Part shown: piece by piece, positions 1 to 64,000 of the stretch | Layout: the number at the start of each line of letters is the position of its first letter | Numbering within the stretch: position 1 is the stretch's first letter | Notes under the pieces: model-generated | What the model was told of the DNA's origin: nothing | What the model saw: the letters and a program-made list of their open reading frames with translations, nothing else | The model's database searches: none | Assembly (NCBI RefSeq): GCF_030271515.1 | Contig: NZ_JASCXI010000001.1 | Location: 310,001-374,000 of the forward strand | Source of the DNA: Erythrobacter oryzae | GTDB taxonomy: Bacteria > Pseudomonadota > Alphaproteobacteria > Sphingomonadales > Sphingomonadaceae | Direction: 5' to 3' | Length of the DNA: 64,000 nt | Translations under genes and position numbers: made by a program

Positions 1-1
1 C

Positions 2-730
2 GGCACCCACACCACCCGCGCGCGCTGGCGCATCGCCACCGATCCGCGCCGCACGGGGGACGAATATGCCGTCTGGCTGCTCCAGCTCCTGAAGATCGAG
101 GGGGTGGAGCGCGACCAGATCAAGCAGATCATCGTCGCCTCGGTCGTGCCGCGCGCCGATCACAACCTCACCGTCCTGTGCGAGAAATACTTCGGCATCA
201 CGCCGCTCTTCGCCGGGCAGGGCCCCGCGCGCTGGCGGTTCGAGATCGATGTCGACCAGCCGTCCTCGCTGGGCGCCGACCGCGCGCTCAACATCCTTGC
301 CGCGCACCACAAATATGGTGGCGACCTGATCATCGTCGACTTCGGCACCGCAACCAAGTTCGAGGCGGTGGACTACACCGGCGCCTACAAGGGCGGCTCG
401 ATCGCGCCGGGGATCAACCTCAGCCTTGATGCATTGGTGGGCAAGACCGCCAAGCTCCCGCGCATCGCCATCAAGGCCCCTGGCAGCCGCTCGGTGATCG
501 GCCGCAACACCGAAGACCAGATGCTGATCGGCGTCTTCTGGGGCTATGTCGCGATGATGGAGGGCATGGTCGCCAAGATGAAGAGCGAAATCGGCCGCCC
601 CGCCAAGGTTGTAGCGACCGGCGGGCTCGCCATATTGTTCGACGACGCGACCGAGATTTTCGACCACGTCGATGCCGACCTCACCCTCGATGGCCTCGCC
701 ATCCTCGCCCGCCAGGCCGAAACCGCCTGA
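2..730 (+). CDS. coaX: Type III pantothenate kinase (5' end outside window)
   Basis: Phosphorylates pantothenate, the first step of coenzyme A synthesis, in the cytoplasm. The frame is open from the left edge, so roughly the first 20 residues with the DIGNTN phosphate loop are missing; 242 codons and the stop are visible. The family motifs GADR (from nt 272), DFGTAT (from nt 338), GGSIAPG and VVATGG are present in order. The residue after DFGTAT is Lys, where Thr is more usual. RNase J follows 23 bp downstream on the same strand, and coaX-rnj-DUF1467 is a common alphaproteobacterial order. The assignment is firm; the true start cannot be given. Confidence 0.93.
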
Positions 731-753
731 GCGCGCGCAACGTAAGAGACATT

Positions 754-2409
754 GTGAAGAAAGATTACACCCCCGAAGACGAACTCCTGTTCCTTGCACT
801 CGGCGGCTCGGGCGAGATTGGCATGAACGTCAATCTCTACGGCTGCCAGGGCAAGTGGATCATGGTCGATCTGGGCATGACCTTCTCGGGCAACGAATAT
901 CCCGGCGTCGAATTGGTCTTCGCCGGTCTCGATTTCATCGAGGAACGGCGCAAGGACCTGATCGGCATCGTCCTCACCCACGCGCACGAGGACCACATCG
1001 GCGCGGTGCCCTATTTCGCGGGCGACTTGGGCGTGCCGCTCTATGCCACGCCCTTCACCGCCGATCTGGTGGCGCGAAAGCTCGAGGAGGCGGGGCTGCT
1101 CGGGCAGGTCGAACTCAACATCATCGAGGAAGACCACGGCGAGATCGAGCTCGGGCCTTTCACCATCACCTACCTGCCGCTCGCGCATTCGATTGCCGAG
1201 GGCAATGCGCTGCTGATCGACACCCCCCACGGGCGCATCTTCCACACCGGCGACTGGAAGCTCGACGATGATCCGATCATCGGCGAGCCCACCACCGAGG
1301 AGGAGCTGCGCGAAATCGGCGAGGAGGGCGTGCTGGCGCTGGTGTGCGACTCCACCAATGTCTTCAATCCCAACCCCTCGGGCAGCGAGGGCGCGGTGCA
1401 CAAGGCGCTGATGGAAGAGGTCGCGCGCCATACGGGCAAGCGCGTCGTCGTCGCCACCTTCGCGAGCAATGTCGCGCGGCTCCAGACGCTGGGCGAAGTC
1501 GCGCGCGAGACCGGGCGGCAGCTGTGTGTCGCGGGCCGCTCGCTGGACCGGATCATCGAGGTGGCGCAGGACAATGGCTATCTGGCAGACCTGCCCCCGC
1601 TGATCGATTTCGACACCGCGATGGGTCTGCCGCGTGGGCAGGTGCTGATCCTCGCCACCGGCGGGCAGGGCGAGCCGCGCGCGGCACTCGGCCGGATGGC
1701 GGACATGAACCACCCGATCGAACTGGTCGCGGGCGACGTCGTGCTGTTCTCCTCGCGCCAGATCCCGGGCAACGAGATCGCCATCGGCAAGATCCAGAAC
1801 CAGCTCGCCGCGCGCGGGATCCAGATGGTGACCGACCGACAGGCGCTGATCCACGTCTCGGGCCACCCGGGGCGGCCGGAGCTGGAGGCGCTGTACAGCT
1901 GGCTCAAGCCCGAGGTGCTGGTGCCCGTCCACGGCGAGATCCGCCACATGGCGGAGCAGGCGCGGGTCGGGAAGGCCAGCGGCATCCCGCATAACGTGGT
2001 TCAGAAGAACGGCGACATCGTCCGCCTCGCCCCCGGAAAGCCGGGCAAGCTGGCCGAAGTGCGCGCCGGGAGGCTGGTGCTCGATGGCGACATCATCGCG
2101 CCCGCCGATGGCGATGCGATCACCATGCGCCGCCGCATCGCGGGCGAGGGTGTGCTGGTGGTGGTGCTGGCGCGCGGCGCGAGGCCGGTGATCGAGGCTG
2201 TCGGCCTGCCCTTGGACGAAGACCTCCCCGAATTCCTCGCCGAAGCCAGCGAGGACGTGCTCAAGGCGATCGGCAAGCTCAAGGGTCGCGATGCCAAGGA
2301 CGAGGCCGCGATCCGCGAAGCCGCGCGCCTCGCCGCCCGCCGCTGCGCGCAGCGCTGGTCGGGCAAGAAGCCGCAGGTGCGCGTGGTGATGCCGGGGGCG
2401 GCGGCCTGA
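754..2409 (+). CDS. rnj: Ribonuclease J
   Basis: Metallo-beta-lactamase-fold ribonuclease with 5'-3' exonuclease and endonuclease activity, used in rRNA maturation and mRNA turnover. The 551 residues fit the family. The zinc-binding signature is H76-A-H78-E-D80-H81, followed by HTGDWK near residue 165 and the beta-CASP-type segment VHVSGHPGRPELEAL near residue 370. The start is GTG, 23 bp after the coaX stop, with no strong ribosome-binding site, so translation may be coupled to coaX. The stop overlaps the next gene by one base (TGATG). Alphaproteobacteria commonly use RNase J together with RNase E. Confidence 0.95.
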   Translation: MKKDYTPEDELLFLALGGSGEIGMNVNLYGCQGKWIMVDLGMTFSGNEYPGVELVFAGLDFIEERRKDLIGIVLTHAHEDHIGAVPYFAGDLGVPLYATPFTADLVARKLEEAGLLGQVELNIIEEDHGEIELGPFTITYLPLAHSIAEGNALLIDTPHGRIFHTGDWKLDDDPIIGEPTTEEELREIGEEGVLALVCDSTNVFNPNPSGSEGAVHKALMEEVARHTGKRVVVATFASNVARLQTLGEVARETGRQLCVAGRSLDRIIEVAQDNGYLADLPPLIDFDTAMGLPRGQVLILATGGQGEPRAALGRMADMNHPIELVAGDVVLFSSRQIPGNEIAIGKIQNQLAARGIQMVTDRQALIHVSGHPGRPELEALYSWLKPEVLVPVHGEIRHMAEQARVGKASGIPHNVVQKNGDIVRLAPGKPGKLAEVRAGRLVLDGDIIAPADGDAITMRRRIAGEGVLVVVLARGARPVIEAVGLPLDEDLPEFLAEASEDVLKAIGKLKGRDAKDEAAIREAARLAARRCAQRWSGKKPQVRVVMPGAAA

Positions 2410-2690
2410 TGCAGGTCACCTCTGTCCTTGCGATCTACTTCCTGTTCTGGGTGATGAGCGCCTTCATCATGCTCCCCTTCGGCGTGCGCACCGCGGACGA
2501 GGCGGGGGTCGAGAAGGTCCCGGGACAGGCCGACAGCGCGCCGGTCAACTTCCGTCCCGGCAGGCTGGCGCTGCGGGCGACCGTGATCGCCGCGGTGCTC
2601 ACCGCGCTGTTCATTGCCAACTTCACCTATGGCTGGATCACCGCGGCGGACATCGACTTCCTGCCCAAGCCGCCGAGCGCCGCCAGCTAG
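2409..2690 (+). CDS. DUF1467 family small inner-membrane protein
   Basis: A 93-residue protein of unknown function. It has two predicted membrane helices (about residues 4-22 and 56-78) joined by a short loop with the LPFGVRTADE segment typical of DUF1467 proteins. Its ATG overlaps the RNase J stop as TGATG, so the two are probably translationally coupled; this pairing is frequent in alphaproteobacteria, but no functional link is established. It converges on the coiled-coil gene, overlapping its 3' end by 4 bp. Confidence 0.85.
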   Translation: MQVTSVLAIYFLFWVMSAFIMLPFGVRTADEAGVEKVPGQADSAPVNFRPGRLALRATVIAAVLTALFIANFTYGWITAADIDFLPKPPSAAS

Positions 2691-5218
2691 CGCAAGCGCT
2701 GGATCGCCTGGGCGAGCGCCACATAGAGCTTGCCCATGTCCGAACCCAGCATCGTGACGCTCAGCACATGCCCGTCGCGGGTCGAGAGCGTCTGTCGCAG
2801 CAGCGCCTCGAAATCGTGGATGTAGCGGCCGACATTGGCCTTGAAGGCTTCGTCCGAGGTGTAGAGCGCGGCGACATCGCGCGCGCTGCCGTTGTCGAGC
2901 AGCTTGACCGCGCGGCGGGTGAAGATCCCGCGGTCGCCCTTGAGATAGGCGTCCCACGCGGTGTCGGTGACCTCGCTCGACAACGCCCCGGCGATGTCGA
3001 TCGCGGCCGAATTGAGTGCATCGGTGATCAGCGCCATGCGCCGCGTGAAGTCGTTGTTGACCTGCTCCTCGGCCAGTTCGCGCGCACGGGTGACGCGCTG
3101 TTCGAGGTTGCCGGTGAGCTCGTTGACCTTGACCAGCTGGTCGCGCAGCTGGATCGCCGCCTCGCGCCCGACGCCCGAGGCATGGGCGGCGGACTGCTCG
3201 AGCGCGCCGATGGTCGCCGCCGTTTCGTTGCGCAAGGCGCGTTCGAGCGCTTCGACCGCCTCGCTGCCGAGCTGGCCCGCCAGCGCCAGCATCCGTTCGC
3301 GCGCGCCTTCATCCAGCGTCGCGAAGGCGCCGGTGATCGCCGCTTCGAGCGCGGCGAGGTTCTCGCGCAAGGCGTCCTGCGTCTCCTGCGCCAGCGCGCC
3401 GCTTTCCTCGGCGAGCCGGGCAAAGCCGCCGCGCAGGCCTTGCAGGCGCGCGAGCACGTCCTCGGTCTCCTCGGCAAGGCGCGACTTGAAGCCGGCAATG
3501 GCTACTTCGGCGGCGTCGATCCCGTCGCGGGTCTGCACGAGGTAATCGGCAAGGTCGCTCCCCGCCTCCTTGCTGCGCAGCATCAGCGCGGCGACCTTAT
3601 CGGCGCGTGCCTCGACCGTCTCGAGCGCGGAACTGGCCCCGCCGATTGCGCCGGAAAGGTCCTCGCGGCAAGTGCGCGCGCCCGATTGCAGGATTTCGAG
3701 CAGGCGTACCGAGCTGTCGGTCAGGTGTGCCATCTGCGCGTCGGTCGCGGCCAGCACCGCGCGCTTTTCCTCGAGCTGGCGGGTGACGTTATCGAGCGCA
3801 GCCCCTAGACTGGTCCGCGCTTCCTCGCCCGCAGCGCCCGCTTCGCCGACCACGCGGGCCAGCATCGTCGCCCGCTCGGTCATGGCCTCGCCCTGCGCGA
3901 CCAGCTTCTCGATCTCCGCCAACTGCGCTTCGCGCGCCTGCGAGAGGGCATCGTCGAGCGCGGCCAGCCGCTGGGCGAGCACTTCGCCGGCCTGCGCCTC
4001 GCGCGTCTCGAAGGCGGCCTGGCGCTGCTCGATCAGCTCGTCGAAGCTGCGGTTGCGCGCTTCGAGGTGTTCGTCGAAGCGCACCGCTTCGTCGCGCAGC
4101 TGGGCGATGCGCTGCGATGCCGCGGTGCTGGTGCTGCGGTCGAGCTCGTCGACGAGGCGCAGCTTTTCGAGCATCGCGTCGTGCAGCCCCTTGATGGTGG
4201 CGGCAAAGCGGGCCTCGGCCTCTTCTGCTGCTTCGCGAAGGCGCGCGGCGGTGCTGTCGGCCTCGCTCGCGGCAGTGCCTGCGCGCTCGCGCAGCGCGGC
4301 CATCGCCTCTTCCTCGAGCGCGCCGACTGCCGCGCGGTAGCTCTCCGCCTCGGTCTGGAGCGCCGCAAAACGCTGCGTGACCAGCGCGTCGATCCGCGTG
4401 ATCTGGCCCTCGAACCCGGCGAGCGTGGTGCCCACCGTCTCGCCCAGCCGCGCAACCTGCTCCTCGCTCGCGGTGCCGGCGGTGGTGATCCGTTCGAACC
4501 CGCCCGCAAGCTTTGCGAGCTGCTCCTCGGCGGTGCGCCCGGCGCTGCCGATCTGGTTGGTCACGTCGCGCGCGGCATTGGCGATCACCGGCAGATCGTC
4601 ACGCAGCCGGTTCATGTTGCCGAGCGCGGTTTCGCTGGTGGTGGCGATGGTCTCGACCTCGGCGCCGTTATTGCGGATCAGCGCCTGCAATTCCCCCGCA
4701 TGGGTCGAGAGCCGCTCGGCCGCGATGCGCCCCAGCGCTTCGAGATCGCGCGCCTCGGCGGCGAGGAATTCGCGTGCGAGGCTGAGTTCGCGGTTCACGA
4801 CCTTCAATCGCGCTTCCAGCGCCGCGCTCTCGCGGTTCATCGCCGCAGCGGTGGCGGCAAAGCGCTGCGCCTCGGCGTGCGAGGAGCGCATCGCAAGCAA
4901 GTAGAGCACACCCACCAGCGCGACCGGCACGGCCCACATCACCACCCATTGTGCCCACTGCGCGGGGGCAGGGCCGGCCTGCATGGCGGCGAGATGGGCC
5001 CAGACGAAGAACCCGCTCCATCCCGCCACCGCCAGAACCGCCAGAAATGGCGCCGCCTTCGCGAGCAGCGAGGGGCGGGGGGCGGCAAAGGCCTCCTCGC
5101 CATCCGCTTCGGCCACCCAGCTGTCCGACAATTCGAGTGCATCCGCGCCGGCCTCTGCCTCGGGAAGCGTGGTCTCGCCCGCGTCGTCGCCGCCGCTCTT
5201 GCGCCCCAAGGCGCGCAT
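2687..5218 (-). CDS. Membrane-anchored long coiled-coil protein, function unknown
   Basis: 843 residues from the chosen ATG at 5218, which has AGGA nine bases upstream. An earlier in-frame ATG at 5236 has its AGGGG only one base away and is less likely. The N-terminus is acidic (about 1-50), followed by two membrane helices (about 52-75 and 90-110), then about 570 residues rich in Ala, Glu, Arg and Leu with heptad character, and a compact C-terminal region (about 700-843) ending in GSDMGKLYVALAQAIQRL. This suggests an inner-membrane anchor with a long cytoplasmic rod and a C-terminal head. I recognise no catalytic motif. It is divergent from the Hpt-like gene. RmuC-like or chemoreceptor-like proteins are alternatives, but neither signature is present. 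Confidence 0.8.
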   Translation of the reverse strand: MRALGRKSGGDDAGETTLPEAEAGADALELSDSWVAEADGEEAFAAPRPSLLAKAAPFLAVLAVAGWSGFFVWAHLAAMQAGPAPAQWAQWVVMWAVPVALVGVLYLLAMRSSHAEAQRFAATAAAMNRESAALEARLKVVNRELSLAREFLAAEARDLEALGRIAAERLSTHAGELQALIRNNGAEVETIATTSETALGNMNRLRDDLPVIANAARDVTNQIGSAGRTAEEQLAKLAGGFERITTAGTASEEQVARLGETVGTTLAGFEGQITRIDALVTQRFAALQTEAESYRAAVGALEEEAMAALRERAGTAASEADSTAARLREAAEEAEARFAATIKGLHDAMLEKLRLVDELDRSTSTAASQRIAQLRDEAVRFDEHLEARNRSFDELIEQRQAAFETREAQAGEVLAQRLAALDDALSQAREAQLAEIEKLVAQGEAMTERATMLARVVGEAGAAGEEARTSLGAALDNVTRQLEEKRAVLAATDAQMAHLTDSSVRLLEILQSGARTCREDLSGAIGGASSALETVEARADKVAALMLRSKEAGSDLADYLVQTRDGIDAAEVAIAGFKSRLAEETEDVLARLQGLRGGFARLAEESGALAQETQDALRENLAALEAAITGAFATLDEGARERMLALAGQLGSEAVEALERALRNETAATIGALEQSAAHASGVGREAAIQLRDQLVKVNELTGNLEQRVTRARELAEEQVNNDFTRRMALITDALNSAAIDIAGALSSEVTDTAWDAYLKGDRGIFTRRAVKLLDNGSARDVAALYTSDEAFKANVGRYIHDFEALLRQTLSTRDGHVLSVTMLGSDMGKLYVALAQAIQRLR

Positions 5219-5303
5219 TTCGTGCCGTCCTGCCATGCCCCTGCATACCACAGCGCGAGTCGGGATAAACCCCGCTTTAACCAATCCGGACTATTCCCGA
5301 GGC

Positions 5304-5630
5304 ATGGCGTTCAATCACGGAGCTCTCGATGCGACCCTGGCGGCGGCGGCCGGCGATGATGCCGCGCTGCTGCGCGAGCTGCGGAGCGCTTTCGTCGAAA
5401 GCGCGACCAAGCAGCTCGACCTGCTCAAGCGCGCGCGCTGCGACGGCAACTGGCATGTCGCGGCGATGCGGCTTAAGGGCCTCGCGGCCAGCTTCCACGC
5501 CGAAGACCTGCTCCAGGCCGCCGAAATCGCGCTCCACGCCGCGCCGGGCGAGCCGATGGCGATCCGCGAGGTCGAGGCGGTGATCACCCGCTTCGCGCGC
5601 ACCCGCACCCCCGATCCCAACCGCATCTGA
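5304..5630 (+). CDS. Hpt-like domain protein lacking the phospho-histidine
   Basis: 108 residues from the ATG at 5304, helical throughout. The pattern GNWHVAAMRLKGLAASFHA aligns with the Hpt consensus in which A-H-x-L-K-G carries the phosphorylated His; here that position is Met55 (A-M-R-L-K-G). His51, one helical turn earlier, is the only nearby histidine. The flanking LKG core and the preceding GDDAALLRELRSAFVES segment are Hpt-like. If it is an Hpt relative it cannot relay phosphate in the usual way and may instead bind a response regulator or kinase. It is divergent from the coiled-coil gene and upstream of the 5.7-9.3 kb genes. The gene is well supported; the family assignment is moderately sure. 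Confidence 0.72.
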   Translation: MAFNHGALDATLAAAAGDDAALLRELRSAFVESATKQLDLLKRARCDGNWHVAAMRLKGLAASFHAEDLLQAAEIALHAAPGEPMAIREVEAVITRFARTRTPDPNRI

Positions 5631-5746
5631 CCTGCGCCGCGGTGTGCCGCCCTGTGCTTGGGGGCAAATCGCGCGCCCGCGCTTGAACCACGCGGCGTAA
5701 GCCGCCAATCCTCCTGCCCTATGCCGGGACGGGAGACACAAGCGCC

Positions 5747-6955
5747 ATGCGCATCGGCCTGATTGCCGCGCTGCGCCACAGCGAGGAGGGCGCGCTGCGC
5801 GCCGCGCTCCCGCTGGCGGGACGCAGCGTAATCGCGTGGCAGGCGGCGCTGCTCAAGGGGCTGGAGGTCGAGCGGGTGCTGTGCCTCGCCGAAACGCCGG
5901 GCGGGACGGTGCTCGAATTGCAGCACATGCTCGAAAGCGAGGGCGTGCAGTTCCACGCGCTGCGGGGCCTTTCCGCGATCCCCGCGCTGGTGCGGGCCGA
6001 GGATGATCTGGTGATCCTCGCCGACGGGCTGGTGCCCGATCCGGCGGTGGTGCGGGCGCTTGTCGGAGGGGAGGCGGAAGCGCCCCTCCAGCGGATGGTC
6101 GCGACGATCCCCGCCGACCACCCGCTCGCCGCCGCACACCCCGAGGATTTCGAGCGCATCGATGCGCAGCGCCACTGGGGCGGGGTGCTGGTGATGCGCG
6201 GCGCGCCGGCGCAGCGCCTCGCCGAGTTTCCCGCCGATGCCGACGCGGTCTCGCTGCTGCTGCGGCTCGCGCTGCAATCGGGCACCCCGACCCGCGAGCT
6301 CGCCGCGCGCGAGCTGGTGCCCGAGACCTGGCTGCTCGCCGACAGCGACGCCGCCACGCAGCGCCACGAGAGCGCACTGATCGCCGCCGCCGCGCCGCCT
6401 GCCGACTGGCGCGCGCCGGGGATCGCGTTGGCAGGCGCTGCGGTGCGGGCGGCGATGCCGCGTGGCCTCGAACAGGGGCCGCTGATCGCTGGCGGGGCGG
6501 CGCTGGTGCTGCTGCTCGGCGGGGTGATGGCGGCGGCCTTCGGCTTTGGCGCGAGCGGGCTGGCGCTGGCGGCGACGGGCGTGTTCGGCGCGCAGGTATC
6601 GCATGGTTTCGCCGCCCTCGGCGCGAAGCTGCGCCGCGAGGGCGGGGCGGGGACCGGCACCCCGGCCAGAGTTCTGACCGCTCTGTGCGACCTGCTTGCA
6701 GGTGTCACCCTGTGGTTCGGCCTTGCGCCCTTTCCCGAAGTCCAGCCGCTCGCCGTGCTCGGCCCGGTCGCCTACGCGCTGGCCCGGATTGCCGCGCGCG
6801 GGGGCGACAGCGCGCTGGCCGCTGCCGCCTCCGACCGCGCGAGCCTGCTGCTGGTCCTCGCCCTCGCTGCCGCCTTCGGGCTGCTGCCACACGCGCTCGC
6901 CTGTCTCGCCTTGGGGCTATGCGCAGCTTTGCTGCTGCGCGGGGCCAAGGAATAA
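5747..6955 (+). CDS. Nucleotidyltransferase-like protein with C-terminal membrane region
   Basis: 402 residues. The N-terminal half (about 1-230) looks like a Rossmann-type sugar-nucleotide or MobA-like transferase fold: an opening hydrophobic strand MRIGLIAAL, and the strand VRAEDDLVILADGLVPDP at the usual place of the acidic metal site. The C-terminal part (about 245-400) has four to five hydrophobic segments that look membrane-spanning. NTP-transferases fused to CDP-alcohol phosphatidyltransferases are known, but I do not see the DG-x2-AR signature of the latter, so the membrane part is either degenerate or different. Substrate unknown. It lies 116 bp after the Hpt-like gene. Confidence 0.7.
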   Translation: MRIGLIAALRHSEEGALRAALPLAGRSVIAWQAALLKGLEVERVLCLAETPGGTVLELQHMLESEGVQFHALRGLSAIPALVRAEDDLVILADGLVPDPAVVRALVGGEAEAPLQRMVATIPADHPLAAAHPEDFERIDAQRHWGGVLVMRGAPAQRLAEFPADADAVSLLLRLALQSGTPTRELAARELVPETWLLADSDAATQRHESALIAAAAPPADWRAPGIALAGAAVRAAMPRGLEQGPLIAGGAALVLLLGGVMAAAFGFGASGLALAATGVFGAQVSHGFAALGAKLRREGGAGTGTPARVLTALCDLLAGVTLWFGLAPFPEVQPLAVLGPVAYALARIAARGGDSALAAAASDRASLLLVLALAAAFGLLPHALACLALGLCAALLLRGAKE

Positions 6956-6998
6956 TCTAACCCGTCCTTAACTATAGGGGCACTAAGCCCGAAGGACG

Positions 6999-7934
6999 AT
7001 GCGCGAAGAGACGATGGACCATGCCGCCGACGATGCAGTCGAGGCGATCCTGCGCGGCGGGCTCGCGCGCGAGGCCCGCGCGCTGACGGCGGTCGTCCCG
7101 GTGCTGCGTCACCTGCTGGGCTCGGAAGCGCAGGGCCTTGTCAGCGAGGCGATCCTCGCGCGGGTGCGCGGCATGATCCTCGATATCGCCGCACAATTGC
7201 TGGCCGCACAGGCCGGGCGCGATCCGGCGGCGCGTGCGGCGGGCGGCGATCCGGCTGCGCTCGATGCGCTCGCCGAGGCGCTGATGGGCGAGGAGGCGCT
7301 GCTCGCCCACTGCCACGCGCTCGCGACCGAGAGCCTCGTCGCCGACCGCTTGCAGCAGCGCCACGCCATCGATCCGGTGCTGAGCCCGCTGCTCCAGGAA
7401 TTGATCGCCGCCGAGGACACCGCGGTGGCCGCGCTGGCGATGACGACGCTCGCCGCACAGTCGCGCTTCGTTCAGAGCCAGCGGCGGATGGAGCTGCCCT
7501 TGGGCGAGCTTCCGGCCGAACTGTTCCACACCCTGCTGGCCCGCGCGCTCGATGGCGCAGGCGACACTGCGGGCCTCGCGCGGCTTCAGGCGGGTTATGA
7601 CGAGGCCACCTCGCGCCTCGGGCTGCTGGCGCGGCTTGTCGCGGCGATGCGGCGCGGGGCGGTGGCGGCGCTTGCGCTGGAGCATGCGGGCCTTGCGCTC
7701 TTCGCCTCGGCGCTGGCGAGCGAAACCCGTGCCCCGCGCGGCGAGGCGGTGCTTGCGGTGCAGGAAGGGCAGGGCCTGCGGCTCGCCCTGCTGCTGCGCG
7801 CGGCAGGCCAGTCTGCCCCCGCGATCGAGCGCCAGCTGGTGCTCGCCGAGCCCGCCGCACAGTTGCCGCCCGCGATTGGCGCGCTCGCTCCGGCCCGCGC
7901 CGCCGCGCTCATCGCTGCGGGCCGGACGGCGTGA
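6999..7934 (+). CDS. Alpha-helical protein, possibly DUF2336-like
   Basis: 311 residues, almost entirely predicted helix, Ala/Leu-rich, without membrane segments. A recognisable stretch is the conserved-looking core around QRRMELPLGELPAELFH (about residue 160). DUF2336 proteins are helical-repeat proteins found near alphaproteobacterial signalling genes; the resemblance is by pattern only and I hold it loosely. The stop TGA overlaps the ATG of the kinase-like gene (TGATG), so the two products are probably made in fixed ratio. The sequence supports no enzymatic function. Confidence 0.65.
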   Translation: MREETMDHAADDAVEAILRGGLAREARALTAVVPVLRHLLGSEAQGLVSEAILARVRGMILDIAAQLLAAQAGRDPAARAAGGDPAALDALAEALMGEEALLAHCHALATESLVADRLQQRHAIDPVLSPLLQELIAAEDTAVAALAMTTLAAQSRFVQSQRRMELPLGELPAELFHTLLARALDGAGDTAGLARLQAGYDEATSRLGLLARLVAAMRRGAVAALALEHAGLALFASALASETRAPRGEAVLAVQEGQGLRLALLLRAAGQSAPAIERQLVLAEPAAQLPPAIGALAPARAAALIAAGRTA

Positions 7935-9340
7935 TGAACATGGTCGACCCCGCCGACACGCTGGTGGGCGCCTATGGCCTCACCGATGCGCAGGGCCGGC
8001 TGCTGAGCGCCGACGCGCCGCTCGCCGAGCTGCAGGAGCGCTGCGGCGGCGATCTGCCCGGCATGCTCGCCATCCCCGAACTGCTCGCGCTGGTGCGCCA
8101 GGCGCGGGGGCTTGGCCTCAGGATCGCGCGCAGTTTCTCCGCCTTCGACGGCGACGCCGAAGTCTCGGGCTTCGCGCGCATCCACCCCTTGGGCGAGGAT
8201 GACGGCGGCGGGTGCGAGGTGCTGGTCGAGAACTGGCAGAGGAGCCCCCTGACCCCGCCCTCGGCACGCGAATTCGCCGAGCGCATCGACGCGATCGACC
8301 GCGCCACCGCCGAGGTCAGCGCCCGGCTCGATGCGCGTCAGCGGCTCCAGGTGCTAAGCGCCCGCGCCCCCGATGCCGTCGTGCTCGAGGCTGCCGCGCT
8401 GGCCGCGCCGGGCACCTTGTGGAGCGAGCTGGTCGAACTCACCGACATCACCCACCACCAGCCGCTCCACTGGCGCCTGCTCGACGGCGCGGCGTGCCGC
8501 ATCGCGGGCTCGGCGCGCAGCTGGCGGGTGCGGCTCATCCCGCTCGGGGCCGACGTGCAGAACCCCTCGGGCTTCGAGCTGCTGCTGATCGCCGACGAAC
8601 CCCTCGTCCAAACCGCTCCCGAAGGCGCAGCCGAGGGCCCCCTCGAAACCTCGCCCGCCCGGCTCGTCGGCACCGCGCTCACGCCGGTGCTGCGTCAGCC
8701 GGTGCAGCGCATCATCGCCAATGCCGAGACCATGCGCGCGCGCCTCGCGGGGCCCCTGCGCGACGAATACAGCGAATATGCCGGCACCATCGCCAGCGCC
8801 GGGCAGCACCTTGCCGCGATGCTCGACGATCTCGCCGATCTCGAGGTGGTCGAGACCCCGGGCTTTGCCACCGCCAAGGAACCCGTCGATCTCGCCGACG
8901 CCGCCCAGCGGGCCGCGGGCATCCTCGGCGTGCGCGCGCACAACCGCGACACCGCGCTGGTGGTCGAGGGCGAGCGCGGCGCGGCGGTCGCCAGCGCCGA
9001 GTTCCGGCGGGTGCTGCAGATCCTCATCAATCTGGTCGGCAACGCCATCGCCTATGCTCCGGCGGCGAGCACGGTGACGATCAGCGCCTTACCGCTGGCT
9101 GATGGCCGGGTGGCCGTGTCGGTCGCCGACGAGGGGCCGGGCGTCTCGCCCGAGCAGGCCGCGCGGATCTTCGACAAGTTCGAGCGCCTCGGCCGCGACA
9201 GCGACGGGGGCAAGGACAAGGGCAGCGGCCTCGGCCTCTACATCTCGCGCCGCCTTGCCGAGGCGATGGAGGGGACGCTGACCGTGGGAAGCGCGCCAAG
9301 CGGGGGCGCCTTGTTCACGCTGGAACTGCCCGCCGCCTGA
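7934..9340 (+). CDS. Histidine-kinase-like protein with Pro at the phospho-acceptor site
   Basis: 468 residues from the ATG that overlaps the upstream stop; a GTG at 7931 is an alternative start. The N-terminal 240 residues form a soluble PAS-like or unclassified sensor region with no clear membrane helix. The dimerisation helix reads TPVLRQPVQRIIANAE, which aligns with the usual H-E-L-R-T-P-L motif but has Pro251 in place of the phospho-acceptor His. The ATP-binding domain looks intact: N-box Asn370 (LVGNA), DEGPG from residue 399, GSGLGL near 430. It may bind ATP without autophosphorylating, or phosphorylate another protein. No receiver domain or response regulator is adjacent. Confidence 0.85.
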   Translation: MNMVDPADTLVGAYGLTDAQGRLLSADAPLAELQERCGGDLPGMLAIPELLALVRQARGLGLRIARSFSAFDGDAEVSGFARIHPLGEDDGGGCEVLVENWQRSPLTPPSAREFAERIDAIDRATAEVSARLDARQRLQVLSARAPDAVVLEAAALAAPGTLWSELVELTDITHHQPLHWRLLDGAACRIAGSARSWRVRLIPLGADVQNPSGFELLLIADEPLVQTAPEGAAEGPLETSPARLVGTALTPVLRQPVQRIIANAETMRARLAGPLRDEYSEYAGTIASAGQHLAAMLDDLADLEVVETPGFATAKEPVDLADAAQRAAGILGVRAHNRDTALVVEGERGAAVASAEFRRVLQILINLVGNAIAYAPAASTVTISALPLADGRVAVSVADEGPGVSPEQAARIFDKFERLGRDSDGGKDKGSGLGLYISRRLAEAMEGTLTVGSAPSGGALFTLELPAA

Positions 9341-9346
9341 TTGCGG

Positions 9347-9541
9347 TCAGCCGCGGCGAAGCCATCGCGGAAGCCCGATCAGGATCGCACCCGCCAACAC
9401 CATCGCGCTGCCCCGAAACACCCATTCCCGCTCGCCGAGCATGAAGCTGTCCGCAGGCCAGTGCAGCAGGCCGAGGCCTTGCAGGGCCCAGATACAACCG
9501 AGGGCGACAAGGAACATCCCTGCCGCCCTCAGCATAAGCAT
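9347..9541 (-). CDS. Small two-helix membrane protein
   Basis: 64 residues with two hydrophobic helices (about 5-24 and 42-60) joined by a short loop containing WPADSFMLGEREWVF. The arrangement of Gly and Trp around the first helix (LGCIWALQGLGLLHWP) recalls a small membrane protein widely seen in Sphingomonadales, of unknown role. ATG at 9541 and ATG at 9535 are both possible starts. It converges on the kinase-like gene (6 bp between stops) and lies 3' of gltA. Confidence 0.65.
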   Translation of the reverse strand: MLMLRAAGMFLVALGCIWALQGLGLLHWPADSFMLGEREWVFRGSAMVLAGAILIGLPRWLRRG

Positions 9542-9555
9542 TTTGCGTCAGCCGC

Positions 9556-10842
9556 TTAGCGCTTGTCGAGCGGGATGTAGTCGCGCTCCGTGGGCCCGGT
9601 GTAGAGCTGGCGCGGACGCCCGATCTTCTGGCCGGGATCCGAGATCATCTCGTTCCACTGCGCCACCCAGCCCACGGTGCGCGCCAGCGCGAAGAGCGCG
9701 GTGAACATCGTGGTCGGGAAGCCGATCGCCGAGAGGATGATGCCCGAATAGAAGTCGACATTCGGGAACAGCTTCTTCTCGATGAAATAGGGATCGTTGA
9801 GCGCGATCTCTTCCAGCTGCAGCGCTGTCTCGAACAGCGGGTCGGTGACCTTGAGGCTCTCGAACACCTCGCGCACGGTCTTCTGCATGACGGTCGCGCG
9901 GGGGTCGTAGTTCTTGTAGACGCGGTGGCCAAAGCCCATCAGGCGGAAGGGATCGTTCTTGTCCTTGGCGCGCTCGATATAGTGCGGGATGCGATCGGGC
10001 GTGCCGATCTCGCGCAGCATGTTGAGCGCGGCCTCGTTCGCCCCGCCATGCGCCGGGCCCCACAGGCAGGCGATGCCCGCCGCGATGCAGGCGAAGGGGT
10101 TCGCGCCCGAGGAGCCTGCCAGACGCACGGTCGAGGTCGATGCGTTCTGCTCGTGGTCGGCGTGGAGGATGAAGATGCGGTCCAGCGCGCGCTCGACCAC
10201 CGGGTTCACCACATAGGGCTCGGCCGGGACGCCGAAGGTCATGCGCAGGAAGTTGCCGGTGTAGCTCAGCGAGTTGTCCGGATAGACGAAGGGCTGGCCG
10301 ACCGAATACTTGTAGGCCATCGCCGCGATCGTCGGCATCTTGGCGATCAGCCGGTGCGAGGCGATCATGCGCTGCTGCGGATCGGAGATGTCGGTGCTGT
10401 CGTGGTAGAAGGCCGAGAGCGCGCCGACCACGCCGCACATCACCGCCATCGGGTGCGCGTCGCGGCGGAACCCGCGGTAGAAGGTCATCAGCTGCTCGTG
10501 CAGCATGGTGTGGCGGGTGATGGTGTAGGTGAAGTCCGCGAGTTCCTGCTGGCTCGGCAGTTCGCCGTTCAAGAGCAGGTAGCTGACTTCCATGAAGCTC
10601 GAATCCTCGGCCAGCTGACCGATCGGATAGCCGCGGTGGAGCAGCACGCCCTCGTCACCGTCGATATAGGTGAGCGCGCTCTCGCAGCTCGCGGTCGAGG
10701 TGAAGCCCGGGTCGAAGGTGAAGGCACCCGTCTGCGCATAGAGCTTGCGGATGTCGATCACGTCGGGGCCGGTGCTGCCCGCGAGCACGGGATATTCGTG
10801 CGTCTGGCCGCCGAATTCGAGTTTCGCCGTCTTGTCTGCCAA
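9556..10842 (-). CDS. gltA: Citrate synthase
   Basis: Condenses acetyl-CoA and oxaloacetate, the entry step of the TCA cycle. 428 residues, as for type II (hexameric) bacterial enzymes. The catalytic elements are visible: HADHEQN (substrate His), [10 protein letters not shown] (catalytic His) and [13 protein letters not shown] with the Asp. I chose the TTG at 10842 because AGGAG lies seven bases upstream and the resulting N-terminus (ADKTAKLEF) matches relatives; there is no ATG near. A GC-rich stem-loop with a 4-nt loop sits at 10870-10883 between gltX and gltA and may attenuate readthrough. gltX-gltA is a common alphaproteobacterial pair. Confidence 0.96.
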
Positions 10843-10905
10843 GATCTGTCTCCTGTCCAAATTTTACTTCCGGCCCCCGCCGGTCGCCCTGTTTCAGGCT
10901 AAGTC

Positions 10906-12342
10906 TCAGGCGGCCTGCGCGTCGAGCCGGGCCAGTGCCTCGTCTCGGCCGAGCAGGACCAGAACATCGAAAATCCCCGGTGACGTGGTCGTCCCCGTCA
11001 GCGCCGCGCGCATCGGCTGCGCCAGCTTGCCGAGACCCAATCCCTGCTCCTCGGCGAGCGCCTTCGTAGTGGCTTCGAGCGCCTCGCTTGTCCAGTCGTT
11101 TTCGCCCCGTAGCGCCTCGTAAATCTTCCGCAAAATCGCGCGCGCGTCGCCCTCGAGCAGGGCGGCGGCCTTTTCGGTCATCACCAGCGGCCGCTTGGCG
11201 AAGAGGAAGCCTGCGCCTTCAACCACTTCATTGAGGTTCTTGGCGCGCACCTTCAGCACCGGCATGGCGCGGGCGAGCAGCGCTTCGTCGGCATGCTCGC
11301 CGATGCGCGCGGCAACCAGCGCGGCAAGGCGCGCGTCGTCGGCCTCGCGCAGGTAGTGCCCGTTCAGGTTTTCGAGCTTCTTCATGTCGAAGCGCGAAGG
11401 GCTCTTGCCCACGCCCGCCAGGTCGAACAGCTCCACTGCTTCGGCGCGGGTGATTTCCTCGCGGTCACCATGCCCCCAGCCGAGGCGCAGCAGATAGTTG
11501 AACAGCGCCTCGGGCAGGATGCCGAATTCGTCGCGATAGGCCTCCACGCCGAGCGCGCCATGGCGCTTCGACAGCTTCGCCCCGTCGCTGCCGTGGATCA
11601 GCGGGATATGGGCATAGACCGGATCGGGCCAATTGCCCTCGATTGCGTTCATCGCGCGGATGATCGGGAGCTGGCGGAAGGCGTTGTTGAGGTGATCGTC
11701 GCCGCGGATCACGTGGGTGACGCCCATGTCGTGGTCGTCGACCACCACCGCGAGCATATAGGTCGGCGTCCCGTCGGCGCGCAGGATGATGTAGTCGTCG
11801 AGCTCATCGTTCTTCACCGTCACCGCGCCCTGAACGCGGTCGTGGATCGTGACCTCGCCGTCCTCGGGCGTCCTGAGGCGGATCACGAAGGGCGCGCCCT
11901 CGGGCGCCTCGGCAGGATCGCGGTCGCGCCAGCGCCCGTCATAGCGCAGCGGCTTCTTCTGGGCGCGCTGCTCCTCGCGCATCGCTTCGAGCTCTTCGGG
12001 GGTGGCAAAGCACTTGTAGGCGTGGCCCGCCTTGAGCAGCTGCCACGCGACCTCGGCATGGCGCTCGGCGCGGTCGGACTGGAACAGCGGGGGGGCGTCA
12101 TAATCGAGGCCCATCCAGTCGAGCCCCTCGATGATCGCGTCGATCGCCTCCTGCGTGGAGCGCTTGCGGTCGGTATCCTCGATCCTGAGCAGCGTGCGGC
12201 CGCCGTGGTGGCGGGCATAGAGCCAGTTGAACAGCGCGGTGCGCGCGCCGCCGATGTGCAGGAAGCCGGTCGGCGAGGGGGCGAAGCGGGTGACGACCTC
12301 GCCGGCGGGGAGGGCGTCGGGGGTGCTGCTTTCGCTTGCCAT
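10906..12342 (-). CDS. gltX: Glutamate--tRNA ligase
   Basis: Class I aminoacyl-tRNA synthetase charging tRNA-Glu. 478 residues from the ATG at 12342, with AGGAAA ten bases upstream. The ATP-binding signature HIGG is at residues 29-32 ([19 protein letters not shown] region) and the KMSKS equivalent is AKLSKRHG. The anticodon-binding C-terminal half is helical as expected. Its start is 67 bp from that of the divergent comEC. Whether the enzyme is discriminating or also charges tRNA-Gln is not decidable here. Confidence 0.96.
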
Positions 12343-12409
12343 GGGCGTTGCTTTCCTGTTCACTTTCAGACGGCTCGGGCAATACCGGCCCGGGTCGGGG
12401 GGCGAGCCG

Positions 12410-14698
12410 ATGCGCGACGTGCCGATCATTCCGATGGGGGAGGACCCGGGCGGCGGGGCTGCCGACCGGGAACCGGCGCCGCGCCCTTGGCAAAGAGCGA
12501 GAGGGTTGTCCAGCGGCGGCGGTTCGTGGCGGGCCGCGGGCGATGCGGCCGAGCGCTTCCTCGCCGGGGCCGGGTTCGAGCGCGCGCCGTGGCTGGCGGT
12601 GGTCTTCGCGCTCGGGATCATCACCTGGTTCACGCTTCCTCACCCGTGGCAATGGCTGGCGGCGATGGCCAGCGGCGCGGGGCTGGCGCTGGCCGCCCTC
12701 GCACTCTGGCCGCCGGGCAGCGCGGCGGACGAGACGCGGGCGAACCTGAGGCTCGCGGTGGTCGCCTGCGGGCTGGTCTTCGCTTTCGGCGTGGCTACGG
12801 TGTGGGCGCGCTCGGGCGTAGTCGGGGCCGAGCCTATCGCGCGCCCGGCGGTGGTGCTGATCGAGGGCCGGGTGCTGGCACGCGAGGACCAGCCCGCCGA
12901 AGAGCGCTTGCGCTTGACGCTCGCGATGCGCGACGCCGAGGACGGGGTGGCTCGCAAGGTCAGGGTCAATGTGCCTCTGAAAGCGCTGGGCAAGGGCGGG
13001 CCGCCCGCGGGGCTGGCCGAGGGCGCGTTGGTGCGGCTGCGCGCCCGGCTGATGCCGCCCGCCTCGCCGATGCTGCCGGGGAGCTACGACTTCGCCCGCG
13101 CGGCGTGGTTCCAGGGGCTTGCGGCGACGGGCACGATGGTGGGGCAGCTGACTGTGATGACCCCAGCACCCGAGAGCGAGGGGCTGGCGCGCTGGCAGCG
13201 GGCTCTCTCGGCCCATGTCCGCGCCGCTGTCCCGGGCTCGCCGGGCGCGATCGCAGCAGCTTTCGCCAGCGGCGACCGCGGCGGGATTGCCGAGAGCGAC
13301 GAGGTGGCGATGCGCGACTCGGGCCTCACGCACCTGCTTTCGGTGAGCGGATTGCATGTCAGCGCGGTGATCGCCGCGGCCTATTTCGCGGTCTTGCGCC
13401 TCCTCGCGCTGTGGCCCGCGCTCGCCCTGCGGGTGCGGCTGCCGGTCGTGGCGGCGGTGGGCGGAGGGCTGACGGGCATCGCCTATACGCTGCTCACCGG
13501 GGCCGAGGTTCCGACGGTGAGGAGCTGCGTCGCCGCGCTGCTGGTGCTGGGCGCGCTGGTGCTGGGGCGCGAGGCGCTGTCCTTGCGGATGGTGGCGGTT
13601 GCCGCGGGCTTCGTGCTGCTGCTGTGGCCCGAGAGCGCGATCGGCCCCAGCTTCCAGATGAGCTTTGCCGCGGTGCTGGCGATCATTGCGCTATCGAACA
13701 GTGCGCCGGTTCACGCCTTTCTCGCGCACCACGAGGAGCCCTGGTGGAAGCACCTTGCCCGGCGGACGGTGCTGCTGTTCGCGACCGGCGTTGTGATCGA
13801 GCTGGCGCTGATGCCGATCGTGCTGTTCCACTTCCACCGCGCAGGCATGTACGGGGCGCTCGCCAATGTCGTCGCGATCCCGCTGGTAACTTTCGTGGCG
13901 ATGCCGCTGATCGCACTGGCGCTGGTGTTCGATCTCATCGGGCTAGGCTGGCCGTTCTGGTGGCTGGTCGAGCAGGCGCTCGCGCTCCTGCTCGGGATCG
14001 CCCACCTTACCGCTTCGCAGGCCGGAGCTGTGCGGTTGATGCCGCAGATCAGCGGGTTTGCCGTCGCACTCTTCGCGAGCGGGGGCCTGTGGCTCGCGCT
14101 ATGGCGCGGGCGGGTGCGGCTTGCGGGGTTTGTGCCGGTCGCGGCGGCGAGCGTGATGGTGGCGCTCACCCCGGTGCCCGACATGCTCGTGGCGGGCGAC
14201 GGGCAGCAGGTCGGGATCACCATGCGCGAAGCGGACGGGACGCTGCGGCTCGTCTCCCTACGCGACAGCCGCTCGGATTACACCCGCGACAACCTGATGG
14301 AGCTCGCCGGGGTCGGCGCCGAGCCCGTGCCGATCGCCGACTGGCCCGCTGCGCGCTGCACCTCGGCCTTCTGCACCCTCACCATCGCGCGCGGCGGGCG
14401 CGACTGGGTGCTGCTCCTCGGTCGCGGGCGGGGTCAGGTGGAGGAGCGCGCGCTCGCCGCCGCCTGCGCCGGGGCGGACATCGTCGTCTCCGAGCGCTTC
14501 CTTCCACGCTCCTGCCGCCCGCGATGGCTCAAGGCCGACCGGCGATACCTCGAACGCTCGGGCGGGATCGCCATCGACCTTGCCGCCGAGCGCATCACCA
14601 CGGTCGCCGAGGGCCAGGGCGAACATGGCTGGTGGCGGGAGCCGGAGCCGAGGCCGATACGCCCCGCGCCCTTGGCTCCCGCCGCCACGTCTCAGTGA
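12410..14698 (+). CDS. comEC: ComEC/Rec2-family membrane protein
   Basis: DNA-uptake channel family protein of the inner membrane, 762 residues from the ATG at 12410, chosen because earlier in-frame starts would lie inside gltX. It has an N-terminal DUF4131-type region with membrane helices (about 55-110), then the competence core with [15 protein letters not shown] (about residues 305-320), followed by eight or more helices. The C-terminal soluble part (from about 590) lacks the H-x-H-x-D-H metal motif found in ComEC proteins with a lactamase-type domain. No other competence gene is in the window. Its last 7 bp overlap the end of lexA. Confidence 0.88.
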
Positions 14699-15378
14699 TA
14701 GCGGCGCAGGAGCCCCGCCAGCTTGCCCTGCACCTCGACCTCGTCCGGGCGGTAGAACTGCGGATCATAGGTCGCGTTCGCCGGATCGAGCCGCACCTGC
14801 CCGTTCTCGCGGCGCAGATACTTGAGCGTCGCTTCCTCACCGCGCACCAGCGCGACCACGATCTCGCCGTCGCGCGCGGTGTTGGTGCGGCGAACCAGCG
14901 CGAAATCACCGTCGAAGATGCCTGCCTCGATCATCGAGTCGCCCGACACCTCGAGCGCATAATGCTCGCCCGGGCCGAGCAGCGCCGCCGGCACCGGCAG
15001 GGTCGACTGGCCTTCGAGCGCTTCGATCGGGGCACCGGCGGCGATGCGGCCATGCAACGGCAGATCGACTACGTCATTGGCGGCCTCGCGCTGGGGCGCA
15101 CGCGGCGCGGGCATCGACACCACATTGTCACCCGCAGGCGCAGCCGCGCGGGCAGGGGTAGTATCGCCCGGTTCGCGGATCACCTCGAGCGCGCGGGCCC
15201 GGTTGGGCAGGCGGCGCAGGAAGCCGCGTTCCTCCAAGGCGGAGATCAGCCGGTGGACGCCCGACTTGCTCTTCAAATCGAGCGCTTCCTTCATTTCCTC
15301 GAAGCTCGGCGAGATGCCCGTTTCCTCGAGCCGCTGCTGGATGAAGACGATCAGCTCGCGCTGTTTTGCGGTCAGCAT
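14692..15378 (-). CDS. lexA: LexA SOS repressor
   Basis: Represses DNA-damage genes and cleaves itself when stimulated by RecA filaments. 228 residues. The N-terminal winged helix (1-65) contains [20 protein letters not shown]. The cleavage site is Ala114-Gly115 ([10 protein letters not shown]). The serine-lysine dyad is Ser148 (SGDSM) and Lys186 (EEATLKYL). The linker of about 35 residues is longer than in E. coli. A GTTC-N7-GTTC box lies about 140 bp upstream (15519-15533), as expected for autoregulation in alphaproteobacteria. It lies between comEC and moeA, a conserved alphaproteobacterial order. Confidence 0.97.
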
Positions 15379-15518
15379 TGGTCAATTCTCCTGTGGTCGC
15401 ACCCACGCCGCGCCCGACAGGGCAAAGCGTGCCAATCCCTTGCGTGCGCCAAGAGGCACCTGCCTGCTTGCTCCAGGCCCCGGTGCGTAGTCTGCACTTG
15501 CCGTTCCGCCATTAAGGT

Positions 15519-15533
15519 GAACGAACAAGGAAC
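15519..15533 (-). promoter_or_regulatory. LexA operator (SOS box) upstream of lexA
   Basis: Read on the minus strand the site is GTTCCTTGTTCGTTC, a perfect match to the alphaproteobacterial direct-repeat consensus GTTC-N7-GTTC. It lies in the 210 bp gap between moeA and lexA, 141 bp upstream of the lexA start. Position, match and gene identity all agree with lexA autoregulation. Confidence 0.88.
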
Positions 15534-15588
15534 AATTAGGCAACTCATTCGCCCAAGTCAAGCGTCGCCCGCGCTGAACCCGCGCAAT

Positions 15589-16770
15589 TCAGCCATTTCG
15601 GAGCAGGAACACCCGCACCACCTCTCCCGCCCTGGCCGCTGGCGAGCCCGCCGGCCGGTCGATCAGGGCATCGGCCGCCGCCAGCGCCGAAAGCGCCGAT
15701 GAGTCCTGCGATCCGGCGAGCCGCACGCTGTCACCCTCCACCACCGCCCGCAGGAACTCGCGGCGCTTTTCGGTGGGTGGCAGGTCCTCGCCCGCGATCA
15801 TGGCGACGGCGCGCGGCAGCGGGTCAAGATCACCGATCGCGGCACGCACCAGCGGCAGCGCGAAGAGGAAGGCGGTGACGAAGCTCGATACCGGATTGCC
15901 CGGCAGGCCGAGGATCACCTGCGCGCCTCTGGTGGCGACCAGCAGCGGCTTGCCCGGCTTGATCGCGACGCGCCAGAAGGCGGTCTCGGCGCCCCAGTCG
16001 GCGAGCGCGGGCTTGATGAGATCGTGATCGCCCACCGATGCGCCACCCGAGGTGACGAGGACGTCGGCGTCTTCCGCCTGCGCCAGCGCGGCGGCGAGGG
16101 CCTCGCGGTTGTCGGGCACGGGGCCGACGCGGGTCACCTCGCAGCCGAGCGGTTCGAGCATGGCGGCGATCATCGCTGCGTTGCTCGCGGGGATCTGGTG
16201 GGGGAGGCAGTCGGCGGGATCGGGGCTGAGCTCGTCGCCTGAGTCCATCACCGCCACCCGCAGGCGGCGCGGGACGGTGACTTGCCCGTGCCCCCCGGCG
16301 AGCGCCAGCGCGAGGCGGGCGGGGGTCAGGCGGGTGGAGCGCGCCAGCAGCAGGTCACCGGCGTGGAAGTCAAACCCGCGCGCGCGGATGTGGCGACCGG
16401 GCGGCGGGAGCTCGGTTGCGCTGATCCGTCCGGCATCGTCGGCGGCATCCTCCTGCAGCAGCACGCGGTCGGCACCGGGCGGCACGATCGCGCCGGTCGA
16501 GATGCGCACGCATTGCCCCGGCTCCAGCACCTCGCGATAGGGCGCGCCCGCACGGCTCTCGCCCACCAGCGTCCACGGTCCCTCGCCCCCGGCGAGCGCA
16601 TAGCCGTCCATCGCCGAGAGGTCGGCGGGGGGCTGGGTGCGGGCGGCGTGGAGGTCTTCGGCGAGGAAGCGGCCGAGCGCGGCCTCGACCGGCACCGTCT
16701 CGGGCGGCAGCTGCGGCGCGAGCGCCAGCAGGCGGGCCTGTGCTTCCTCGAGACCGAGCAGCGGCTTCAA
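15589..16770 (-). CDS. moeA: Molybdopterin molybdotransferase
   Basis: Inserts molybdate into adenylated molybdopterin, the last common step of molybdenum-cofactor synthesis. 393 residues. Visible family features are the N-terminal [13 protein letters not shown], the GDEL segment ([10 protein letters not shown]), the [12 protein letters not shown] motif of the central domain, and [14 protein letters not shown]. The start is TTG at 16770, overlapping the moaC stop as TTGA, with GGAAG eight bases upstream; no ATG is near. It is therefore probably coupled to moaC. Confidence 0.95.
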
Positions 16771-17252
16771 GCAGGAGCCTTCCAGTCGCCCGACTTGCCG
16801 CCGCTCTTGGCGACGAGGCGCACGCCTTCGATCACCATGCCTTTGTCGAGCGCCTTGGCCATGTCGTAGATCGTCAGCAGCGCGACCGAGACCGCGGTCA
16901 TCGCCTCCATCTCCACTCCCGTCTTGCCGGTCAGCGAGGCGGTGGCGGTGACGCGGATGGCGTCTGATTCATAGGCGAAGTCGACGTTCACCGCCTCAAG
17001 CCCTAGCGGGTGGCACAGCGGGATCAGCTCGCCGGTGCGCTTGGCGGCCATGATCCCGGCGATGCGTGCGGCGGAGAGCACATCGCCCTTGGGGGCGTTG
17101 CCTGCGCGGATCGCGGCGAGCACCTCGGGGCTCATGGTGATCCGCCCGCTCGCCACCGCTCGGCGCTCGGTCGCTGCCTTGCCGCCGACATCGACCATCC
17201 GCGCTGCGCCTGTGTCGTCGAGGTGGGTGAGTCTCTCGGTCTCGCCGTTCAC
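16767..17252 (-). CDS. moaC: Cyclic pyranopterin monophosphate synthase
   Basis: Converts the MoaA product to cyclic pyranopterin monophosphate in molybdenum-cofactor synthesis. 161 residues. Family motifs are MVDVGGK, the central [13 protein letters not shown] with its catalytic Cys-His region, and [20 protein letters not shown] with the acidic residues and catalytic Lys downstream (AKALDKGM). The GTG at 17252 is preceded by GGAGG seven bases away and gives the usual family length; an ATG further upstream would add residues not expected in MoaC. It is followed directly by moeA. Confidence 0.95.
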
Positions 17253-17315
17253 GCCCAAGCCTCCGAAGCTGACCGGAGGGCCGTGTTGGAGACACATGAG
17301 ACACTGTCCAGGGGC

Positions 17316-17343
17316 GAAAAAGAGCGCCCCGTGCAGCGCGGGG
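17316..17343 (-). terminator. Possible terminator between trpC and moaC
   Basis: On the minus strand a 5-bp all-GC stem (CCCCG/CGGGG, 7-nt loop) is followed by CGCTC and five T. It falls in the 200 bp gap separating trpC from moaC and would partly insulate the molybdenum-cofactor genes from trp transcription. The stem is short and the tract is offset, so I am not confident in it. Confidence 0.35.
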
Positions 17344-17452
17344 GGAGAGCATGGAAAAGGGAAGGGACAGCGTGGTTCATGCGCTTACTCTTGCCCGATT
17401 TGGCGCCTGTAGGACAGAGCAGGTTTTCCCCTCGGAGCGCGCCCGGATTGCC

Positions 17453-18247
17453 TCACACCGCGCCCGCCAGCAGGGCGCAGGTCGCAGCCGCGACATCGTC
17501 CTGCCGCATCAGGCTTTCGCCGACGAGGAAGGTGCGCACCCCGGCGCGGGCCAGACGCTCGCAATCGGCGTGAGTGTTGATCCCGCTCTCGCCCACCAGC
17601 AGCGTGCCTTCCGGTGCGAGCGGGGCGAGCCTTTCGGTCACGGCGAGCGAGGTGGTGAAGGTTTTCAGGTCGCGGTTGTTGACCCCGATCAGTCGCGATT
17701 GCAGCACGCGCGCGGCGCGCTCCATTTCCGCCTCGTCATGCACCTCGACCAGCACGTCCATGCCGTATTGGCGCGCGGCGGCCTCGATCTCGGCCATCTG
17801 CGCGTCTTCGAGCGCGGCGACGATGATGAGGATCGCATCGGCCCCGATGGCGCGGGCTTCGAGACATTGCCACGGGTCGACCATGAAGTCCTTGCGCAGC
17901 ACCGGCAGGGCGCAGGCGGCGCGGGCTTCGACGAGGTAATCCTCGTGCCCCTGGAAATAGGGCGCATCGGTCAGCACCGAAAGGCACGCCGCGCCGCCTG
18001 CCTCGTAGGCCTTGGCGTGTTCGGCGGGGCGGAAGTTGGCGCGGATCAGGCCTTTGGACGGGCTCGCCTTCTTGATCTCGGCGATGAGGGCAAAGCCTTC
18101 GGCGGCACGGGCGCGCAATGCGGCCTCGAACCCGCGAGGCGCGGTTTGCGCAGCGGCGGCGGCTTCGAGCGCGGCGATCGTGGTCGCGGGCTTGCGGGCG
18201 GCGACTTCCTCGCGCTTGGTGGCGCAGATTTCCTCGAGCTTGTTCAT
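17453..18247 (-). CDS. trpC: Indole-3-glycerol phosphate synthase
   Basis: Closes the indole ring in tryptophan synthesis. 264 residues, a single TIM-barrel enzyme not fused to TrpF. Catalytic features: [16 protein letters not shown] (Glu and Lys), [11 protein letters not shown] (Lys), [10 protein letters not shown] (Glu), IGVNNRDL (Asn) and LVGESGI (Glu-Ser). The trpD stop lies 4 bp upstream of its ATG. Fourth enzyme gene of the trpE-trpG-trpD-trpC run. Confidence 0.97.
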
Positions 18248-18251
18248 CGTC

Positions 18252-19244
18252 TCACTTCGCTAGCGCAATCCAGCGTTCGAGCAAGGCCAGCGCGGCCCCG
18301 CTGTCGAGCGCTTCGGCGGCCATCGCGGCACGCTCGGGCCAGTCGCTGCCGCGCCCGGCCACGGTCATCGCGCCAGCGGCGTTGAACAGCACCGCGTCGC
18401 GATAGGGGCCAGGGGTGCCCATCAGCAGCGCCTTCAGCGCGGCGGCGTTGTGCTTCGCGTCATCGCCCCGGATCGCTTCGATCGGCGCATGGGGGAGGCC
18501 AACCGCCGCGGCGTCGATCCGCTCCATCGTGAAGGCATTGCCGCTGACGACCGCGACCTCGTTGCCGCCCGCGAGGCTAAGCTCGTCGAGGCCCTCGTCG
18601 CCCGAGACGATCAGCGACCGGCCCGTGCCGAGCCGCGCCATCGCTCCGGCATAAATCGGGACATAGGCGGGCCGCGCGATGCCGATCAGCTGGCTCTCGA
18701 CGCCTGCGGGGTTCGACAGCGGCCCCATCAGGTTGAAGATCGTGCGCTGGCCGATCCGCACCCGGATGGGCTGGATGCGCGCCATCGCGGGGTGGTGGTT
18801 CTTGGCGAAGAGGAAGCAGATGCCGATCTCGGCGAGGGTCTTTTCGGCGGTGCGCCCGGCCGCGTCCATGTCGAGGCCGAGGGCTTCCAATGTATCCGCC
18901 GCGCCCGCTTTCGAGGATGCCGCGCGGTTGCCGTGCTTGGCGACCGGCACGCCGCAGGCCGCGACCACGAGGCTGACGGCGGTCGAGACGTTCAAGGTGT
19001 GGTGCCCATCACCCCCCGTGCCGCAGACGTCGATCGCGCCTTCGGGCGAGGCGATGGGGATGAGCCGCGCGCGCAGGGCACGGGCAGCACCGGCGATCTC
19101 GTCCGCCGTCTCGCCGCGCGCGGAGAGGGCGACGAGGAAGTCGGCGATCTCCTGTTCGCTGGGCGCGCCGTCGAGCAGGACGCCGAAGGCCGCTTCGGCC
19201 TCGGCCTCGCTGAGGGGCGCGGTGATGTCGGGCAGGGCGGTCAT
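18252..19244 (-). CDS. trpD: Anthranilate phosphoribosyltransferase
   Basis: Transfers phosphoribose from PRPP to anthranilate. 330 residues from the ATG at 19244, which overlaps the trpG stop as ATGA. Motifs are [17 protein letters not shown] (PRPP loop), [12 protein letters not shown], and the metal/substrate segment [11 protein letters not shown]. Length and domain order are typical, with an N-terminal helical domain and a large alpha/beta domain. Coupled to trpG and trpC. Confidence 0.97.
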
Positions 19245-19867
19245 GCGGTGGCCCGCGCGGGCAGCACCGGCTCGAGCCCGCACAGCTTCACGAAATTGGC
19301 GAGGAGGGCATGGCCATGCTCGGTGGCGATGCTCTCGGGGTGGAATTGCACCGAATGGATCGGCAAGCTCGCGTGGCGGAAGCCCATCACGCTGGGGTGA
19401 TCGGCGCCGGGTGTCTCGGCATGGGCATTGGCGATAAGCTCTGCGGGCACGTTCACCACCTCGAGGCTGTGGTAGCGTGTCGCGATGAAGGGGGAGGGGA
19501 GGCCCTCGAACACCCCCGTCCCGTCATGGCTGACGGGTGAGGTCTTGCCATGCATCAGCCCGCCGCGCTGCACCGTCCCGCCGAAGTGCTGCCCGATCGC
19601 CTGGTGGCCGAGGCACACGCCCATCAGCGGCTTGCCCGCATCCGCACAGGCCGCGACCAGATCGAGGCTGATGCCCGCCTCGTTGGGCGTGCAAGGGCCG
19701 GGCGAGATCAGGAACCCGGCCGCATTGGTGCGGATCGCCTCGGCGGCGGTAAGCGCGTCGTTGCGCTCGACGCGCACCTCGGCCCCCAGCTCCATTAGGT
19801 AATGGACGAGGTTGAAGGTGAAGCTGTCGTAATTGTCGATGACCAATATCTGGGGAGTGGGGATCAT
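19241..19867 (-). CDS. trpG: Anthranilate synthase component II (glutamine amidotransferase)
   Basis: Supplies ammonia from glutamine to TrpE. 208 residues, class I glutamine amidotransferase. Motifs: LVIDNYDSFTFNLVHYL at the N-terminus, LISPGPCTPNEAG, the nucleophile elbow GVCLGHQAIGQHFGG (Cys near residue 85) and the His-Glu pair in VQFHPESIATEHG. The ATG at 19867 overlaps the stop of the upstream glycosidase gene as ATGA, so translation is probably coupled to it. In some species the protein also serves folate synthesis as PabA. Confidence 0.97.
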   Translation of the reverse strand: MIPTPQILVIDNYDSFTFNLVHYLMELGAEVRVERNDALTAAEAIRTNAAGFLISPGPCTPNEAGISLDLVAACADAGKPLMGVCLGHQAIGQHFGGTVQRGGLMHGKTSPVSHDGTGVFEGLPSPFIATRYHSLEVVNVPAELIANAHAETPGADHPSVMGFRHASLPIHSVQFHPESIATEHGHALLANFVKLCGLEPVLPARATA

Positions 19868-20715
19868 TCCGGTGTCGCCTCCGCCTTCGCCTCGCGCTTC
19901 GTCACCACGATGATCGGCCCCACGCGGCCCTTGTCCATGCGGCCCCTCGCCGGGTCCCACAGCGAGGAGATCGCCCCGTCGAGATAGAGCGCGTTTTTCA
20001 CCTTCAGCACATCGCGGTAATAGCGCGCGAGCTGGCCGAAGCTGACGGGGGCGTCGGAGATGACGAAATGCGCCTTGCCGCCCGCATCGACGCCGACGGC
20101 GTTGCGGATCGCCTTGGAGGGGCCGTCGTCCTGCACCTCGGGGTGCAATTTGCCATCGGCCAGAAGCAGCGGGCCCGATTGCGTGCCGAATTGCGGGCGG
20201 TCGCCGATGGTGTTGAAGAAGGTGTTGCTCCCCAGCACCTGCCATTTGGCGTCGCTGCCGAAGAACACGCCGTTTGGCTTCATGTAGAAATTGCCGTCCC
20301 CGTCTGCGCGGTTCAGCTCCTTCAGGCGCTCGCCGTTCTGGACGTAGTAGCCGATGGCCTTCAGGTCGTCGCCATACATCCCGCCATTGACGGCGAAGGC
20401 GATGGTCGCCGGATCGACGCTGGCGGCGAAGGCGGAGAGGCTGCCGAAGGGCTGCTTGTCCTTGCCGAGATTGGCCATGGCGATACGGTGCTGCGCGGGG
20501 TCGGCGATGCAGTGGGTGAGGGGGATGCTCTCAAAGGTCACGCTCTCGCAGGCCGAGGGGCCGAGGTCGGGCGCGGCGGTCTCGGTGGGCGCGGCGAGCG
20601 GCTCTTCGGCGTCCGAGCCGTCGAATTTGACCTTGACCTGCGCCTCGCCCGCCGGGGCATCGGAACAGGCGGCGAGCGCCAGCGTCAGGGCGAGGATGAG
20701 GGCAGCACGCTTCAT
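19864..20715 (-). CDS. Phosphodiester glycosidase-family lipoprotein inside the trp operon
   Basis: 283 residues with a lipoprotein signal peptide: MKRAALILALTLALAACS, lipobox LAAC with Cys17. The mature part fits the phosphodiester glycosidase (DUF2233, NAGPA-like) fold: AFAVNGGMYGDDLKAIGYY, KPNGVFF, TQSGPLLL, RNAVGVD and LYLDGAISSLW. It probably acts in the periplasm or at the outer membrane on a glycosyl phosphodiester, but the substrate is unknown. It is wedged between trpE and trpG with 4-bp ATGA overlaps on both sides, so it is co-transcribed and probably coupled with tryptophan enzymes to which it has no obvious metabolic link. Confidence 0.88.
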   Translation of the reverse strand: MKRAALILALTLALAACSDAPAGEAQVKVKFDGSDAEEPLAAPTETAAPDLGPSACESVTFESIPLTHCIADPAQHRIAMANLGKDKQPFGSLSAFAASVDPATIAFAVNGGMYGDDLKAIGYYVQNGERLKELNRADGDGNFYMKPNGVFFGSDAKWQVLGSNTFFNTIGDRPQFGTQSGPLLLADGKLHPEVQDDGPSKAIRNAVGVDAGGKAHFVISDAPVSFGQLARYYRDVLKVKNALYLDGAISSLWDPARGRMDKGRVGPIIVVTKREAKAEATPE

Positions 20716-22241
20716 TGGCCATACCCCGGCTCGCCCGCGACGCGCACCGCCTCGCGCGCGGCGGCGATGAGGGCGCCGGCCTTGGCGCGGCATTCGGCGA
20801 GTTCGTAATCGGGGTCCGAATCGGCGACGATCCCTGCGCCCGCCTGCACGTGTATCACCCCGTCCTTCACCACCGCGGTGCGCAGGACAATGCAGCTATC
20901 GAGGCTGCCGTCGGGCGCGAAATAGCCTACGCCGCCGGCATAGGCGCCGCGCGTCTCGGGCTCGAGTTCGGCGATGATCTGGCACGCGCGGACTTTTGGC
21001 GCGCCAGAGACCGTGCCCGCCGGGAACCCTGCGAACAGCGCATCGAGCGCGTCGCGGTCGCCTGCGAGCTGCCCGACCACATTGCTGACGATATGCATCA
21101 CATGGCTGTAGCGCTCGATGGTGAAGCTGCCGGTCACCTCGACCGTGCCTGCCGCCGCCACCCGACCGACATCGTTGCGGCCGAGGTCGAGCAGCATCAG
21201 GTGCTCGGCGCGCTCCTTGGGATCGGCGAGCAGACTGGCCTCGTTGGCGATGTCCTCCTCGCGCGTCGCGCCGCGGGGGCGGGTGCCGGCGATGGGGCGG
21301 ATCGTGACTTCGTCGTCACGCACCCGCACCAGAATCTCCGGCGAGGAGCCGACCAGCGCAAAGCCCGGCAGGTCGAGGAAATAGAGGAAGGGCGAGGGGT
21401 TCACCCGCCGCAGCGCGCGGTAGAGCGCGAGCGGGGGGAGGGTGAAGGGGCAGGTGAAGCGCTGGGCGAGCACCACCTGGAAGATGTCACCCGCAACGAT
21501 GTATTCCTTCGCCGCCAGCGCCATCGCCTTGTAGTCATCGGGTGCGATGACCGGCGCAAGATCGGTGAGGGTGTCCGGCACGGCCTGTGCCCCGCCTGCG
21601 GGCATGGGTGCGCCGAGCTGGCTCAGCGCGGCATCGATCCGCTCGCCCGCGCGCGCGACGGCATCGGCAGGATCGGCGGCCTCCCAGATCGGGGCGATCG
21701 CGAAGATCGCGTCGGTCAGCCGGTCGAAGACGAGAATGACCGTGGGCCGCACGAACAGCATGTCGGGAAGTTCGAGCGGGCTTTGCGGGGCGCGTGGCAG
21801 GGTCTCGACGAGGCCGATGGTCTCGTAGCCGAAATAGCCCACCAGACAGGCGAGCGCCGGGGGCAGCCCCTCGGGCATGGGATCGATTCGGCAGGCATCC
21901 GCCAGCGCGCGCAGTTCGGCGAGCGCGCCGCCTGCCAGCGGCACGTAGGCCTCGGGGTCGAGTTTCCAGTCGCGGTTGATCTCGGCCGCCGCGCCTTTCG
22001 CCCGGAACACCAGATCGGGGTCGAGCCCCAGCAGGCTGTAGCGCCCGCGCACCTCGCCGCCCTCGACGCTCTCGAGCAGGAAGTCGCCGCGCCCGGGCAC
22101 GATCAGCCGCCGCGCCGCGCCCACGGGCGTGTCGCTGTCGGCGATGATCCGGCGCCACACGAGGCTCGGCCGCCCGGCGGCGAGGCTGGCGATGGCGGCG
22201 GGGGCGTTCTCGGGCAGGCCGGCCGGGGGCGGGAGGGTCAC
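20712..22241 (-). CDS. trpE: Anthranilate synthase component I
   Basis: Makes anthranilate from chorismate using ammonia from TrpG. 509 residues. The N-terminal part carries LLESVEGGEVRGRYSLLGL, which contains the LLES-type tryptophan feedback element. The C-terminal chorismate-binding domain contains PSPFLYFLDL, IRPIAGTRPRG, LDLGRNDVGRVA, HIVSNVVGQL, FPAGTVSGAPKVRA and GGVGYFAPDG. The start is GTG at 22241 with a weak ribosome-binding site. The upstream chaperone gene ends 25 bp away, so there is no room for a leader-peptide attenuator directly in front of trpE. Confidence 0.97.
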   Translation of the reverse strand: MTLPPPAGLPENAPAAIASLAAGRPSLVWRRIIADSDTPVGAARRLIVPGRGDFLLESVEGGEVRGRYSLLGLDPDLVFRAKGAAAEINRDWKLDPEAYVPLAGGALAELRALADACRIDPMPEGLPPALACLVGYFGYETIGLVETLPRAPQSPLELPDMLFVRPTVILVFDRLTDAIFAIAPIWEAADPADAVARAGERIDAALSQLGAPMPAGGAQAVPDTLTDLAPVIAPDDYKAMALAAKEYIVAGDIFQVVLAQRFTCPFTLPPLALYRALRRVNPSPFLYFLDLPGFALVGSSPEILVRVRDDEVTIRPIAGTRPRGATREEDIANEASLLADPKERAEHLMLLDLGRNDVGRVAAAGTVEVTGSFTIERYSHVMHIVSNVVGQLAGDRDALDALFAGFPAGTVSGAPKVRACQIIAELEPETRGAYAGGVGYFAPDGSLDSCIVLRTAVVKDGVIHVQAGAGIVADSDPDYELAECRAKAGALIAAAREAVRVAGEPGYGQ

Positions 22242-22266
22242 GAAAGGCTCACGGGGTCTGCCGGGC

Positions 22267-24207
22267 TTACTGCTGCGCCGCGTCGCCGGCGAGCTGCTTG
22301 CGCACCGTCGCGATCCCCGCCTCGTTGCGGGTGACGCCCAGCTCTTTGCGCATCGCCGCGACCGCCTGCTGGCGATATTCGCTTGCGAGGCTGGCGGCGA
22401 GCTGCTGGCGGGTCTGCGCGATCAGCTGCGGCTCCTTGTCGAGCGGCAGGGTGCTGATGTCCTCGAGGTTGACGATATACCAGCCCAGATCGCGCGGGCC
22501 CTCGAGCGACTTGGTGGTGCCCTCCGCCATGCTGAACAGCAGCACCAGCGGCGGGGCGATGCGGCCGCGCTGCTGGGCGAGCAGCTGGCGGCGCTCGAGA
22601 TCGATCACCTCGCGCTCGAAACCGGGCTTGTTCTCCGCGGCCAGCGCCGCCTCGAGGCTGGTGCCGGCGCGGACCTTGGCGATGATCCGGTCGGTCGCCT
22701 GCTTGGCGAGGATCGCACCCTGCGCGCGCTTCCAGCCCGCGATTGCATCGTCGCGCACCTGCGCCAGCGCGGGGGCGGCGGCCTCCTCGATCTTGGCGAC
22801 CTCGAAGATCACGAACTGCCCGCCCTCGACCGGCGCGAGCTGGGGCTTGCTCTCGTCCATCTGGAAGGCGGTCTGGAGCACCTGCGCGAGCTGCGGCACG
22901 ATCTGCTTGCCCGCCTCGCCGAACACCTGTCCGTTGGCGAGCAGGCTCGGCGTGGTCTCGACCGTCAGCCCGTTGGCCTTGGCGACTTCGGCGAGCGCGG
23001 TGCCGCCGTCGATCTCGTTCTCGATCTCGGCGACGCGGTCGGCGGTGGCGGCGGCTTTCTTCTCGGCAGTGAGGGCCTCGGTGATCTCGGGCGTCGCCTG
23101 GGCGAGGCTGCGCGCCGGAGTGGCCTCGATGCTGTCGAGCCGCGCGACATACCAGCCGAGCGTGCCCTGAGCCGGTTCGATCATGCCGCCCTTGGCCGCC
23201 TTGAAGGCGTTCTGTGCGAAGGCAAAGCTGGTGGCGCCCGCCATCGTCTCGCGGTCCTGCGCCTCGAGCTTGGTGGCGGTGAACCCGGCCTCGCGCGCGG
23301 CGGTCTCAATCGGGGTGCCGGAGGCGATGCGCGCGGCGAGCGACTTGGCCGCGTCCTGCGTCGGGACGACGAAGGTGGTGACGCTGCGCTTCTCGCTCGC
23401 GGCATAGAGCGCGGCATCGCGCTTGTAGCGCGCGGCGATTTCGGCCGGGGTCGGGGTCGCATTGATCTTGAGGCTGTCACCGCCGAACACCGCAAAGCGC
23501 AGCGTGCGGCGCTCTGGGCGGATGAACTGGGTGCGGTTGTCCTTGTACCACGCGGCGAGCTGCGCCTCGGAAGGGTTGGCGGTCGGCGCGAAGGCGCTGC
23601 TCGGAATCAGTGCGATGGCACCTTTGCGCTTCTCGAGCACCAGCGCGGCATATTGGCGCGCGATCTTCTCGGGCAGCTGCGGAGCGACAACCGCCGAGCG
23701 CAGCAATTGCTGCTCGATCAACCCGTCCTCGAGATCGCGGCGGAAGGTCTGGGGGGAGAGGCCCGCGTTCTGGAGCGCGGCTTCGTAGACCTTCTGGTCG
23801 AACGCACCGGTCGCGCCCTGGAAGGCGGGGATCTTGAGGATTTCGCTGTTCACCAGGTTCTCGCCCGCGCGCAGGCCGTATTTCTGCCCGTATTCGCCGA
23901 CGGTGTAGCGGTCGATCAGCTGCTTGATAACCGCATCGAGCCCGCCCTGGGCGACGAATTCAGGCATCGTCAGCGTCGGATTCTGCTGGCGGATGTTCCT
24001 GAGTTCGGTGTTGGCCGAGACCTGCACCTCGCTCAGCGGAATGTCGCGCCTGCCGACCACCGCCAGCTTGTCCCCGCCCGAGACGCCGGTGAAATTGGTC
24101 GAGGACAGGTCTCCGGCAGCAAAGGCGACCGCGATCAGCGCGAGAAAGGCCAGAACCAGCGGCAGGCCGACCTTCGAGGCGAAGAAGCGGCGGAAGAACG
24201 AAATCAT
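22267..24207 (-). CDS. ppiD: PpiD/SurA-type periplasmic peptidyl-prolyl isomerase and chaperone
   Basis: 646 residues, membrane-anchored foldase of the periplasm. One N-terminal helix (about 12-31) follows MISFFRRFFASKVG; then a SurA-N-like helical region with LSEVQVSANTELRNIRQ and LGDLSPQTFRRDLEDGLIEQ-type segments (about 45-170), a parvulin-like region in the middle, and further helical repeats to the end. It lies just upstream of trpE (25 bp), an order seen in many alphaproteobacteria, so it may be the first gene of the trp transcript. The PPIase domain is divergent, so chaperone function is surer than isomerase activity. Confidence 0.9.
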   Translation of the reverse strand: MISFFRRFFASKVGLPLVLAFLALIAVAFAAGDLSSTNFTGVSGGDKLAVVGRRDIPLSEVQVSANTELRNIRQQNPTLTMPEFVAQGGLDAVIKQLIDRYTVGEYGQKYGLRAGENLVNSEILKIPAFQGATGAFDQKVYEAALQNAGLSPQTFRRDLEDGLIEQQLLRSAVVAPQLPEKIARQYAALVLEKRKGAIALIPSSAFAPTANPSEAQLAAWYKDNRTQFIRPERRTLRFAVFGGDSLKINATPTPAEIAARYKRDAALYAASEKRSVTTFVVPTQDAAKSLAARIASGTPIETAAREAGFTATKLEAQDRETMAGATSFAFAQNAFKAAKGGMIEPAQGTLGWYVARLDSIEATPARSLAQATPEITEALTAEKKAAATADRVAEIENEIDGGTALAEVAKANGLTVETTPSLLANGQVFGEAGKQIVPQLAQVLQTAFQMDESKPQLAPVEGGQFVIFEVAKIEEAAAPALAQVRDDAIAGWKRAQGAILAKQATDRIIAKVRAGTSLEAALAAENKPGFEREVIDLERRQLLAQQRGRIAPPLVLLFSMAEGTTKSLEGPRDLGWYIVNLEDISTLPLDKEPQLIAQTRQQLAASLASEYRQQAVAAMRKELGVTRNEAGIATVRKQLAGDAAQQ

Positions 24208-24265
24208 GTGCGTGTCGATCCCATCGGGGGTGGCCGGGTGCGCCCGGCAATGTTCGGGCCAGCGC

Positions 24266-24292
24266 TTTATAGGCCCTGCGACCGCGCGGCAA
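24266..24292 (-). promoter_or_regulatory. Candidate promoter for ppiD-trp operon
   Basis: On the minus strand TTGCCG (24292-24287) and TATAAA (24271-24266) are separated by 15 bp, about 60 bp upstream of the ppiD start. The spacer is short for a sigma-70 promoter. It would drive ppiD-trpE-glycosidase-trpG-trpD-trpC. Confidence 0.35.
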
Positions 24293-24308
24293 CAGGTTCG
24301 CGATGGTT

Positions 24309-24337
24309 TTGACAGCCGTGCCTTCCACGGCTAGCGG
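24309..24337 (+). promoter_or_regulatory. Candidate promoter for tpiA
   Basis: A perfect -35 hexamer TTGACA (24309-24314) is followed after 17 bp by TAGCGG (24332-24337), a weak -10, about 90 bp upstream of the tpiA start in the divergent gap with ppiD. Confidence 0.45.
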
Positions 24338-24425
24338 ACGCGGGCCCGCGGCAGTACAGCAGAACCAGAATCATAGAGCCCGGCGGGCCCAACCCTCTCA
24401 ATTTGCAGGAAGTGCAGGACTTGTC

Positions 24426-25199
24426 ATGACCCGCCGACCCTATATCGTCGGAAACTGGAAGATGCACGGCACCCGCGCAATGCTCTCCGAAGCGCGCGCG
24501 ATCGACCGTGCCGCACAGCGTCACATGAAGGTCGAGGTGGCGATCGCGCCGCCTTACACGCTGATCCATCCGATCCACCGCGAGGCCGAGCAGATCGCGG
24601 TCGGCGCGCAGGATTGCCACCACGAGGATGGCGGCGCGCATACCGGCGACATCTCGGCGGCGATGGTCGCCGATGCGGGGGCGAGCTTCGTGATCCTCGG
24701 CCATTCCGAGCGCCGCACCGGCCACGCGGAAAGCGATGCCGTGGTGCGCGCCAAGACCTCCGCGGCCTTCGCGGCGGGGCTCAAGGTGATCCTGTGCTGC
24801 GGCGAGAGCGCCGAGACCCGCGAATCGGGCAAGGCGGTGGCCTTCGTCAAGAAGCAGCTCAAGGCCTCGCTCCCCCCTGCCGACCAGCTTCCCGCCGACA
24901 TCGCCGAGCGGCTGACCATCGCCTATGAACCGATCTGGGCGATCGGCACCGGCACGGCCGCCACCACCGACGACATCGCCGAGATGCACGGGGTGATCCG
25001 CGCGCTGCTGATCGAGCTGTTCGGGGCCGAGCAGGGCGCGGAGGTGCGCATTCTCTACGGCGGCTCGGTCAAGCCCGACAACGCGGCGGCGATCTTCGCC
25101 GTGCCGCACGTGGGCGGGGCGCTGGTCGGGGGCGCGAGCCTCACCGCCGACAGCTTCATGGGCATCGCGCTCGCCGCCAGCGAGCCGTTCGATAACTAG
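24426..25199 (+). CDS. tpiA: Triose-phosphate isomerase
   Basis: Interconverts dihydroxyacetone phosphate and glyceraldehyde 3-phosphate. 257 residues from the ATG at 24426. Active-site residues are visible: Asn10 and Lys12 in GNWKMHGT, the electrophilic His in VILGHSERR, the catalytic Glu in AYEPIWAIGTG, and the phosphate loop LYGGSVKPDN. It is followed by secG and pyrG on the same strand, a common alphaproteobacterial order. Confidence 0.97.
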   Translation: MTRRPYIVGNWKMHGTRAMLSEARAIDRAAQRHMKVEVAIAPPYTLIHPIHREAEQIAVGAQDCHHEDGGAHTGDISAAMVADAGASFVILGHSERRTGHAESDAVVRAKTSAAFAAGLKVILCCGESAETRESGKAVAFVKKQLKASLPPADQLPADIAERLTIAYEPIWAIGTGTAATTDDIAEMHGVIRALLIELFGAEQGAEVRILYGGSVKPDNAAAIFAVPHVGGALVGGASLTADSFMGIALAASEPFDN

Positions 25200-25311
25200 T
25201 CCGCGCAGCTCGCCCCGCGGGGCGGGCTTGCCGCGCGGCCTCCTCACGCCTACATGGCGGCCAACATTTGCAACCGGGTGACCCGCTCGCCCCCGCTTCG
25301 AGACGCTTTTC

Positions 25312-25701
25312 ATGTCCCTGTTCATCTTCCTCACCGTGATCCAGGCCCTGGTGGCCGCCGCGCTGGTCGGCGTGGTGCTGATGCAGCGCTCCGAAGGGGG
25401 CGGGCTCGGCATCGGTTCGAGCCCGGGCGGCGCTTTCGGCGCGCGCGGGGCAGCGGACTTCCTGACCCGCACCACCAAGTGGCTTGCGGTCGCCTTCGTG
25501 ACGCTCTCGATCCTGCTCGCCGCGCTCGCCGCGCGCGAGAACAGTGCCGGGACGGTCACCTCGACCCTCGATCGCAACGCGCCGGGCGCCGCGGCTCCGG
25601 CCAAGCCCGATCTGCTCGCCGATCCGGTCGTGCCCGCACCGGCCGCTCCTGCCTCGCAGGCGCCCGCCGAGCCCGCGCCTGCCGCACCCGCCAAGCAGTA
25701 A
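25312..25701 (+). CDS. secG: Preprotein translocase subunit SecG
   Basis: Small inner-membrane subunit of the SecYEG channel. 129 residues with two membrane helices (about 1-22 and 55-78), a conserved loop with MQRSEGGGLGIGSSPGG and GARGAADFLTRTT, and a Pro/Ala-rich C-terminal tail (about 85-129) typical of alphaproteobacterial SecG. Lies 112 bp after tpiA and upstream of pyrG. Confidence 0.94.
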   Translation: MSLFIFLTVIQALVAAALVGVVLMQRSEGGGLGIGSSPGGAFGARGAADFLTRTTKWLAVAFVTLSILLAALAARENSAGTVTSTLDRNAPGAAAPAKPDLLADPVVPAPAAPASQAPAEPAPAAPAKQ

Positions 25702-25831
25702 TCCCGCCCCGGCAACCCCAGGCCTCGCGCCCCTTGCGGCGCGCGCTTTCGTGTTGCCAATCGCCCAGCCTGTGGATGGCGCCCTCAAGCGGGGCGCAAT
25801 TCGCTTGCCCCGAATCCCTCCTGACGCTTAA

Positions 25832-27481
<1,650 letters not shown>

Positions 27482-27527
27482 CACACCGGCGACTCGCGCG
27501 CTGCACGCCCGTGGCGGTGCCGCGGGC

Positions 27528-27549
27528 GCGCAGGCGCTTGCGCTTTTTT
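27528..27549 (+). terminator. Intrinsic terminator of pyrG
   Basis: A stem GCGCA/TGCGC with a 6-nt loop is followed directly by TTTTTT, 47 bp after the pyrG stop. The stem is only 5 bp but the T tract is uninterrupted. Confidence 0.6.
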
Positions 27550-27933
27550 GCTCCCTGCCTGCGACCCCCTGTCACTTTTCACAGGTCATCCGGCCGCGTC
27601 CCGAGCGTCGCCTCACGGGGTGCGAGGGAGGTTCAAATCTCCTTTGCAATCCTTTGTTTCCCAACACGGACTTGACGTGTCGTTTCCATACAAGTTTTGC
27701 AGATAGGCCTTGCGCAACATTGCCATTCCGCATTAGACGCGGGGCTGGTTTTCACGGTTTTCTAGGAACTCGCGCGTTAGTTGACGCCGATGGCCGCATC
27801 GCATGGGCGAAAGCCCCGGGCAGGTCATTTGAACGGTGGCGATGCCGCGCAAGTTCTGCGATAACAGCTTGGCTGATTTTGTCCGTCTTCTGCGACCCGG
27901 ACGGATAGGATCAGCCGAGGCGACGCAAGTCGC
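27550..27933 (+). other. Gene-free stretch between the pyrG terminator and a second strong terminator
   Basis: I see no convincing protein gene here: open frames are short, lack ribosome-binding sites and resemble nothing known. Part of it (about 27640-27730) is clearly poorer in GC than its surroundings, with runs such as GTTTCC and AAGTTTTGC. It contains TTGACG at about 27671, a fair -35 element without a good -10, and it ends in a perfect 11-bp terminator hairpin that no annotated plus-strand gene needs. A small RNA of about 200-270 nt read on the plus strand would explain this. It does not match the signatures I know for 6S, 4.5S, RNase P or tmRNA. Confidence 0.35.
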
Positions 27934-27962
27934 GGGGGCGGATCGCAAGATCCGCCCCCTTT
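27934..27962 (+). terminator. Strong hairpin terminator, probably for an unassigned plus-strand transcript
   Basis: A perfect 11-bp stem (GGGGGCGGATC/GATCCGCCCCC) with a GCAA tetraloop is followed by TTTGATT on the plus strand. On the minus strand (downstream of hsp20) no T tract follows. pyrG already has its own terminator 400 bp upstream, so the transcript served here is unknown. Confidence 0.7.
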
Positions 27963-27990
27963 GATTCTACGGTCTGTATTCGGAAGCGCC

Positions 27991-28473
27991 TCAGGCGGCG
28001 CTGGCGGTGTCTTCGCCTTCGCCCGTCGGCACGGCGGTGAGCGTCGGCGTGGTGCCACCGATCGCGATCTTGCGCGGCTTCATCGCATCGGGAACCTCGC
28101 GCACCAGATCGATGATCAGCAGGCCGTCAGCCAGGTCGGCTCGCTCGACACGCACGAAATCGGCGAGCTCGAACCGGCGCTCGAAGCCGCGGTTGGCGAT
28201 GCCAACGTGAATAAGCTCGCCCGCGTCCTCGACCTCCTCGCGCTTCTTGCCCTGCACGACCAGCAAGTTCTGCTGCGCGGTGATGTCGATATCACCGGCG
28301 CGGAAGCCCGCCACGGCGAGCGTGATGCGATAATTGTCCTCGCCCCGGCGCGAGATGTTGAAGGGGGGGTAGTTGTCGCCGGCATTGAGGCGCGCCTGGT
28401 TCTCGAGCAGGTCGAACAACCGGTCGAAGCCCACGGTGGAGCGGCGGTAGGGAGTGAAATCGAAACGCGACAT
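27991..28473 (-). CDS. Hsp20 small heat-shock protein
   Basis: ATP-independent holdase that binds unfolding proteins. 160 residues from the ATG at 28473, with GAGGA nine bases upstream; IbpA-like N-terminus (SRFDFTPYRRSTVGFDRLFDLL). The alpha-crystallin domain runs from about 38 to 130: YPPFNISRRGEDNYRITLAV, QNLLVVQGKK, GFERRFELADFVRVERADL and DGLLIIDLVREVP. The C-terminal anchor contains KIAIG. A ROSE-type thermometer and a sigma-32-like promoter precede it, so it is expected to respond to heat at both transcription and translation. grxC is divergent. Confidence 0.94.
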   Translation of the reverse strand: MSRFDFTPYRRSTVGFDRLFDLLENQARLNAGDNYPPFNISRRGEDNYRITLAVAGFRAGDIDITAQQNLLVVQGKKREEVEDAGELIHVGIANRGFERRFELADFVRVERADLADGLLIIDLVREVPDAMKPRKIAIGGTTPTLTAVPTGEGEDTASAA

Positions 28474-28577
28474 ATTGGCAAATCCTCGTGATGAGCGATT
28501 CAACGTCTGACGCGGGCCTGCCGGATGCAGCACCCGCCTTGCCGCAGGGCGTTTCCCGAGACTGGCGAAACGCGGCG
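28474..28577 (-). promoter_or_regulatory. ROSE-type RNA thermometer in the hsp20 leader
   Basis: On the minus strand the leader ends with AUCGCUC (28499-28493), a 5-nt loop, then GAGGAU (28487-28482), which holds the Shine-Dalgarno sequence. The two pair as C-U-C/G-A-G and A-U-C/G-A-U with one extruded G, and UCGCU matches the UYGCU signature of ROSE elements, whose bulged G opposite the Shine-Dalgarno sequence is diagnostic. GC-rich upstream segments (28520-28560) can form further hairpins. With a start point near 28577 the leader is about 104 nt, the usual ROSE length. Heating would free the ribosome-binding site. Confidence 0.7.
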
Positions 28578-28583
28578 ACTGTG

Positions 28584-28614
28584 CTTATCTGGTTTTGACG
28601 CAGACGCTTTCAAG
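28584..28614 (-). promoter_or_regulatory. Sigma-32 (heat-shock) promoter for hsp20
   Basis: On the minus strand CTTGAAA (28614-28608), identical to the sigma-32 -35 consensus, is followed after 15 bp by CCAGATAAG (28592-28584), a reasonable CCCCATNT-type -10 element. The predicted start, near 28577, gives a leader that fits the ROSE element. It overlaps the upstream region of divergent grxC. Confidence 0.6.
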
Positions 28615-28623
28615 AGGGACATG

Positions 28624-28887
28624 ATGGCCGCCCCGCAAATCGACATTTATACAAAATTCGCCTGCCCCTTCTGCGTGCGCGCCAAGCGCCTGCTGTCCGA
28701 GAAGGGCGCGGTCTTCACCGAGCATGACATCACGCTGGGCGGCCCCAAGCGCGAGGAAATGCTCGCCCGTGCGCCGAACGCGATGACGGTGCCGCAGATC
28801 TTCATCGGCGAGACCCACGTGGGCGGGAGCGACGATCTCGCCGCGCTCGAGGCGGCGGGCAAGCTCGACGCGCTGTTGGCAGGATAG
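28624..28887 (+). CDS. grxC: Glutaredoxin 3 (GrxC type)
   Basis: Small thiol-disulfide oxidoreductase using glutathione. 87 residues from the second of two adjacent ATGs; GAGGG is five bases from it but only two from the ATG at 28621. The dithiol active site is C14-P-F-C17 (TKFACPFCVRAK), with the glutathione-binding TVPQIFIG (cis-Pro) and VGGSDDL near the C-terminus. It is divergent from hsp20 and 14 bp upstream of the nitrilase-family gene. Pairing with that hydrolase and a DUF1178 gene recurs in alphaproteobacteria. Confidence 0.95.
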   Translation: MAAPQIDIYTKFACPFCVRAKRLLSEKGAVFTEHDITLGGPKREEMLARAPNAMTVPQIFIGETHVGGSDDLAALEAAGKLDALLAG

Positions 28888-28901
28888 GGGCTGCCGGGCC
28901 G

Positions 28902-29726
28902 ATGCCGAAGATCGCCATCCTCCAGATGACCTCGGGGATCGATCCTGAGGCGAATTTCACGGCGATTGCCGAAGCCGCGCGCGCGGCGGCAGGGGAGGGG
29001 GCAGCGATGCTCTTCACCCCCGAAATGTCGCTGCTGCTCGATCGCAACCGGGCGCGCGCGGCCCCGCATATCGTGGCGCAGGGCGAATCGCCCTTCGTGC
29101 CGCGCTTCGCCGCGCTGGCGGCCGAGACCGGCGTCACCATAGCGCTCGGCTCGATGGCGGTGGCGCACGAGGCGGGAGAGAAGAGCGCCAACCGCTCGAT
29201 GGTCTTTGGGCCCGGCGCACCCGCGCCGATCACCTACGACAAGATCCACATGTTCGACGTCGATCTCGCCACCGGCGAAAGCTGGCGCGAGAGCAATGCC
29301 TATGAGGCGGGGCGCGCGGTGGTGACAGTTGAGGGCACGCCGGTCGGCCGTCTGGGGCTGGCGGTGTGCTACGACATGCGCTTCCCCGCGCTGTGGCGCG
29401 CGCTGGGCGACCGCGCCTGCGATTGCCTCGCCGTGCCCGCCGCCTTCACCCGGCCCACCGGCGCGGCGCACTGGCACGTGATGCTGCGCGCCCGCGCGAT
29501 CGAGGCGCAGGCTTTCGTCGTCGCCGCTGCGCAAGTTGGCGTGCACGAGGACGGGCGCGAGACCTATGGCCACAGCCTCGTGGTCGATCCGTGGGGCGAG
29601 GTGCTGCTCGACATGGGCGGGGAGGAGGCGGGCCTTGCCTTCTGCGACATCGACCTTGCCCGCATCGCCGCCGTGCGCGCGCAGGTTCCGGCTCTTGCCA
29701 ACCGCCGGGAAATCGCCACATCCTGA
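28902..29726 (+). CDS. Carbon-nitrogen hydrolase (Nit1-like, probable deaminated glutathione amidase)
   Basis: Nitrilase-superfamily amidase of the cytoplasm, 274 residues. The catalytic triad is Glu41 (LFTPEMSLLL), Lys114 (TYDKIHMFDVD) and Cys156 (LAVCYDMRFPALWRAL). The KIHMFDVD and CYDMRFP contexts match the Nit1 branch, whose members repair deaminated glutathione; adjacency to glutaredoxin supports a thiol-related role, but the substrate is inferred. It is 14 bp after grxC and 6 bp before the DUF1178 gene, probably one transcript. Confidence 0.9.
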   Translation: MPKIAILQMTSGIDPEANFTAIAEAARAAAGEGAAMLFTPEMSLLLDRNRARAAPHIVAQGESPFVPRFAALAAETGVTIALGSMAVAHEAGEKSANRSMVFGPGAPAPITYDKIHMFDVDLATGESWRESNAYEAGRAVVTVEGTPVGRLGLAVCYDMRFPALWRALGDRACDCLAVPAAFTRPTGAAHWHVMLRARAIEAQAFVVAAAQVGVHEDGRETYGHSLVVDPWGEVLLDMGGEEAGLAFCDIDLARIAAVRAQVPALANRREIATS

Positions 29727-29732
29727 TCTGAC

Positions 29733-30200
29733 ATGATCGTCTTTGACCTTGCTTGCACGGAAGGCCACCGTTTCGAAGGGTGGTTCGGCTCCTCGGGTGA
29801 CTTCGAGGACCAGCGCGCGCGTGGGCTCCTGTGCTGCCCGTCCTGCGGGACGTCCGAGGTGACCAAGGCCCCGATGGCCCCGGCCGTGCCCGCCAAGGGC
29901 AACCAGCGGCAGGAGGTGCTCCCGCCCGAGGCGTCCCGGCCGATGGCCAATACCCCGATGCCGGCCGAGGTGCAGAAGGCGCTCGCCGCGCTCGCCAAGG
30001 CGCAGGCCGAGGCGCTCAAGCACTCCACATGGGTCGGCGACAAGTTCGCCGAGGAAACGCGCAAGATGCACTATGGCGAGCGCGACGAGGCCCCGATCCA
30101 CGGGCAGGCCAGCCTCGCCGAAGCCAAGGCGCTGATCGAGGAGGGCGTGCCCGTCGCGCCACTACCGTTCCCCGTCGCGCCGCCCGAGAAACTCAATTGA
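29733..30200 (+). CDS. DUF1178 family protein
   Basis: 155 residues, function unknown. The N-terminus MIVFDLACTEGHRFEGWFGS and the C-P-S-C pair (residues about 31-35, preceded by another Cys) resemble a small zinc ribbon. The middle is Pro/Ala-rich, and the C-terminal part (KALAALAKAQAEALKHSTWVG, FAEETRKMHYGERDE) is the most conserved portion of the family. Only 6 bp follow the hydrolase gene, so it is probably co-transcribed with grxC and the hydrolase. Confidence 0.9.
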   Translation: MIVFDLACTEGHRFEGWFGSSGDFEDQRARGLLCCPSCGTSEVTKAPMAPAVPAKGNQRQEVLPPEASRPMANTPMPAEVQKALAALAKAQAEALKHSTWVGDKFAEETRKMHYGERDEAPIHGQASLAEAKALIEEGVPVAPLPFPVAPPEKLN

Positions 30201-30233
30201 TTGGTCACGTCCGGCTGCTATTGGAAGCGGCGG

Positions 30234-30310
30234 GACCCCGTAGCTCAGCCGGATAGAGCACCAGATTCCTAATCTGGGGGCCGCGCGTTCGAATCGCGCC
30301 GGGGTCACCA
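30234..30310 (+). tRNA. tRNA-Arg (anticodon CCT)
   Basis: A 77-nt cloverleaf can be folded: acceptor GACCCCG pairs with CGGGGTC, D-arm GCTC/GAGC, anticodon stem CCAGA/TCTGG with loop TTCCTAA giving anticodon CCT, and T-stem GCGCG/CGCGC with loop TTCGAAT. Discriminator A and an encoded CCA follow. It reads AGG codons. The neighbouring MFS gene ends on the base after the CCA, on the opposite strand, and no integrase is nearby. Confidence 0.96.
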
Positions 30311-31522
30311 TCACTCCGCTTGTGCGAGCCTCTGCCAGCGCCGCTCGGCATGGAGCGAGAGAGCCACCACAATACAGCTCGTCGCCAGCAGCAGCGCGCA
30401 GGTTGCACCCCAGCCGCCAATGTCGAACACCGCCGTCCCCGCCGCGCTGCCGACCGCGCCGCCGACGAACATCGTCACGATGTAGCTGGTGGTGAGCCGC
30501 GTGCGGATTTCGGGGGCGAGGGTGAAGAGCGTCATGCGCCCGGTCACGTCCACTGTCGGGCCGACCAGATTGGTGATGAACAGCGGCACCGCGATGCTCC
30601 AGATGCTGAAGCCGAGGGGATAAAACAGCGCGATTCCCGCCAGCTGCACCAGCGCCGCCGCGATCCGCGCACGCCGGGGGCCGACCCGGTCCGCCCAGCG
30701 CCCGAGCCGCGGGGTGGTGAAGACGCTCACCGCCGCGATCCCTGCGAGGTAGCCGACATCATCGGTGCCGTAGCCCATCGCCGGGCCGGTGAGGTGCAGT
30801 GCCAGCGCGAGCCAGCTCGCCGTGAAGATCGCGAAGTTCAGCCCCTGGATCGCGGCCGAGATCCGCATGTCGGGATGCCGCGCGGCGAGGGTGAAGACCG
30901 AGGCTATCAGCGCGCCGTAACTCGCAGGTGGTTGCTTGGGGGCACCGGCTTCGCTCTTCATCGCGACCGGCAGGAAGGCGGTCACCGCGACCATCAGCGC
31001 GAGCGCGCAGACGTAGACCGTGTGCCAGTCGGCCCGCGCGGCGATGATCCCGGCGCTCACGCGCGCGACGAGGATGCCGAAGATCACCGCCGCGGTCAGC
31101 TGCGCCGTCACCGCTCCCAGCCGCTCGGGAGCGACGCGTTTGGAGGCGAAGGCGGGGATCAGATAGGGCGCGATGGTGAAGAAGCCGAGCAGGGTCGATG
31201 CGGCAGTGAAGGCGACGAAGCCGGGCGCAAGCACCATGCCCGCAAGGCACAGCGTCTGCCCCGCCACGAAGACGAGGCACAGCGTCCGGTTGGGGTAGAA
31301 ATCCCCCAGCGGCAGCAGCAGCAGGATGCCGAGCGCCAGCGCCAGCTGGTTCAGCGCCGGCACCAGCCCGATCTCCGCCTCGCCGACCCCGAACCCGCGG
31401 GCGACCTCGCCGATGATCGGGTGGATGTAATAGGCGTTCGCCGTCACCACCGCGATGGTGAGCGCCAGCGCCCGCTCCTGCGTGCGGGTGAGGTAGGCGG
31501 GGGCGGGCGGGGTTTGGGTCAA
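30311..31522 (-). CDS. MFS transporter
   Basis: 403 residues with about 12 membrane helices; predicted proton-driven permease of the inner membrane. The loop LLLPLGDFYPNR between helices 2 and 3 corresponds to the MFS motif A region, and the central cytoplasmic loop (around residue 190) separates two six-helix halves. The likely start is TTG at 31522, overlapping the dehalogenase stop as TTGA; no better start exists without running deep into that gene. The coupling suggests uptake or efflux of the dehalogenase substrate or product, but specificity cannot be read from sequence. Its stop touches the tRNA-Arg 3' end. Confidence 0.85.
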   Translation of the reverse strand: MTQTPPAPAYLTRTQERALALTIAVVTANAYYIHPIIGEVARGFGVGEAEIGLVPALNQLALALGILLLLPLGDFYPNRTLCLVFVAGQTLCLAGMVLAPGFVAFTAASTLLGFFTIAPYLIPAFASKRVAPERLGAVTAQLTAAVIFGILVARVSAGIIAARADWHTVYVCALALMVAVTAFLPVAMKSEAGAPKQPPASYGALIASVFTLAARHPDMRISAAIQGLNFAIFTASWLALALHLTGPAMGYGTDDVGYLAGIAAVSVFTTPRLGRWADRVGPRRARIAAALVQLAGIALFYPLGFSIWSIAVPLFITNLVGPTVDVTGRMTLFTLAPEIRTRLTTSYIVTMFVGGAVGSAAGTAVFDIGGWGATCALLLATSCIVVALSLHAERRWQRLAQAE

Positions 31523-32436
31523 GGCAGGAAACCGGCCTTCCGCGCCATGTCGATCACGCCCTGCGAGAGCGCCTCGGGGTGGTCTTCCTGGCTGAAATGC
31601 CCGCACTTCGCGAGCATCGCATGAGGCTGGCCCTCGGCGCCCCTGATCCGCCCGGTGAGCAGCGGCGCGGCGCGGCCGAGGACCGGATCATCCTCGCCGA
31701 ACAGGGTGAGGAAGGGCTTGTCGAAACCGGCGAGCCCCTCCCACGCGGCGATGTTGTCGGCGACGCCGTCCTTGTCGTCCTCGATCGGCACCAGCTGCGG
31801 AAAGGCGCGCGCGCCCGCCTTGCTGGCCTCGTCGGGGAAGGGGGCGTCATAGGCGACGATCTCTTCGGGGGAGAGCCCGCTCTGGCAGCCGCGATGCATG
31901 ATGCCCCCGATGCGGAATTCGGGCGAGGAGCGGGCGAACTCACGCCACGCGAGGAAGCCTTCCGACGCCTTGCCGCCGCCGGTGGGGAGGAAGGTGTTGC
32001 TGGCGACCACGAAGGCGAAGCGCTTGGGCTCCTGCCCGACGATCCTGAGGCCGAGCAATCCGCCCCAGTCCTGGCAGAACAGCCCGGCCACTTCTGGCAC
32101 CACAGCGTTGCGCCACTGCTTGAGCCAGTCGACGTGGCGCGCATAGGTGTAGAAGCCCTGCGCGTCCGGCTTGTCGCTCTTGCCGAAGCCGATGAGGTCG
32201 GGCGCAAGGCAGCGGAAGCCTGCCGCCACCAGCAGTGGGATCATCTTGCGGTAGAGGTAGGACCACGAAGGCTCGCCGTGGAACAGCAGCAGCGGGGGCG
32301 CGTCCTTCGGCCCCTCGTCGAGATAATGCATCCGCGCGGTCAGCCTCTCGCCGAGGTCTATGGTCAGCCAGTTCTCCGCGAAGGGATAGTCGGGCAGGCT
32401 CTCGAAACGGGCGGGGTTGTGGGCGATGATCTGCAT
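31519..32436 (-). CDS. dhaA: Haloalkane dehalogenase
   Basis: Alpha/beta hydrolase that replaces halogen by hydroxyl in haloalkanes. 305 residues from the ATG at 32436. HGEPSW (53-58) gives the oxyanion/halide region, the nucleophile is Asp123 in FCQDWGGLLGL with Trp124 as a halide ligand, the acid is Asp250 (LFGEDDPV) and the base is His280 (AKCGHFSQED). The acid position and HGEPSWSYLYRKMIP fit subfamily I (DhlA/DhmA type). It is coupled to the MFS gene and divergent from an acyl-CoA dehydrogenase. The gene symbol is generic; the natural substrate is unknown. Confidence 0.88.
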   Translation of the reverse strand: MQIIAHNPARFESLPDYPFAENWLTIDLGERLTARMHYLDEGPKDAPPLLLFHGEPSWSYLYRKMIPLLVAAGFRCLAPDLIGFGKSDKPDAQGFYTYARHVDWLKQWRNAVVPEVAGLFCQDWGGLLGLRIVGQEPKRFAFVVASNTFLPTGGGKASEGFLAWREFARSSPEFRIGGIMHRGCQSGLSPEEIVAYDAPFPDEASKAGARAFPQLVPIEDDKDGVADNIAAWEGLAGFDKPFLTLFGEDDPVLGRAAPLLTGRIRGAEGQPHAMLAKCGHFSQEDHPEALSQGVIDMARKAGFLP

Positions 32437-32498
32437 GGGCGCTCTCCCTCTTGCGGTTAGTCGGTAGCAGATCGAAACCGGATTGCCAGAGCAAGCGT

Positions 32499-32510
32499 CT
32501 TTCGCGAAAG
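32499..32510. repeat. 12-bp perfect palindrome in the divergent dehalogenase/dehydrogenase promoter region
   Basis: CTTTCGCGAAAG is a perfect inverted repeat in the 144 bp between the two divergent starts, 63 bp from one and 71 bp from the other. It could be an operator shared by both units; no regulator gene is adjacent. Confidence 0.35.
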
Positions 32511-32580
32511 CACCCAAATTCGTGAGGTGGACTTGAGGGGTGCGAGCGGGCAATCCCCGGCGCCACAAGGAGACTGACCC

Positions 32581-33750
32581 GTGCCGCAATCCGCCCATGA
32601 ACCCGAGGAACTCGCCGAAATCCGCCGCGCGGTGCGTGCGCTGTGCGAGGGTTTTCCGGGGGAATACTGGCGCGCGAAGGATGCTGTACGCGAATACCCG
32701 GCAGAGTTCGTCGACGCGCTGACCAAGGCGGGCTTTCTCGCCGCGCTGATCCCGACCGAGCACGGCGGCAGCGGCCTCAGCCTCGAGGCGGCCTGTGTGA
32801 TCATGGAGGAAATCCAGGCAAGCGGGTGCAACGGTTCGTCCGCCCACGCGCAGATGTACATCATGAATACCCTGCTGCGTTACGGTTCGCCCGAGCAGAA
32901 GGCGGCCTATCTGCCGCGCATCGCCAGCGGCGAGTTGCGCTTGCAGGCCTTCGGGGTGAGCGAGCCCACCAGCGGCACCGACACCTTGAGTCTCAAGACC
33001 CGCGCCGTGCGCGACGGCGACCACTATGTCATCAACGGCCAGAAGATCTGGACCAGCCGCGCCGAACATTCCGACCTCATGCTGCTCCTTGCCCGCACCA
33101 CCCCGCGCGAGGAAGCGGCGAGCAAGACCGAGGGGCTCTCGATCTTCCTCGTCGACATGCAGGCGGCACTCCAGAGCGGCATGACGGTCAAGCCGATCCG
33201 CACGATGATGAACCACTCGTCCTGCGAGGTGTTCTTCGACGATCTGCGCATCCCGGCATCCGCGCTGGTGGGCGAGGAGGGGAAGGGCTTCCGCTACATT
33301 CTCTCAGGGATGAACGCCGAGCGCATCCTGATCGCCGCCGAATGCATCGGCGATGCAAAGTGGTTCATCGAAAAGGCGACCGGCTACGCGAAGGACCGGA
33401 GTGTCTTCGCCCGGCCCATCGGCCAGAATCAGGGCGTCCAGTTCCCGATCGCGCGCTGCTATGCCCAGATGCGCGCCGCCGAGCTCATGGTCCACCACGC
33501 CGCGCGGGTCTATGACGAGGGCGGCAATCCGGGGGAGGAGGCCAACATGGCCAAGCTCCTTGCCTCCGAAGCCAGCTGGGCGGCGGCCGACATGTGCGTC
33601 CAGACCTTCGGCGGTTTCGGCTTTGCCGAGGAATACGACGTCGAGCGCAAGTTCCGCGAGGCGCGGCTCTACACGGTCGCGCCGATCTCGACCAACCTCA
33701 TCCTCTCCTACCTCGCCGAGCACGTGCTGGGCCTGCCCCGGTCTTACTGA
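32581..33750 (+). CDS. Acyl-CoA dehydrogenase family protein
   Basis: FAD enzyme introducing a trans-2 double bond into an acyl-CoA, 389 residues. The start is GTG at 32581 with AAGGAG eight bases upstream. Motifs: FGVSEPTSGTDTLSLKT, YVINGQKIWTS, and QTFGGFGFAEEYDVERKFREARL. The usual C-terminal YEGT catalytic Glu is absent (the segment reads TVAPISTN). Glu247 in GMNAERILIAAECIG sits where isovaleryl-CoA and long-chain dehydrogenases place their base, so a branched or long acyl substrate is likely. Divergent from the dehalogenase. Confidence 0.9.
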   Translation: MPQSAHEPEELAEIRRAVRALCEGFPGEYWRAKDAVREYPAEFVDALTKAGFLAALIPTEHGGSGLSLEAACVIMEEIQASGCNGSSAHAQMYIMNTLLRYGSPEQKAAYLPRIASGELRLQAFGVSEPTSGTDTLSLKTRAVRDGDHYVINGQKIWTSRAEHSDLMLLLARTTPREEAASKTEGLSIFLVDMQAALQSGMTVKPIRTMMNHSSCEVFFDDLRIPASALVGEEGKGFRYILSGMNAERILIAAECIGDAKWFIEKATGYAKDRSVFARPIGQNQGVQFPIARCYAQMRAAELMVHHAARVYDEGGNPGEEANMAKLLASEASWAAADMCVQTFGGFGFAEEYDVERKFREARLYTVAPISTNLILSYLAEHVLGLPRSY

Positions 33751-33882
33751 AATCGCGACGATGCTCACCGGTTTATTGCGCATTGCAGCGCATTCCCCTT
33801 GCGGCGCGGGGCCAAGTGTGATTCTGTGAACCTGACGTTGCGCGCGGGATTGCGCAGCGAGGGGGACTCGGGTTTTTCCGAC

Positions 33883-34185
33883 ATGCGCAAACCGGTGAAG
33901 GAAAGCAGGCTGAAGCGGGTCGTGGCGCTGGTCGCGCTGCTGCTGATCGGAGGCTTTGCCGTCGCCGGCCCGACTGGGCTGCTGGCATGGAGCGAGAACG
34001 CCTCCGCACTCGAAGCCCGCAAGGCCGAGATCGCCAAGCTTACCGAAAAGCGCGATGGCCTGCGCAACCGCGTGATGCTGCTCGATCCCGACGCGGCCGA
34101 TCCCGATCTCGCCAGCGAACTGGTGCGCGACCAGCTCGGCGTGATGCGCGAGGACGAGGTCGTGATCACGCTCGACGACGAGTAA
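33883..34185 (+). CDS. ftsB: FtsB/DivIC-type septum formation initiator
   Basis: 100 residues from the ATG at 33883: short basic cytoplasmic N-terminus (MRKPVKESRLKR), one membrane helix (about 14-35), a coiled coil (ALEARKAEIAKLTEKRDGLRNRV) and a C-terminal LASELVRDQLGVMREDEVVI. This is the bitopic layout of FtsB, which bridges FtsL and FtsQ at the division site. No strong ribosome-binding site is seen at this ATG; an upstream GTG or TTG start is possible. It lies just upstream of pdhA, a common alphaproteobacterial position. Confidence 0.88.
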   Translation: MRKPVKESRLKRVVALVALLLIGGFAVAGPTGLLAWSENASALEARKAEIAKLTEKRDGLRNRVMLLDPDAADPDLASELVRDQLGVMREDEVVITLDDE

Positions 34186-34251
34186 GCGCGCCGCAATTTG
34201 CCGATTGCCCTGATTTCGTATGCGCGTGCGATTTTCTGCAACGCCTTGCCG

Positions 34252-34281
34252 TTGCGTCACCCCCGCTAGCCTGCCTATAGA
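34252..34281 (+). promoter_or_regulatory. Candidate promoter for pdhA-pdhB
   Basis: TTGCGT (34252-34257) and TATAGA (34276-34281) are spaced by 18 bp, about 60 bp upstream of the pdhA start, in the 156 bp gap after ftsB. Confidence 0.45.
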
Positions 34282-34341
34282 GCAAGGCATTGGACGGCGT
34301 TTCTCCTCCCCATGAGCGCGCCACAGTGAGGGATACTGGTC

Positions 34342-35409
34342 TTGGCGAAAAAGCCCGCAAAAGGGTCCGCAACTGCTGCGGACGATGCCGATTTCATTCT
34401 GCATTCGCTGCAGGAGGCCTTCGAGGCGAACAAGCGCTACGCCGCTTCCGAAGCCGAGATGCTCGAATTCTACCGCCAGATGCTGCTCATCCGCCGTTTC
34501 GAGGAAAAGGCGGGGCAGCTTTATGGTCTCGGCCTGATCGGCGGGTTCTGCCACCTCTATATCGGGCAGGAAGCGGTCGCGATCGGCTTGCAGTCGGCGC
34601 TCGACAATGACCGCGACAGCGTCATCACCGGCTACCGCGACCACGGCCACATGCTCGCCTACGGGATCGATCCCAAGGTGATCATGGCCGAGCTGACCGG
34701 CCGCGAGGCCGGGATCTCGAAGGGCAAGGGCGGGTCGATGCACATGTTCTCGACCGAGCACAAATTCTACGGCGGGCACGGCATCGTCGGCGCGCAGGTG
34801 GCGCTGGGCGGTGGCCTTGCGCTCGCGCACCAGTACAACGAGGACGGCGGGCTGTGCCTTGCCTATTTCGGCGACGGCGCGGCCAACCAGGGCCAGGTCT
34901 ACGAGACCTTCAACATGGCCGCCCTGTGGAAGCTGCCGATCGTCTTCGTGATCGAGAACAACGGCTATGCGATGGGCACGGCCGTGCGGCGCGGCTCGGC
35001 CGAGACCGAGTTCTACCGCCGCGGCACCGCCTTCCGCATCCCCGGCATGAAGGTCAACGGCATGGACGTGCTCGAAGTGCGCGCCGCCGCCGAAGTCGCT
35101 TTCGCCCATGTCCGCGCCGGCAAGGGACCGGTGCTGATGGAGTGCAACACCTACCGCTACCGCGGCCATTCCATGTCCGACCCCGCCAAGTACCGCACCC
35201 GCGAGGAAGTGCAGGAACAGCGCGATCACCATGACCCGATCGAAGGTCTGAAGAAGACCCTGATCGCAGGCGGCAAGACCGAGGAGGATCTGAAGGCGAT
35301 CGACAAGGCGATCCGCGCCGATGTCGCTGCCGCAGCCGATTTCGCCGAAACCTCGCCCGAACCGGCGCCGGGCGAACTCTACACCGATGTTCTCGTGGAG
35401 GAGTATTGA
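34342..35409 (+). CDS. pdhA: Pyruvate dehydrogenase E1 component, alpha subunit
   Basis: Thiamine-diphosphate subunit of the pyruvate dehydrogenase complex, which makes acetyl-CoA. 355 residues. The start is TTG at 34342 with GAGGGA eight bases upstream. The TPP motif is FGDGAANQGQVYETFNMAALWKLPIVFVIENN-like, centred near residue 180; IGGFCHLYIGQEAVAIG and the phosphorylation-loop-like YRYRGHSMSDPAKYRTREEV are also present. pdhB follows 3 bp downstream; the E2 and E3 genes are not in the window. Confidence 0.96.
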   Translation: MAKKPAKGSATAADDADFILHSLQEAFEANKRYAASEAEMLEFYRQMLLIRRFEEKAGQLYGLGLIGGFCHLYIGQEAVAIGLQSALDNDRDSVITGYRDHGHMLAYGIDPKVIMAELTGREAGISKGKGGSMHMFSTEHKFYGGHGIVGAQVALGGGLALAHQYNEDGGLCLAYFGDGAANQGQVYETFNMAALWKLPIVFVIENNGYAMGTAVRRGSAETEFYRRGTAFRIPGMKVNGMDVLEVRAAAEVAFAHVRAGKGPVLMECNTYRYRGHSMSDPAKYRTREEVQEQRDHHDPIEGLKKTLIAGGKTEEDLKAIDKAIRADVAAAADFAETSPEPAPGELYTDVLVEEY

Positions 35410-35412
35410 GCC

Positions 35413-36777
35413 ATGGGGATCGAACTGAAGATGCCGGCCCTCTCGCCGACGATGGAGCAGGGCACGCTCGCCAAGTGGCTGAAGCAGGAAGGCGACCGGA
35501 TCGAACCGGGCGACATCATCGCCGAGATCGAGACCGACAAGGCGACGATGGAGTTCGAGGCGATCGATGAAGGCGTGCTCGAGAAGATCCTTGTGCCTGC
35601 CGGGACCGAGGACGTGGCCGTCGGCGCGGTGATCGCGCTGATCGCGGGGGAAGGGGAGGCGGCTGCGCCTTCGCCCGCTCCTGCTGCCGAGCCTGCTCCT
35701 GCGGCGACGCCCGCTCCGGCCCCGGCACCCAAGGCCGAGAAGCCCGCTGCGGCTGCCCCTGCCGCCGATCCGGCCATTCCCGCCGGCACCCAGCTCGTCA
35801 GCATCACCGTGCGCGAGGCGCTGCGCGATGCGATGGCCGAGGAAATGCGCCGCGACCGCCGCGTCTTCGTGATGGGTGAGGAAGTCGCCGAGTATCAGGG
35901 CGCCTACAAGGTCACGCAGGGCCTGCTCGACGAGTTCGGGCCGAAGCGCGTCATCGACACGCCGATCACCGAATACGGCTTTGCCGGCATCGGCACCGGC
36001 GCGGCGATGGGGGGCCTGCGTCCGATCGTCGAGTTCATGACCTTCAACTTCGCGATGCAGGCGATCGACCACATCATCAACTCGGCCGCCAAGACCAATT
36101 ACATGTCGGGCGGCCAGATGCGCTGCCCGATCGTCTTCCGCGGGCCCAACGGCGCGGCGAGCCGCGTCGGTGCGCAGCACTCGCAGAACTACGGGCCGTG
36201 GTATGCCAGCGTGCCCGGCCTGATCGTCATCGCGCCCTATGATGCGGCCGATGCCAAGGGCCTGATGAAGGCCGCGATCCGCTGCGAGGATCCGGTCGTG
36301 TTCCTCGAGAACGAGCTTGTCTATGGCCGCAGCTTCGACGTGCCCGATGTCGAGGATTATGTCCTGCCGATCGGCAAGGCGCGGGTTGTGCGCGAGGGCA
36401 AGGACGTCACCATCGTCACCTACTCGATCGGCGTCGGCCTCGCGCTCGAAGCGGCGAACACGCTGGCGGGCGAGGGGATCGATGCCGAGGTGATCGACCT
36501 TCGCACCCTGCGCCCGCTCGACAAGGACACCGTCCTGAAGAGCCTCGCCAAGACCAACCGGCTGATCGTGGCCGAAGAGGGCTGGCCGGTCTGCTCGATC
36601 GCGTCCGAGATCGTCGCGATCTGCATGGAGGAGGGCTTCGACCACCTCGATGCGCCGGTGCTGCGGGTGTGCAACGAGGACGTGCCGCTGCCCTATGCCG
36701 CCAATCTCGAAAGGCTCGCGCTGATCGATGCCGCGCGCATCGCCGAGGGCGCGCGCAAGGTGTGCTACAAGAAGTAG
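35413..36777 (+). CDS. pdhB: Pyruvate dehydrogenase E1 beta subunit with N-terminal lipoyl domain
   Basis: 454 residues. Residues 1-78 form a biotinyl/lipoyl domain with the lipoylated Lys43 in [12 protein letters not shown], joined by an Ala/Pro linker (about 80-115) to the transketolase-like E1-beta domain (from about 125: [52 protein letters not shown]). A lipoyl domain on E1-beta is a known alphaproteobacterial arrangement. Starts 3 bp after the pdhA stop. lipA at 48.6 kb would provide the lipoyl group. A GC-rich hairpin begins at the stop codon. Confidence 0.96.
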
Positions 36778-36797
36778 GGCGGCGTCCGGCGCCGCCC
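36777..36797. terminator. GC hairpin between convergent pdhB and Tad genes
   Basis: A perfect 8-bp stem GGGCGGCG/CGCCGCCC with a 5-nt loop begins at the last base of the pdhB stop and fills the 27 bp gap to the convergent Tad gene. No T tract follows on either strand, so it is at best a weak or Rho-assisted terminator, possibly serving both directions. Confidence 0.4.
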
Positions 36798-36804
36798 GAC
36801 CGGA

Positions 36805-37482
36805 TCAGGTCGGGCGGTTCGCCGAATAGACGTTGCAGCGCGCGACCGGGCCGCCGGTGTAGAGCTGCGACAGATCGCGGTTGTCGCGCACGTTGAACGC
36901 GGCGGTGTAGACGATCTGCTGGTTGTCGAAGAGGTTCATTGGGGTCACCGAGCGGAAGTTGTAAGCGACCTCGACGAACATCACCGCGGTGCCGACCGAT
37001 GCCGTGATGTAGCGCCCCGGCACGCCCATGCCCGGGAACGAGGTCCCGGTCGCGCCGGCGCCTTGCACGCCGAAGCTCGAGTTGTAGTTCTTGGCGCCGC
37101 GGCAGCGCTGCCATGCGATCCACTGCCCGCCCTGCGCGTTCTGCTGGAGGCTGGAGACGATGATCCGGCCCTGCTGGTAGATCGCGATGTTCTCGCCCAG
37201 CTTTTCGGCACCCATCAGGGTGTCGACCACGTCGCGCTCGTAGACGCGGCGGGCGGCTAGGGTATCCTCCTCACCCACGCGCGAGGCGTTGTCCGCGACC
37301 TGCATCGCGATCTGGCTGACCTGGAGGTGTGCGATCACGAGCGAGGCGGTGTCGGTTCCGAGCATCCCCATGCCCAGCACCAGCGGTGCCGCGAAGGCGA
37401 ATTCGACCATCGCGAGGCCCGAGCAATCCTGCTTCAGGCTGCGCATCGTCTGGCGGATCGTATGACGGAGCGGGCGGGTCAT
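36805..37482 (-). CDS. TadE-like pilus assembly protein
   Basis: 225 residues from the ATG at 37482, with AGGA seven bases upstream, overlapping the previous stop as TGATG. It has a short basic N-terminus, then the TadE-type segment SGLAMVEFAFAAPLVLGMGML with the characteristic Glu inside the first hydrophobic helix (about 22-45), followed by an extracytoplasmic region. TadE-family pseudopilins are processed by a TadV-type peptidase and help assemble Flp pili. Last of three Tad-like genes; the secretion ATPase and Flp pilin genes are not in the window. Confidence 0.82.
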   Translation of the reverse strand: MTRPLRHTIRQTMRSLKQDCSGLAMVEFAFAAPLVLGMGMLGTDTASLVIAHLQVSQIAMQVADNASRVGEEDTLAARRVYERDVVDTLMGAEKLGENIAIYQQGRIIVSSLQQNAQGGQWIAWQRCRGAKNYNSSFGVQGAGATGTSFPGMGVPGRYITASVGTAVMFVEVAYNFRSVTPMNLFDNQQIVYTAAFNVRDNRDLSQLYTGGPVARCNVYSANRPT

Positions 37483-38099
37483 CAACAATTCCTCACAGTC
37501 GGGCTGAGATTGCTTCCCGCGTCGAAGGGCTGACGCCGCAGCACCGTCGTGGCCGACAAGGTCACGTTGGCGGGCAGGCCGATCATCCCGAACATCGGAA
37601 ACAGCCGCGGGTAGGTGACGTTGGTGGTATAGAGCATGACGTCACGGGCGGCGCCGAGACCGCCCTGACCACGGTAGACGTCCCAGCTCGAGTTGTTGTT
37701 CTCGTCCTGGTACGGCTCGCCGTTATTGCAGGTGCCGTTGTTGTCGGTATCGGTCCACTCTTCGCGCTCGTTGACGTTCTTGAAGTCGTCGAAGGCGGTC
37801 TTGGTGAAGGTGATCGTCGCGCCGTTGGGCATCACCGCACGGATCTGGTCCTGCACGCGGTTGTCGAGCGCCGTCTCGTTGACCGCAGCCGATTCCAGCG
37901 TGTAGTCGCGCGCCGCCTTCTGCACCGCGCCGTAGAGCACTGCGCTGGTGTATTGCGTATGCGCGATGTCGAACAGGCCCATCAGCATCAGGATGAGGAC
38001 CGGTCCGACGATCGCGAACTCGACCAGCGTGACGCCTTCGCGGTTCCGCCGCAGATTGCGCAGCACCGCGCGGGCAATGAAGAACCGCCGCCGCATCAT
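37482..38099 (-). CDS. TadE/TadF-like pilus protein with an Asp/Asn-rich loop
   Basis: 205 residues. After a basic N-terminus comes EGVTLVEFAIVGPVLILMLMG (about 21-42), the pseudopilin-type helix with its Glu. The extracytoplasmic part contains an Asp/Asn-rich stretch (about 115-138: TDTDNNGTCNNGEPYQDENN) that could bind calcium. A second adjacent ATG (38096) is possible. The start overlaps the TadG stop as ATGA and its own stop overlaps the next gene, so the three are translationally linked. Confidence 0.82.
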   Translation of the reverse strand: MMRRRFFIARAVLRNLRRNREGVTLVEFAIVGPVLILMLMGLFDIAHTQYTSAVLYGAVQKAARDYTLESAAVNETALDNRVQDQIRAVMPNGATITFTKTAFDDFKNVNEREEWTDTDNNGTCNNGEPYQDENNNSSWDVYRGQGGLGAARDVMLYTTNVTYPRLFPMFGMIGLPANVTLSATTVLRRQPFDAGSNLSPTVRNC

Positions 38100-40057
38100 T
38101 GCGTGAGCCTCAGCGCGGCGATCTTCTGCGCGATCTGCCGGAACTGCTCGGTGAGCGTGGCATTGTCAGCCGCCTGGAACGCACGGCCGGGCGAGGCGCA
38201 GTCGATCAGGTTCTGAGTCAGTGTGGTCCCGAAGGCCACGACCCAGACCGTGATGTTTTCCTGCTCGGCGGCATTGCAGATCGCCTGCAGACGCGCGGCA
38301 CGGCGGTTGAACTCGGTGGTGCTGTTGCCGTCGCCGGTGATGCGGCGATCCCACCATTCGACCCCGTGGGTCGAGTAGTTCTCGACGTTGTTGACCTGCG
38401 CGCCATCGGTCATGAACACGATGTGGCGCGAGATCGTTTCGCCATTGGGCGCCGAGTTGTTGTCGGCCGCGAACATTCCGCGCGGCGAGATGAAGCGGGC
38501 GCCCCACAGCATGCCGATGTCATGGTAGGTGTTGCCGCTGGCCTGCAGCGAGTCGACATAGGACTGCAGGTCGCCACGGGTCATTTCGGCCATTCGGCGC
38601 GCGGCCCGCGGGCACACCCAGCCGGGGCGCGCCAGATTGCCCGTCGTGAAGATATAGCTGTTGGTGTTGGTGCCCGAATTCTCGCGCTTCCACACCGCGT
38701 CGAACAGCGCCGGCTTCCAGCGCTGCGTTTCGTTGGCGGGCACGAGATTGATGTTGAGATCGAAGGCGTTGGCCGGGATCGGGCTGTAATTGTCGGTCTG
38801 GACGGTGTTGGGTTCCTCGATGCAGCCGGACCAGTTGACGCGGGTCATCGTCCCATTGGCGCCGATCGGCAGGTCGATCGAGTTGTTGCTGTAAAGACTC
38901 GCGAGGTTGACCGACTGCCAGCCGGGGGGGCTACCGGCGGGGTTGACGATGGTGCAGGGGTCTGCGGCACCAGTGGTCACCTGGCAATAGACCCAGTCGC
39001 GGAACTGCGGGGTGAGGTCGGCCTCGGTGGCCCGACGCGTCTTGCGCACGCGCCCGCGACAGCCCGCGCGGTTCCACCAGTCTCCACCGCCCCACTGGTT
39101 CGCCACGATCACCGGCGTAGCAAACACCTGCCAGGTCTGGTTATCGCCATTGACGTTGACAGTGTAGGTCCCGGGCAGGGTGGCGGTGCAGAAGGTCGCA
39201 GCCGTGGTCGCGTTCGTTCCGTCGGTGCGGAAGCGGTAGTCGTTGGTGTTGCTGGAATTGAAGTTCGAGGTCGAACGCGGCAGGAATTCGTCCCCGTCCG
39301 ACACCAGGATCGTGTCGCCGACGTTTCCGCCCGGCAGGACCGCCGGATTGTAGCGCGCAACCCGCGTCTGGTAGCGGTTGCTGCTCGCCATGTGGGCGGT
39401 CGGGATCGAGAAGCCGACATTGACCTGCTGCGAATAGGGCACGATGCCGTAGCGCACCTGTGCTGTCGGAGAGGAGGCGCTTTCCACGGTATCGTAGAAG
39501 CTCATCACCGCCGCGCGCATGCCGACGATCTTCGAGCCGGGACCCGAGTTGCAGCCGCCGCTTGCGGGGCAATCGGCCATCGAGCCGGTCACGTCGAGCA
39601 CGAACATGATGTCGGTGTTGGCGATGTTCACTTCGGCCTGGCAGGTGACCGAGATCGGAAACTGGGTGTAGCCGAAGGCCGCCATGATGGTCGAGGGCAG
39701 GGTTCCGCTCGCGGTGCCGGTCACCTTGCCCGCCGAGTCGGCGGTGTAGTTGCGCGTGCGGTTGGTGACGCCGAAAATGCCGTCGTTGAAGTTCTGGTCG
39801 AAGAAGTTGAGGCCCTGGGTGCGCGCCTCGGCGCTCATTACCGTCGTCGGCATCGCCCGGCGCGCGGCCAGCGCCCCGGCGTCGCACGCGGCCTGCATGC
39901 GCGCGGCTGCCATGTAGTAACGGCTCGCGTCGATACCGCCGCCGACCATCGCCATCATCGGGATCAGCGATGCGGCAGCGATCGCGAGCGTGTTGGCGGT
40001 TTTGTCGTGCAGCAGCTTGTGCAAGAACGACGTTCTGGCCTGCATTTCTCGCCCCAT
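38096..40057 (-). CDS. TadG-like pilus assembly protein with von Willebrand A domain
   Basis: 653 residues from the ATG at 40057 (GGAAGG eleven bases upstream); an ATG at 40045 and a GTG at 40087 inside a hairpin are alternatives. A TadG-type N-terminal membrane segment (about 20-45) is followed by ASRYYMAAARMQAACDAGALAARRA. The vWA domain starts near residue 150 with IMFVLDVTGSMADCP, whose metal site is D-x-T-G-S rather than the commoner D-x-S-x-S, and ends with HIVFMTDGAQ and a closing segment rich in EQFRQIAQKIAALRLTQ. About 220 residues of inserted sequence with several Cys separate the vWA halves. First gene of the Tad trio. Confidence 0.85.
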   Translation of the reverse strand: MGREMQARTSFLHKLLHDKTANTLAIAAASLIPMMAMVGGGIDASRYYMAAARMQAACDAGALAARRAMPTTVMSAEARTQGLNFFDQNFNDGIFGVTNRTRNYTADSAGKVTGTASGTLPSTIMAAFGYTQFPISVTCQAEVNIANTDIMFVLDVTGSMADCPASGGCNSGPGSKIVGMRAAVMSFYDTVESASSPTAQVRYGIVPYSQQVNVGFSIPTAHMASSNRYQTRVARYNPAVLPGGNVGDTILVSDGDEFLPRSTSNFNSSNTNDYRFRTDGTNATTAATFCTATLPGTYTVNVNGDNQTWQVFATPVIVANQWGGGDWWNRAGCRGRVRKTRRATEADLTPQFRDWVYCQVTTGAADPCTIVNPAGSPPGWQSVNLASLYSNNSIDLPIGANGTMTRVNWSGCIEEPNTVQTDNYSPIPANAFDLNINLVPANETQRWKPALFDAVWKRENSGTNTNSYIFTTGNLARPGWVCPRAARRMAEMTRGDLQSYVDSLQASGNTYHDIGMLWGARFISPRGMFAADNNSAPNGETISRHIVFMTDGAQVNNVENYSTHGVEWWDRRITGDGNSTTEFNRRAARLQAICNAAEQENITVWVVAFGTTLTQNLIDCASPGRAFQAADNATLTEQFRQIAQKIAALRLTQ

Positions 40058-40268
40058 CGCTTCGGTGCCCTTCCCCGTCGCCCGCACAAAAATCGCGCGG
40101 GCATTCCAGATGCAGCCTCAGCCCTTAACCCGGTTGGGTAAGCGGATTGCCAAAGATCATGGTTAACAAAATCTTGCCGCGCTCACGGGGGTCTGCCACG
40201 GGCCAAGGCGTGCCGCGCCGGGACAGTTTGCTTGCCAAACGGGCAGGCGCGCGGCTAGGCGCGGCCGC

Positions 40269-40919
40269 GTGACGAGCGAGGCCCCCGATCCCCTGCCGCC
40301 GGAAGCCGAACTGGCCCTCGCCTGGAGCGCGCCAAAGGTTCGCGGTGCGTTAAGCATAGCTCTTCAGCTTGACCGCAGGCTGGCGCGGATCGTCGGGCGC
40401 ACGCAGGAGCCTATGCTCGGCCAGATGCGCCTTGCCTGGTGGCGCGAGGCGCTCGGCAAGCCGGTGGCGGAGCGCCCGCGCGGCGATGCGGTGCTCGACG
40501 GGATCGGCCAGCACTGGCAGGGCCGCGAGGCGTTTCTGGCGCAAATGGTTGATGGCTGGGAGGTTCTGGTTACCGCCGAAAACCTCGGTCCCGCCGAGGC
40601 CGAAAGCTTCGGCGCGGGGCGCGGCGCCTTCTTTGCGGGGCTGGCCGATGAAGCAACCGCAGGCCGGCTTTCCGCAGCAGGCCGGCGCTGGGCGCTCGCC
40701 GATGCGGCCGCGGGGGTTTCCGACCCCGAGGAATGCGCCACGCTGGTCGCGGCCGGGCTGGCGGTGGCGAGCCCGGCGGGCCGCATCCCGCGCGCGCTCA
40801 GAGGGCTGGCGGTGCTCGAGGCGCTGGCCTTGCGCGGCCTCTCTCGAGGGGGGCGGCCGCTGATGGAAGGGCGGGGCGCTTCGCTCGCCGCGCTGCGGGC
40901 CGCTATCTTTCGCGCCTGA
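40269..40919 (+). CDS. Squalene/phytoene synthase-like protein
   Basis: 216 residues from a GTG start at 40269. The N-terminal half resembles the head of phytoene/squalene synthases (LALAWSAPKVRGALSIALQLDRRLARIV, EPMLGQMRLAWWREAL), but the two Asp-rich substrate motifs D-x3-D are not evident and the protein is shorter than the about 280-residue enzymes. This fits the NDUFAF6-like branch, whose mitochondrial member assists respiratory complex I assembly. A catalytic prenyl-transfer role is therefore doubtful. Divergent from the Tad genes. Confidence 0.75.
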   Translation: MTSEAPDPLPPEAELALAWSAPKVRGALSIALQLDRRLARIVGRTQEPMLGQMRLAWWREALGKPVAERPRGDAVLDGIGQHWQGREAFLAQMVDGWEVLVTAENLGPAEAESFGAGRGAFFAGLADEATAGRLSAAGRRWALADAAAGVSDPEECATLVAAGLAVASPAGRIPRALRGLAVLEALALRGLSRGGRPLMEGRGASLAALRAAIFRA

Positions 40920-40968
40920 TTACGTGTATTTACGGCAGCGCTGATAGCTTCGAAAGGGGGGCAGACCC

Positions 40969-41430
40969 TTGCGACAGGCGGTGCTGGGAGTGCTGGGGGG
41001 CTTGGCCCTTGCCGGAGTGGGCGTGTTCTGGTGGCAGGGCCGCGCCGAAATCGAACGCGGCGCCCCGCCGCCCGCAGTGGCACCGGCCAAGCCCGATCCG
41101 ATGCAGCTTCCCATCGCCGATCCGGGAAGCCTGAAGGGCCCCGCGCCCCCGGAAATGAGCGAGCTCGGCAAGGAGGAGCAGCGCTTCTTCCGCTATGACC
41201 GCAACCGCGACCGCGTCATCACCCGCGACGAGATGCTCTCCACCCGCACTGATGGCTTCCGCAGCCTCGACAAGGACGGGAACAACCTTTTGACCTTCGA
41301 GGAATGGGCCGTGACCACGGTCGATCGCTTCGGCAAGGCCGACAAGGACGGCGATGGCAAGCTGACCCCGCGCGAATTCGCCGCGACCGCGCCCAAGCCG
41401 GCGGTGAAGAAACCGGCGTGCAAGTGCTGA
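40969..41430 (+). CDS. EF-hand calcium-binding membrane-anchored protein
   Basis: 153 residues from a TTG start at 40969 with a G-rich ribosome-binding site eight bases upstream. An N-terminal helix (about 3-21) acts as anchor or uncleaved signal, then a Pro-rich stretch, then three EF-hand loops: DRNRDRVITRDE (the central Gly is Arg, probably weak), DKDGNNLLTFEE and DKDGDGKLTPRE (canonical). It ends with a Lys/Pro/Cys tail. Probably faces the periplasm. The target is unknown; it converges on trmFO with 4 bp between stops. Confidence 0.8.
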   Translation: MRQAVLGVLGGLALAGVGVFWWQGRAEIERGAPPPAVAPAKPDPMQLPIADPGSLKGPAPPEMSELGKEEQRFFRYDRNRDRVITRDEMLSTRTDGFRSLDKDGNNLLTFEEWAVTTVDRFGKADKDGDGKLTPREFAATAPKPAVKKPACKC

Positions 41431-41434
41431 TCGG

Positions 41435-42820
41435 CTAGGCCGCCACAGCCTCGCGGTTGGCGGCAATCCAGCGCGCGAGGTCGTCCTTCGCGCGCGAGGT
41501 GTAGGCCTCCTTGCGCACCTTCTTGCCGACCTCGTGAAGCGGCGGGAAGAGGCCGAAATTGACGTTCATGGGCTGGAAGGTCTCGGCCTCGGCATCGCCG
41601 GTAATGTGGCTGAGCAGCGCGCCAAGTGCGGTGGTAGCTGGGAGCGGCTGCCATGCGCGGCCCGCCAGTTCGGCCGCCGTCATCAGCCCCGCGACAAGCC
41701 CGATGGCCGCGCTCTCGACATAGCCCTCGCAGCCCGTCACCTGGCCCGCAAAGCGGATATGCGGCGCGGCCTTCAGTCTGAGCTGGCGGTCAAGCACTTC
41801 CGGCGAGTTGAGGAAGGTGTTGCGGTGCAGCCCGCCAAGCCGCGCGAATTCGGCGTTCTCCAGCCCGGGGATGGTGCGGAACAGCTCGATCTGGGCCGCA
41901 TACTTCAGCTTGGTCTGGAAGCCGACCATGTTCCACAGCGTGCCGAGCTTGTTGTCCTGCCGCAGCTGCACCACGGCATAGGGCCAGCGGCCCTGCGGGA
42001 ATTCGGGCGTCACATCGAAGGGATTGTCGAGCCCCACGCCCTTCATCGGCCCGAAACGCAGGGTCTCGACCCCGCGCTCGGCCATCACCTCGATCGGCAT
42101 GCAGCCGTCGAAATAGGGCGTGTCCTTCTCCCACTGCTTGAACTCGGTCTTCTCGCCCTCGATCAGCCCCTTGTGGAAGGCGAGGTATTGCTCCTGCGTC
42201 AGCGGGCAGTTGATGTAATCGCCGCCTTCGTTCGAGGCCTCGGTCCGCTTGTTCCAGCGCGACTGGATCCAGACCTTGCTCATGTCGATCGAATCGTAGT
42301 GCACGATCGGCGCGATGGCATCGAAGAAGGCGAGCCGTTCGGAGCCGGTCGCGCGCACGATGCTGCCCGCGAGCGCCTCGGCGGTCAGCGGCCCCGTGGC
42401 GACGATAGTGAGACCCGCTTGCGGCAATTCGTCCACCCGCTCGCGCACGATGGTGACTTTGGGGTGCTGGGTGAGGGCTTTCTCGACCTCGGCCGAGAAC
42501 ACATCCCGGTCAACCGCCATCGCGCTGCCCGCCGGCACCCGCGCCACGTGCCCGGCGCGCATCACCAGCGAATCCAGCTGACGCATCTCGTGGTGCAGCA
42601 GCCCCACGGCGTTCTTGGTGTCGTCGTCCGAGCGGAAGGAGTTGGAGCACACCAGCTCGGCGAGGCCATCGGTCTGGTGCGCCGGGGTCATCTCGCCGCT
42701 CCCGCGCATCTCCGACAGACGCACCTTCGCGCCCGCCTGCGCAAGCTGCCACGCAGCCTCGCTCCCGGCGAGGCCGCCGCCGATTATGTGCACATCGTGG
42801 GAAGTCGCGTGTCGGGTCAT
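41435..42820 (-). CDS. trmFO: Methylenetetrahydrofolate--tRNA-(uracil-5-)-methyltransferase
   Basis: Flavoenzyme that makes 5-methyluridine at position 54 of tRNA using methylenetetrahydrofolate and FADH2. 461 residues from the ATG at 42820. The FAD-binding N-terminus is [22 protein letters not shown]; other family segments are [57 protein letters not shown]-like and [13 protein letters not shown]. The bacterial-type alternative TrmA uses SAM and looks quite different. Convergent with the EF-hand gene. Confidence 0.95.
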
Positions 42821-42888
42821 GGTGAGCCGCGTAATTGCGTGATAGCCCCCCGGCAAGCCCCAAGGGCCTTTGGATGGGAATGGCGGGA

Positions 42889-43554
42889 ATGGCGAAAGCT
42901 GCTTTGATCGAACAGAGGCCGTGGCTGCTGGCGAGCGTGGCCGCCTCGCTCGCCTACTATTTCCTGCGCGACAATCCGGTGGGAGAGGGCACATGGGGCC
43001 TGGCCTTGAAGGGGGCGAGCGTCGGCCTGCTGGCGCTCTATGTCGCGCTGCGCGTGCCGGAGGGCAAGCATCGCGGCGACGGCTTCCTGCTGGTCGGCGC
43101 GCTGGCGCTGGCGGCCTGCGGCGATGTTGCGATCGAGCTCGATTTCCTGACCGGTGGCGCGTTCTTCGCCGCCGCCCATGTGGTCGCCGTGGGTCTCTAC
43201 CTCAGGAACCTGCACAAGCGCCCCTCGCCGGTGCAGAAGCTGATCGGGGCGGTGCTGCTCGTCGGCACCCCGCTGGTGAGCTGGCTGCTGAGCGGCAATG
43301 CGCAGATCGCGATCTATGCCGCCTTCCTGGGCAGCATGGCGAGCGCCGCTTGGATGAGCCACTACCCGCGCTACCGTGTCGGCACGGGGGCGGTGCTGTT
43401 TGTCATCAGCGACTGGCTGATCTTCGCCAGAATGGGTCCGCTCGATCTCGAGCCCGCCAACACGATCCTGATTTGGCCGCTCTACTACGCAGGCCAGCTG
43501 ATGATCGCGACCGGGATCATCCAGTGCCTGCGGGGCGAGCAACCGGTCCGGTAG
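42889..43554 (+). CDS. YhhN-family membrane protein (lysoplasmalogenase-like)
   Basis: 221 residues from the ATG at 42889, chosen because GGGA lies nine bases upstream; ATGs at 42874 and 42880 are alternatives. Eight hydrophobic helices. The YhhN features are the early acidic residue in [19 protein letters not shown] and the late ISDWLIF and [13 protein letters not shown] segments. Eukaryotic members (TMEM86) cleave lysoplasmalogens; the role in bacteria is uncertain. It is divergent from trmFO by 68 bp. Confidence 0.85.
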
Positions 43555-43632
43555 ACCCGCACGCGCGGCGGGCCGGATCGCGGCCTCGGCCCCGCTCTGC
43601 TATGGTCGGCAGCCTTGCGAGAGGGTCCTGCC

Positions 43633-44034
43633 ATGATCGACCATATCGGCCTTGCAGTCGGCGACATCGCCCGCAGCCGCGACTTCTATGATGCCGCGCT
43701 AGCGCCGCTCGGGATGCGCCTGCTCGTCACCATCGACCCCGCCCAGACCGCCAGCGGCGGGAGCGCGCTCGGCTACGGCCCCGAGGGCGATCCGCTGTTC
43801 TGGATCGGCGACCAGGAGCGGGTGGGGGAGGGCAACCACATTGCCTTTCGCGCGCCCAGCCATGCGGTGGTCGACGCCTTTCATGCCGCCGCCCTCGCCG
43901 CAGGCGGGCGCGATCACGGCGGCCCGGGGCTGCGGCCGCAATACGGGCCGGATTATTACGCGGCCTTCGTGCTTGATCCGGACGGGCACAACATCGAAGC
44001 CGTGTGCCGCCCGGGTCCGCCATCACCCGGCTAG
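43633..44034 (+). CDS. VOC-family (glyoxalase-like) protein
   Basis: 133 residues from the ATG at 43633 with GAGGG eight bases upstream. Two beta-alpha-beta-beta-beta modules: MIDHIGLAVGDIARSRDFYDAAL opens the first (metal-ligand His4) and HIAFRAPSHAVVDAFHAAAL the second; AAFVLDPDGHNIEAVC carries the closing Glu ligand. Members are isomerases, dioxygenases or resistance proteins; the substrate cannot be inferred. Its last 12 bp overlap the 3' end of gyrA. Confidence 0.88.
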   Translation: MIDHIGLAVGDIARSRDFYDAALAPLGMRLLVTIDPAQTASGGSALGYGPEGDPLFWIGDQERVGEGNHIAFRAPSHAVVDAFHAAALAAGGRDHGGPGLRPQYGPDYYAAFVLDPDGHNIEAVCRPGPPSPG

Positions 44035-46803
44035 ATCGGGGGCGCCTTCCGCAGCGGGCGCCTCGTCCTCGTCCTCGCCCGCATCATCGATCAGCGCGGC
44101 GCCGACGATGTGCTCGTTCTCGGCGACGTTGAAGATGCGCACGCCCGAGGAGCCGCGGCCCGAAATGCTGAAGCCCTTGTGCTCCTCGAACCCGCCCTCG
44201 ATGAGGTGGCGGAAATCGATCCCGAGGCGGATCAGCTTGGCCTGATCGGTCACCAGCATCAGCTGCGAGCCGTGCTTCACGGGGAAGCTCGCCACAACCG
44301 GCCCGTTCCTTTCAGGATTGCTTTCCGGCGTCCCGATATTGGTGATCCCTTGCCCCCCGCGCGCGGTGGTGCGGTATTCGTAGGCCGAGGAGATCTTGCC
44401 ATAGCCGTTGGCGGTGATGGTGAGGATGAACTCCTCCGCCTCGGCCATCGCCGCTTGCTTGTCGGCGGGGAGGGTGGGGACGGCATCGTTGTTCTTCCAC
44501 GCGGCAGCGCGAAGGTAGGCCTCGCGCGTTTCCATGTCGGCGGTGAGCGGATCGACCACCGCCATGCTCACGACCTTGCCGCCCTTCTTGAGGCTCATTC
44601 CGCGCACGCCGATACCGGTGCGGCTCTTGGTCTCGCGCGCGTCGGTGGCGGAAAAGCGGATCGCCTTGCCGGCGTCGCTCGCAAGGAAGATCTGCTGGTC
44701 CTCGGTCAGCAACTGCACCCCGATTAACCGGTCGCCCGAACCTTCGACGAAGCCCATCGCATATTTCCCTGCGGTGGGAATATTGGCGAAGGCGTCCATC
44801 GAGTTGCGACGGACCATGCCCTGTTCGGTGGCGAAGACGATGTTGAGGTTGGCCCAGGTCGCCTCGTCCTCAGGCAGCGGGAGGACGTTGGTGACGCGCT
44901 CCTCGTCGCCCAAGGGCAGAAGGTTGACCATCGGGCGGCCCTTGGTCTGGGGCCCGCCTTCGGGCAGCTTCCACACCTTCATGCGGTAGACGCGGCCGGT
45001 GTTGGTGAAGAACAGCACGGGGTTGTGGGTCGAGGTGACGAAAAGCTCGACCACCGCGTCCTCGTCCTTGGTCGCCATGCCCGAGCGGCCCTTGCCGCCG
45101 CGCGCCTGGGCACGGAAGGCGTCCAGGGGCGTGCGCTTGATGTAGCCGCCGTGGGTGACGGTGACGACCATGTCCTCGCGCTCGATCAGGTCTTCGTCTT
45201 CCAGACCATCCCATGCAGGGGCGATTTCGGACAGGCGCGGGGTGGCGTAGGTGGCGCGGATTTCCTCAAGCTCGGTGCGCATCACGCCATAGAGCTTCAC
45301 GCGGTCGGCGAGGATCGACAGGAATTCCTCGATCGAGAGCGCCAGTTCCTTCAGCTCGTCGCCGATCTCGTCACGGCCCAGCGCGGTCAGGCGGTGGAGG
45401 CGCAGTTCGAGGATCGCCTTCACCTGCCGCTCGGACAGGCGATAGGTACCGCCGTCCTGCTCGGCATCGGGCTCGATCGCCTCGACCAGACGGATATATT
45501 GCGCGATGTCGCCGATCGGCCACTCCTTGGCGAGCAGCTTGGCACGCGCCTCGGCCGGATTGCGGGCCGAACGGATCATTGCCACGACCTCGTCGAGGTT
45601 CGAGACCGCGACCACCAGACCCAGCAACAGGTGCGCCCGTTCACGCGCCTTGTTCAGCTCGAACTTGGTGCGGCGGGTGATGACCTCCTCGCGGAACGTG
45701 ATGAAGCTCTGCACGATATCGCGCAGGGTGAGCGTTTCGGGGCGCCCGCCGCGGATCGCCAGCATGTTGGCCGGGAAGCTCGACTGGGCGGGGGTGTGGC
45801 GCCAGATCTGGTTGAGCACGACCTCGGGGGTCGCATCGCGCTTCAGGTCGATCACCACGCGCACGCCCTCACGCGAGCTCTCGTCGCGGATGTCGCTGAT
45901 GCCCTCGATGCGCTTGTCCTTGGCGGCCTCGGCGATCTTCTCGACGAGGCCCGACTTGCCCACCTGATAGGGGATCGAGGTGAAGACGATGCTCTCGCGC
46001 CCTTCGCTCTTGGCGCCGCGGGTGCTTTCGATCTCGTGGCGGCAGCGCATCAGGATCGAGCCGCGCCCGGTGGTGTAGGCCATCCGCGCGCCGTGGGTGC
46101 CGAGGATCAGGGGGGCAGTGGGGAAATCGGGGCCGGGGATGAACTTGATGAGCTCTTCCGAGGTGATGTGCGGGTTCTCGATGAAGGCTATGCAGCCGTC
46201 GATCACTTCGCCGAGGTTGTGCGGCGGCACGTTGGTCGCCATGCCGACCGCAATCCCGCCCGCGCCATTGACCAGCAGGTTGGGGAAGCGCGCGGGCAGC
46301 ACCGTCGGCTCCTTGCGGCTGCCGTCATAGTTGTCGGTGAAGTCGACCGTGTCCTTGTCGAGATCGTCGAGCAGGCTGTTTGCCACCCGCGCCAGCCGCG
46401 CTTCGGTGTAACGCATCGAGGCCGGGGGATCGGGGTCCATCGAGCCGAAATTGCCCTGACCGTCGATCAGCGGCACGCGCATCGACCAGTCCTGCGTCAT
46501 GCGCGCAAGGGCGTCGTAGATCGCGCTGTCGCCGTGGGGGTGGTAGTTACCCATCACGTCGCCGACGATCTTGGCGCTCTTGCGATAGGGGCGGCCGGCG
46601 ACGAAGCCGCCTTCCTGGCTGGCGAAGAGGATGCGGCGGTGCACCGGCTTCAACCCGTCGCGCACATCGGGCAGCGCGCGGGAGACGATGACGCTCATCG
46701 CATAGTCGAGATAACTCGTCTTCATCTCGTCGACGATGTCGACGCGGTCGAAGCCGGGAACCGGGCTTGCGGGGGAATCGAGAATGTCGCTGTCGTCGCT
46801 CAA
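44023..46803 (-). CDS. gyrA: DNA gyrase subunit A
   Basis: Breaks and rejoins DNA in the A2B2 gyrase that introduces negative supercoils. 926 residues. The catalytic tyrosine is Tyr132 ([13 protein letters not shown]). The quinolone-resistance region [15 protein letters not shown] has Ser93 and Asp97, corresponding to wild-type Ser83 and Asp87 of E. coli. The C-terminal beta-pinwheel contains the GyrA box [10 protein letters not shown], needed for DNA wrapping, near residue 565. The tail is acidic ([15 protein letters not shown]). A GTTC-N7-GTTC LexA-box match lies 116 bp upstream of the start. Confidence 0.98.
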
Positions 46804-46918
46804 GGTCGGGGCCGTTTCTGTGAGTGTTGGCGTGCCGTATCAGGCGGGCCGGCCATAGCAGGGCCGGAAGGTTCCCTCCATTTAGGCACATGCCCGCAGT
46901 TTCGCCACAGCAGCAGCG

Positions 46919-46933
46919 GAACAAAGCACGAAC
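46919..46933 (-). promoter_or_regulatory. LexA-box match upstream of gyrA
   Basis: On the minus strand the sequence is GTTCGTGCTTTGTTC, a perfect GTTC-N7-GTTC direct repeat like the one in front of lexA in this window. It lies 116 bp upstream of gyrA and 193 bp upstream of the divergent secreted-protein gene. Either gene could be the target. Confidence 0.6.
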
Positions 46934-47004
46934 CACGCTCTTTTTTCCACACTTGCAGACCGCCACCTGAAGGAGAGGCGGCGGGGGCATTCAAAGCCCG
47001 TTCA

Positions 47005-47040
47005 GCACGGCGCGCCTAGCGGGAATTGCAAATTCCGTGC
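47005..47040. repeat. Overlapping inverted repeats upstream of the secreted repeat protein
   Basis: GGAATT-GCA-AATTCC (47022-47036) is a perfect 6-bp hairpin. GCACGG (47005-47010) also pairs with CCGTGC (47035-47040), sharing two bases with the inner repeat, so the two full pairings compete. The site lies about 90 bp before the TTG start at 47127. It may be an operator or a leader structure. Confidence 0.35.
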
Positions 47041-47126
47041 GAGCCGTTCAAAGGCGAGCGCGGAAGTTCGCCGCAAGGCCCGACGCCGATCGACTGGCCG
47101 GACTTGCGCTTCTTGTGGAGGATGCA

Positions 47127-48461
47127 TTGACCAATATCTCTTCGCCCCGTCGTCCGGCCGCGCTCGCGCGCCAGTTCGCGCTTGCCGTGGCGCTGGCCGC
47201 CGGCACCGCCATGCTCGCCGTTCCCGGTTTTGCCGACGCGGCCTATGCGCAAAAGAAGAAGAAGGGCGAGGAAGCCGAAGCTGGCAAGCCCGTCTACACC
47301 CCGGCCTTCGTCAAGGCCTACCAGCCGCTCGACGCCAAGCTCAAGGCCCCCGGCGCCAATGTCGCGTCCCTCAAGCCCGAGATCATGGCGCTGGTCCCGC
47401 TCGCGGCGACCGCGGACGACAAGCTCGCGCTCGGCGGCCTGCTGTTCAACGCCGGGATCACCGGCAAGGACTATGCGCTCCAGCTCCAGGGCGCGGAAAT
47501 GATGCTGGCCAGCGGCAAGACCAAGCCGGAAGACACGGGCCGCTACAATGTCGTGGCCTTCCAGCTCGCCAACGAGCTGAAGGACTACGAAAAGGCACGC
47601 ACCTATCTCCAGAAGGCGATCGACCTCGGCTACACCGCTCCGAACCTTTCGGTTTCGGACCTGCAGATGAACATGGCCGAGCTCTTCTTCACCGAGGATC
47701 GCAACGAGGAAGGCCTCAAGTACCTCCTCGATGTGATCGCGGCCAAGAAGGCGGCGGGCCAGACGGTCGATGCCAAGCTCTACCGCCGCGGGGTCTCGGT
47801 GGCCTATACCAACGAGATCGTGCCGCAGGTCTATGACTTCGTCGAGAGCTGGGTCGCCGATTACCCGTCGCCCGAGAACTGGCGCGATGCTGTCAACCTG
47901 ACGCGCAATCTCAACGATTTCGACGGGCCGGTGCTGCTCGATCTGCTGCGCCTCGGCAAGAAGATCGGTACGCTCAAGGAAAAGAACGACTACATCATCT
48001 ACATCGAATCCGCAGACCCGCGCCGTCTGCCTTCGGAAGTGAAGGAAGTGATCGAAGACGCCTATGCCAAGGGCGCGATCCCCAAGGGCAGCGACAGCTG
48101 GGTCGAGGAGCAGTACAAGTCCGCCAGCGGCCTCGTCGCCGCCGACCGGGCTGCGCTGCCGACGCTCGAGCGCGATGCCAACGCCCCCACCGCCAAGCTG
48201 CGCACTGTGATGGCGGCGGGCGACACCTTCCTCAGCTATGGCGAATATGCCAAGGCTGCAGGCTTCTACGAGAAGAGCCTGACGCTCGCCGATGCGGACC
48301 GCGACGCGTCGCTCACGCGCCTCGGCATCGCGCAGCTGGGTGCCGGCAATGCCGAAGCGGCGGTTGCGACCTTCAAGCAGGTCTCGGGCGCGCGCGTTCC
48401 GATCGCGCGGCTGTGGACGGCCTATGCCGAGCAGAAGGCTGCCCCGGCCACCGGCGGCTGA
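47127..48461 (+). CDS. Secreted TPR-like repeat protein, function unknown
   Basis: 444 residues from a TTG start at 47127 with GGAGG five bases upstream. The signal peptide (about 1-41) ends ADAAYAQ, and the mature protein begins with a Lys-rich KKKK stretch. The rest is helical with TPR/Sel1-like character: YNVVAFQLANELKDYEKARTYLQKAI and YGEYAKAAGFYEKSLTLAD are clear repeat units. Probably periplasmic. Its level and partners cannot be inferred. A strong terminator follows. It is divergent from gyrA. Confidence 0.85.
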   Translation: MTNISSPRRPAALARQFALAVALAAGTAMLAVPGFADAAYAQKKKKGEEAEAGKPVYTPAFVKAYQPLDAKLKAPGANVASLKPEIMALVPLAATADDKLALGGLLFNAGITGKDYALQLQGAEMMLASGKTKPEDTGRYNVVAFQLANELKDYEKARTYLQKAIDLGYTAPNLSVSDLQMNMAELFFTEDRNEEGLKYLLDVIAAKKAAGQTVDAKLYRRGVSVAYTNEIVPQVYDFVESWVADYPSPENWRDAVNLTRNLNDFDGPVLLDLLRLGKKIGTLKEKNDYIIYIESADPRRLPSEVKEVIEDAYAKGAIPKGSDSWVEEQYKSASGLVAADRAALPTLERDANAPTAKLRTVMAAGDTFLSYGEYAKAAGFYEKSLTLADADRDASLTRLGIAQLGAGNAEAAVATFKQVSGARVPIARLWTAYAEQKAAPATGG

Positions 48462-48489
48462 CCGGACGCCATCACGGCTGAACATCGCT

Positions 48490-48537
48490 AGAGCGCCGGG
48501 CGGGCCACCGCTCCGGCGCTCTTTTTTGTCAGGACGC
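48490..48537 (+). terminator. Intrinsic terminator of the secreted repeat protein gene
   Basis: A perfect 10-bp stem AGAGCGCCGG/CCGGCGCTCT with a 23-nt loop is followed by TTTTTT, 29 bp after the stop and 55 bp before lipA. Confidence 0.85.
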
Positions 48538-48591
48538 GGTGCCACAATTGCAAGCGCCCCTGCGCTTGCGGCAGCGGCTGCACGCGCCTAA

Positions 48592-49554
48592 ATGGCACCC
48601 ATGAACGACCTCTCCAGCCCGCCGCAGCCGAGCGCTCCCGAAGACCGGCCAGCCCGCCAGCGCAAGCCCGACTGGATCCGCGTGCGCGCGCCGGTGAGCG
48701 AGGGCTACAACGAGACGCGCAAGCTGATGCGCGAGCTCAATCTCCACACGGTGTGCGAGGAAGCGGCCTGCCCCAATATCGGCGAGTGCTGGACCAAGAA
48801 ACACGCGACGGTGATGATCCTCGGCGATGTCTGCACCCGGGCCTGCGCCTTCTGCAACGTCAAGACCGGCATGCCGCGCGCGGTTGACCCGTTCGAGCCC
48901 GAGAACACCGCCATCGCGGCGGCCAAGATGGGGCTCGAGCATATCGTCATCACCAGCGTCGACCGCGACGATCTGCCCGATGGCGGCGCTTCGCAATTCG
49001 TGAAGGTGATCGAGGCGCTGCGCCGGACGACGCCCAACACCACCATCGAAATCCTCACCCCCGATTTCCGCGGCAAGATGCGCCGCGCGGTGGAGATGAT
49101 CTGCGAGGCGGGGCCGGACGTCTACAACCACAACCTCGAGACCGTGCCTCGGCTCTATCCCACCATCCGCCCCGGCGCGCGCTACTACGCCTCGCTGCGG
49201 CTGCTGGAGGAGGTGAAGGCGCACAATCCGCTGATCTTCACCAAGTCCGGCATCATGCTGGGGCTGGGCGAGCAGCGTCTGGAGGTCCATCAGGTGATGG
49301 ACGACATGCGCAGCGCCGAGGTCGATTTCATCACCATGGGGCAGTATCTCCAGCCGACGCCCAAGCACGCCAAGGTCGAGGAATTCGTCACCCCGAAGGC
49401 TTTCGCCGCCTATGGCGCGATCGCGCGGGCCAAGGGCTTCCTCCAGGTCGCCTCCTCGCCGCTGACCCGCTCGAGCTATCACGCGGGCGATGATTTCGCG
49501 AAAATGCGCGCCGCGCGTGAGGAGAAGCTCGCGCGGGAGAAGGCGCGCGCCTGA
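48592..49554 (+). CDS. lipA: Lipoyl synthase
   Basis: Radical-SAM enzyme inserting two sulfurs into octanoyl groups to make lipoate. 320 residues. The auxiliary cluster ligands are Cys55, Cys60 and Cys66 ([12 protein letters not shown]), the radical-SAM cluster ligands are Cys81, Cys85 and Cys88 (CTRACAFC), and the RSSYHA near the C-terminus supplies the conserved Ser. An ATG at 48601 is an alternative start. The stop overlaps the next ATG as TGATG. It serves the lipoyl domains of pyruvate and oxoglutarate dehydrogenases. Confidence 0.97.
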
Positions 49555-50015
49555 TGCCGGGCATCCGCGAAACCCGCCGCCTGCCTTACAGTGCCGCGCA
49601 GATGTTCGATCTGGTGGCGGACGTCGCGCGTTACCCCGAGTTCCTGCCCTGGGTGATCGCGACCCGCGTGCGCTCCAACTCGGAGACCGAGATGGTCGCG
49701 GATATGGTGGTGGGCTTCAAGGCGATCCGCGAGAGCTTCACCAGCCGCGTCTCCAAGACCCGGCCGCGGGAGATCGACGTCCACTATATCGACGGGCCGC
49801 TTTCCGACCTCGACAATGTCTGGACTTTTCGCGAGGTCGACGCCTCCACCTGCGAGATCGACTTTCTCGTCGACTTCACCTTCAAGAACCGCCTGTTCGA
49901 GCGGATCGCGGGCCAGTATTTCGACAAGGCCTTCCGCAAGATGGTCGAGGCCTTCGAGGCGCGCGCGGCAGCGCTTTACGGCAACAGCAGCTCGAGCGCG
50001 CAGATCGTCGCCTGA
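49554..50015 (+). CDS. RatA/COQ10-type START-domain protein
   Basis: 153 residues, polyketide-cyclase/START fold with the family segments RRLPYSAAQMFDLVADVARYPEFLPW, VGFKAIRESFTSRV and FKNRLFERIAGQYFDKAFRKMVEAFEARA. Alphaproteobacterial members bind ubiquinone or are named RatA; lipid binding is more likely here than a toxin role. The ATG overlaps the lipA stop. Its 3' end overlaps the convergent cinA gene by 40 bp, which is unusually long for this window. Confidence 0.9.
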   Translation: MPGIRETRRLPYSAAQMFDLVADVARYPEFLPWVIATRVRSNSETEMVADMVVGFKAIRESFTSRVSKTRPREIDVHYIDGPLSDLDNVWTFREVDASTCEIDFLVDFTFKNRLFERIAGQYFDKAFRKMVEAFEARAAALYGNSSSSAQIVA

Positions 50016-50488
50016 CGCCGGATTTCGGCACGCCCGCCCGGGCCCTCGCCGCCCTCGAAGAACCTGAGTTCGCCTTCTGGCTCGCCGGTCGCGCCGCGCA
50101 CCACGCGGGCGAAGACCACGGTGCCGACCGGCTTCTGCGGCGTGCCCCCGCCGGGACCCGCCACCCCGCTGATCGCCACCGCCACATCGGCCTTCGACCG
50201 GTCGAGCGCGCCCTTGGCCATCGCCCAGGCGCAGGCGATCGAGACGGCCCCGAAGGTCTCGATAATGTCGGACGGCACGCCGAGCATCTCCATCTTGGCC
50301 TCGTTCGAATAGGTCACGAAGCCGCGGTCGAGCACCGCCGACGAGCCCGCGATCTCGGTGATCGCGCCCGCCACCAGCCCGCCGGTGCAGCTTTCGGCGG
50401 TGGCGATCTTTCGCCCGGCCGCCGCGTTCTCGGACACCACGCGGGCAGCAAGGGCAGCAATGTCTTCGGGGAGGAGCGAGAGGGGCAT
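49976..50488 (-). CDS. pncC: CinA C-terminal-type nicotinamide-nucleotide amidase
   Basis: 170 residues comprising only the C-terminal CinA domain, which deamidates NMN to recycle pyridine nucleotides. Motifs: KIATAESCTGGLVAGAITEIAGSS with the catalytic Ser, VLDRGFVTYSNEAKMEMLGV, and the Gly-rich VAISGVAGPGGGTPQKPVG. The N-terminal pyrophosphatase-like domain of long CinA is absent, as in many proteobacteria. Converges on the RatA-like gene with a 40 bp overlap and follows a secreted-protein gene by 8 bp. Confidence 0.92.
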   Translation of the reverse strand: MPLSLLPEDIAALAARVVSENAAAGRKIATAESCTGGLVAGAITEIAGSSAVLDRGFVTYSNEAKMEMLGVPSDIIETFGAVSIACAWAMAKGALDRSKADVAVAISGVAGPGGGTPQKPVGTVVFARVVRGATGEPEGELRFFEGGEGPGGRAEIRRQATICALELLLP

Positions 50489-50496
50489 GATGCGGG

Positions 50497-51060
50497 TTAC
50501 TTCGCCTTTGCCCTCGCCGACGGTGCGCCGCAGAGCGGGCTTTTGCCCTTGTCGTCGAGCTCCAGCATGAAGGCGACCAGCCCGCCGATGTTCTCGCCCG
50601 GCAGTGGGCTCAGCAGTTCCACCGCCCGCTCGATCGTGCCGCAGCTGTCGGGCTTGATCTCCTTGGCGATCATCTGCCCGACCATCGCATCGACGAAGGG
50701 GCGCAGCGCGTTCTCGGGCAGGGCGGTGATCATGGCGGACATGTCTTCGCCGCCGGTTCCCTTGGCTGCGGCATCATCGGCCATGAAGGTCTTGATGACG
50801 CGCAGCGCGCCCGGCCAGGCCTTGTCCTGCCCGTTGCGGTAGGTGGCGACCCAGGCGTCGCCCTCGCGGGCCATGAAACCATCCGCGGCGAAGCGGTTGG
50901 CGCAGGCGGTCTGGGCAGCCTCATAGGCGATGGGCATCGCATAAATGATGGCATCGGTCATGTCGGCTTGCGGGATGCAGGCCTGCGCTTGCGCCTGCGC
51001 GGCGGTGGCCGAGGCGAGCGCGGTGAGGGCGAGGGCGGGGGCGATCAGGGAGCGGGTCAT
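50497..51060 (-). CDS. Secreted protein of unknown function
   Basis: 187 residues from the ATG at 51060 with AGGAG seven bases upstream. Signal peptide about 1-24 (LALTALASATAAQAQA). The mature region is helical with Cys residues at CIPQADM, TACANRF, PDSCGTIE and SPLCGAP, so two disulfides are possible in the periplasm. I recognise no domain. It lies between ispDF (12 bp overlap-distance to its stop) and pncC, on the same strand as both. Confidence 0.78.
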   Translation of the reverse strand: MTRSLIAPALALTALASATAAQAQAQACIPQADMTDAIIYAMPIAYEAAQTACANRFAADGFMAREGDAWVATYRNGQDKAWPGALRVIKTFMADDAAAKGTGGEDMSAMITALPENALRPFVDAMVGQMIAKEIKPDSCGTIERAVELLSPLPGENIGGLVAFMLELDDKGKSPLCGAPSARAKAK

Positions 51061-51071
51061 GGCAGGTCTCC

Positions 51072-52241
51072 TCAAGCGGTGCGGGTGACAAGAACGATGG
51101 CCTGCGCGGCGATACCCTCGCCGCGGCCGGTGAAGCCGAGTTTCTCGGTGGTGGTGGCCTTGATGCTGACCGCGCTCTCGGCAAGCCCCATCAGCCGGGC
51201 GACTTCGGCGCGCATGGCGGGGCGGTGGGGGCCGATCTTCGGGGCCTCGCAGATGACGGTCAGGTCGACATTGGCGATGGCGTATCCGGCCCCGCGGGCG
51301 AGGCCCACGGCATGTTCAAGGAACCGCCCCGAGCGTGCGCCGCGCCACTGCGGGTCGCTGGGCGGGAAGTGCGTGCCGATGTCCCCCTCGCCAACCGCGC
51401 CGAGCACCGCGTCGGTGATGGCGTGGAGCGCGACGTCGGCGTCGGAATGGCCCGCCAGCCCCTTGTCATGCGGGATGAGCACCCCGCCGAGCCACAGCTC
51501 CTCGCCCGCCTCGAGCCGGTGGACGTCGAAGCCCTGGCCGATGCGGAAGGCGGGAGTGGTTGCTTGGTCCATCAGGTCCTCGGGGAAGGTGATCTTCTTC
51601 AGGCGTTCGTCCCCATCGACCAGCGCGACTGAACCTCCGCTGGCTGACAGCACCTGGGCATCGTCGCCCGCATCCGGCGCGCCCGGCCAGTCGCGGTGGG
51701 CGGCGAGGATTGCAGGGTAGCGGAAGGCCTGCGGGGTCTGGACGCGGCGCAAGGCTTCACGCTCGGCCTTGCCGGTCATCACCCCGCCTGTCCCCGCCAC
51801 CGCAAGGCTGTCGACCACCGGCAGGACAGGGATCGCGCCGGGGTGCTCGTCGAGCGCCGCCAGTAGCCGGGCGATCACTGCGCGGGGCAGGTCAGGGCGG
51901 GCGGCGTCGTGGATCAGCACGCGCGCGGGCGCGGCATCGGCAAGTGCCTCGAGCCCTGCGCGCACCGACTCCTGCCGGGTCGCGCCGCCGTGGACGAAGC
52001 GCAGCCCATCGATCCCTTCCAGCGCTGCTCGGGCGTCACCTTCGGCATCGGGGCTTACCACGGATACGATCACATCCGCACCCGCTTGTGCGAGTGCCTC
52101 GACCGACCAGCGGATGATGGGTTTCCCCTTCAACATCCTGAACTGCTTGGGAATATCACCGCCGACCCGAAGGCCTTTGCCCGCGGCTACCACAATCGCG
52201 GCAAACGGGGGGAGGGGGGCAGCGACGCTCATCGGTGGCAT
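51072..52241 (-). CDS. ispDF: Bifunctional IspD/IspF isoprenoid enzyme
   Basis: Fusion catalysing two non-adjacent steps of the MEP pathway. Residues 1-about 225 form IspD (cytidylyltransferase; AAIVVAAGKGLRVGGDIPKQF, HDAARPDLPRAVI, VQTPQAFRY, KKITFPEDL). Residues about 232-389 form IspF (cyclodiphosphate synthase; IGQGFDVHRL with metal-binding Asp and His, HSDADVALHAITDAVLGA, SIKATTTEKLGFTGRGEGIAAQA). 389 residues. The fusion is standard in alphaproteobacteria. ATGs at 52241 and 52232 are both possible. Divergent from dusB by 70 bp. Confidence 0.96.
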   Translation of the reverse strand: MPPMSVAAPLPPFAAIVVAAGKGLRVGGDIPKQFRMLKGKPIIRWSVEALAQAGADVIVSVVSPDAEGDARAALEGIDGLRFVHGGATRQESVRAGLEALADAAPARVLIHDAARPDLPRAVIARLLAALDEHPGAIPVLPVVDSLAVAGTGGVMTGKAEREALRRVQTPQAFRYPAILAAHRDWPGAPDAGDDAQVLSASGGSVALVDGDERLKKITFPEDLMDQATTPAFRIGQGFDVHRLEAGEELWLGGVLIPHDKGLAGHSDADVALHAITDAVLGAVGEGDIGTHFPPSDPQWRGARSGRFLEHAVGLARGAGYAIANVDLTVICEAPKIGPHRPAMRAEVARLMGLAESAVSIKATTTEKLGFTGRGEGIAAQAIVLVTRTA

Positions 52242-52311
52242 CGCTTAGGCACTGGACGCGCTTTCGGCAATCCACTATGCGCCTGCCCATATTTTAGGCA
52301 CAAACCCCGAC

Positions 52312-53328
52312 ATGACCCCGCTCCCCACTCCGCCGGCCCTGAAGCCGATCGCCATCGGCCCCGTCACGGTTGCCGAGCCGGTGATCCTCGCGCCCATGAC
52401 CGGCGTCACCGACATGCCGTTCCGCACGCTGGTGCGCCGCTACGGCTCGGGCCTCAACGTCACCGAGATGGTCGCGAGCGAGGCGGCGATCCGCGAGACC
52501 CGCGTCAGCACCCAGAAAACCGCGTGGGACCGGATCGAGGAGCCTGTCTCCATGCAGCTCGTCGGCTGCGACCCCGCCTCCATGGCCGAAGCCGCCAAGA
52601 TCCAGGAAGGCAACGGCGCGGCGATCATCGACATCAATTTCGGCTGCCCGGTGAGGAAGGTCGTCGGCCAGTTCGCCGGCTCCGCGCTGATGCGCGAAGT
52701 GCCGCTCGCGGTCCGGCTGATGGAGGCGACCGTCAAGGCAGTGAAGGTGCCGGTGACGGTCAAGATGCGCATGGGCTGGTGCCACGACAGTCTCAACGCC
52801 CCCGAAATGGCGCGCATCGCCGAAGACCTCGGAGTGCAGATGGTGACGGTCCACGGTCGCACCCGCAACCAGATGTACAAGGGCTCGGCCGACTGGGCCT
52901 TTGTCCGCAAGGTCAAGGACGCGGTGAACATCCCCGTCATCGTCAACGGCGACATCTGCACCATCGAGGACGCCGCCAAGGCGATGGAGCAATCAGGCGC
53001 CGACGGGCTGATGATCGGGCGCGGCGCCTACGGCAAGCCGTGGCTGCTGGGGCAGGTGATGCACTGGTGGCGCACCGGCGAGGCCCGCGCGACCCCCGGC
53101 ATGAACGAGCAATACGCCGTCGTCGTCGAACATTATCACCGCATGCTCGATCACTACGGGCGCGAGACGGGCGTGAAGATGGCGAGGAAGCACCTCGGGT
53201 GGTACACCAAGGGCCTCCACGGCTCGGCCGAGTTCCGCAACCAGGTCAATTTCATCGACGATGCCGACCAGGTGCTCGGCGAGATCGAGCGCTTCTACAC
53301 CCCCTTCCTGCTGCAGCAGGCCGCCTGA
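52312..53328 (+). CDS. dusB: tRNA-dihydrouridine synthase B (NifR3)
   Basis: FMN enzyme reducing uridines in the tRNA D-loop. 338 residues, TIM barrel plus helical domain. Motifs: [25 protein letters not shown], the catalytic Cys112 in [41 protein letters not shown] and [14 protein letters not shown]. It heads the ntr cluster as nifR3 does in many alphaproteobacteria, and ntrB starts 2 bp after its stop. Confidence 0.97.
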
Positions 53329-53330
53329 GC

Positions 53331-54430
53331 GTGGCGAGCATTCCGGCCGAACCCGAAGGAGCCCCGCGCCCCGATGCGCGCGCGCAGCTTTCCGGCCTGA
53401 TCTTCGCGGTGGTGCTGATCGACGGCGAGGGGCGCATCGCCGAGGTCAATCACGCCGCCGAAGACCTGCTCGGCACCAGCGCGGTGCGGCTTCTCGGAAA
53501 GCGGCTGATCGACCGCATCGGGCCGATGGACCCGCGGGTCGAGGCGCGGCTGCTCGCCAGCGAGGAGGCGCTCGTAGCGCGCGATCTGGCGATCCGCGTC
53601 GGCGCGCAGGAGACCCGCGTCAACCTCACCGCCTCGCCATTGGGCGGCTTTCCGGGCTGGCGGGTGGTGACGCTCTCGCAGATCGGCCATGACGATGCGG
53701 CGAACCCCGGCAATGGCGAGGCGATGCTGGGCGCGCCTGCGGTGCTGGCGCACGAGATCAAGAACCCGCTCGCCGCGATCCGCGGGGCGGGGCAGCTCGC
53801 GGCGCGCAAGCTGCCCCATGCCGACAAGAAGCTCGCCAAGATGATCACCGACGAGGTCGATCGCATCGCGCGGCTGATCGACCGGATGCAGCAGCTGGGC
53901 AGCACCCGCACCGCCTCGGTCGACCCATGCAACCCGCATGAGGCGATCCGCGCCGCAGTCGCCACCATGCGCGCGGCGGGCAGCGCGCTGGGGGAGATCG
54001 AGATCCGTGAGGAGTTCGACCCCTCGCTCCCCCCCGTGCTCGCCAATCGCGACGCGCTCGAACAGGTGCTGATCAACCTCGTCTCCAACGCGCGCGATGC
54101 GGCGCTGGCGGGGGGCGGGAAGGGGGCCTTCATCATCGTCCAGACCCGCTTCGTCAGCGGCCTTGCCTTCAGCGCGATCCGCAACGGGCGCGCGGTGCCC
54201 TTGCCGATCGAGATCACCATTTCCGACAACGGCCCCGGCATCGACCCAGCCTTGCGCGACCACGTGTTCGAGCCCTTCGTCTCCTCCAAGCCCTCGGGAC
54301 AGGGGCTGGGCCTGTCGCTGGTGCGCAAGCTGGTGCGCGACATGAACGGCAATGTCAGCCATGATCGCGACGCGCGCGCCGGGCTGACCAATTTCCGCCT
54401 CCACCTGCCGCAGGCGCCGGACGCTGTCTG

Positions 54431-54431
<1 letters not shown>
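53331..54431 (+). CDS. ntrB: Nitrogen regulation sensor kinase NtrB
   Basis: Soluble histidine kinase/phosphatase controlling NtrC according to PII state. 366 residues from a GTG start 2 bp after dusB. PAS domain (about 20-120: FAVVLIDGEGRIAEVNHAAEDLLG), phospho-acceptor His141 in VLAHEIKNPLAAIRGAGQLA, N-box LINLVSNARDA, DNGPGIDP and GQGLGLSLVRKLV. No membrane helix. Its stop overlaps the ntrC ATG as TGATG, so kinase and regulator are translationally coupled. Confidence 0.96.
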
Positions 54432-55870
<1,439 letters not shown>

Positions 55871-55964
55871 TCGGCGTGCGCGCGGCACGAGACGTCGCAC
55901 AAGTGCAGGTTTTTGTGCGGGCGGTCTTGCAAATTGGCCACACCATTGTTGTAAAGCGGCAACG

Positions 55965-58196
55965 ATGGCGCAATCCCCACCCCGGCCCCCGCGTCCCGCC
56001 CTGCGCCAGCCCCCGCGCTGGTGGCGCAAGCTGTTGCTCGCCGGGCGCCGCGTGAACCTCTTTGCATGGCTCGAAGGGCTGGCGGTGACCGCGCTGGTGG
56101 CGGCGATTATCGCGGCTTGGACGACCTATGGCCGCACTGCCGCTTCCGACGATCTGCTGCCGACCATGCAGGTCTCGGTCCTGCTGATGGCGACGCTGGT
56201 GCCGGCGATGGCGCTGCTGGTGCTGATCGGCCGCCGCCTCGCGCTGCGCCGCGCGGCGGGCTCGACGGCGCGGCTGCATGTGCGTCTGGTGTTCTTCTTC
56301 TCGATGGTTGCCGCGCTGCCGACGCTGCTGGTCGCGGGGTTTGCCGCCTTCCTGTTCCAGACGGGGGTCGACTTCTGGTTCTCCGACGAATCGCGCGGGC
56401 TGATGGAGAACGCCAACGCGCTGGCGCAGAACTATTACGACGCCAACCAGCGCGACGTCGAACAGAACTCGGTCACCATGGCGACCGACCTGCGCGACAC
56501 GCTGGCGCGGGTGCCGATCACCGATCCCGACTTCCCCGATTTCTACGCCTATCAGGCGCAGGGCCGCGAGATCTCGGAAAGCGCCGTGCTCCAGCGCATG
56601 CCCGACGGATCATTCCGCACCGCAGCCGCACTCAACCTCACCAAGGACAACAACCCGCTTGCCTTCAGCCGCGCGGCGCTCCCCCAGCTCGACAAGGGCG
56701 CGCTTGCCGTGGTGGTCGGCAGCCCCGAGCGGATCGAGGCGCTGGTCCCGATCGACGCGCAGACCGGCGTTTACCTCTACAATGCCCGCACCACCGAAGA
56801 GACGATGTTCAAATCGTGGTCCAAGGCGCAGTCGATCGTCACCGCCTATGACCGGCTGACGGGGAGCGCGCGCACGCTCCAGCTTCGCTTCAATATCGCG
56901 CTGGTGGGGGTGAGCCTGCTGCTGGTGGGCCTCGCGATCTGGTTCGCGCTGCGCTTTGCCGACCGGCAGGTTGAGCCGCTCACCGACCTCGTCGGCGCGG
57001 CGCGCAAGGTGGGGCAGGGCAACTTCGCGCTTCGCCTCGAAGGCCGCACCGGGGCGGACGAGATCGGGCTTTTGAACCGCGCCTTCAACCGCATGACCGC
57101 GCAGCTCGAAAAGCAGACCCAGGCCCTCGTCAGCGCCAACCGCCAGATCGACGACCGCCGCGCCTTCACCGAGGCGGTGCTCGAATCGGTCACCGCCGGG
57201 GTGGTCTCGGTCGATGCCGAGGCCCGGGTGACGCTGATGAACTCCTCGGCACAGGCGCTACTGGCGCATGACGGGTTGCCCGCCGACCTCATCGGCCAGT
57301 CGCTGGAGGCGCTCGCCCCCGAACTCGCCCGCATCCTCGCCGAGGGCAAGGAGCGCGCCATCGTCACCCACGCCAAGGGCACCGACCTGTTGACGCTCGC
57401 GGTCAAGGTGGCGCCCGGCACGGATGAAGGTCACGTGATCACCTTCGAGGACATCACCCGCCAGCTGCTCGACCAGCGCCAGGCCGCCTGGTCCGATGTC
57501 GCCCGCCGCATCGCGCACGAGATCAAGAACCCGCTTACTCCGATCCAGCTCGCCACCGAGCGGTTGAAGCGCCGCTACCGCAAGCAGGTGACCGACGAGG
57601 ATCGCGAGCTGTTCGACGACCTCACCAACACCATCGTCCGGCAGGTCGGCGACCTCAGGACAATGGTCGACGAATTCTCCAGCTTCGCGCGCCTGCCCAA
57701 ACCGGTGTTCCGCGACGAGGACGCATTGGATCTGGTCCGGCAGGCGGTGTTCCTTCAGGAAGTCGCGCATTCGGGCATCGCCTTCTCGGTCGCCTCCTCT
57801 GAGCTCATCGACCGCGAGATCCGCTGCGACCGTCATCAGTTCGGTCAGGCGATGACCAACGTCCTAAAGAACGCGGTCGAAGCCGTCGAGGCGCGCGCGG
57901 CCGAGGCCAAGGGCGCCTACGCGGGCGAGATCGCCGTCACGATGAAGGACGCCGGCGAGGCGATCATCGTCACCATCGAGGACAACGGCGTCGGCCTTCC
58001 GGCCAATCCCGAGCGCCTCACCCAGCCCTATGTCACCACCCGCGAGAAGGGCACCGGCCTCGGCCTCGCCATCGTCAACAAGATCGTCGACGAGCATGGC
58101 GGCGACATGAGCTTCGCCAGCGCGGCGAGCGGCGGCACCCGCGTCTCCCTCAGCTTCGCGCGCAATCCCAACCCAATTGAGGGCGACGGCGCATGA
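55965..58196 (+). CDS. ntrY: Membrane sensor kinase NtrY
   Basis: 743 residues from the ATG at 55965. Three or four N-terminal membrane helices (about 28-120), a periplasmic region, a further helix near 310-330, HAMP (FADRQVEPLTDLVGAARKV), PAS (AVLESVTAGVVSVDAEARVTLMN), phospho-acceptor His518 in RRIAHEIKNPLTPIQLATERL, N-box VLKNAVEAV, DNGVGLP and GTGLGLAIVNKIV. Partner of NtrX; the pair senses redox or envelope state in several alphaproteobacteria. 94 bp after ntrC, 46 bp before ntrX. Confidence 0.96.
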   Translation: MAQSPPRPPRPALRQPPRWWRKLLLAGRRVNLFAWLEGLAVTALVAAIIAAWTTYGRTAASDDLLPTMQVSVLLMATLVPAMALLVLIGRRLALRRAAGSTARLHVRLVFFFSMVAALPTLLVAGFAAFLFQTGVDFWFSDESRGLMENANALAQNYYDANQRDVEQNSVTMATDLRDTLARVPITDPDFPDFYAYQAQGREISESAVLQRMPDGSFRTAAALNLTKDNNPLAFSRAALPQLDKGALAVVVGSPERIEALVPIDAQTGVYLYNARTTEETMFKSWSKAQSIVTAYDRLTGSARTLQLRFNIALVGVSLLLVGLAIWFALRFADRQVEPLTDLVGAARKVGQGNFALRLEGRTGADEIGLLNRAFNRMTAQLEKQTQALVSANRQIDDRRAFTEAVLESVTAGVVSVDAEARVTLMNSSAQALLAHDGLPADLIGQSLEALAPELARILAEGKERAIVTHAKGTDLLTLAVKVAPGTDEGHVITFEDITRQLLDQRQAAWSDVARRIAHEIKNPLTPIQLATERLKRRYRKQVTDEDRELFDDLTNTIVRQVGDLRTMVDEFSSFARLPKPVFRDEDALDLVRQAVFLQEVAHSGIAFSVASSELIDREIRCDRHQFGQAMTNVLKNAVEAVEARAAEAKGAYAGEIAVTMKDAGEAIIVTIEDNGVGLPANPERLTQPYVTTREKGTGLGLAIVNKIVDEHGGDMSFASAASGGTRVSLSFARNPNPIEGDGA

Positions 58197-58242
58197 ACCC
58201 GCTTTCGTCCTCCAAGGTCCACCCCGAAGAAGGAGCCGCCCG

Positions 58243-59625
<1,383 letters not shown>

Positions 59626-59788
59626 TCCGGAAACGCGACCGGCGGGGCAATTCGCGGCAAAATCAAGCCTTGTCCCGCACGGCCGCAAGCGCCATTATGG
59701 CACCGAGGCCGTCCTCCCAGCCATTTGTGGCGGCCTGCTATCTGCGAACCGGCATATAAGCCGGCCGCCAAGAACAGGAGCCACGACC

Positions 59789-60373
59789 ATGTCCAGCGGG
59801 CGAACGCTCTCCCCCCGTCCGATTTCGCGCCCTCCCGCGCCTGCCGAAGGCGAAAGCAAGGGTGGCGGCGCACCGGTCCGCCACGGCGGTAATCTTCAGG
59901 ACGCCTTCCTTAACCTGCTGCGCAAGAACAAGATTCCCGTCACCATGTTCCTGGTGAAGGGCGTCAAGCTGCAGGGCATCGTCACCTGGTTCGACAATTT
60001 CTCGATCCTGCTGCGCCGCGACGGCCAGTCGCAGCTGGTCTACAAGCACGCGATCAGCACGATCATGCCGGGCACCTCGCTCGATCCGGCGCAGTTCGGC
60101 AGCCAGGGCGGCGGCCGCAAGCAGAAGATGCTGCAGGACATCTTCCTCAGCCGCGTCGCCGAGGCCGAGGTGCAGGTCACCATGTTCCTCGTCAACGGCG
60201 TGATGCTGCAAGGGCGGATCGCGGCCTATGACCTGTTCTGCATGCTGCTCGAGCGCGACGGCGCTGTGCAGCTGGCTTACAAGCACGCGGTCTCCACCAT
60301 CCAGCCCGCCTCGCCGGTCGACCTCAGTGTCGATGACGAGGATGACGGCGAAGACGACGGGATAGACGACTGA
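59789..60373 (+). CDS. hfq: Tandem-domain Hfq RNA chaperone
   Basis: 194 residues, about twice a normal Hfq, because two Sm domains lie in one chain: residues 34-94 ([20 protein letters not shown]...[10 protein letters not shown]) and 113-173 ([20 protein letters not shown]...[10 protein letters not shown]), with a 33-residue N-terminal tail, an 18-residue linker and an acidic C-terminus ([14 protein letters not shown]). Both keep LQG, the F-D/Y-D-x-F core and YKHA. The rim Arg/Lys patch is kept in copy 1 (R45, K46, K48) but is AEAE (124-127) in copy 2. Three chains would make a six-domain ring. Doubled Hfq has been noted in Sphingomonadales. It precedes hflX, as usual. Confidence 0.95.
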
Positions 60374-60399
60374 GCTTCGACAGCGAGTTTCAGGACGAG

Positions 60400-61689
60400 G
60401 TGACCCGCGGGGCGCGGGCCTTGGTCCTGTGTCCGGACATCCGCGCGCTGCGCTACGATCTCGACCCAGCCGAGCGCTTGGCCGAGGCCGAGGGGTTGGC
60501 GCTCGCGATCGGGGTGGTGATCGCCCATTCGGCGGTGCTGCCGGTGCGGCAGATGCAGCCCAACACGCTGTTCGGCTCGGGCCAGGTCGAGAACATCGGT
60601 ATCTGGTGCGAGCAGCACGAGGCCGAGCTGGTGATCGTCGACGGCGCGCTGACCCCGATCCAGCAGCGCAATCTCGAGGATCGGCTGAAGCGCAAGGTGA
60701 TCGACCGGACGGGTCTGATCCTCGAGATTTTCGGCGAGCGCGCGGCGACCGCGGAAGGCCGCTTGCAGGTGGAACTCGCGCATCTCGATTACCAGCAGAG
60801 CCGCCTTGTGCGGAGCTGGACCCACCTCGAGCGCCAGCGCGGCGGCTTCGGCTTCCTCGGCGGCCCGGGCGAAACGCAGATCGAGGCTGACCGCCGGATG
60901 ATCCGCCAGCGGATGGGTCGTCTGCGCCGCGAGCTCGAGCAGGTGAAGAAGACCCGCGCCCTGCACCGCGACCGGCGGGGAAGGGCGCCCTGGCCGGTGG
61001 TGGCGCTGGTTGGCTATACCAACGCGGGCAAGTCCACGCTGTTCAACCGGTTGACCGGCGCCGAGGTGATGGCCGAGGACCTGCTCTTCGCGACGCTCGA
61101 TCCCACGATGCGGGCGATCGGCCTGCCTGGGGTCGAGAAGGCGATCCTCTCGGACACGGTGGGCTTCATCTCGGACCTGCCGACGCAGCTCGTCGCCGCC
61201 TTCCGCGCGACGCTGGAGGAGGTCACGGCGGCCGACGTGATCTGCCACGTGCGCGACATGGCCAACCCTTCCCACGCCGCGCAGAAGAAGCAGGTGCTGG
61301 ACGTGCTCGCCGACCTCGATGTGGTCGATGCCGAAACCGGGACGAGCGCTATTCCCATCTTCGAAGTGTGGAACAAGTGCGACCTCCTCGATGCTGATTC
61401 GCTTGGCGAATTGCGCGAGGCGGCCGAGGGGCAGGGTGCGGTGATCCTCTCGGCGGCGACGGGGGAGGGGGTGGCTGCCCTCGAAGCGGAGCTTTCCCGG
61501 CTGCTGACCGGAAGCGCGCGGGAGGTAAGCTTCCTCCTGCCGGTGAGCGATGGCCGCCGGATTGCGTGGCTCCATGCGCATGGCGATGTGCTCAGCGATG
61601 ACGAAGGGGGCGAGAGCGAGGAAGGGCCGCTACGGCGCCTGACGGTGCGCTTGAACCCGAAGGAACTGGGCCAGTTCTCAAGCCTTTGA
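60400..61689 (+). CDS. hflX: GTPase HflX
   Basis: Ribosome-associated GTPase that splits stalled 70S ribosomes. 429 residues from the GTG at 60400 (AGGA four bases upstream); an in-frame CTG at 60370 is an alternative. The N-terminal HflX domain has QPNTLFGSGQVENI, DGALTPIQQRNLE and GPGETQIEADRR; the G domain has G1 GYTNAGKST, G3 DTVGFI and G4 NKCD. It follows hfq by 26 bp and converges on mazG with a 12 bp overlap. Confidence 0.96.
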   Translation: MTRGARALVLCPDIRALRYDLDPAERLAEAEGLALAIGVVIAHSAVLPVRQMQPNTLFGSGQVENIGIWCEQHEAELVIVDGALTPIQQRNLEDRLKRKVIDRTGLILEIFGERAATAEGRLQVELAHLDYQQSRLVRSWTHLERQRGGFGFLGGPGETQIEADRRMIRQRMGRLRRELEQVKKTRALHRDRRGRAPWPVVALVGYTNAGKSTLFNRLTGAEVMAEDLLFATLDPTMRAIGLPGVEKAILSDTVGFISDLPTQLVAAFRATLEEVTAADVICHVRDMANPSHAAQKKQVLDVLADLDVVDAETGTSAIPIFEVWNKCDLLDADSLGELREAAEGQGAVILSAATGEGVAALEAELSRLLTGSAREVSFLLPVSDGRRIAWLHAHGDVLSDDEGGESEEGPLRRLTVRLNPKELGQFSSL

Positions 61690-62469
61690 GGCCGCTTTCT
61701 CAGATCGCTTGACAGCCTGCCACAGGTCTTCCTGCTGATCGAGCGAGAGTTTTGCAAAGTCCTGACCGGCTGCTGCCGCCAGCTGTTCCATTGCGCGGAA
61801 ACGTCGCTCGAACTTGGCGTTGGAGGCGCGCAGGGCTTCTTCGGCATCGACCCCGTAGCGGCGCACGATATTGACCGCGACGAACAGCACGTCACCGGCC
61901 TCCATCAGGCGTTCCGTATCATCGGCCTCTTCGAGTTCCTGCAATTCTTCCAGCAACTTGTCCCGCGGACCTTTCAGGTCGTGCCACTCGAAGCCGACGC
62001 GCGCGGCACGCTTTTGCAGCTTTTCCGAGCGCAGCAGCGCCGGAAGCGCGCGGGCGACGCCGTCCATCGCGCTGGTCGCCCCGGCCGTGGCGCGTTCGCC
62101 GGCCTTGAGGTCTTCCCATCGGTCACTGTCCATCGTGCCGCCTTCGTCGCCGAAGATATGCGGGTGGCGCGCCTCCATCTTGTCCGAGATCGCTGCGGCG
62201 ACGTCGTCAAAGCTGAACAGGCCGGCTTCCTCGGCCATGCGGGCGTGGAACACGACCTGGAGCAGCAGATCGCCGAGTTCGGACTTGAGCTCGGCCATAT
62301 CGCCGCGCTCGATCGCGTCGGCGACTTCGTAGGCTTCCTCGATGGTATAGGGCGCGATGGTGGCGAAGTTCTGCGCCAGATCCCATTCGCAGCCACGCTC
62401 CGGATCGCGCAGCCGCGCCATGATGGCGAGGAGGCGGTCGATAGGGGGCTGCTTAGGGGTGTCGCTCAT
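61678..62469 (-). CDS. mazG: Nucleoside triphosphate pyrophosphohydrolase MazG
   Basis: Hydrolyses non-canonical and excess NTPs to NMP and pyrophosphate. 263 residues with two MazG repeats: first about 12-110 (GCEWDLAQNFATIAPYTIEEAYE, ELKSELGDLLLQVVFHARMA, MEARHPHIFGDE), second about 160-250 (LLEELQELEE, LMEAGDVLFVAVNI). The acidic E-x2-E-x12-28-E-x2-D pattern is kept in both. The ATG at 62469 has GAGGA close upstream and is preferred over the TTG at 62481. Convergent with hflX, and preceded by an unusually AT-rich 38 bp gap. Confidence 0.95.
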   Translation of the reverse strand: MSDTPKQPPIDRLLAIMARLRDPERGCEWDLAQNFATIAPYTIEEAYEVADAIERGDMAELKSELGDLLLQVVFHARMAEEAGLFSFDDVAAAISDKMEARHPHIFGDEGGTMDSDRWEDLKAGERATAGATSAMDGVARALPALLRSEKLQKRAARVGFEWHDLKGPRDKLLEELQELEEADDTERLMEAGDVLFVAVNIVRRYGVDAEEALRASNAKFERRFRAMEQLAAAAGQDFAKLSLDQQEDLWQAVKRSEKAASKA

Positions 62470-62486
62470 CCCGATCCTCAAGATGG

Positions 62487-62500
62487 ATAATATATATTAT
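62487..62500. repeat. AT-rich perfect palindrome upstream of mazG
   Basis: ATAATATATATTAT is a 14-bp perfect palindrome within a 38 bp AT-rich gap in otherwise GC-rich DNA. On the minus strand it lies about 20 bp upstream of mazG and could supply a -10 element (TATATT or TATTAT) for it, or melt easily near a promoter. Confidence 0.4.
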
Positions 62501-62507
62501 GTAAAAT

Positions 62508-62705
62508 TTATATCACAGCGGAGGCGGAGCCCTGCACGTACAGGAACCACTCGACGATCACGTAGATGCCGCCGAATATCACCACCCAGCCGAGCGCCAT
62601 CTTGGCGAGTTGCCCCCAGCCGAGCCGGTGAGATGCCAGCGCGCTCATCGCCAGGATCAGCCAGCCGACGCTGGTCACGAGCGGCAGAAGCAATTCGCTG
62701 TTCAT
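62508..62705 (-). CDS. Small two-helix membrane protein
   Basis: 65 residues with two hydrophobic segments (about 5-24 and 33-53), joined by SHRLGWGQLAKM. The ATG overlaps the MBL-hydrolase stop as ATGA and the stop codon lies in the AT-rich gap before mazG. Not recognised as a named family; its coupling to the hydrolase supports it as a real gene. Confidence 0.65.
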   Translation of the reverse strand: MNSELLLPLVTSVGWLILAMSALASHRLGWGQLAKMALGWVVIFGGIYVIVEWFLYVQGSASAVI

Positions 62706-63484
62706 GCCGTCATCTCCAACCCGTCATAACCCACCGTCACGAAGTCCGGCACCTCGGTGCACAACGCAGCGTAATCCATGCTCTTGTCGAGATGGCTCAG
62801 CACCACGCGCCCGGCCTTGCACCTTTCGCCCAGTTCGATCGCCATGCCGAGATGCGCATGGGTCGGATGCGGCTCGCGGCGCAGGCAATCGCTCACGAGG
62901 ATGTCGACCTTGTAGAACAGGTCGATCATCTCGTCGGAAATCGCGCTGAAATCGGTAGCATAGGCGATGCTTTTGCCATCGGCTTCGAAGCGGTATGCGG
63001 TGGTCTCGCCGGGGCCATGCGCCATCTGGCACCAGTCGACGCCGATACCGGCGATCATCCTCAGGCGATCGAGCGTGTCGATCGTGCAGATCGTGGGATA
63101 GCCCTCCTGTCCGGCAAAGACATATCCGAAGCGGTTGCGCAGCCGCCGCACGGTTTCAGTCGCGGCGAAACCCGGGATCGGCCCGCCGCGCCCATAGCGC
63201 AGCACCCTGAGATCATCGATGCCGTGGCAGTGATCGGCATGGTCATGCGTCCAGAACACCGCGTCGATATGGCCGATGCGGTTCGCCAACAGCTGCGCGC
63301 GGCAATCGCTTGAGGTGTCGACCAGCAGCCGCTTGCCTTCATCGCTCTCGACCAGGATCGAGACCCGCGTGCGGCGATTGCGCGGCTCGCCCGGATCGCA
63401 GTCGCCCCAGTCGCCGGTGCCGTCCGGCCCGCCCAGCCGCGGCACCCCGGTCGAGGTGCCCGAGCCGAGCATCACCAGCTTCAT
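62702..63484 (-). CDS. MBL-fold metallo-hydrolase (PhnP-like)
   Basis: 260 residues from the ATG at 63484, which overlaps the tatD stop as ATGA. The zinc signature is H80-D-H82-A-D84-H85 in FWTHDHADHCHGIDDL, with earlier MLGSGTSTGVPRLGG and later AYATDFSAISDEMID and LSHLDKSMDY supplying further ligands. GTSTGVP and the DCDPGEPRNRRTR segment resemble PhnP-type phosphodiesterases acting on cyclic phosphates; the substrate is inferred. tatD followed by this hydrolase is a common proteobacterial pair. Confidence 0.92.
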   Translation of the reverse strand: MKLVMLGSGTSTGVPRLGGPDGTGDWGDCDPGEPRNRRTRVSILVESDEGKRLLVDTSSDCRAQLLANRIGHIDAVFWTHDHADHCHGIDDLRVLRYGRGGPIPGFAATETVRRLRNRFGYVFAGQEGYPTICTIDTLDRLRMIAGIGVDWCQMAHGPGETTAYRFEADGKSIAYATDFSAISDEMIDLFYKVDILVSDCLRREPHPTHAHLGMAIELGERCKAGRVVLSHLDKSMDYAALCTEVPDFVTVGYDGLEMTA

Positions 63485-64000
63485 GCCTGCGCCTTGCTGA
63501 AAAGGTTGAAGAAATTGGCCGTGGTCACCACTTTGAGGTGTTCCACATCCGTTCCGCGCAAGGCTGCGACGAAGGCCGCAGTGTCCGCCACATAGGCTGG
63601 CTCGCACACCCTCCCCCGATGCGGAACCGGGGCGAGGAAGGGGCTGTCGGTCTCGACCAGCAGCCTGTCTTCAGGAATGGTCTTGGCGACCTCCTGCAAC
63701 TCCTTGGCATTCTTGAAGGTCACGATGCCCGAGAGCGAAATGGTCAGCCCGAGCGCCAGCACCTTGTCCGCAAAATCGGCCGAGGCGGTGAAGCAGTGGA
63801 TCAGCGCCGGGAAGGCCCCCTTCCCCATCTCCTCGGCGAGGATCGCGTGGGTGTCCTCCTCGGCGTCGCGGGTGTGGATTATAAGCGGCAGCTGAGTCTC
63901 GCGCGCGACGTCGATATGCATGCGGAACAGTGACTTCTGCGCGTCTCTGTCCGACTTGTCGTAATAGTAGTCGAGGCCCGTCTCGCCGATCGCGATGACC
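63481..64000 (-). CDS. tatD: TatD-family metal-dependent hydrolase (5' end outside window)
   Basis: The 3' 173 codons of a TatD-type deoxyribonuclease/amidohydrolase-fold protein. Reading in from the right edge: AIGETGLDYYYDKSDR (metal-binding Glu), LPLIIHTRDAEEDTH (His), LIHCFTASADFADKV (His) and LVETDSPFLAPVPHRGR (Asp), so all core metal ligands after the first HxH are present. The remaining N-terminus, including the first HxH, is beyond the window. Coupled to the MBL-hydrolase gene. Confidence 0.94.
   Translation of the reverse strand, partial: VIAIGETGLDYYYDKSDRDAQKSLFRMHIDVARETQLPLIIHTRDAEEDTHAILAEEMGKGAFPALIHCFTASADFADKVLALGLTISLSGIVTFKNAKELQEVAKTIPEDRLLVETDSPFLAPVPHRGRVCEPAYVADTAAFVAALRGTDVEHLKVVTTANFFNLFSKAQA

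Follow-up and report, generated by a model that had tools for sequence, protein, structure and literature searches.

Genes at the locus

The window, by which we mean the whole stretch of 64,000 nucleotides of Erythrobacter oryzae DNA that was analysed, contains at 7934-9340 on the plus strand a gene for a double-PAS protein of 468 residues that resembles a histidine kinase and includes ...TALTPVLRQPVQRIIANAE.... Translation is assumed to start at the ATG at 7934; an in-frame GTG at 7931 is also possible. Upstream, on the same strand, lie three genes at 5304-5630, 5747-6955 and 6999-7934.

The nearest of these (6999-7934, plus strand, 311 residues) overlaps the kinase gene by a single base: its stop codon and the ATG at 7934 share one nucleotide (GTGATG at 7931-7936), which fits the co-translation proposed in the original prediction. 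The product was also described there as helical, and structure prediction indeed gives an all-helical protein with a pLDDT of 88.5 and a pTM of 0.87. Foldseek against the PDB returns 117 matches at E<=10 but none at E<=0.001, and a profile search of the PDB has no match at E<=1. DUF2336 is seen in one of 21 members of the family (L077) at 20.0 bits, against a cut-off of 34.6, and is a very weak link. At 20 of 27 distant loci a same-strand, stop-to-stop reading frame of 300-410 codons ends at most 120 bases from the expected kinase start, and at the other seven there is no such frame; as the DNA is GC-rich, these frames are weak evidence for an upstream partner gene.

The conserved neighbour at 5747-6955 (plus strand, 402 residues) has an N-terminal part that is weakly nucleotidyltransferase-like and a hydrophobic C-terminal part. 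Two of seven scanned members of its family match NTP_transf_3 below the cut-off (E 6e-4 and 2e-3), while the member in the window has no Pfam match. The gene at 5304-5630 encodes an HPt-like protein that is treated separately below. Divergently from this group, at 2687-5284 on the minus strand, lies a gene whose product has hydrophobic stretches near the N-terminus and a long helical, coiled-coil-like tail; the frames tried have no Pfam match, and a likeness to the polar protein TipN is a guess of ours.

Downstream of the kinase gene and on the opposite strand we find gltA (9556-10860, Pfam Citrate_synt), followed by a gene of the glutamyl-tRNA-synthetase type. Among the neighbouring reading frames scanned with Pfam none contains a receiver domain, in line with the earlier remark that no response regulator stands beside the kinase. 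A scan of 5100-9700 for promoters and terminators yields no terminator and a single promoter-like site (minus strand, 9569-9540), and thus neither supports nor opposes a single transcript. Far from this locus, a second kinase-like stretch is seen at 57579-58151 on the plus strand (weak match, E 7.5e-4) in an open frame of 818 amino acids.

Domain structure

We modelled the protein with AlphaFold2 from an alignment of 38 orthologues; the model (mean pLDDT 82.7, pTM 0.44) has two PAS-like folds followed by a long helical hairpin and a CA domain. All domains are encoded on the plus strand. From the secondary structure of the model the first PAS-like domain covers residues 9-105 (7958-8248), and the second is modelled at residues 128-220 (8315-8593). 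The DHp-like hairpin, delimited by the model and a HisKA match, covers residues 241-307 (8654-8854), and the HATPase_c ATP-binding (CA) domain residues 316-467 (8879-9334). The model confidence is high for the PAS and CA domains and modest for residues 241-310, where the pLDDT is about 56-76.

With Pfam, HATPase_c is found at residues 358-467 with an E-value of 1.1e-27. HisKA scores 26.7 bits, slightly below its cut-off of 26.9, and the match starts at residue 253, directly past the lost start of the H-box. No PAS match is obtained for the protein of the window; among the 38 aligned orthologues PAS_4 is found in seven and PAS_9 in five, and in a Sphingomonas orthologue (L079) Pfam PAS covers residues 115-216 (E 3.4e-4).

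The codon at 8684-8686 encodes Pro251, which aligns with the phosphorylated histidine of canonical relatives (SHELRTPL), and Val252 aligns with the glutamate that follows it. The position of Pro251 had been predicted from the window alone and is borne out by this comparison. The same is true for the intact ATP site: the translated gene contains N366/N370, D399-E-G-P-G403 and G430-S-G-L-G-L435, so that the N, G1, F and G2 motifs are kept.

When the model is searched with Foldseek the top match is WalK, an ordinary kinase. NifL from the NifL-NifA complex (9qq6) is found at rank 6 (E 4.9e-16, 16% identity) and DivL (4q20) at rank 26 (E 5.2e-14), and many ordinary kinases are present among the matches. 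The WalK match, the pTM of the model and its modest confidence in the hairpin count against the binding-based reading given below.

Distribution and loss of the phospho-acceptor histidine

At E<=1e-40 the gene is found in 97 of 100 genomes of the genus, including all 81 of good quality; the three genomes without it are 70-72% complete. Our sample of the order comprises 197 genomes, 136 (counted by hand) from the GTDB family of the window and 61 from other families. Within the family 123 of the 136 genomes yield a match over the full length at E<1e-90; in three others a shorter match is found at the equivalent site next to gltA and gltX, giving 126 of 136; a clear orthologue is absent from the remaining 10. 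None of the 61 genomes from the other families has a full-length match, and their best matches, over the kinase core, have E-values of 1.1e-65 or weaker. Further, of the 387 genomes of the class that were searched no more than six have a match at E<=1e-70, and all of these belong to the same family. Named carriers of an orthologue include Erythrobacter/Porphyrobacter, Novosphingobium, Sphingomonas, Sphingorhabdus and Sphingobium. These names suggest that the GTDB family corresponds to Sphingomonadaceae in a broad sense. One locus (L095), from a record titled Microvirga sp. SRT01, clusters with the Sphingomonas-type orthologues, and the name is probably wrong.

A strain-specific mutation or a sequencing error is ruled out by these orthologues. 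The broader idea that the gene is mutated, misread or decaying retains next to no probability, given the number of genomes that carry it and a dN/dS far below 1 (0.12-0.20 by NG86 in five pairs), which shows purifying selection.

The acceptor site was compared in 100 distinct orthologues. From 93 matching loci we left out two other kinases (L099 and L105) and one partial sequence (L078); merging identical proteins reduced the 90 loci to 73 rows, including the gene of the window. To these we added 27 rows that were chosen mainly as the lowest-scoring orthologues and not at random. Among the first 73 rows the acceptor position is Pro in 52, Arg in 8, Lys in 5, Ser and Gln in 2 each, and Ile, Ala, Asp and Thr in one each, and never His. 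The 27 low-scoring rows have Asp and Pro in 7 each, Arg in 3, Ala and Gly in 2 each, single cases of Thr, Gln, Asn, Glu and Ser, and one His. Taken together the 100 orthologues have P59, R11, D8, K5, S3, Q3, A3, T2, G2, I1, N1, E1 and H1, with no Tyr.

The residue after the acceptor position is Val, Ala, Thr, Leu, Ile, Ser or Gly in all 100 orthologues, and Glu or Asp in none. The sole orthologue with His (L132, genome G650) has Ser next to it within a decayed H-box, IDHSFKPSI, and its His is likely a chance return at a free position. Pro is the most frequent letter in Erythrobacter and Novosphingobium. In the Sphingomonas-type orthologues the site is Arg, Lys, Ser, Gln, Asp, Thr and others, so that the conserved feature is the lack of His and not the presence of Pro. 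A functional role of Pro itself is ruled out by this variation. The description as Pro in place of His was too narrow: the loss of His holds in 99 of 100 orthologues, the proline in 59. The reading as a pseudokinase is strengthened, as His is lost throughout the family, the adjoining acidic residue is gone in every orthologue and the ATP-site motifs are kept. Orthologues with His, which would have spoken against it, amount to the one decayed case.

The rest of the hairpin and the ATP site are well conserved. L253 is kept in 95, R254 in 94, P256 in 99, I260 in 98 and A264 in all 100 orthologues. N366, N370, D399, G401, G432 and G434 are present in every orthologue, G403 in 99 and G430 in 96. 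Mean column entropy is 1.42 and 1.14 bits in the two hairpin helices and 1.38 in the CA domain, and higher in the PAS domains (1.79 and 2.21). The basic residue of the N-box, at position 373, is Lys in 13 of 13 canonical relatives and Arg in all 21 Sphingomonas-type rows, and it is Ala in 45 of 47 rows of the Erythrobacter group. This is a later, second loss in the Erythrobacter branch, and the handling of the nucleotide may thus differ in this group.

The HPt-like neighbour

The product of 5304-5630 (plus strand, 108 residues) contains ...NWHVAAMRLKGLAASF..., in which Met replaces the His of an HPt motif; the codon for Met55, at the phospho-His position, lies at 5466-5468 in the motif AAMRLKG. 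The original prediction mentioned this product solely as a candidate for two-hybrid tests and overlooked its HPt-like nature and its lost His. The relation to HPt domains is seen at the level of the family. Against Pfam Hpt (PF01627) 16 of 26 members match at E<=1, the best at 2.6e-6, and of four members scanned singly three are above the cut-off, while the member in the window has no match at E<=1. When the PDB is searched with a profile of the family no HPt chain is found; the best match, at E 0.042, is an exopolyphosphatase.

Among 98 distinct sequences of this family (57 + 30 + 15 after merging) the phospho-His site is Met in 55, Leu in 19, Trp in 8, Ala in 5, Thr and Ser in 4 each, Gln and Arg in one each and a gap in one, and His in none. 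Nine matches outside these 98 have Trp (three), Gln (two), Leu, Tyr and Ala, and one is partial. Five HPts of weak similarity from related genomes (E 2.6e-9 to 1.7e-7) all have His, and these may represent paralogues and not the ancestral state. A weak HPt match in genome G524 (L215) keeps its His. Around the lost His of the family R56, S63 and F64 are invariant and L57 and L60-A62 nearly so, a pattern that would be expected if binding to a receiver were retained. The dN/dS of the gene is 0.05-0.16.

A homologue of 5304-5630 is found by tblastn at 56 of 113 loci; at the 55 of these where the kinase could be placed, the homologue lies some 2.0-3.6 kb upstream of the kinase gene. In the 136 genomes of the family the pseudokinase is present in 126, the HPt-like gene in 90 and both in 89, a co-occurrence with a Fisher p-value of 2.4e-4 that is uncorrected for kinship. 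The two genes are at most 6 kb apart in 71 of the 89 genomes that have both and unlinked in 18. Further, 37 of the 126 genomes with a pseudokinase have no detected HPt-like gene, and one genome has the HPt-like gene alone. The pair is common but not obligatory, and the unlinked and kinase-only genomes indicate that the two proteins need not work together. In genomes with the genus code g271 (e.g. L124-L129, L131 and L140-L142) the profile finds no HPt-like gene at the locus; these genomes retain the pseudokinase, the homologue of 5747-6955 and gltA.

That two proteins lacking their His share one widespread, conserved gene block suggests a working, non-catalytic module rather than decay.

Origin and relation to DivL

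All 13 of the nearest canonical kinases retain His-Glu. They come from the order: 12 belong to sister families, and the remaining one to a family genome without a pseudokinase orthologue. In the family genome G524 (L143) there is no pseudokinase at the usual place, and a canonical His-Glu relative lies elsewhere.

From 69 rows of the kinase core, among them 34 of the 100 orthologues, we built a quick maximum-likelihood tree with the H-box columns left in. The 34 pseudokinases form one clade (SH-aLRT 99). It is nearest to the 13 canonical kinases (joining branch 84) and apart from 13 DivL-like rows of the Tyr type (78). The placement of these 34 pseudokinases as a single clade beside canonical kinases makes one loss of His, on the stem of the family, the most likely course, although the AU result given below tells against it.

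DivL of Caulobacter is a His-less kinase homologue as well, and shares with our protein the order PAS, DHp, CA; the pseudokinase could then be the form that DivL takes in this family. By an AU test a tree that joins the two in one clade is not significantly worse (p 0.11, lnL difference 25.95, H-box columns included). However, a search with the DivL core finds a separate Tyr-type protein (SYE[LF]RTPL) in all eight family genomes searched, that of the window included, and seven of the eight have the pseudokinase too. The pseudokinase is accordingly not simply their DivL. In the genome of the window the Tyr-type, DivL-like protein (L184, G000:C1:655500-660500) is a 788-codon open frame, FLANMSYEFRTPL, so that two His-less kinases exist there. 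The DivL core has five matches in this genome, of which the pseudokinase scores lowest; the best is a His-type hybrid kinase and the Tyr-type protein is second. On the strength of the separate Tyr-type protein we reject orthology with DivL as highly improbable. The tree also sets the pseudokinases nearer to canonical kinases than to the Tyr-type rows, with the AU result as a caveat.

Possible mode of action

His and the adjoining Glu are lost, while the ATP site, the docking face of the hairpin and the tandem PAS domains are kept, which is the pattern of conformational signalling. Together with the parallels to DivL and NifL this pattern favours, over the alternatives considered here, a pseudokinase that binds nucleotide and controls a receiver and/or the helical protein through direct contact; we put the probability of this reading at roughly 0.6. 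The tandem PAS domains would receive a cytoplasmic signal and the CA domain would bind ATP or ADP. The dimerisation hairpin would be unable to accept a phosphate at the usual place, and its conformation, which would depend on the states of the PAS domains and the CA domain, would control a partner through direct binding. The likeliest partners would be a receiver domain encoded elsewhere, suggested by the kept docking face, and/or the co-translated helical protein. Nucleotide binding, dimerisation, the binding partners and the signal are all properties that we infer.

By an ungapped match of the H-boxes R254, present in 94 of 100 orthologues, corresponds to R553 of DivL. According to an excerpt of PMC4211667 R553 is required for binding phospho-DivK. 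DivL binds an ATP analogue only weakly, and as its fold is similar, a kept fold need not mean that ATP is sensed.

The HPt-like protein may belong to the same system. Lacking its His, it would be an adaptor or a decoy that binds the receiver contacted by the pseudokinase, or a related one, and signalling by the pair probably relies on binding and not on phosphorylation. It is conceivable, if tentative, that the two are what is left of a gutted phosphorelay that works as a binding switch, in which pseudokinase and pseudo-HPt read the state of a receiver and the ATP/ADP pool and the helical protein is the output. That both proteins were stripped of their His before the family diversified, as this would imply, is equally tentative.

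Several other activities have to be weighed against a pseudokinase acting by binding. In a heterodimer with another kinase, the CA domain might phosphorylate the partner's His. Its motifs are kept in 96-100 of the 100 orthologues, and as the partner would supply His and Glu, the loss of both does not exclude such a trans-kinase. We nevertheless regard it as unlikely: 45 of 47 rows of the Erythrobacter group lack the basic N-box residue, the conserved gene block encodes no partner kinase, and DivL and NifL are described as having no kinase activity. Phosphorylation of the protein's own hairpin at another residue would above all involve His292 of the second helix, which is present in 97 of 100 orthologues. 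However, all 13 canonical relatives carry this His in addition to the normal phospho-His, and it is thus an inherited residue and not a replacement; as an alternative site we consider it very unlikely.

HisKA phosphatases have Thr or Asn four residues after the His. In our family this position is Gln in 58, Ala in 11, Ser in 8, Thr in 8 and Gly in 5 of the 100 orthologues, with other residues in the rest and Asn in none, which argues against a phosphatase of response regulators that has no kinase activity. Such a function would not strictly need the His, as an excerpt of PMC12632262 states for the phosphatase activity of HisKA proteins, but we find it improbable here. A pseudokinase that acts through direct binding is therefore our preferred explanation.

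Comparison with known systems

One close parallel is NifL of Azotobacter, as both proteins have tandem PAS domains, an H-domain or hairpin and a GHKL domain. NifL signals through protein-protein contact with NifA and not by phosphorylation, according to an excerpt of PMC8063818. The similarity is one of fold, at 16% identity, and there are clear differences: Azotobacter NifL keeps its His motif while the pseudokinase has lost the His, and beside the pseudokinase we find no NifA-type activator but the HPt-like, hydrophobic and helical proteins and gltA.

DivL is, like the pseudokinase, a HisKA-type protein with PAS domains that has lost the His and kept the docking Arg. It has Tyr at the site followed by Glu, whereas the pseudokinases have lost this Glu as well, and their acceptor site varies. 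For the host group, an excerpt of PMC2877005 describes the CckA-ChpT-CtrA relay as present and the DivJ-PleC-DivK branch as degenerate. A further Caulobacter protein, the kinase CCNA_03265 of the HmrABCX region, is reported to lack the conserved His in an excerpt of PMC11481889. It is a hybrid kinase with a receiver, unlike the pseudokinase.

Pseudo-histidine kinases are a known kind of protein, reportedly reviewed by Collins and Childers in 2021. Pseudo-HPts are known from plants, where AHP6 inhibits a relay; the 5304-5630 family differs from these in being bacterial and in lying in a gene block with a pseudokinase. In one survey His-less domains make up about 0.9% of HisKA (722 of 76,471) and about 0.9% of Hpt domains (90 of 10,312) (PMC12632262). 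In the open-access literature that we searched we found no description of the pseudokinase family, and as far as this search goes no conserved bacterial block that combines a pseudokinase with a pseudo-HPt has been described.

The block is conserved in nearly all Erythrobacter genomes sampled and in many other genera. With canonical relatives in sister families for comparison, it offers a tractable system for studying how pseudokinases and pseudo-HPts signal. If the two proteins do form a gutted phosphorelay, they would be, to our knowledge, the first such bacterial pair, a counterpart of the plant pseudo-HPt decoys joined to a sensor of the NifL or DivL type.
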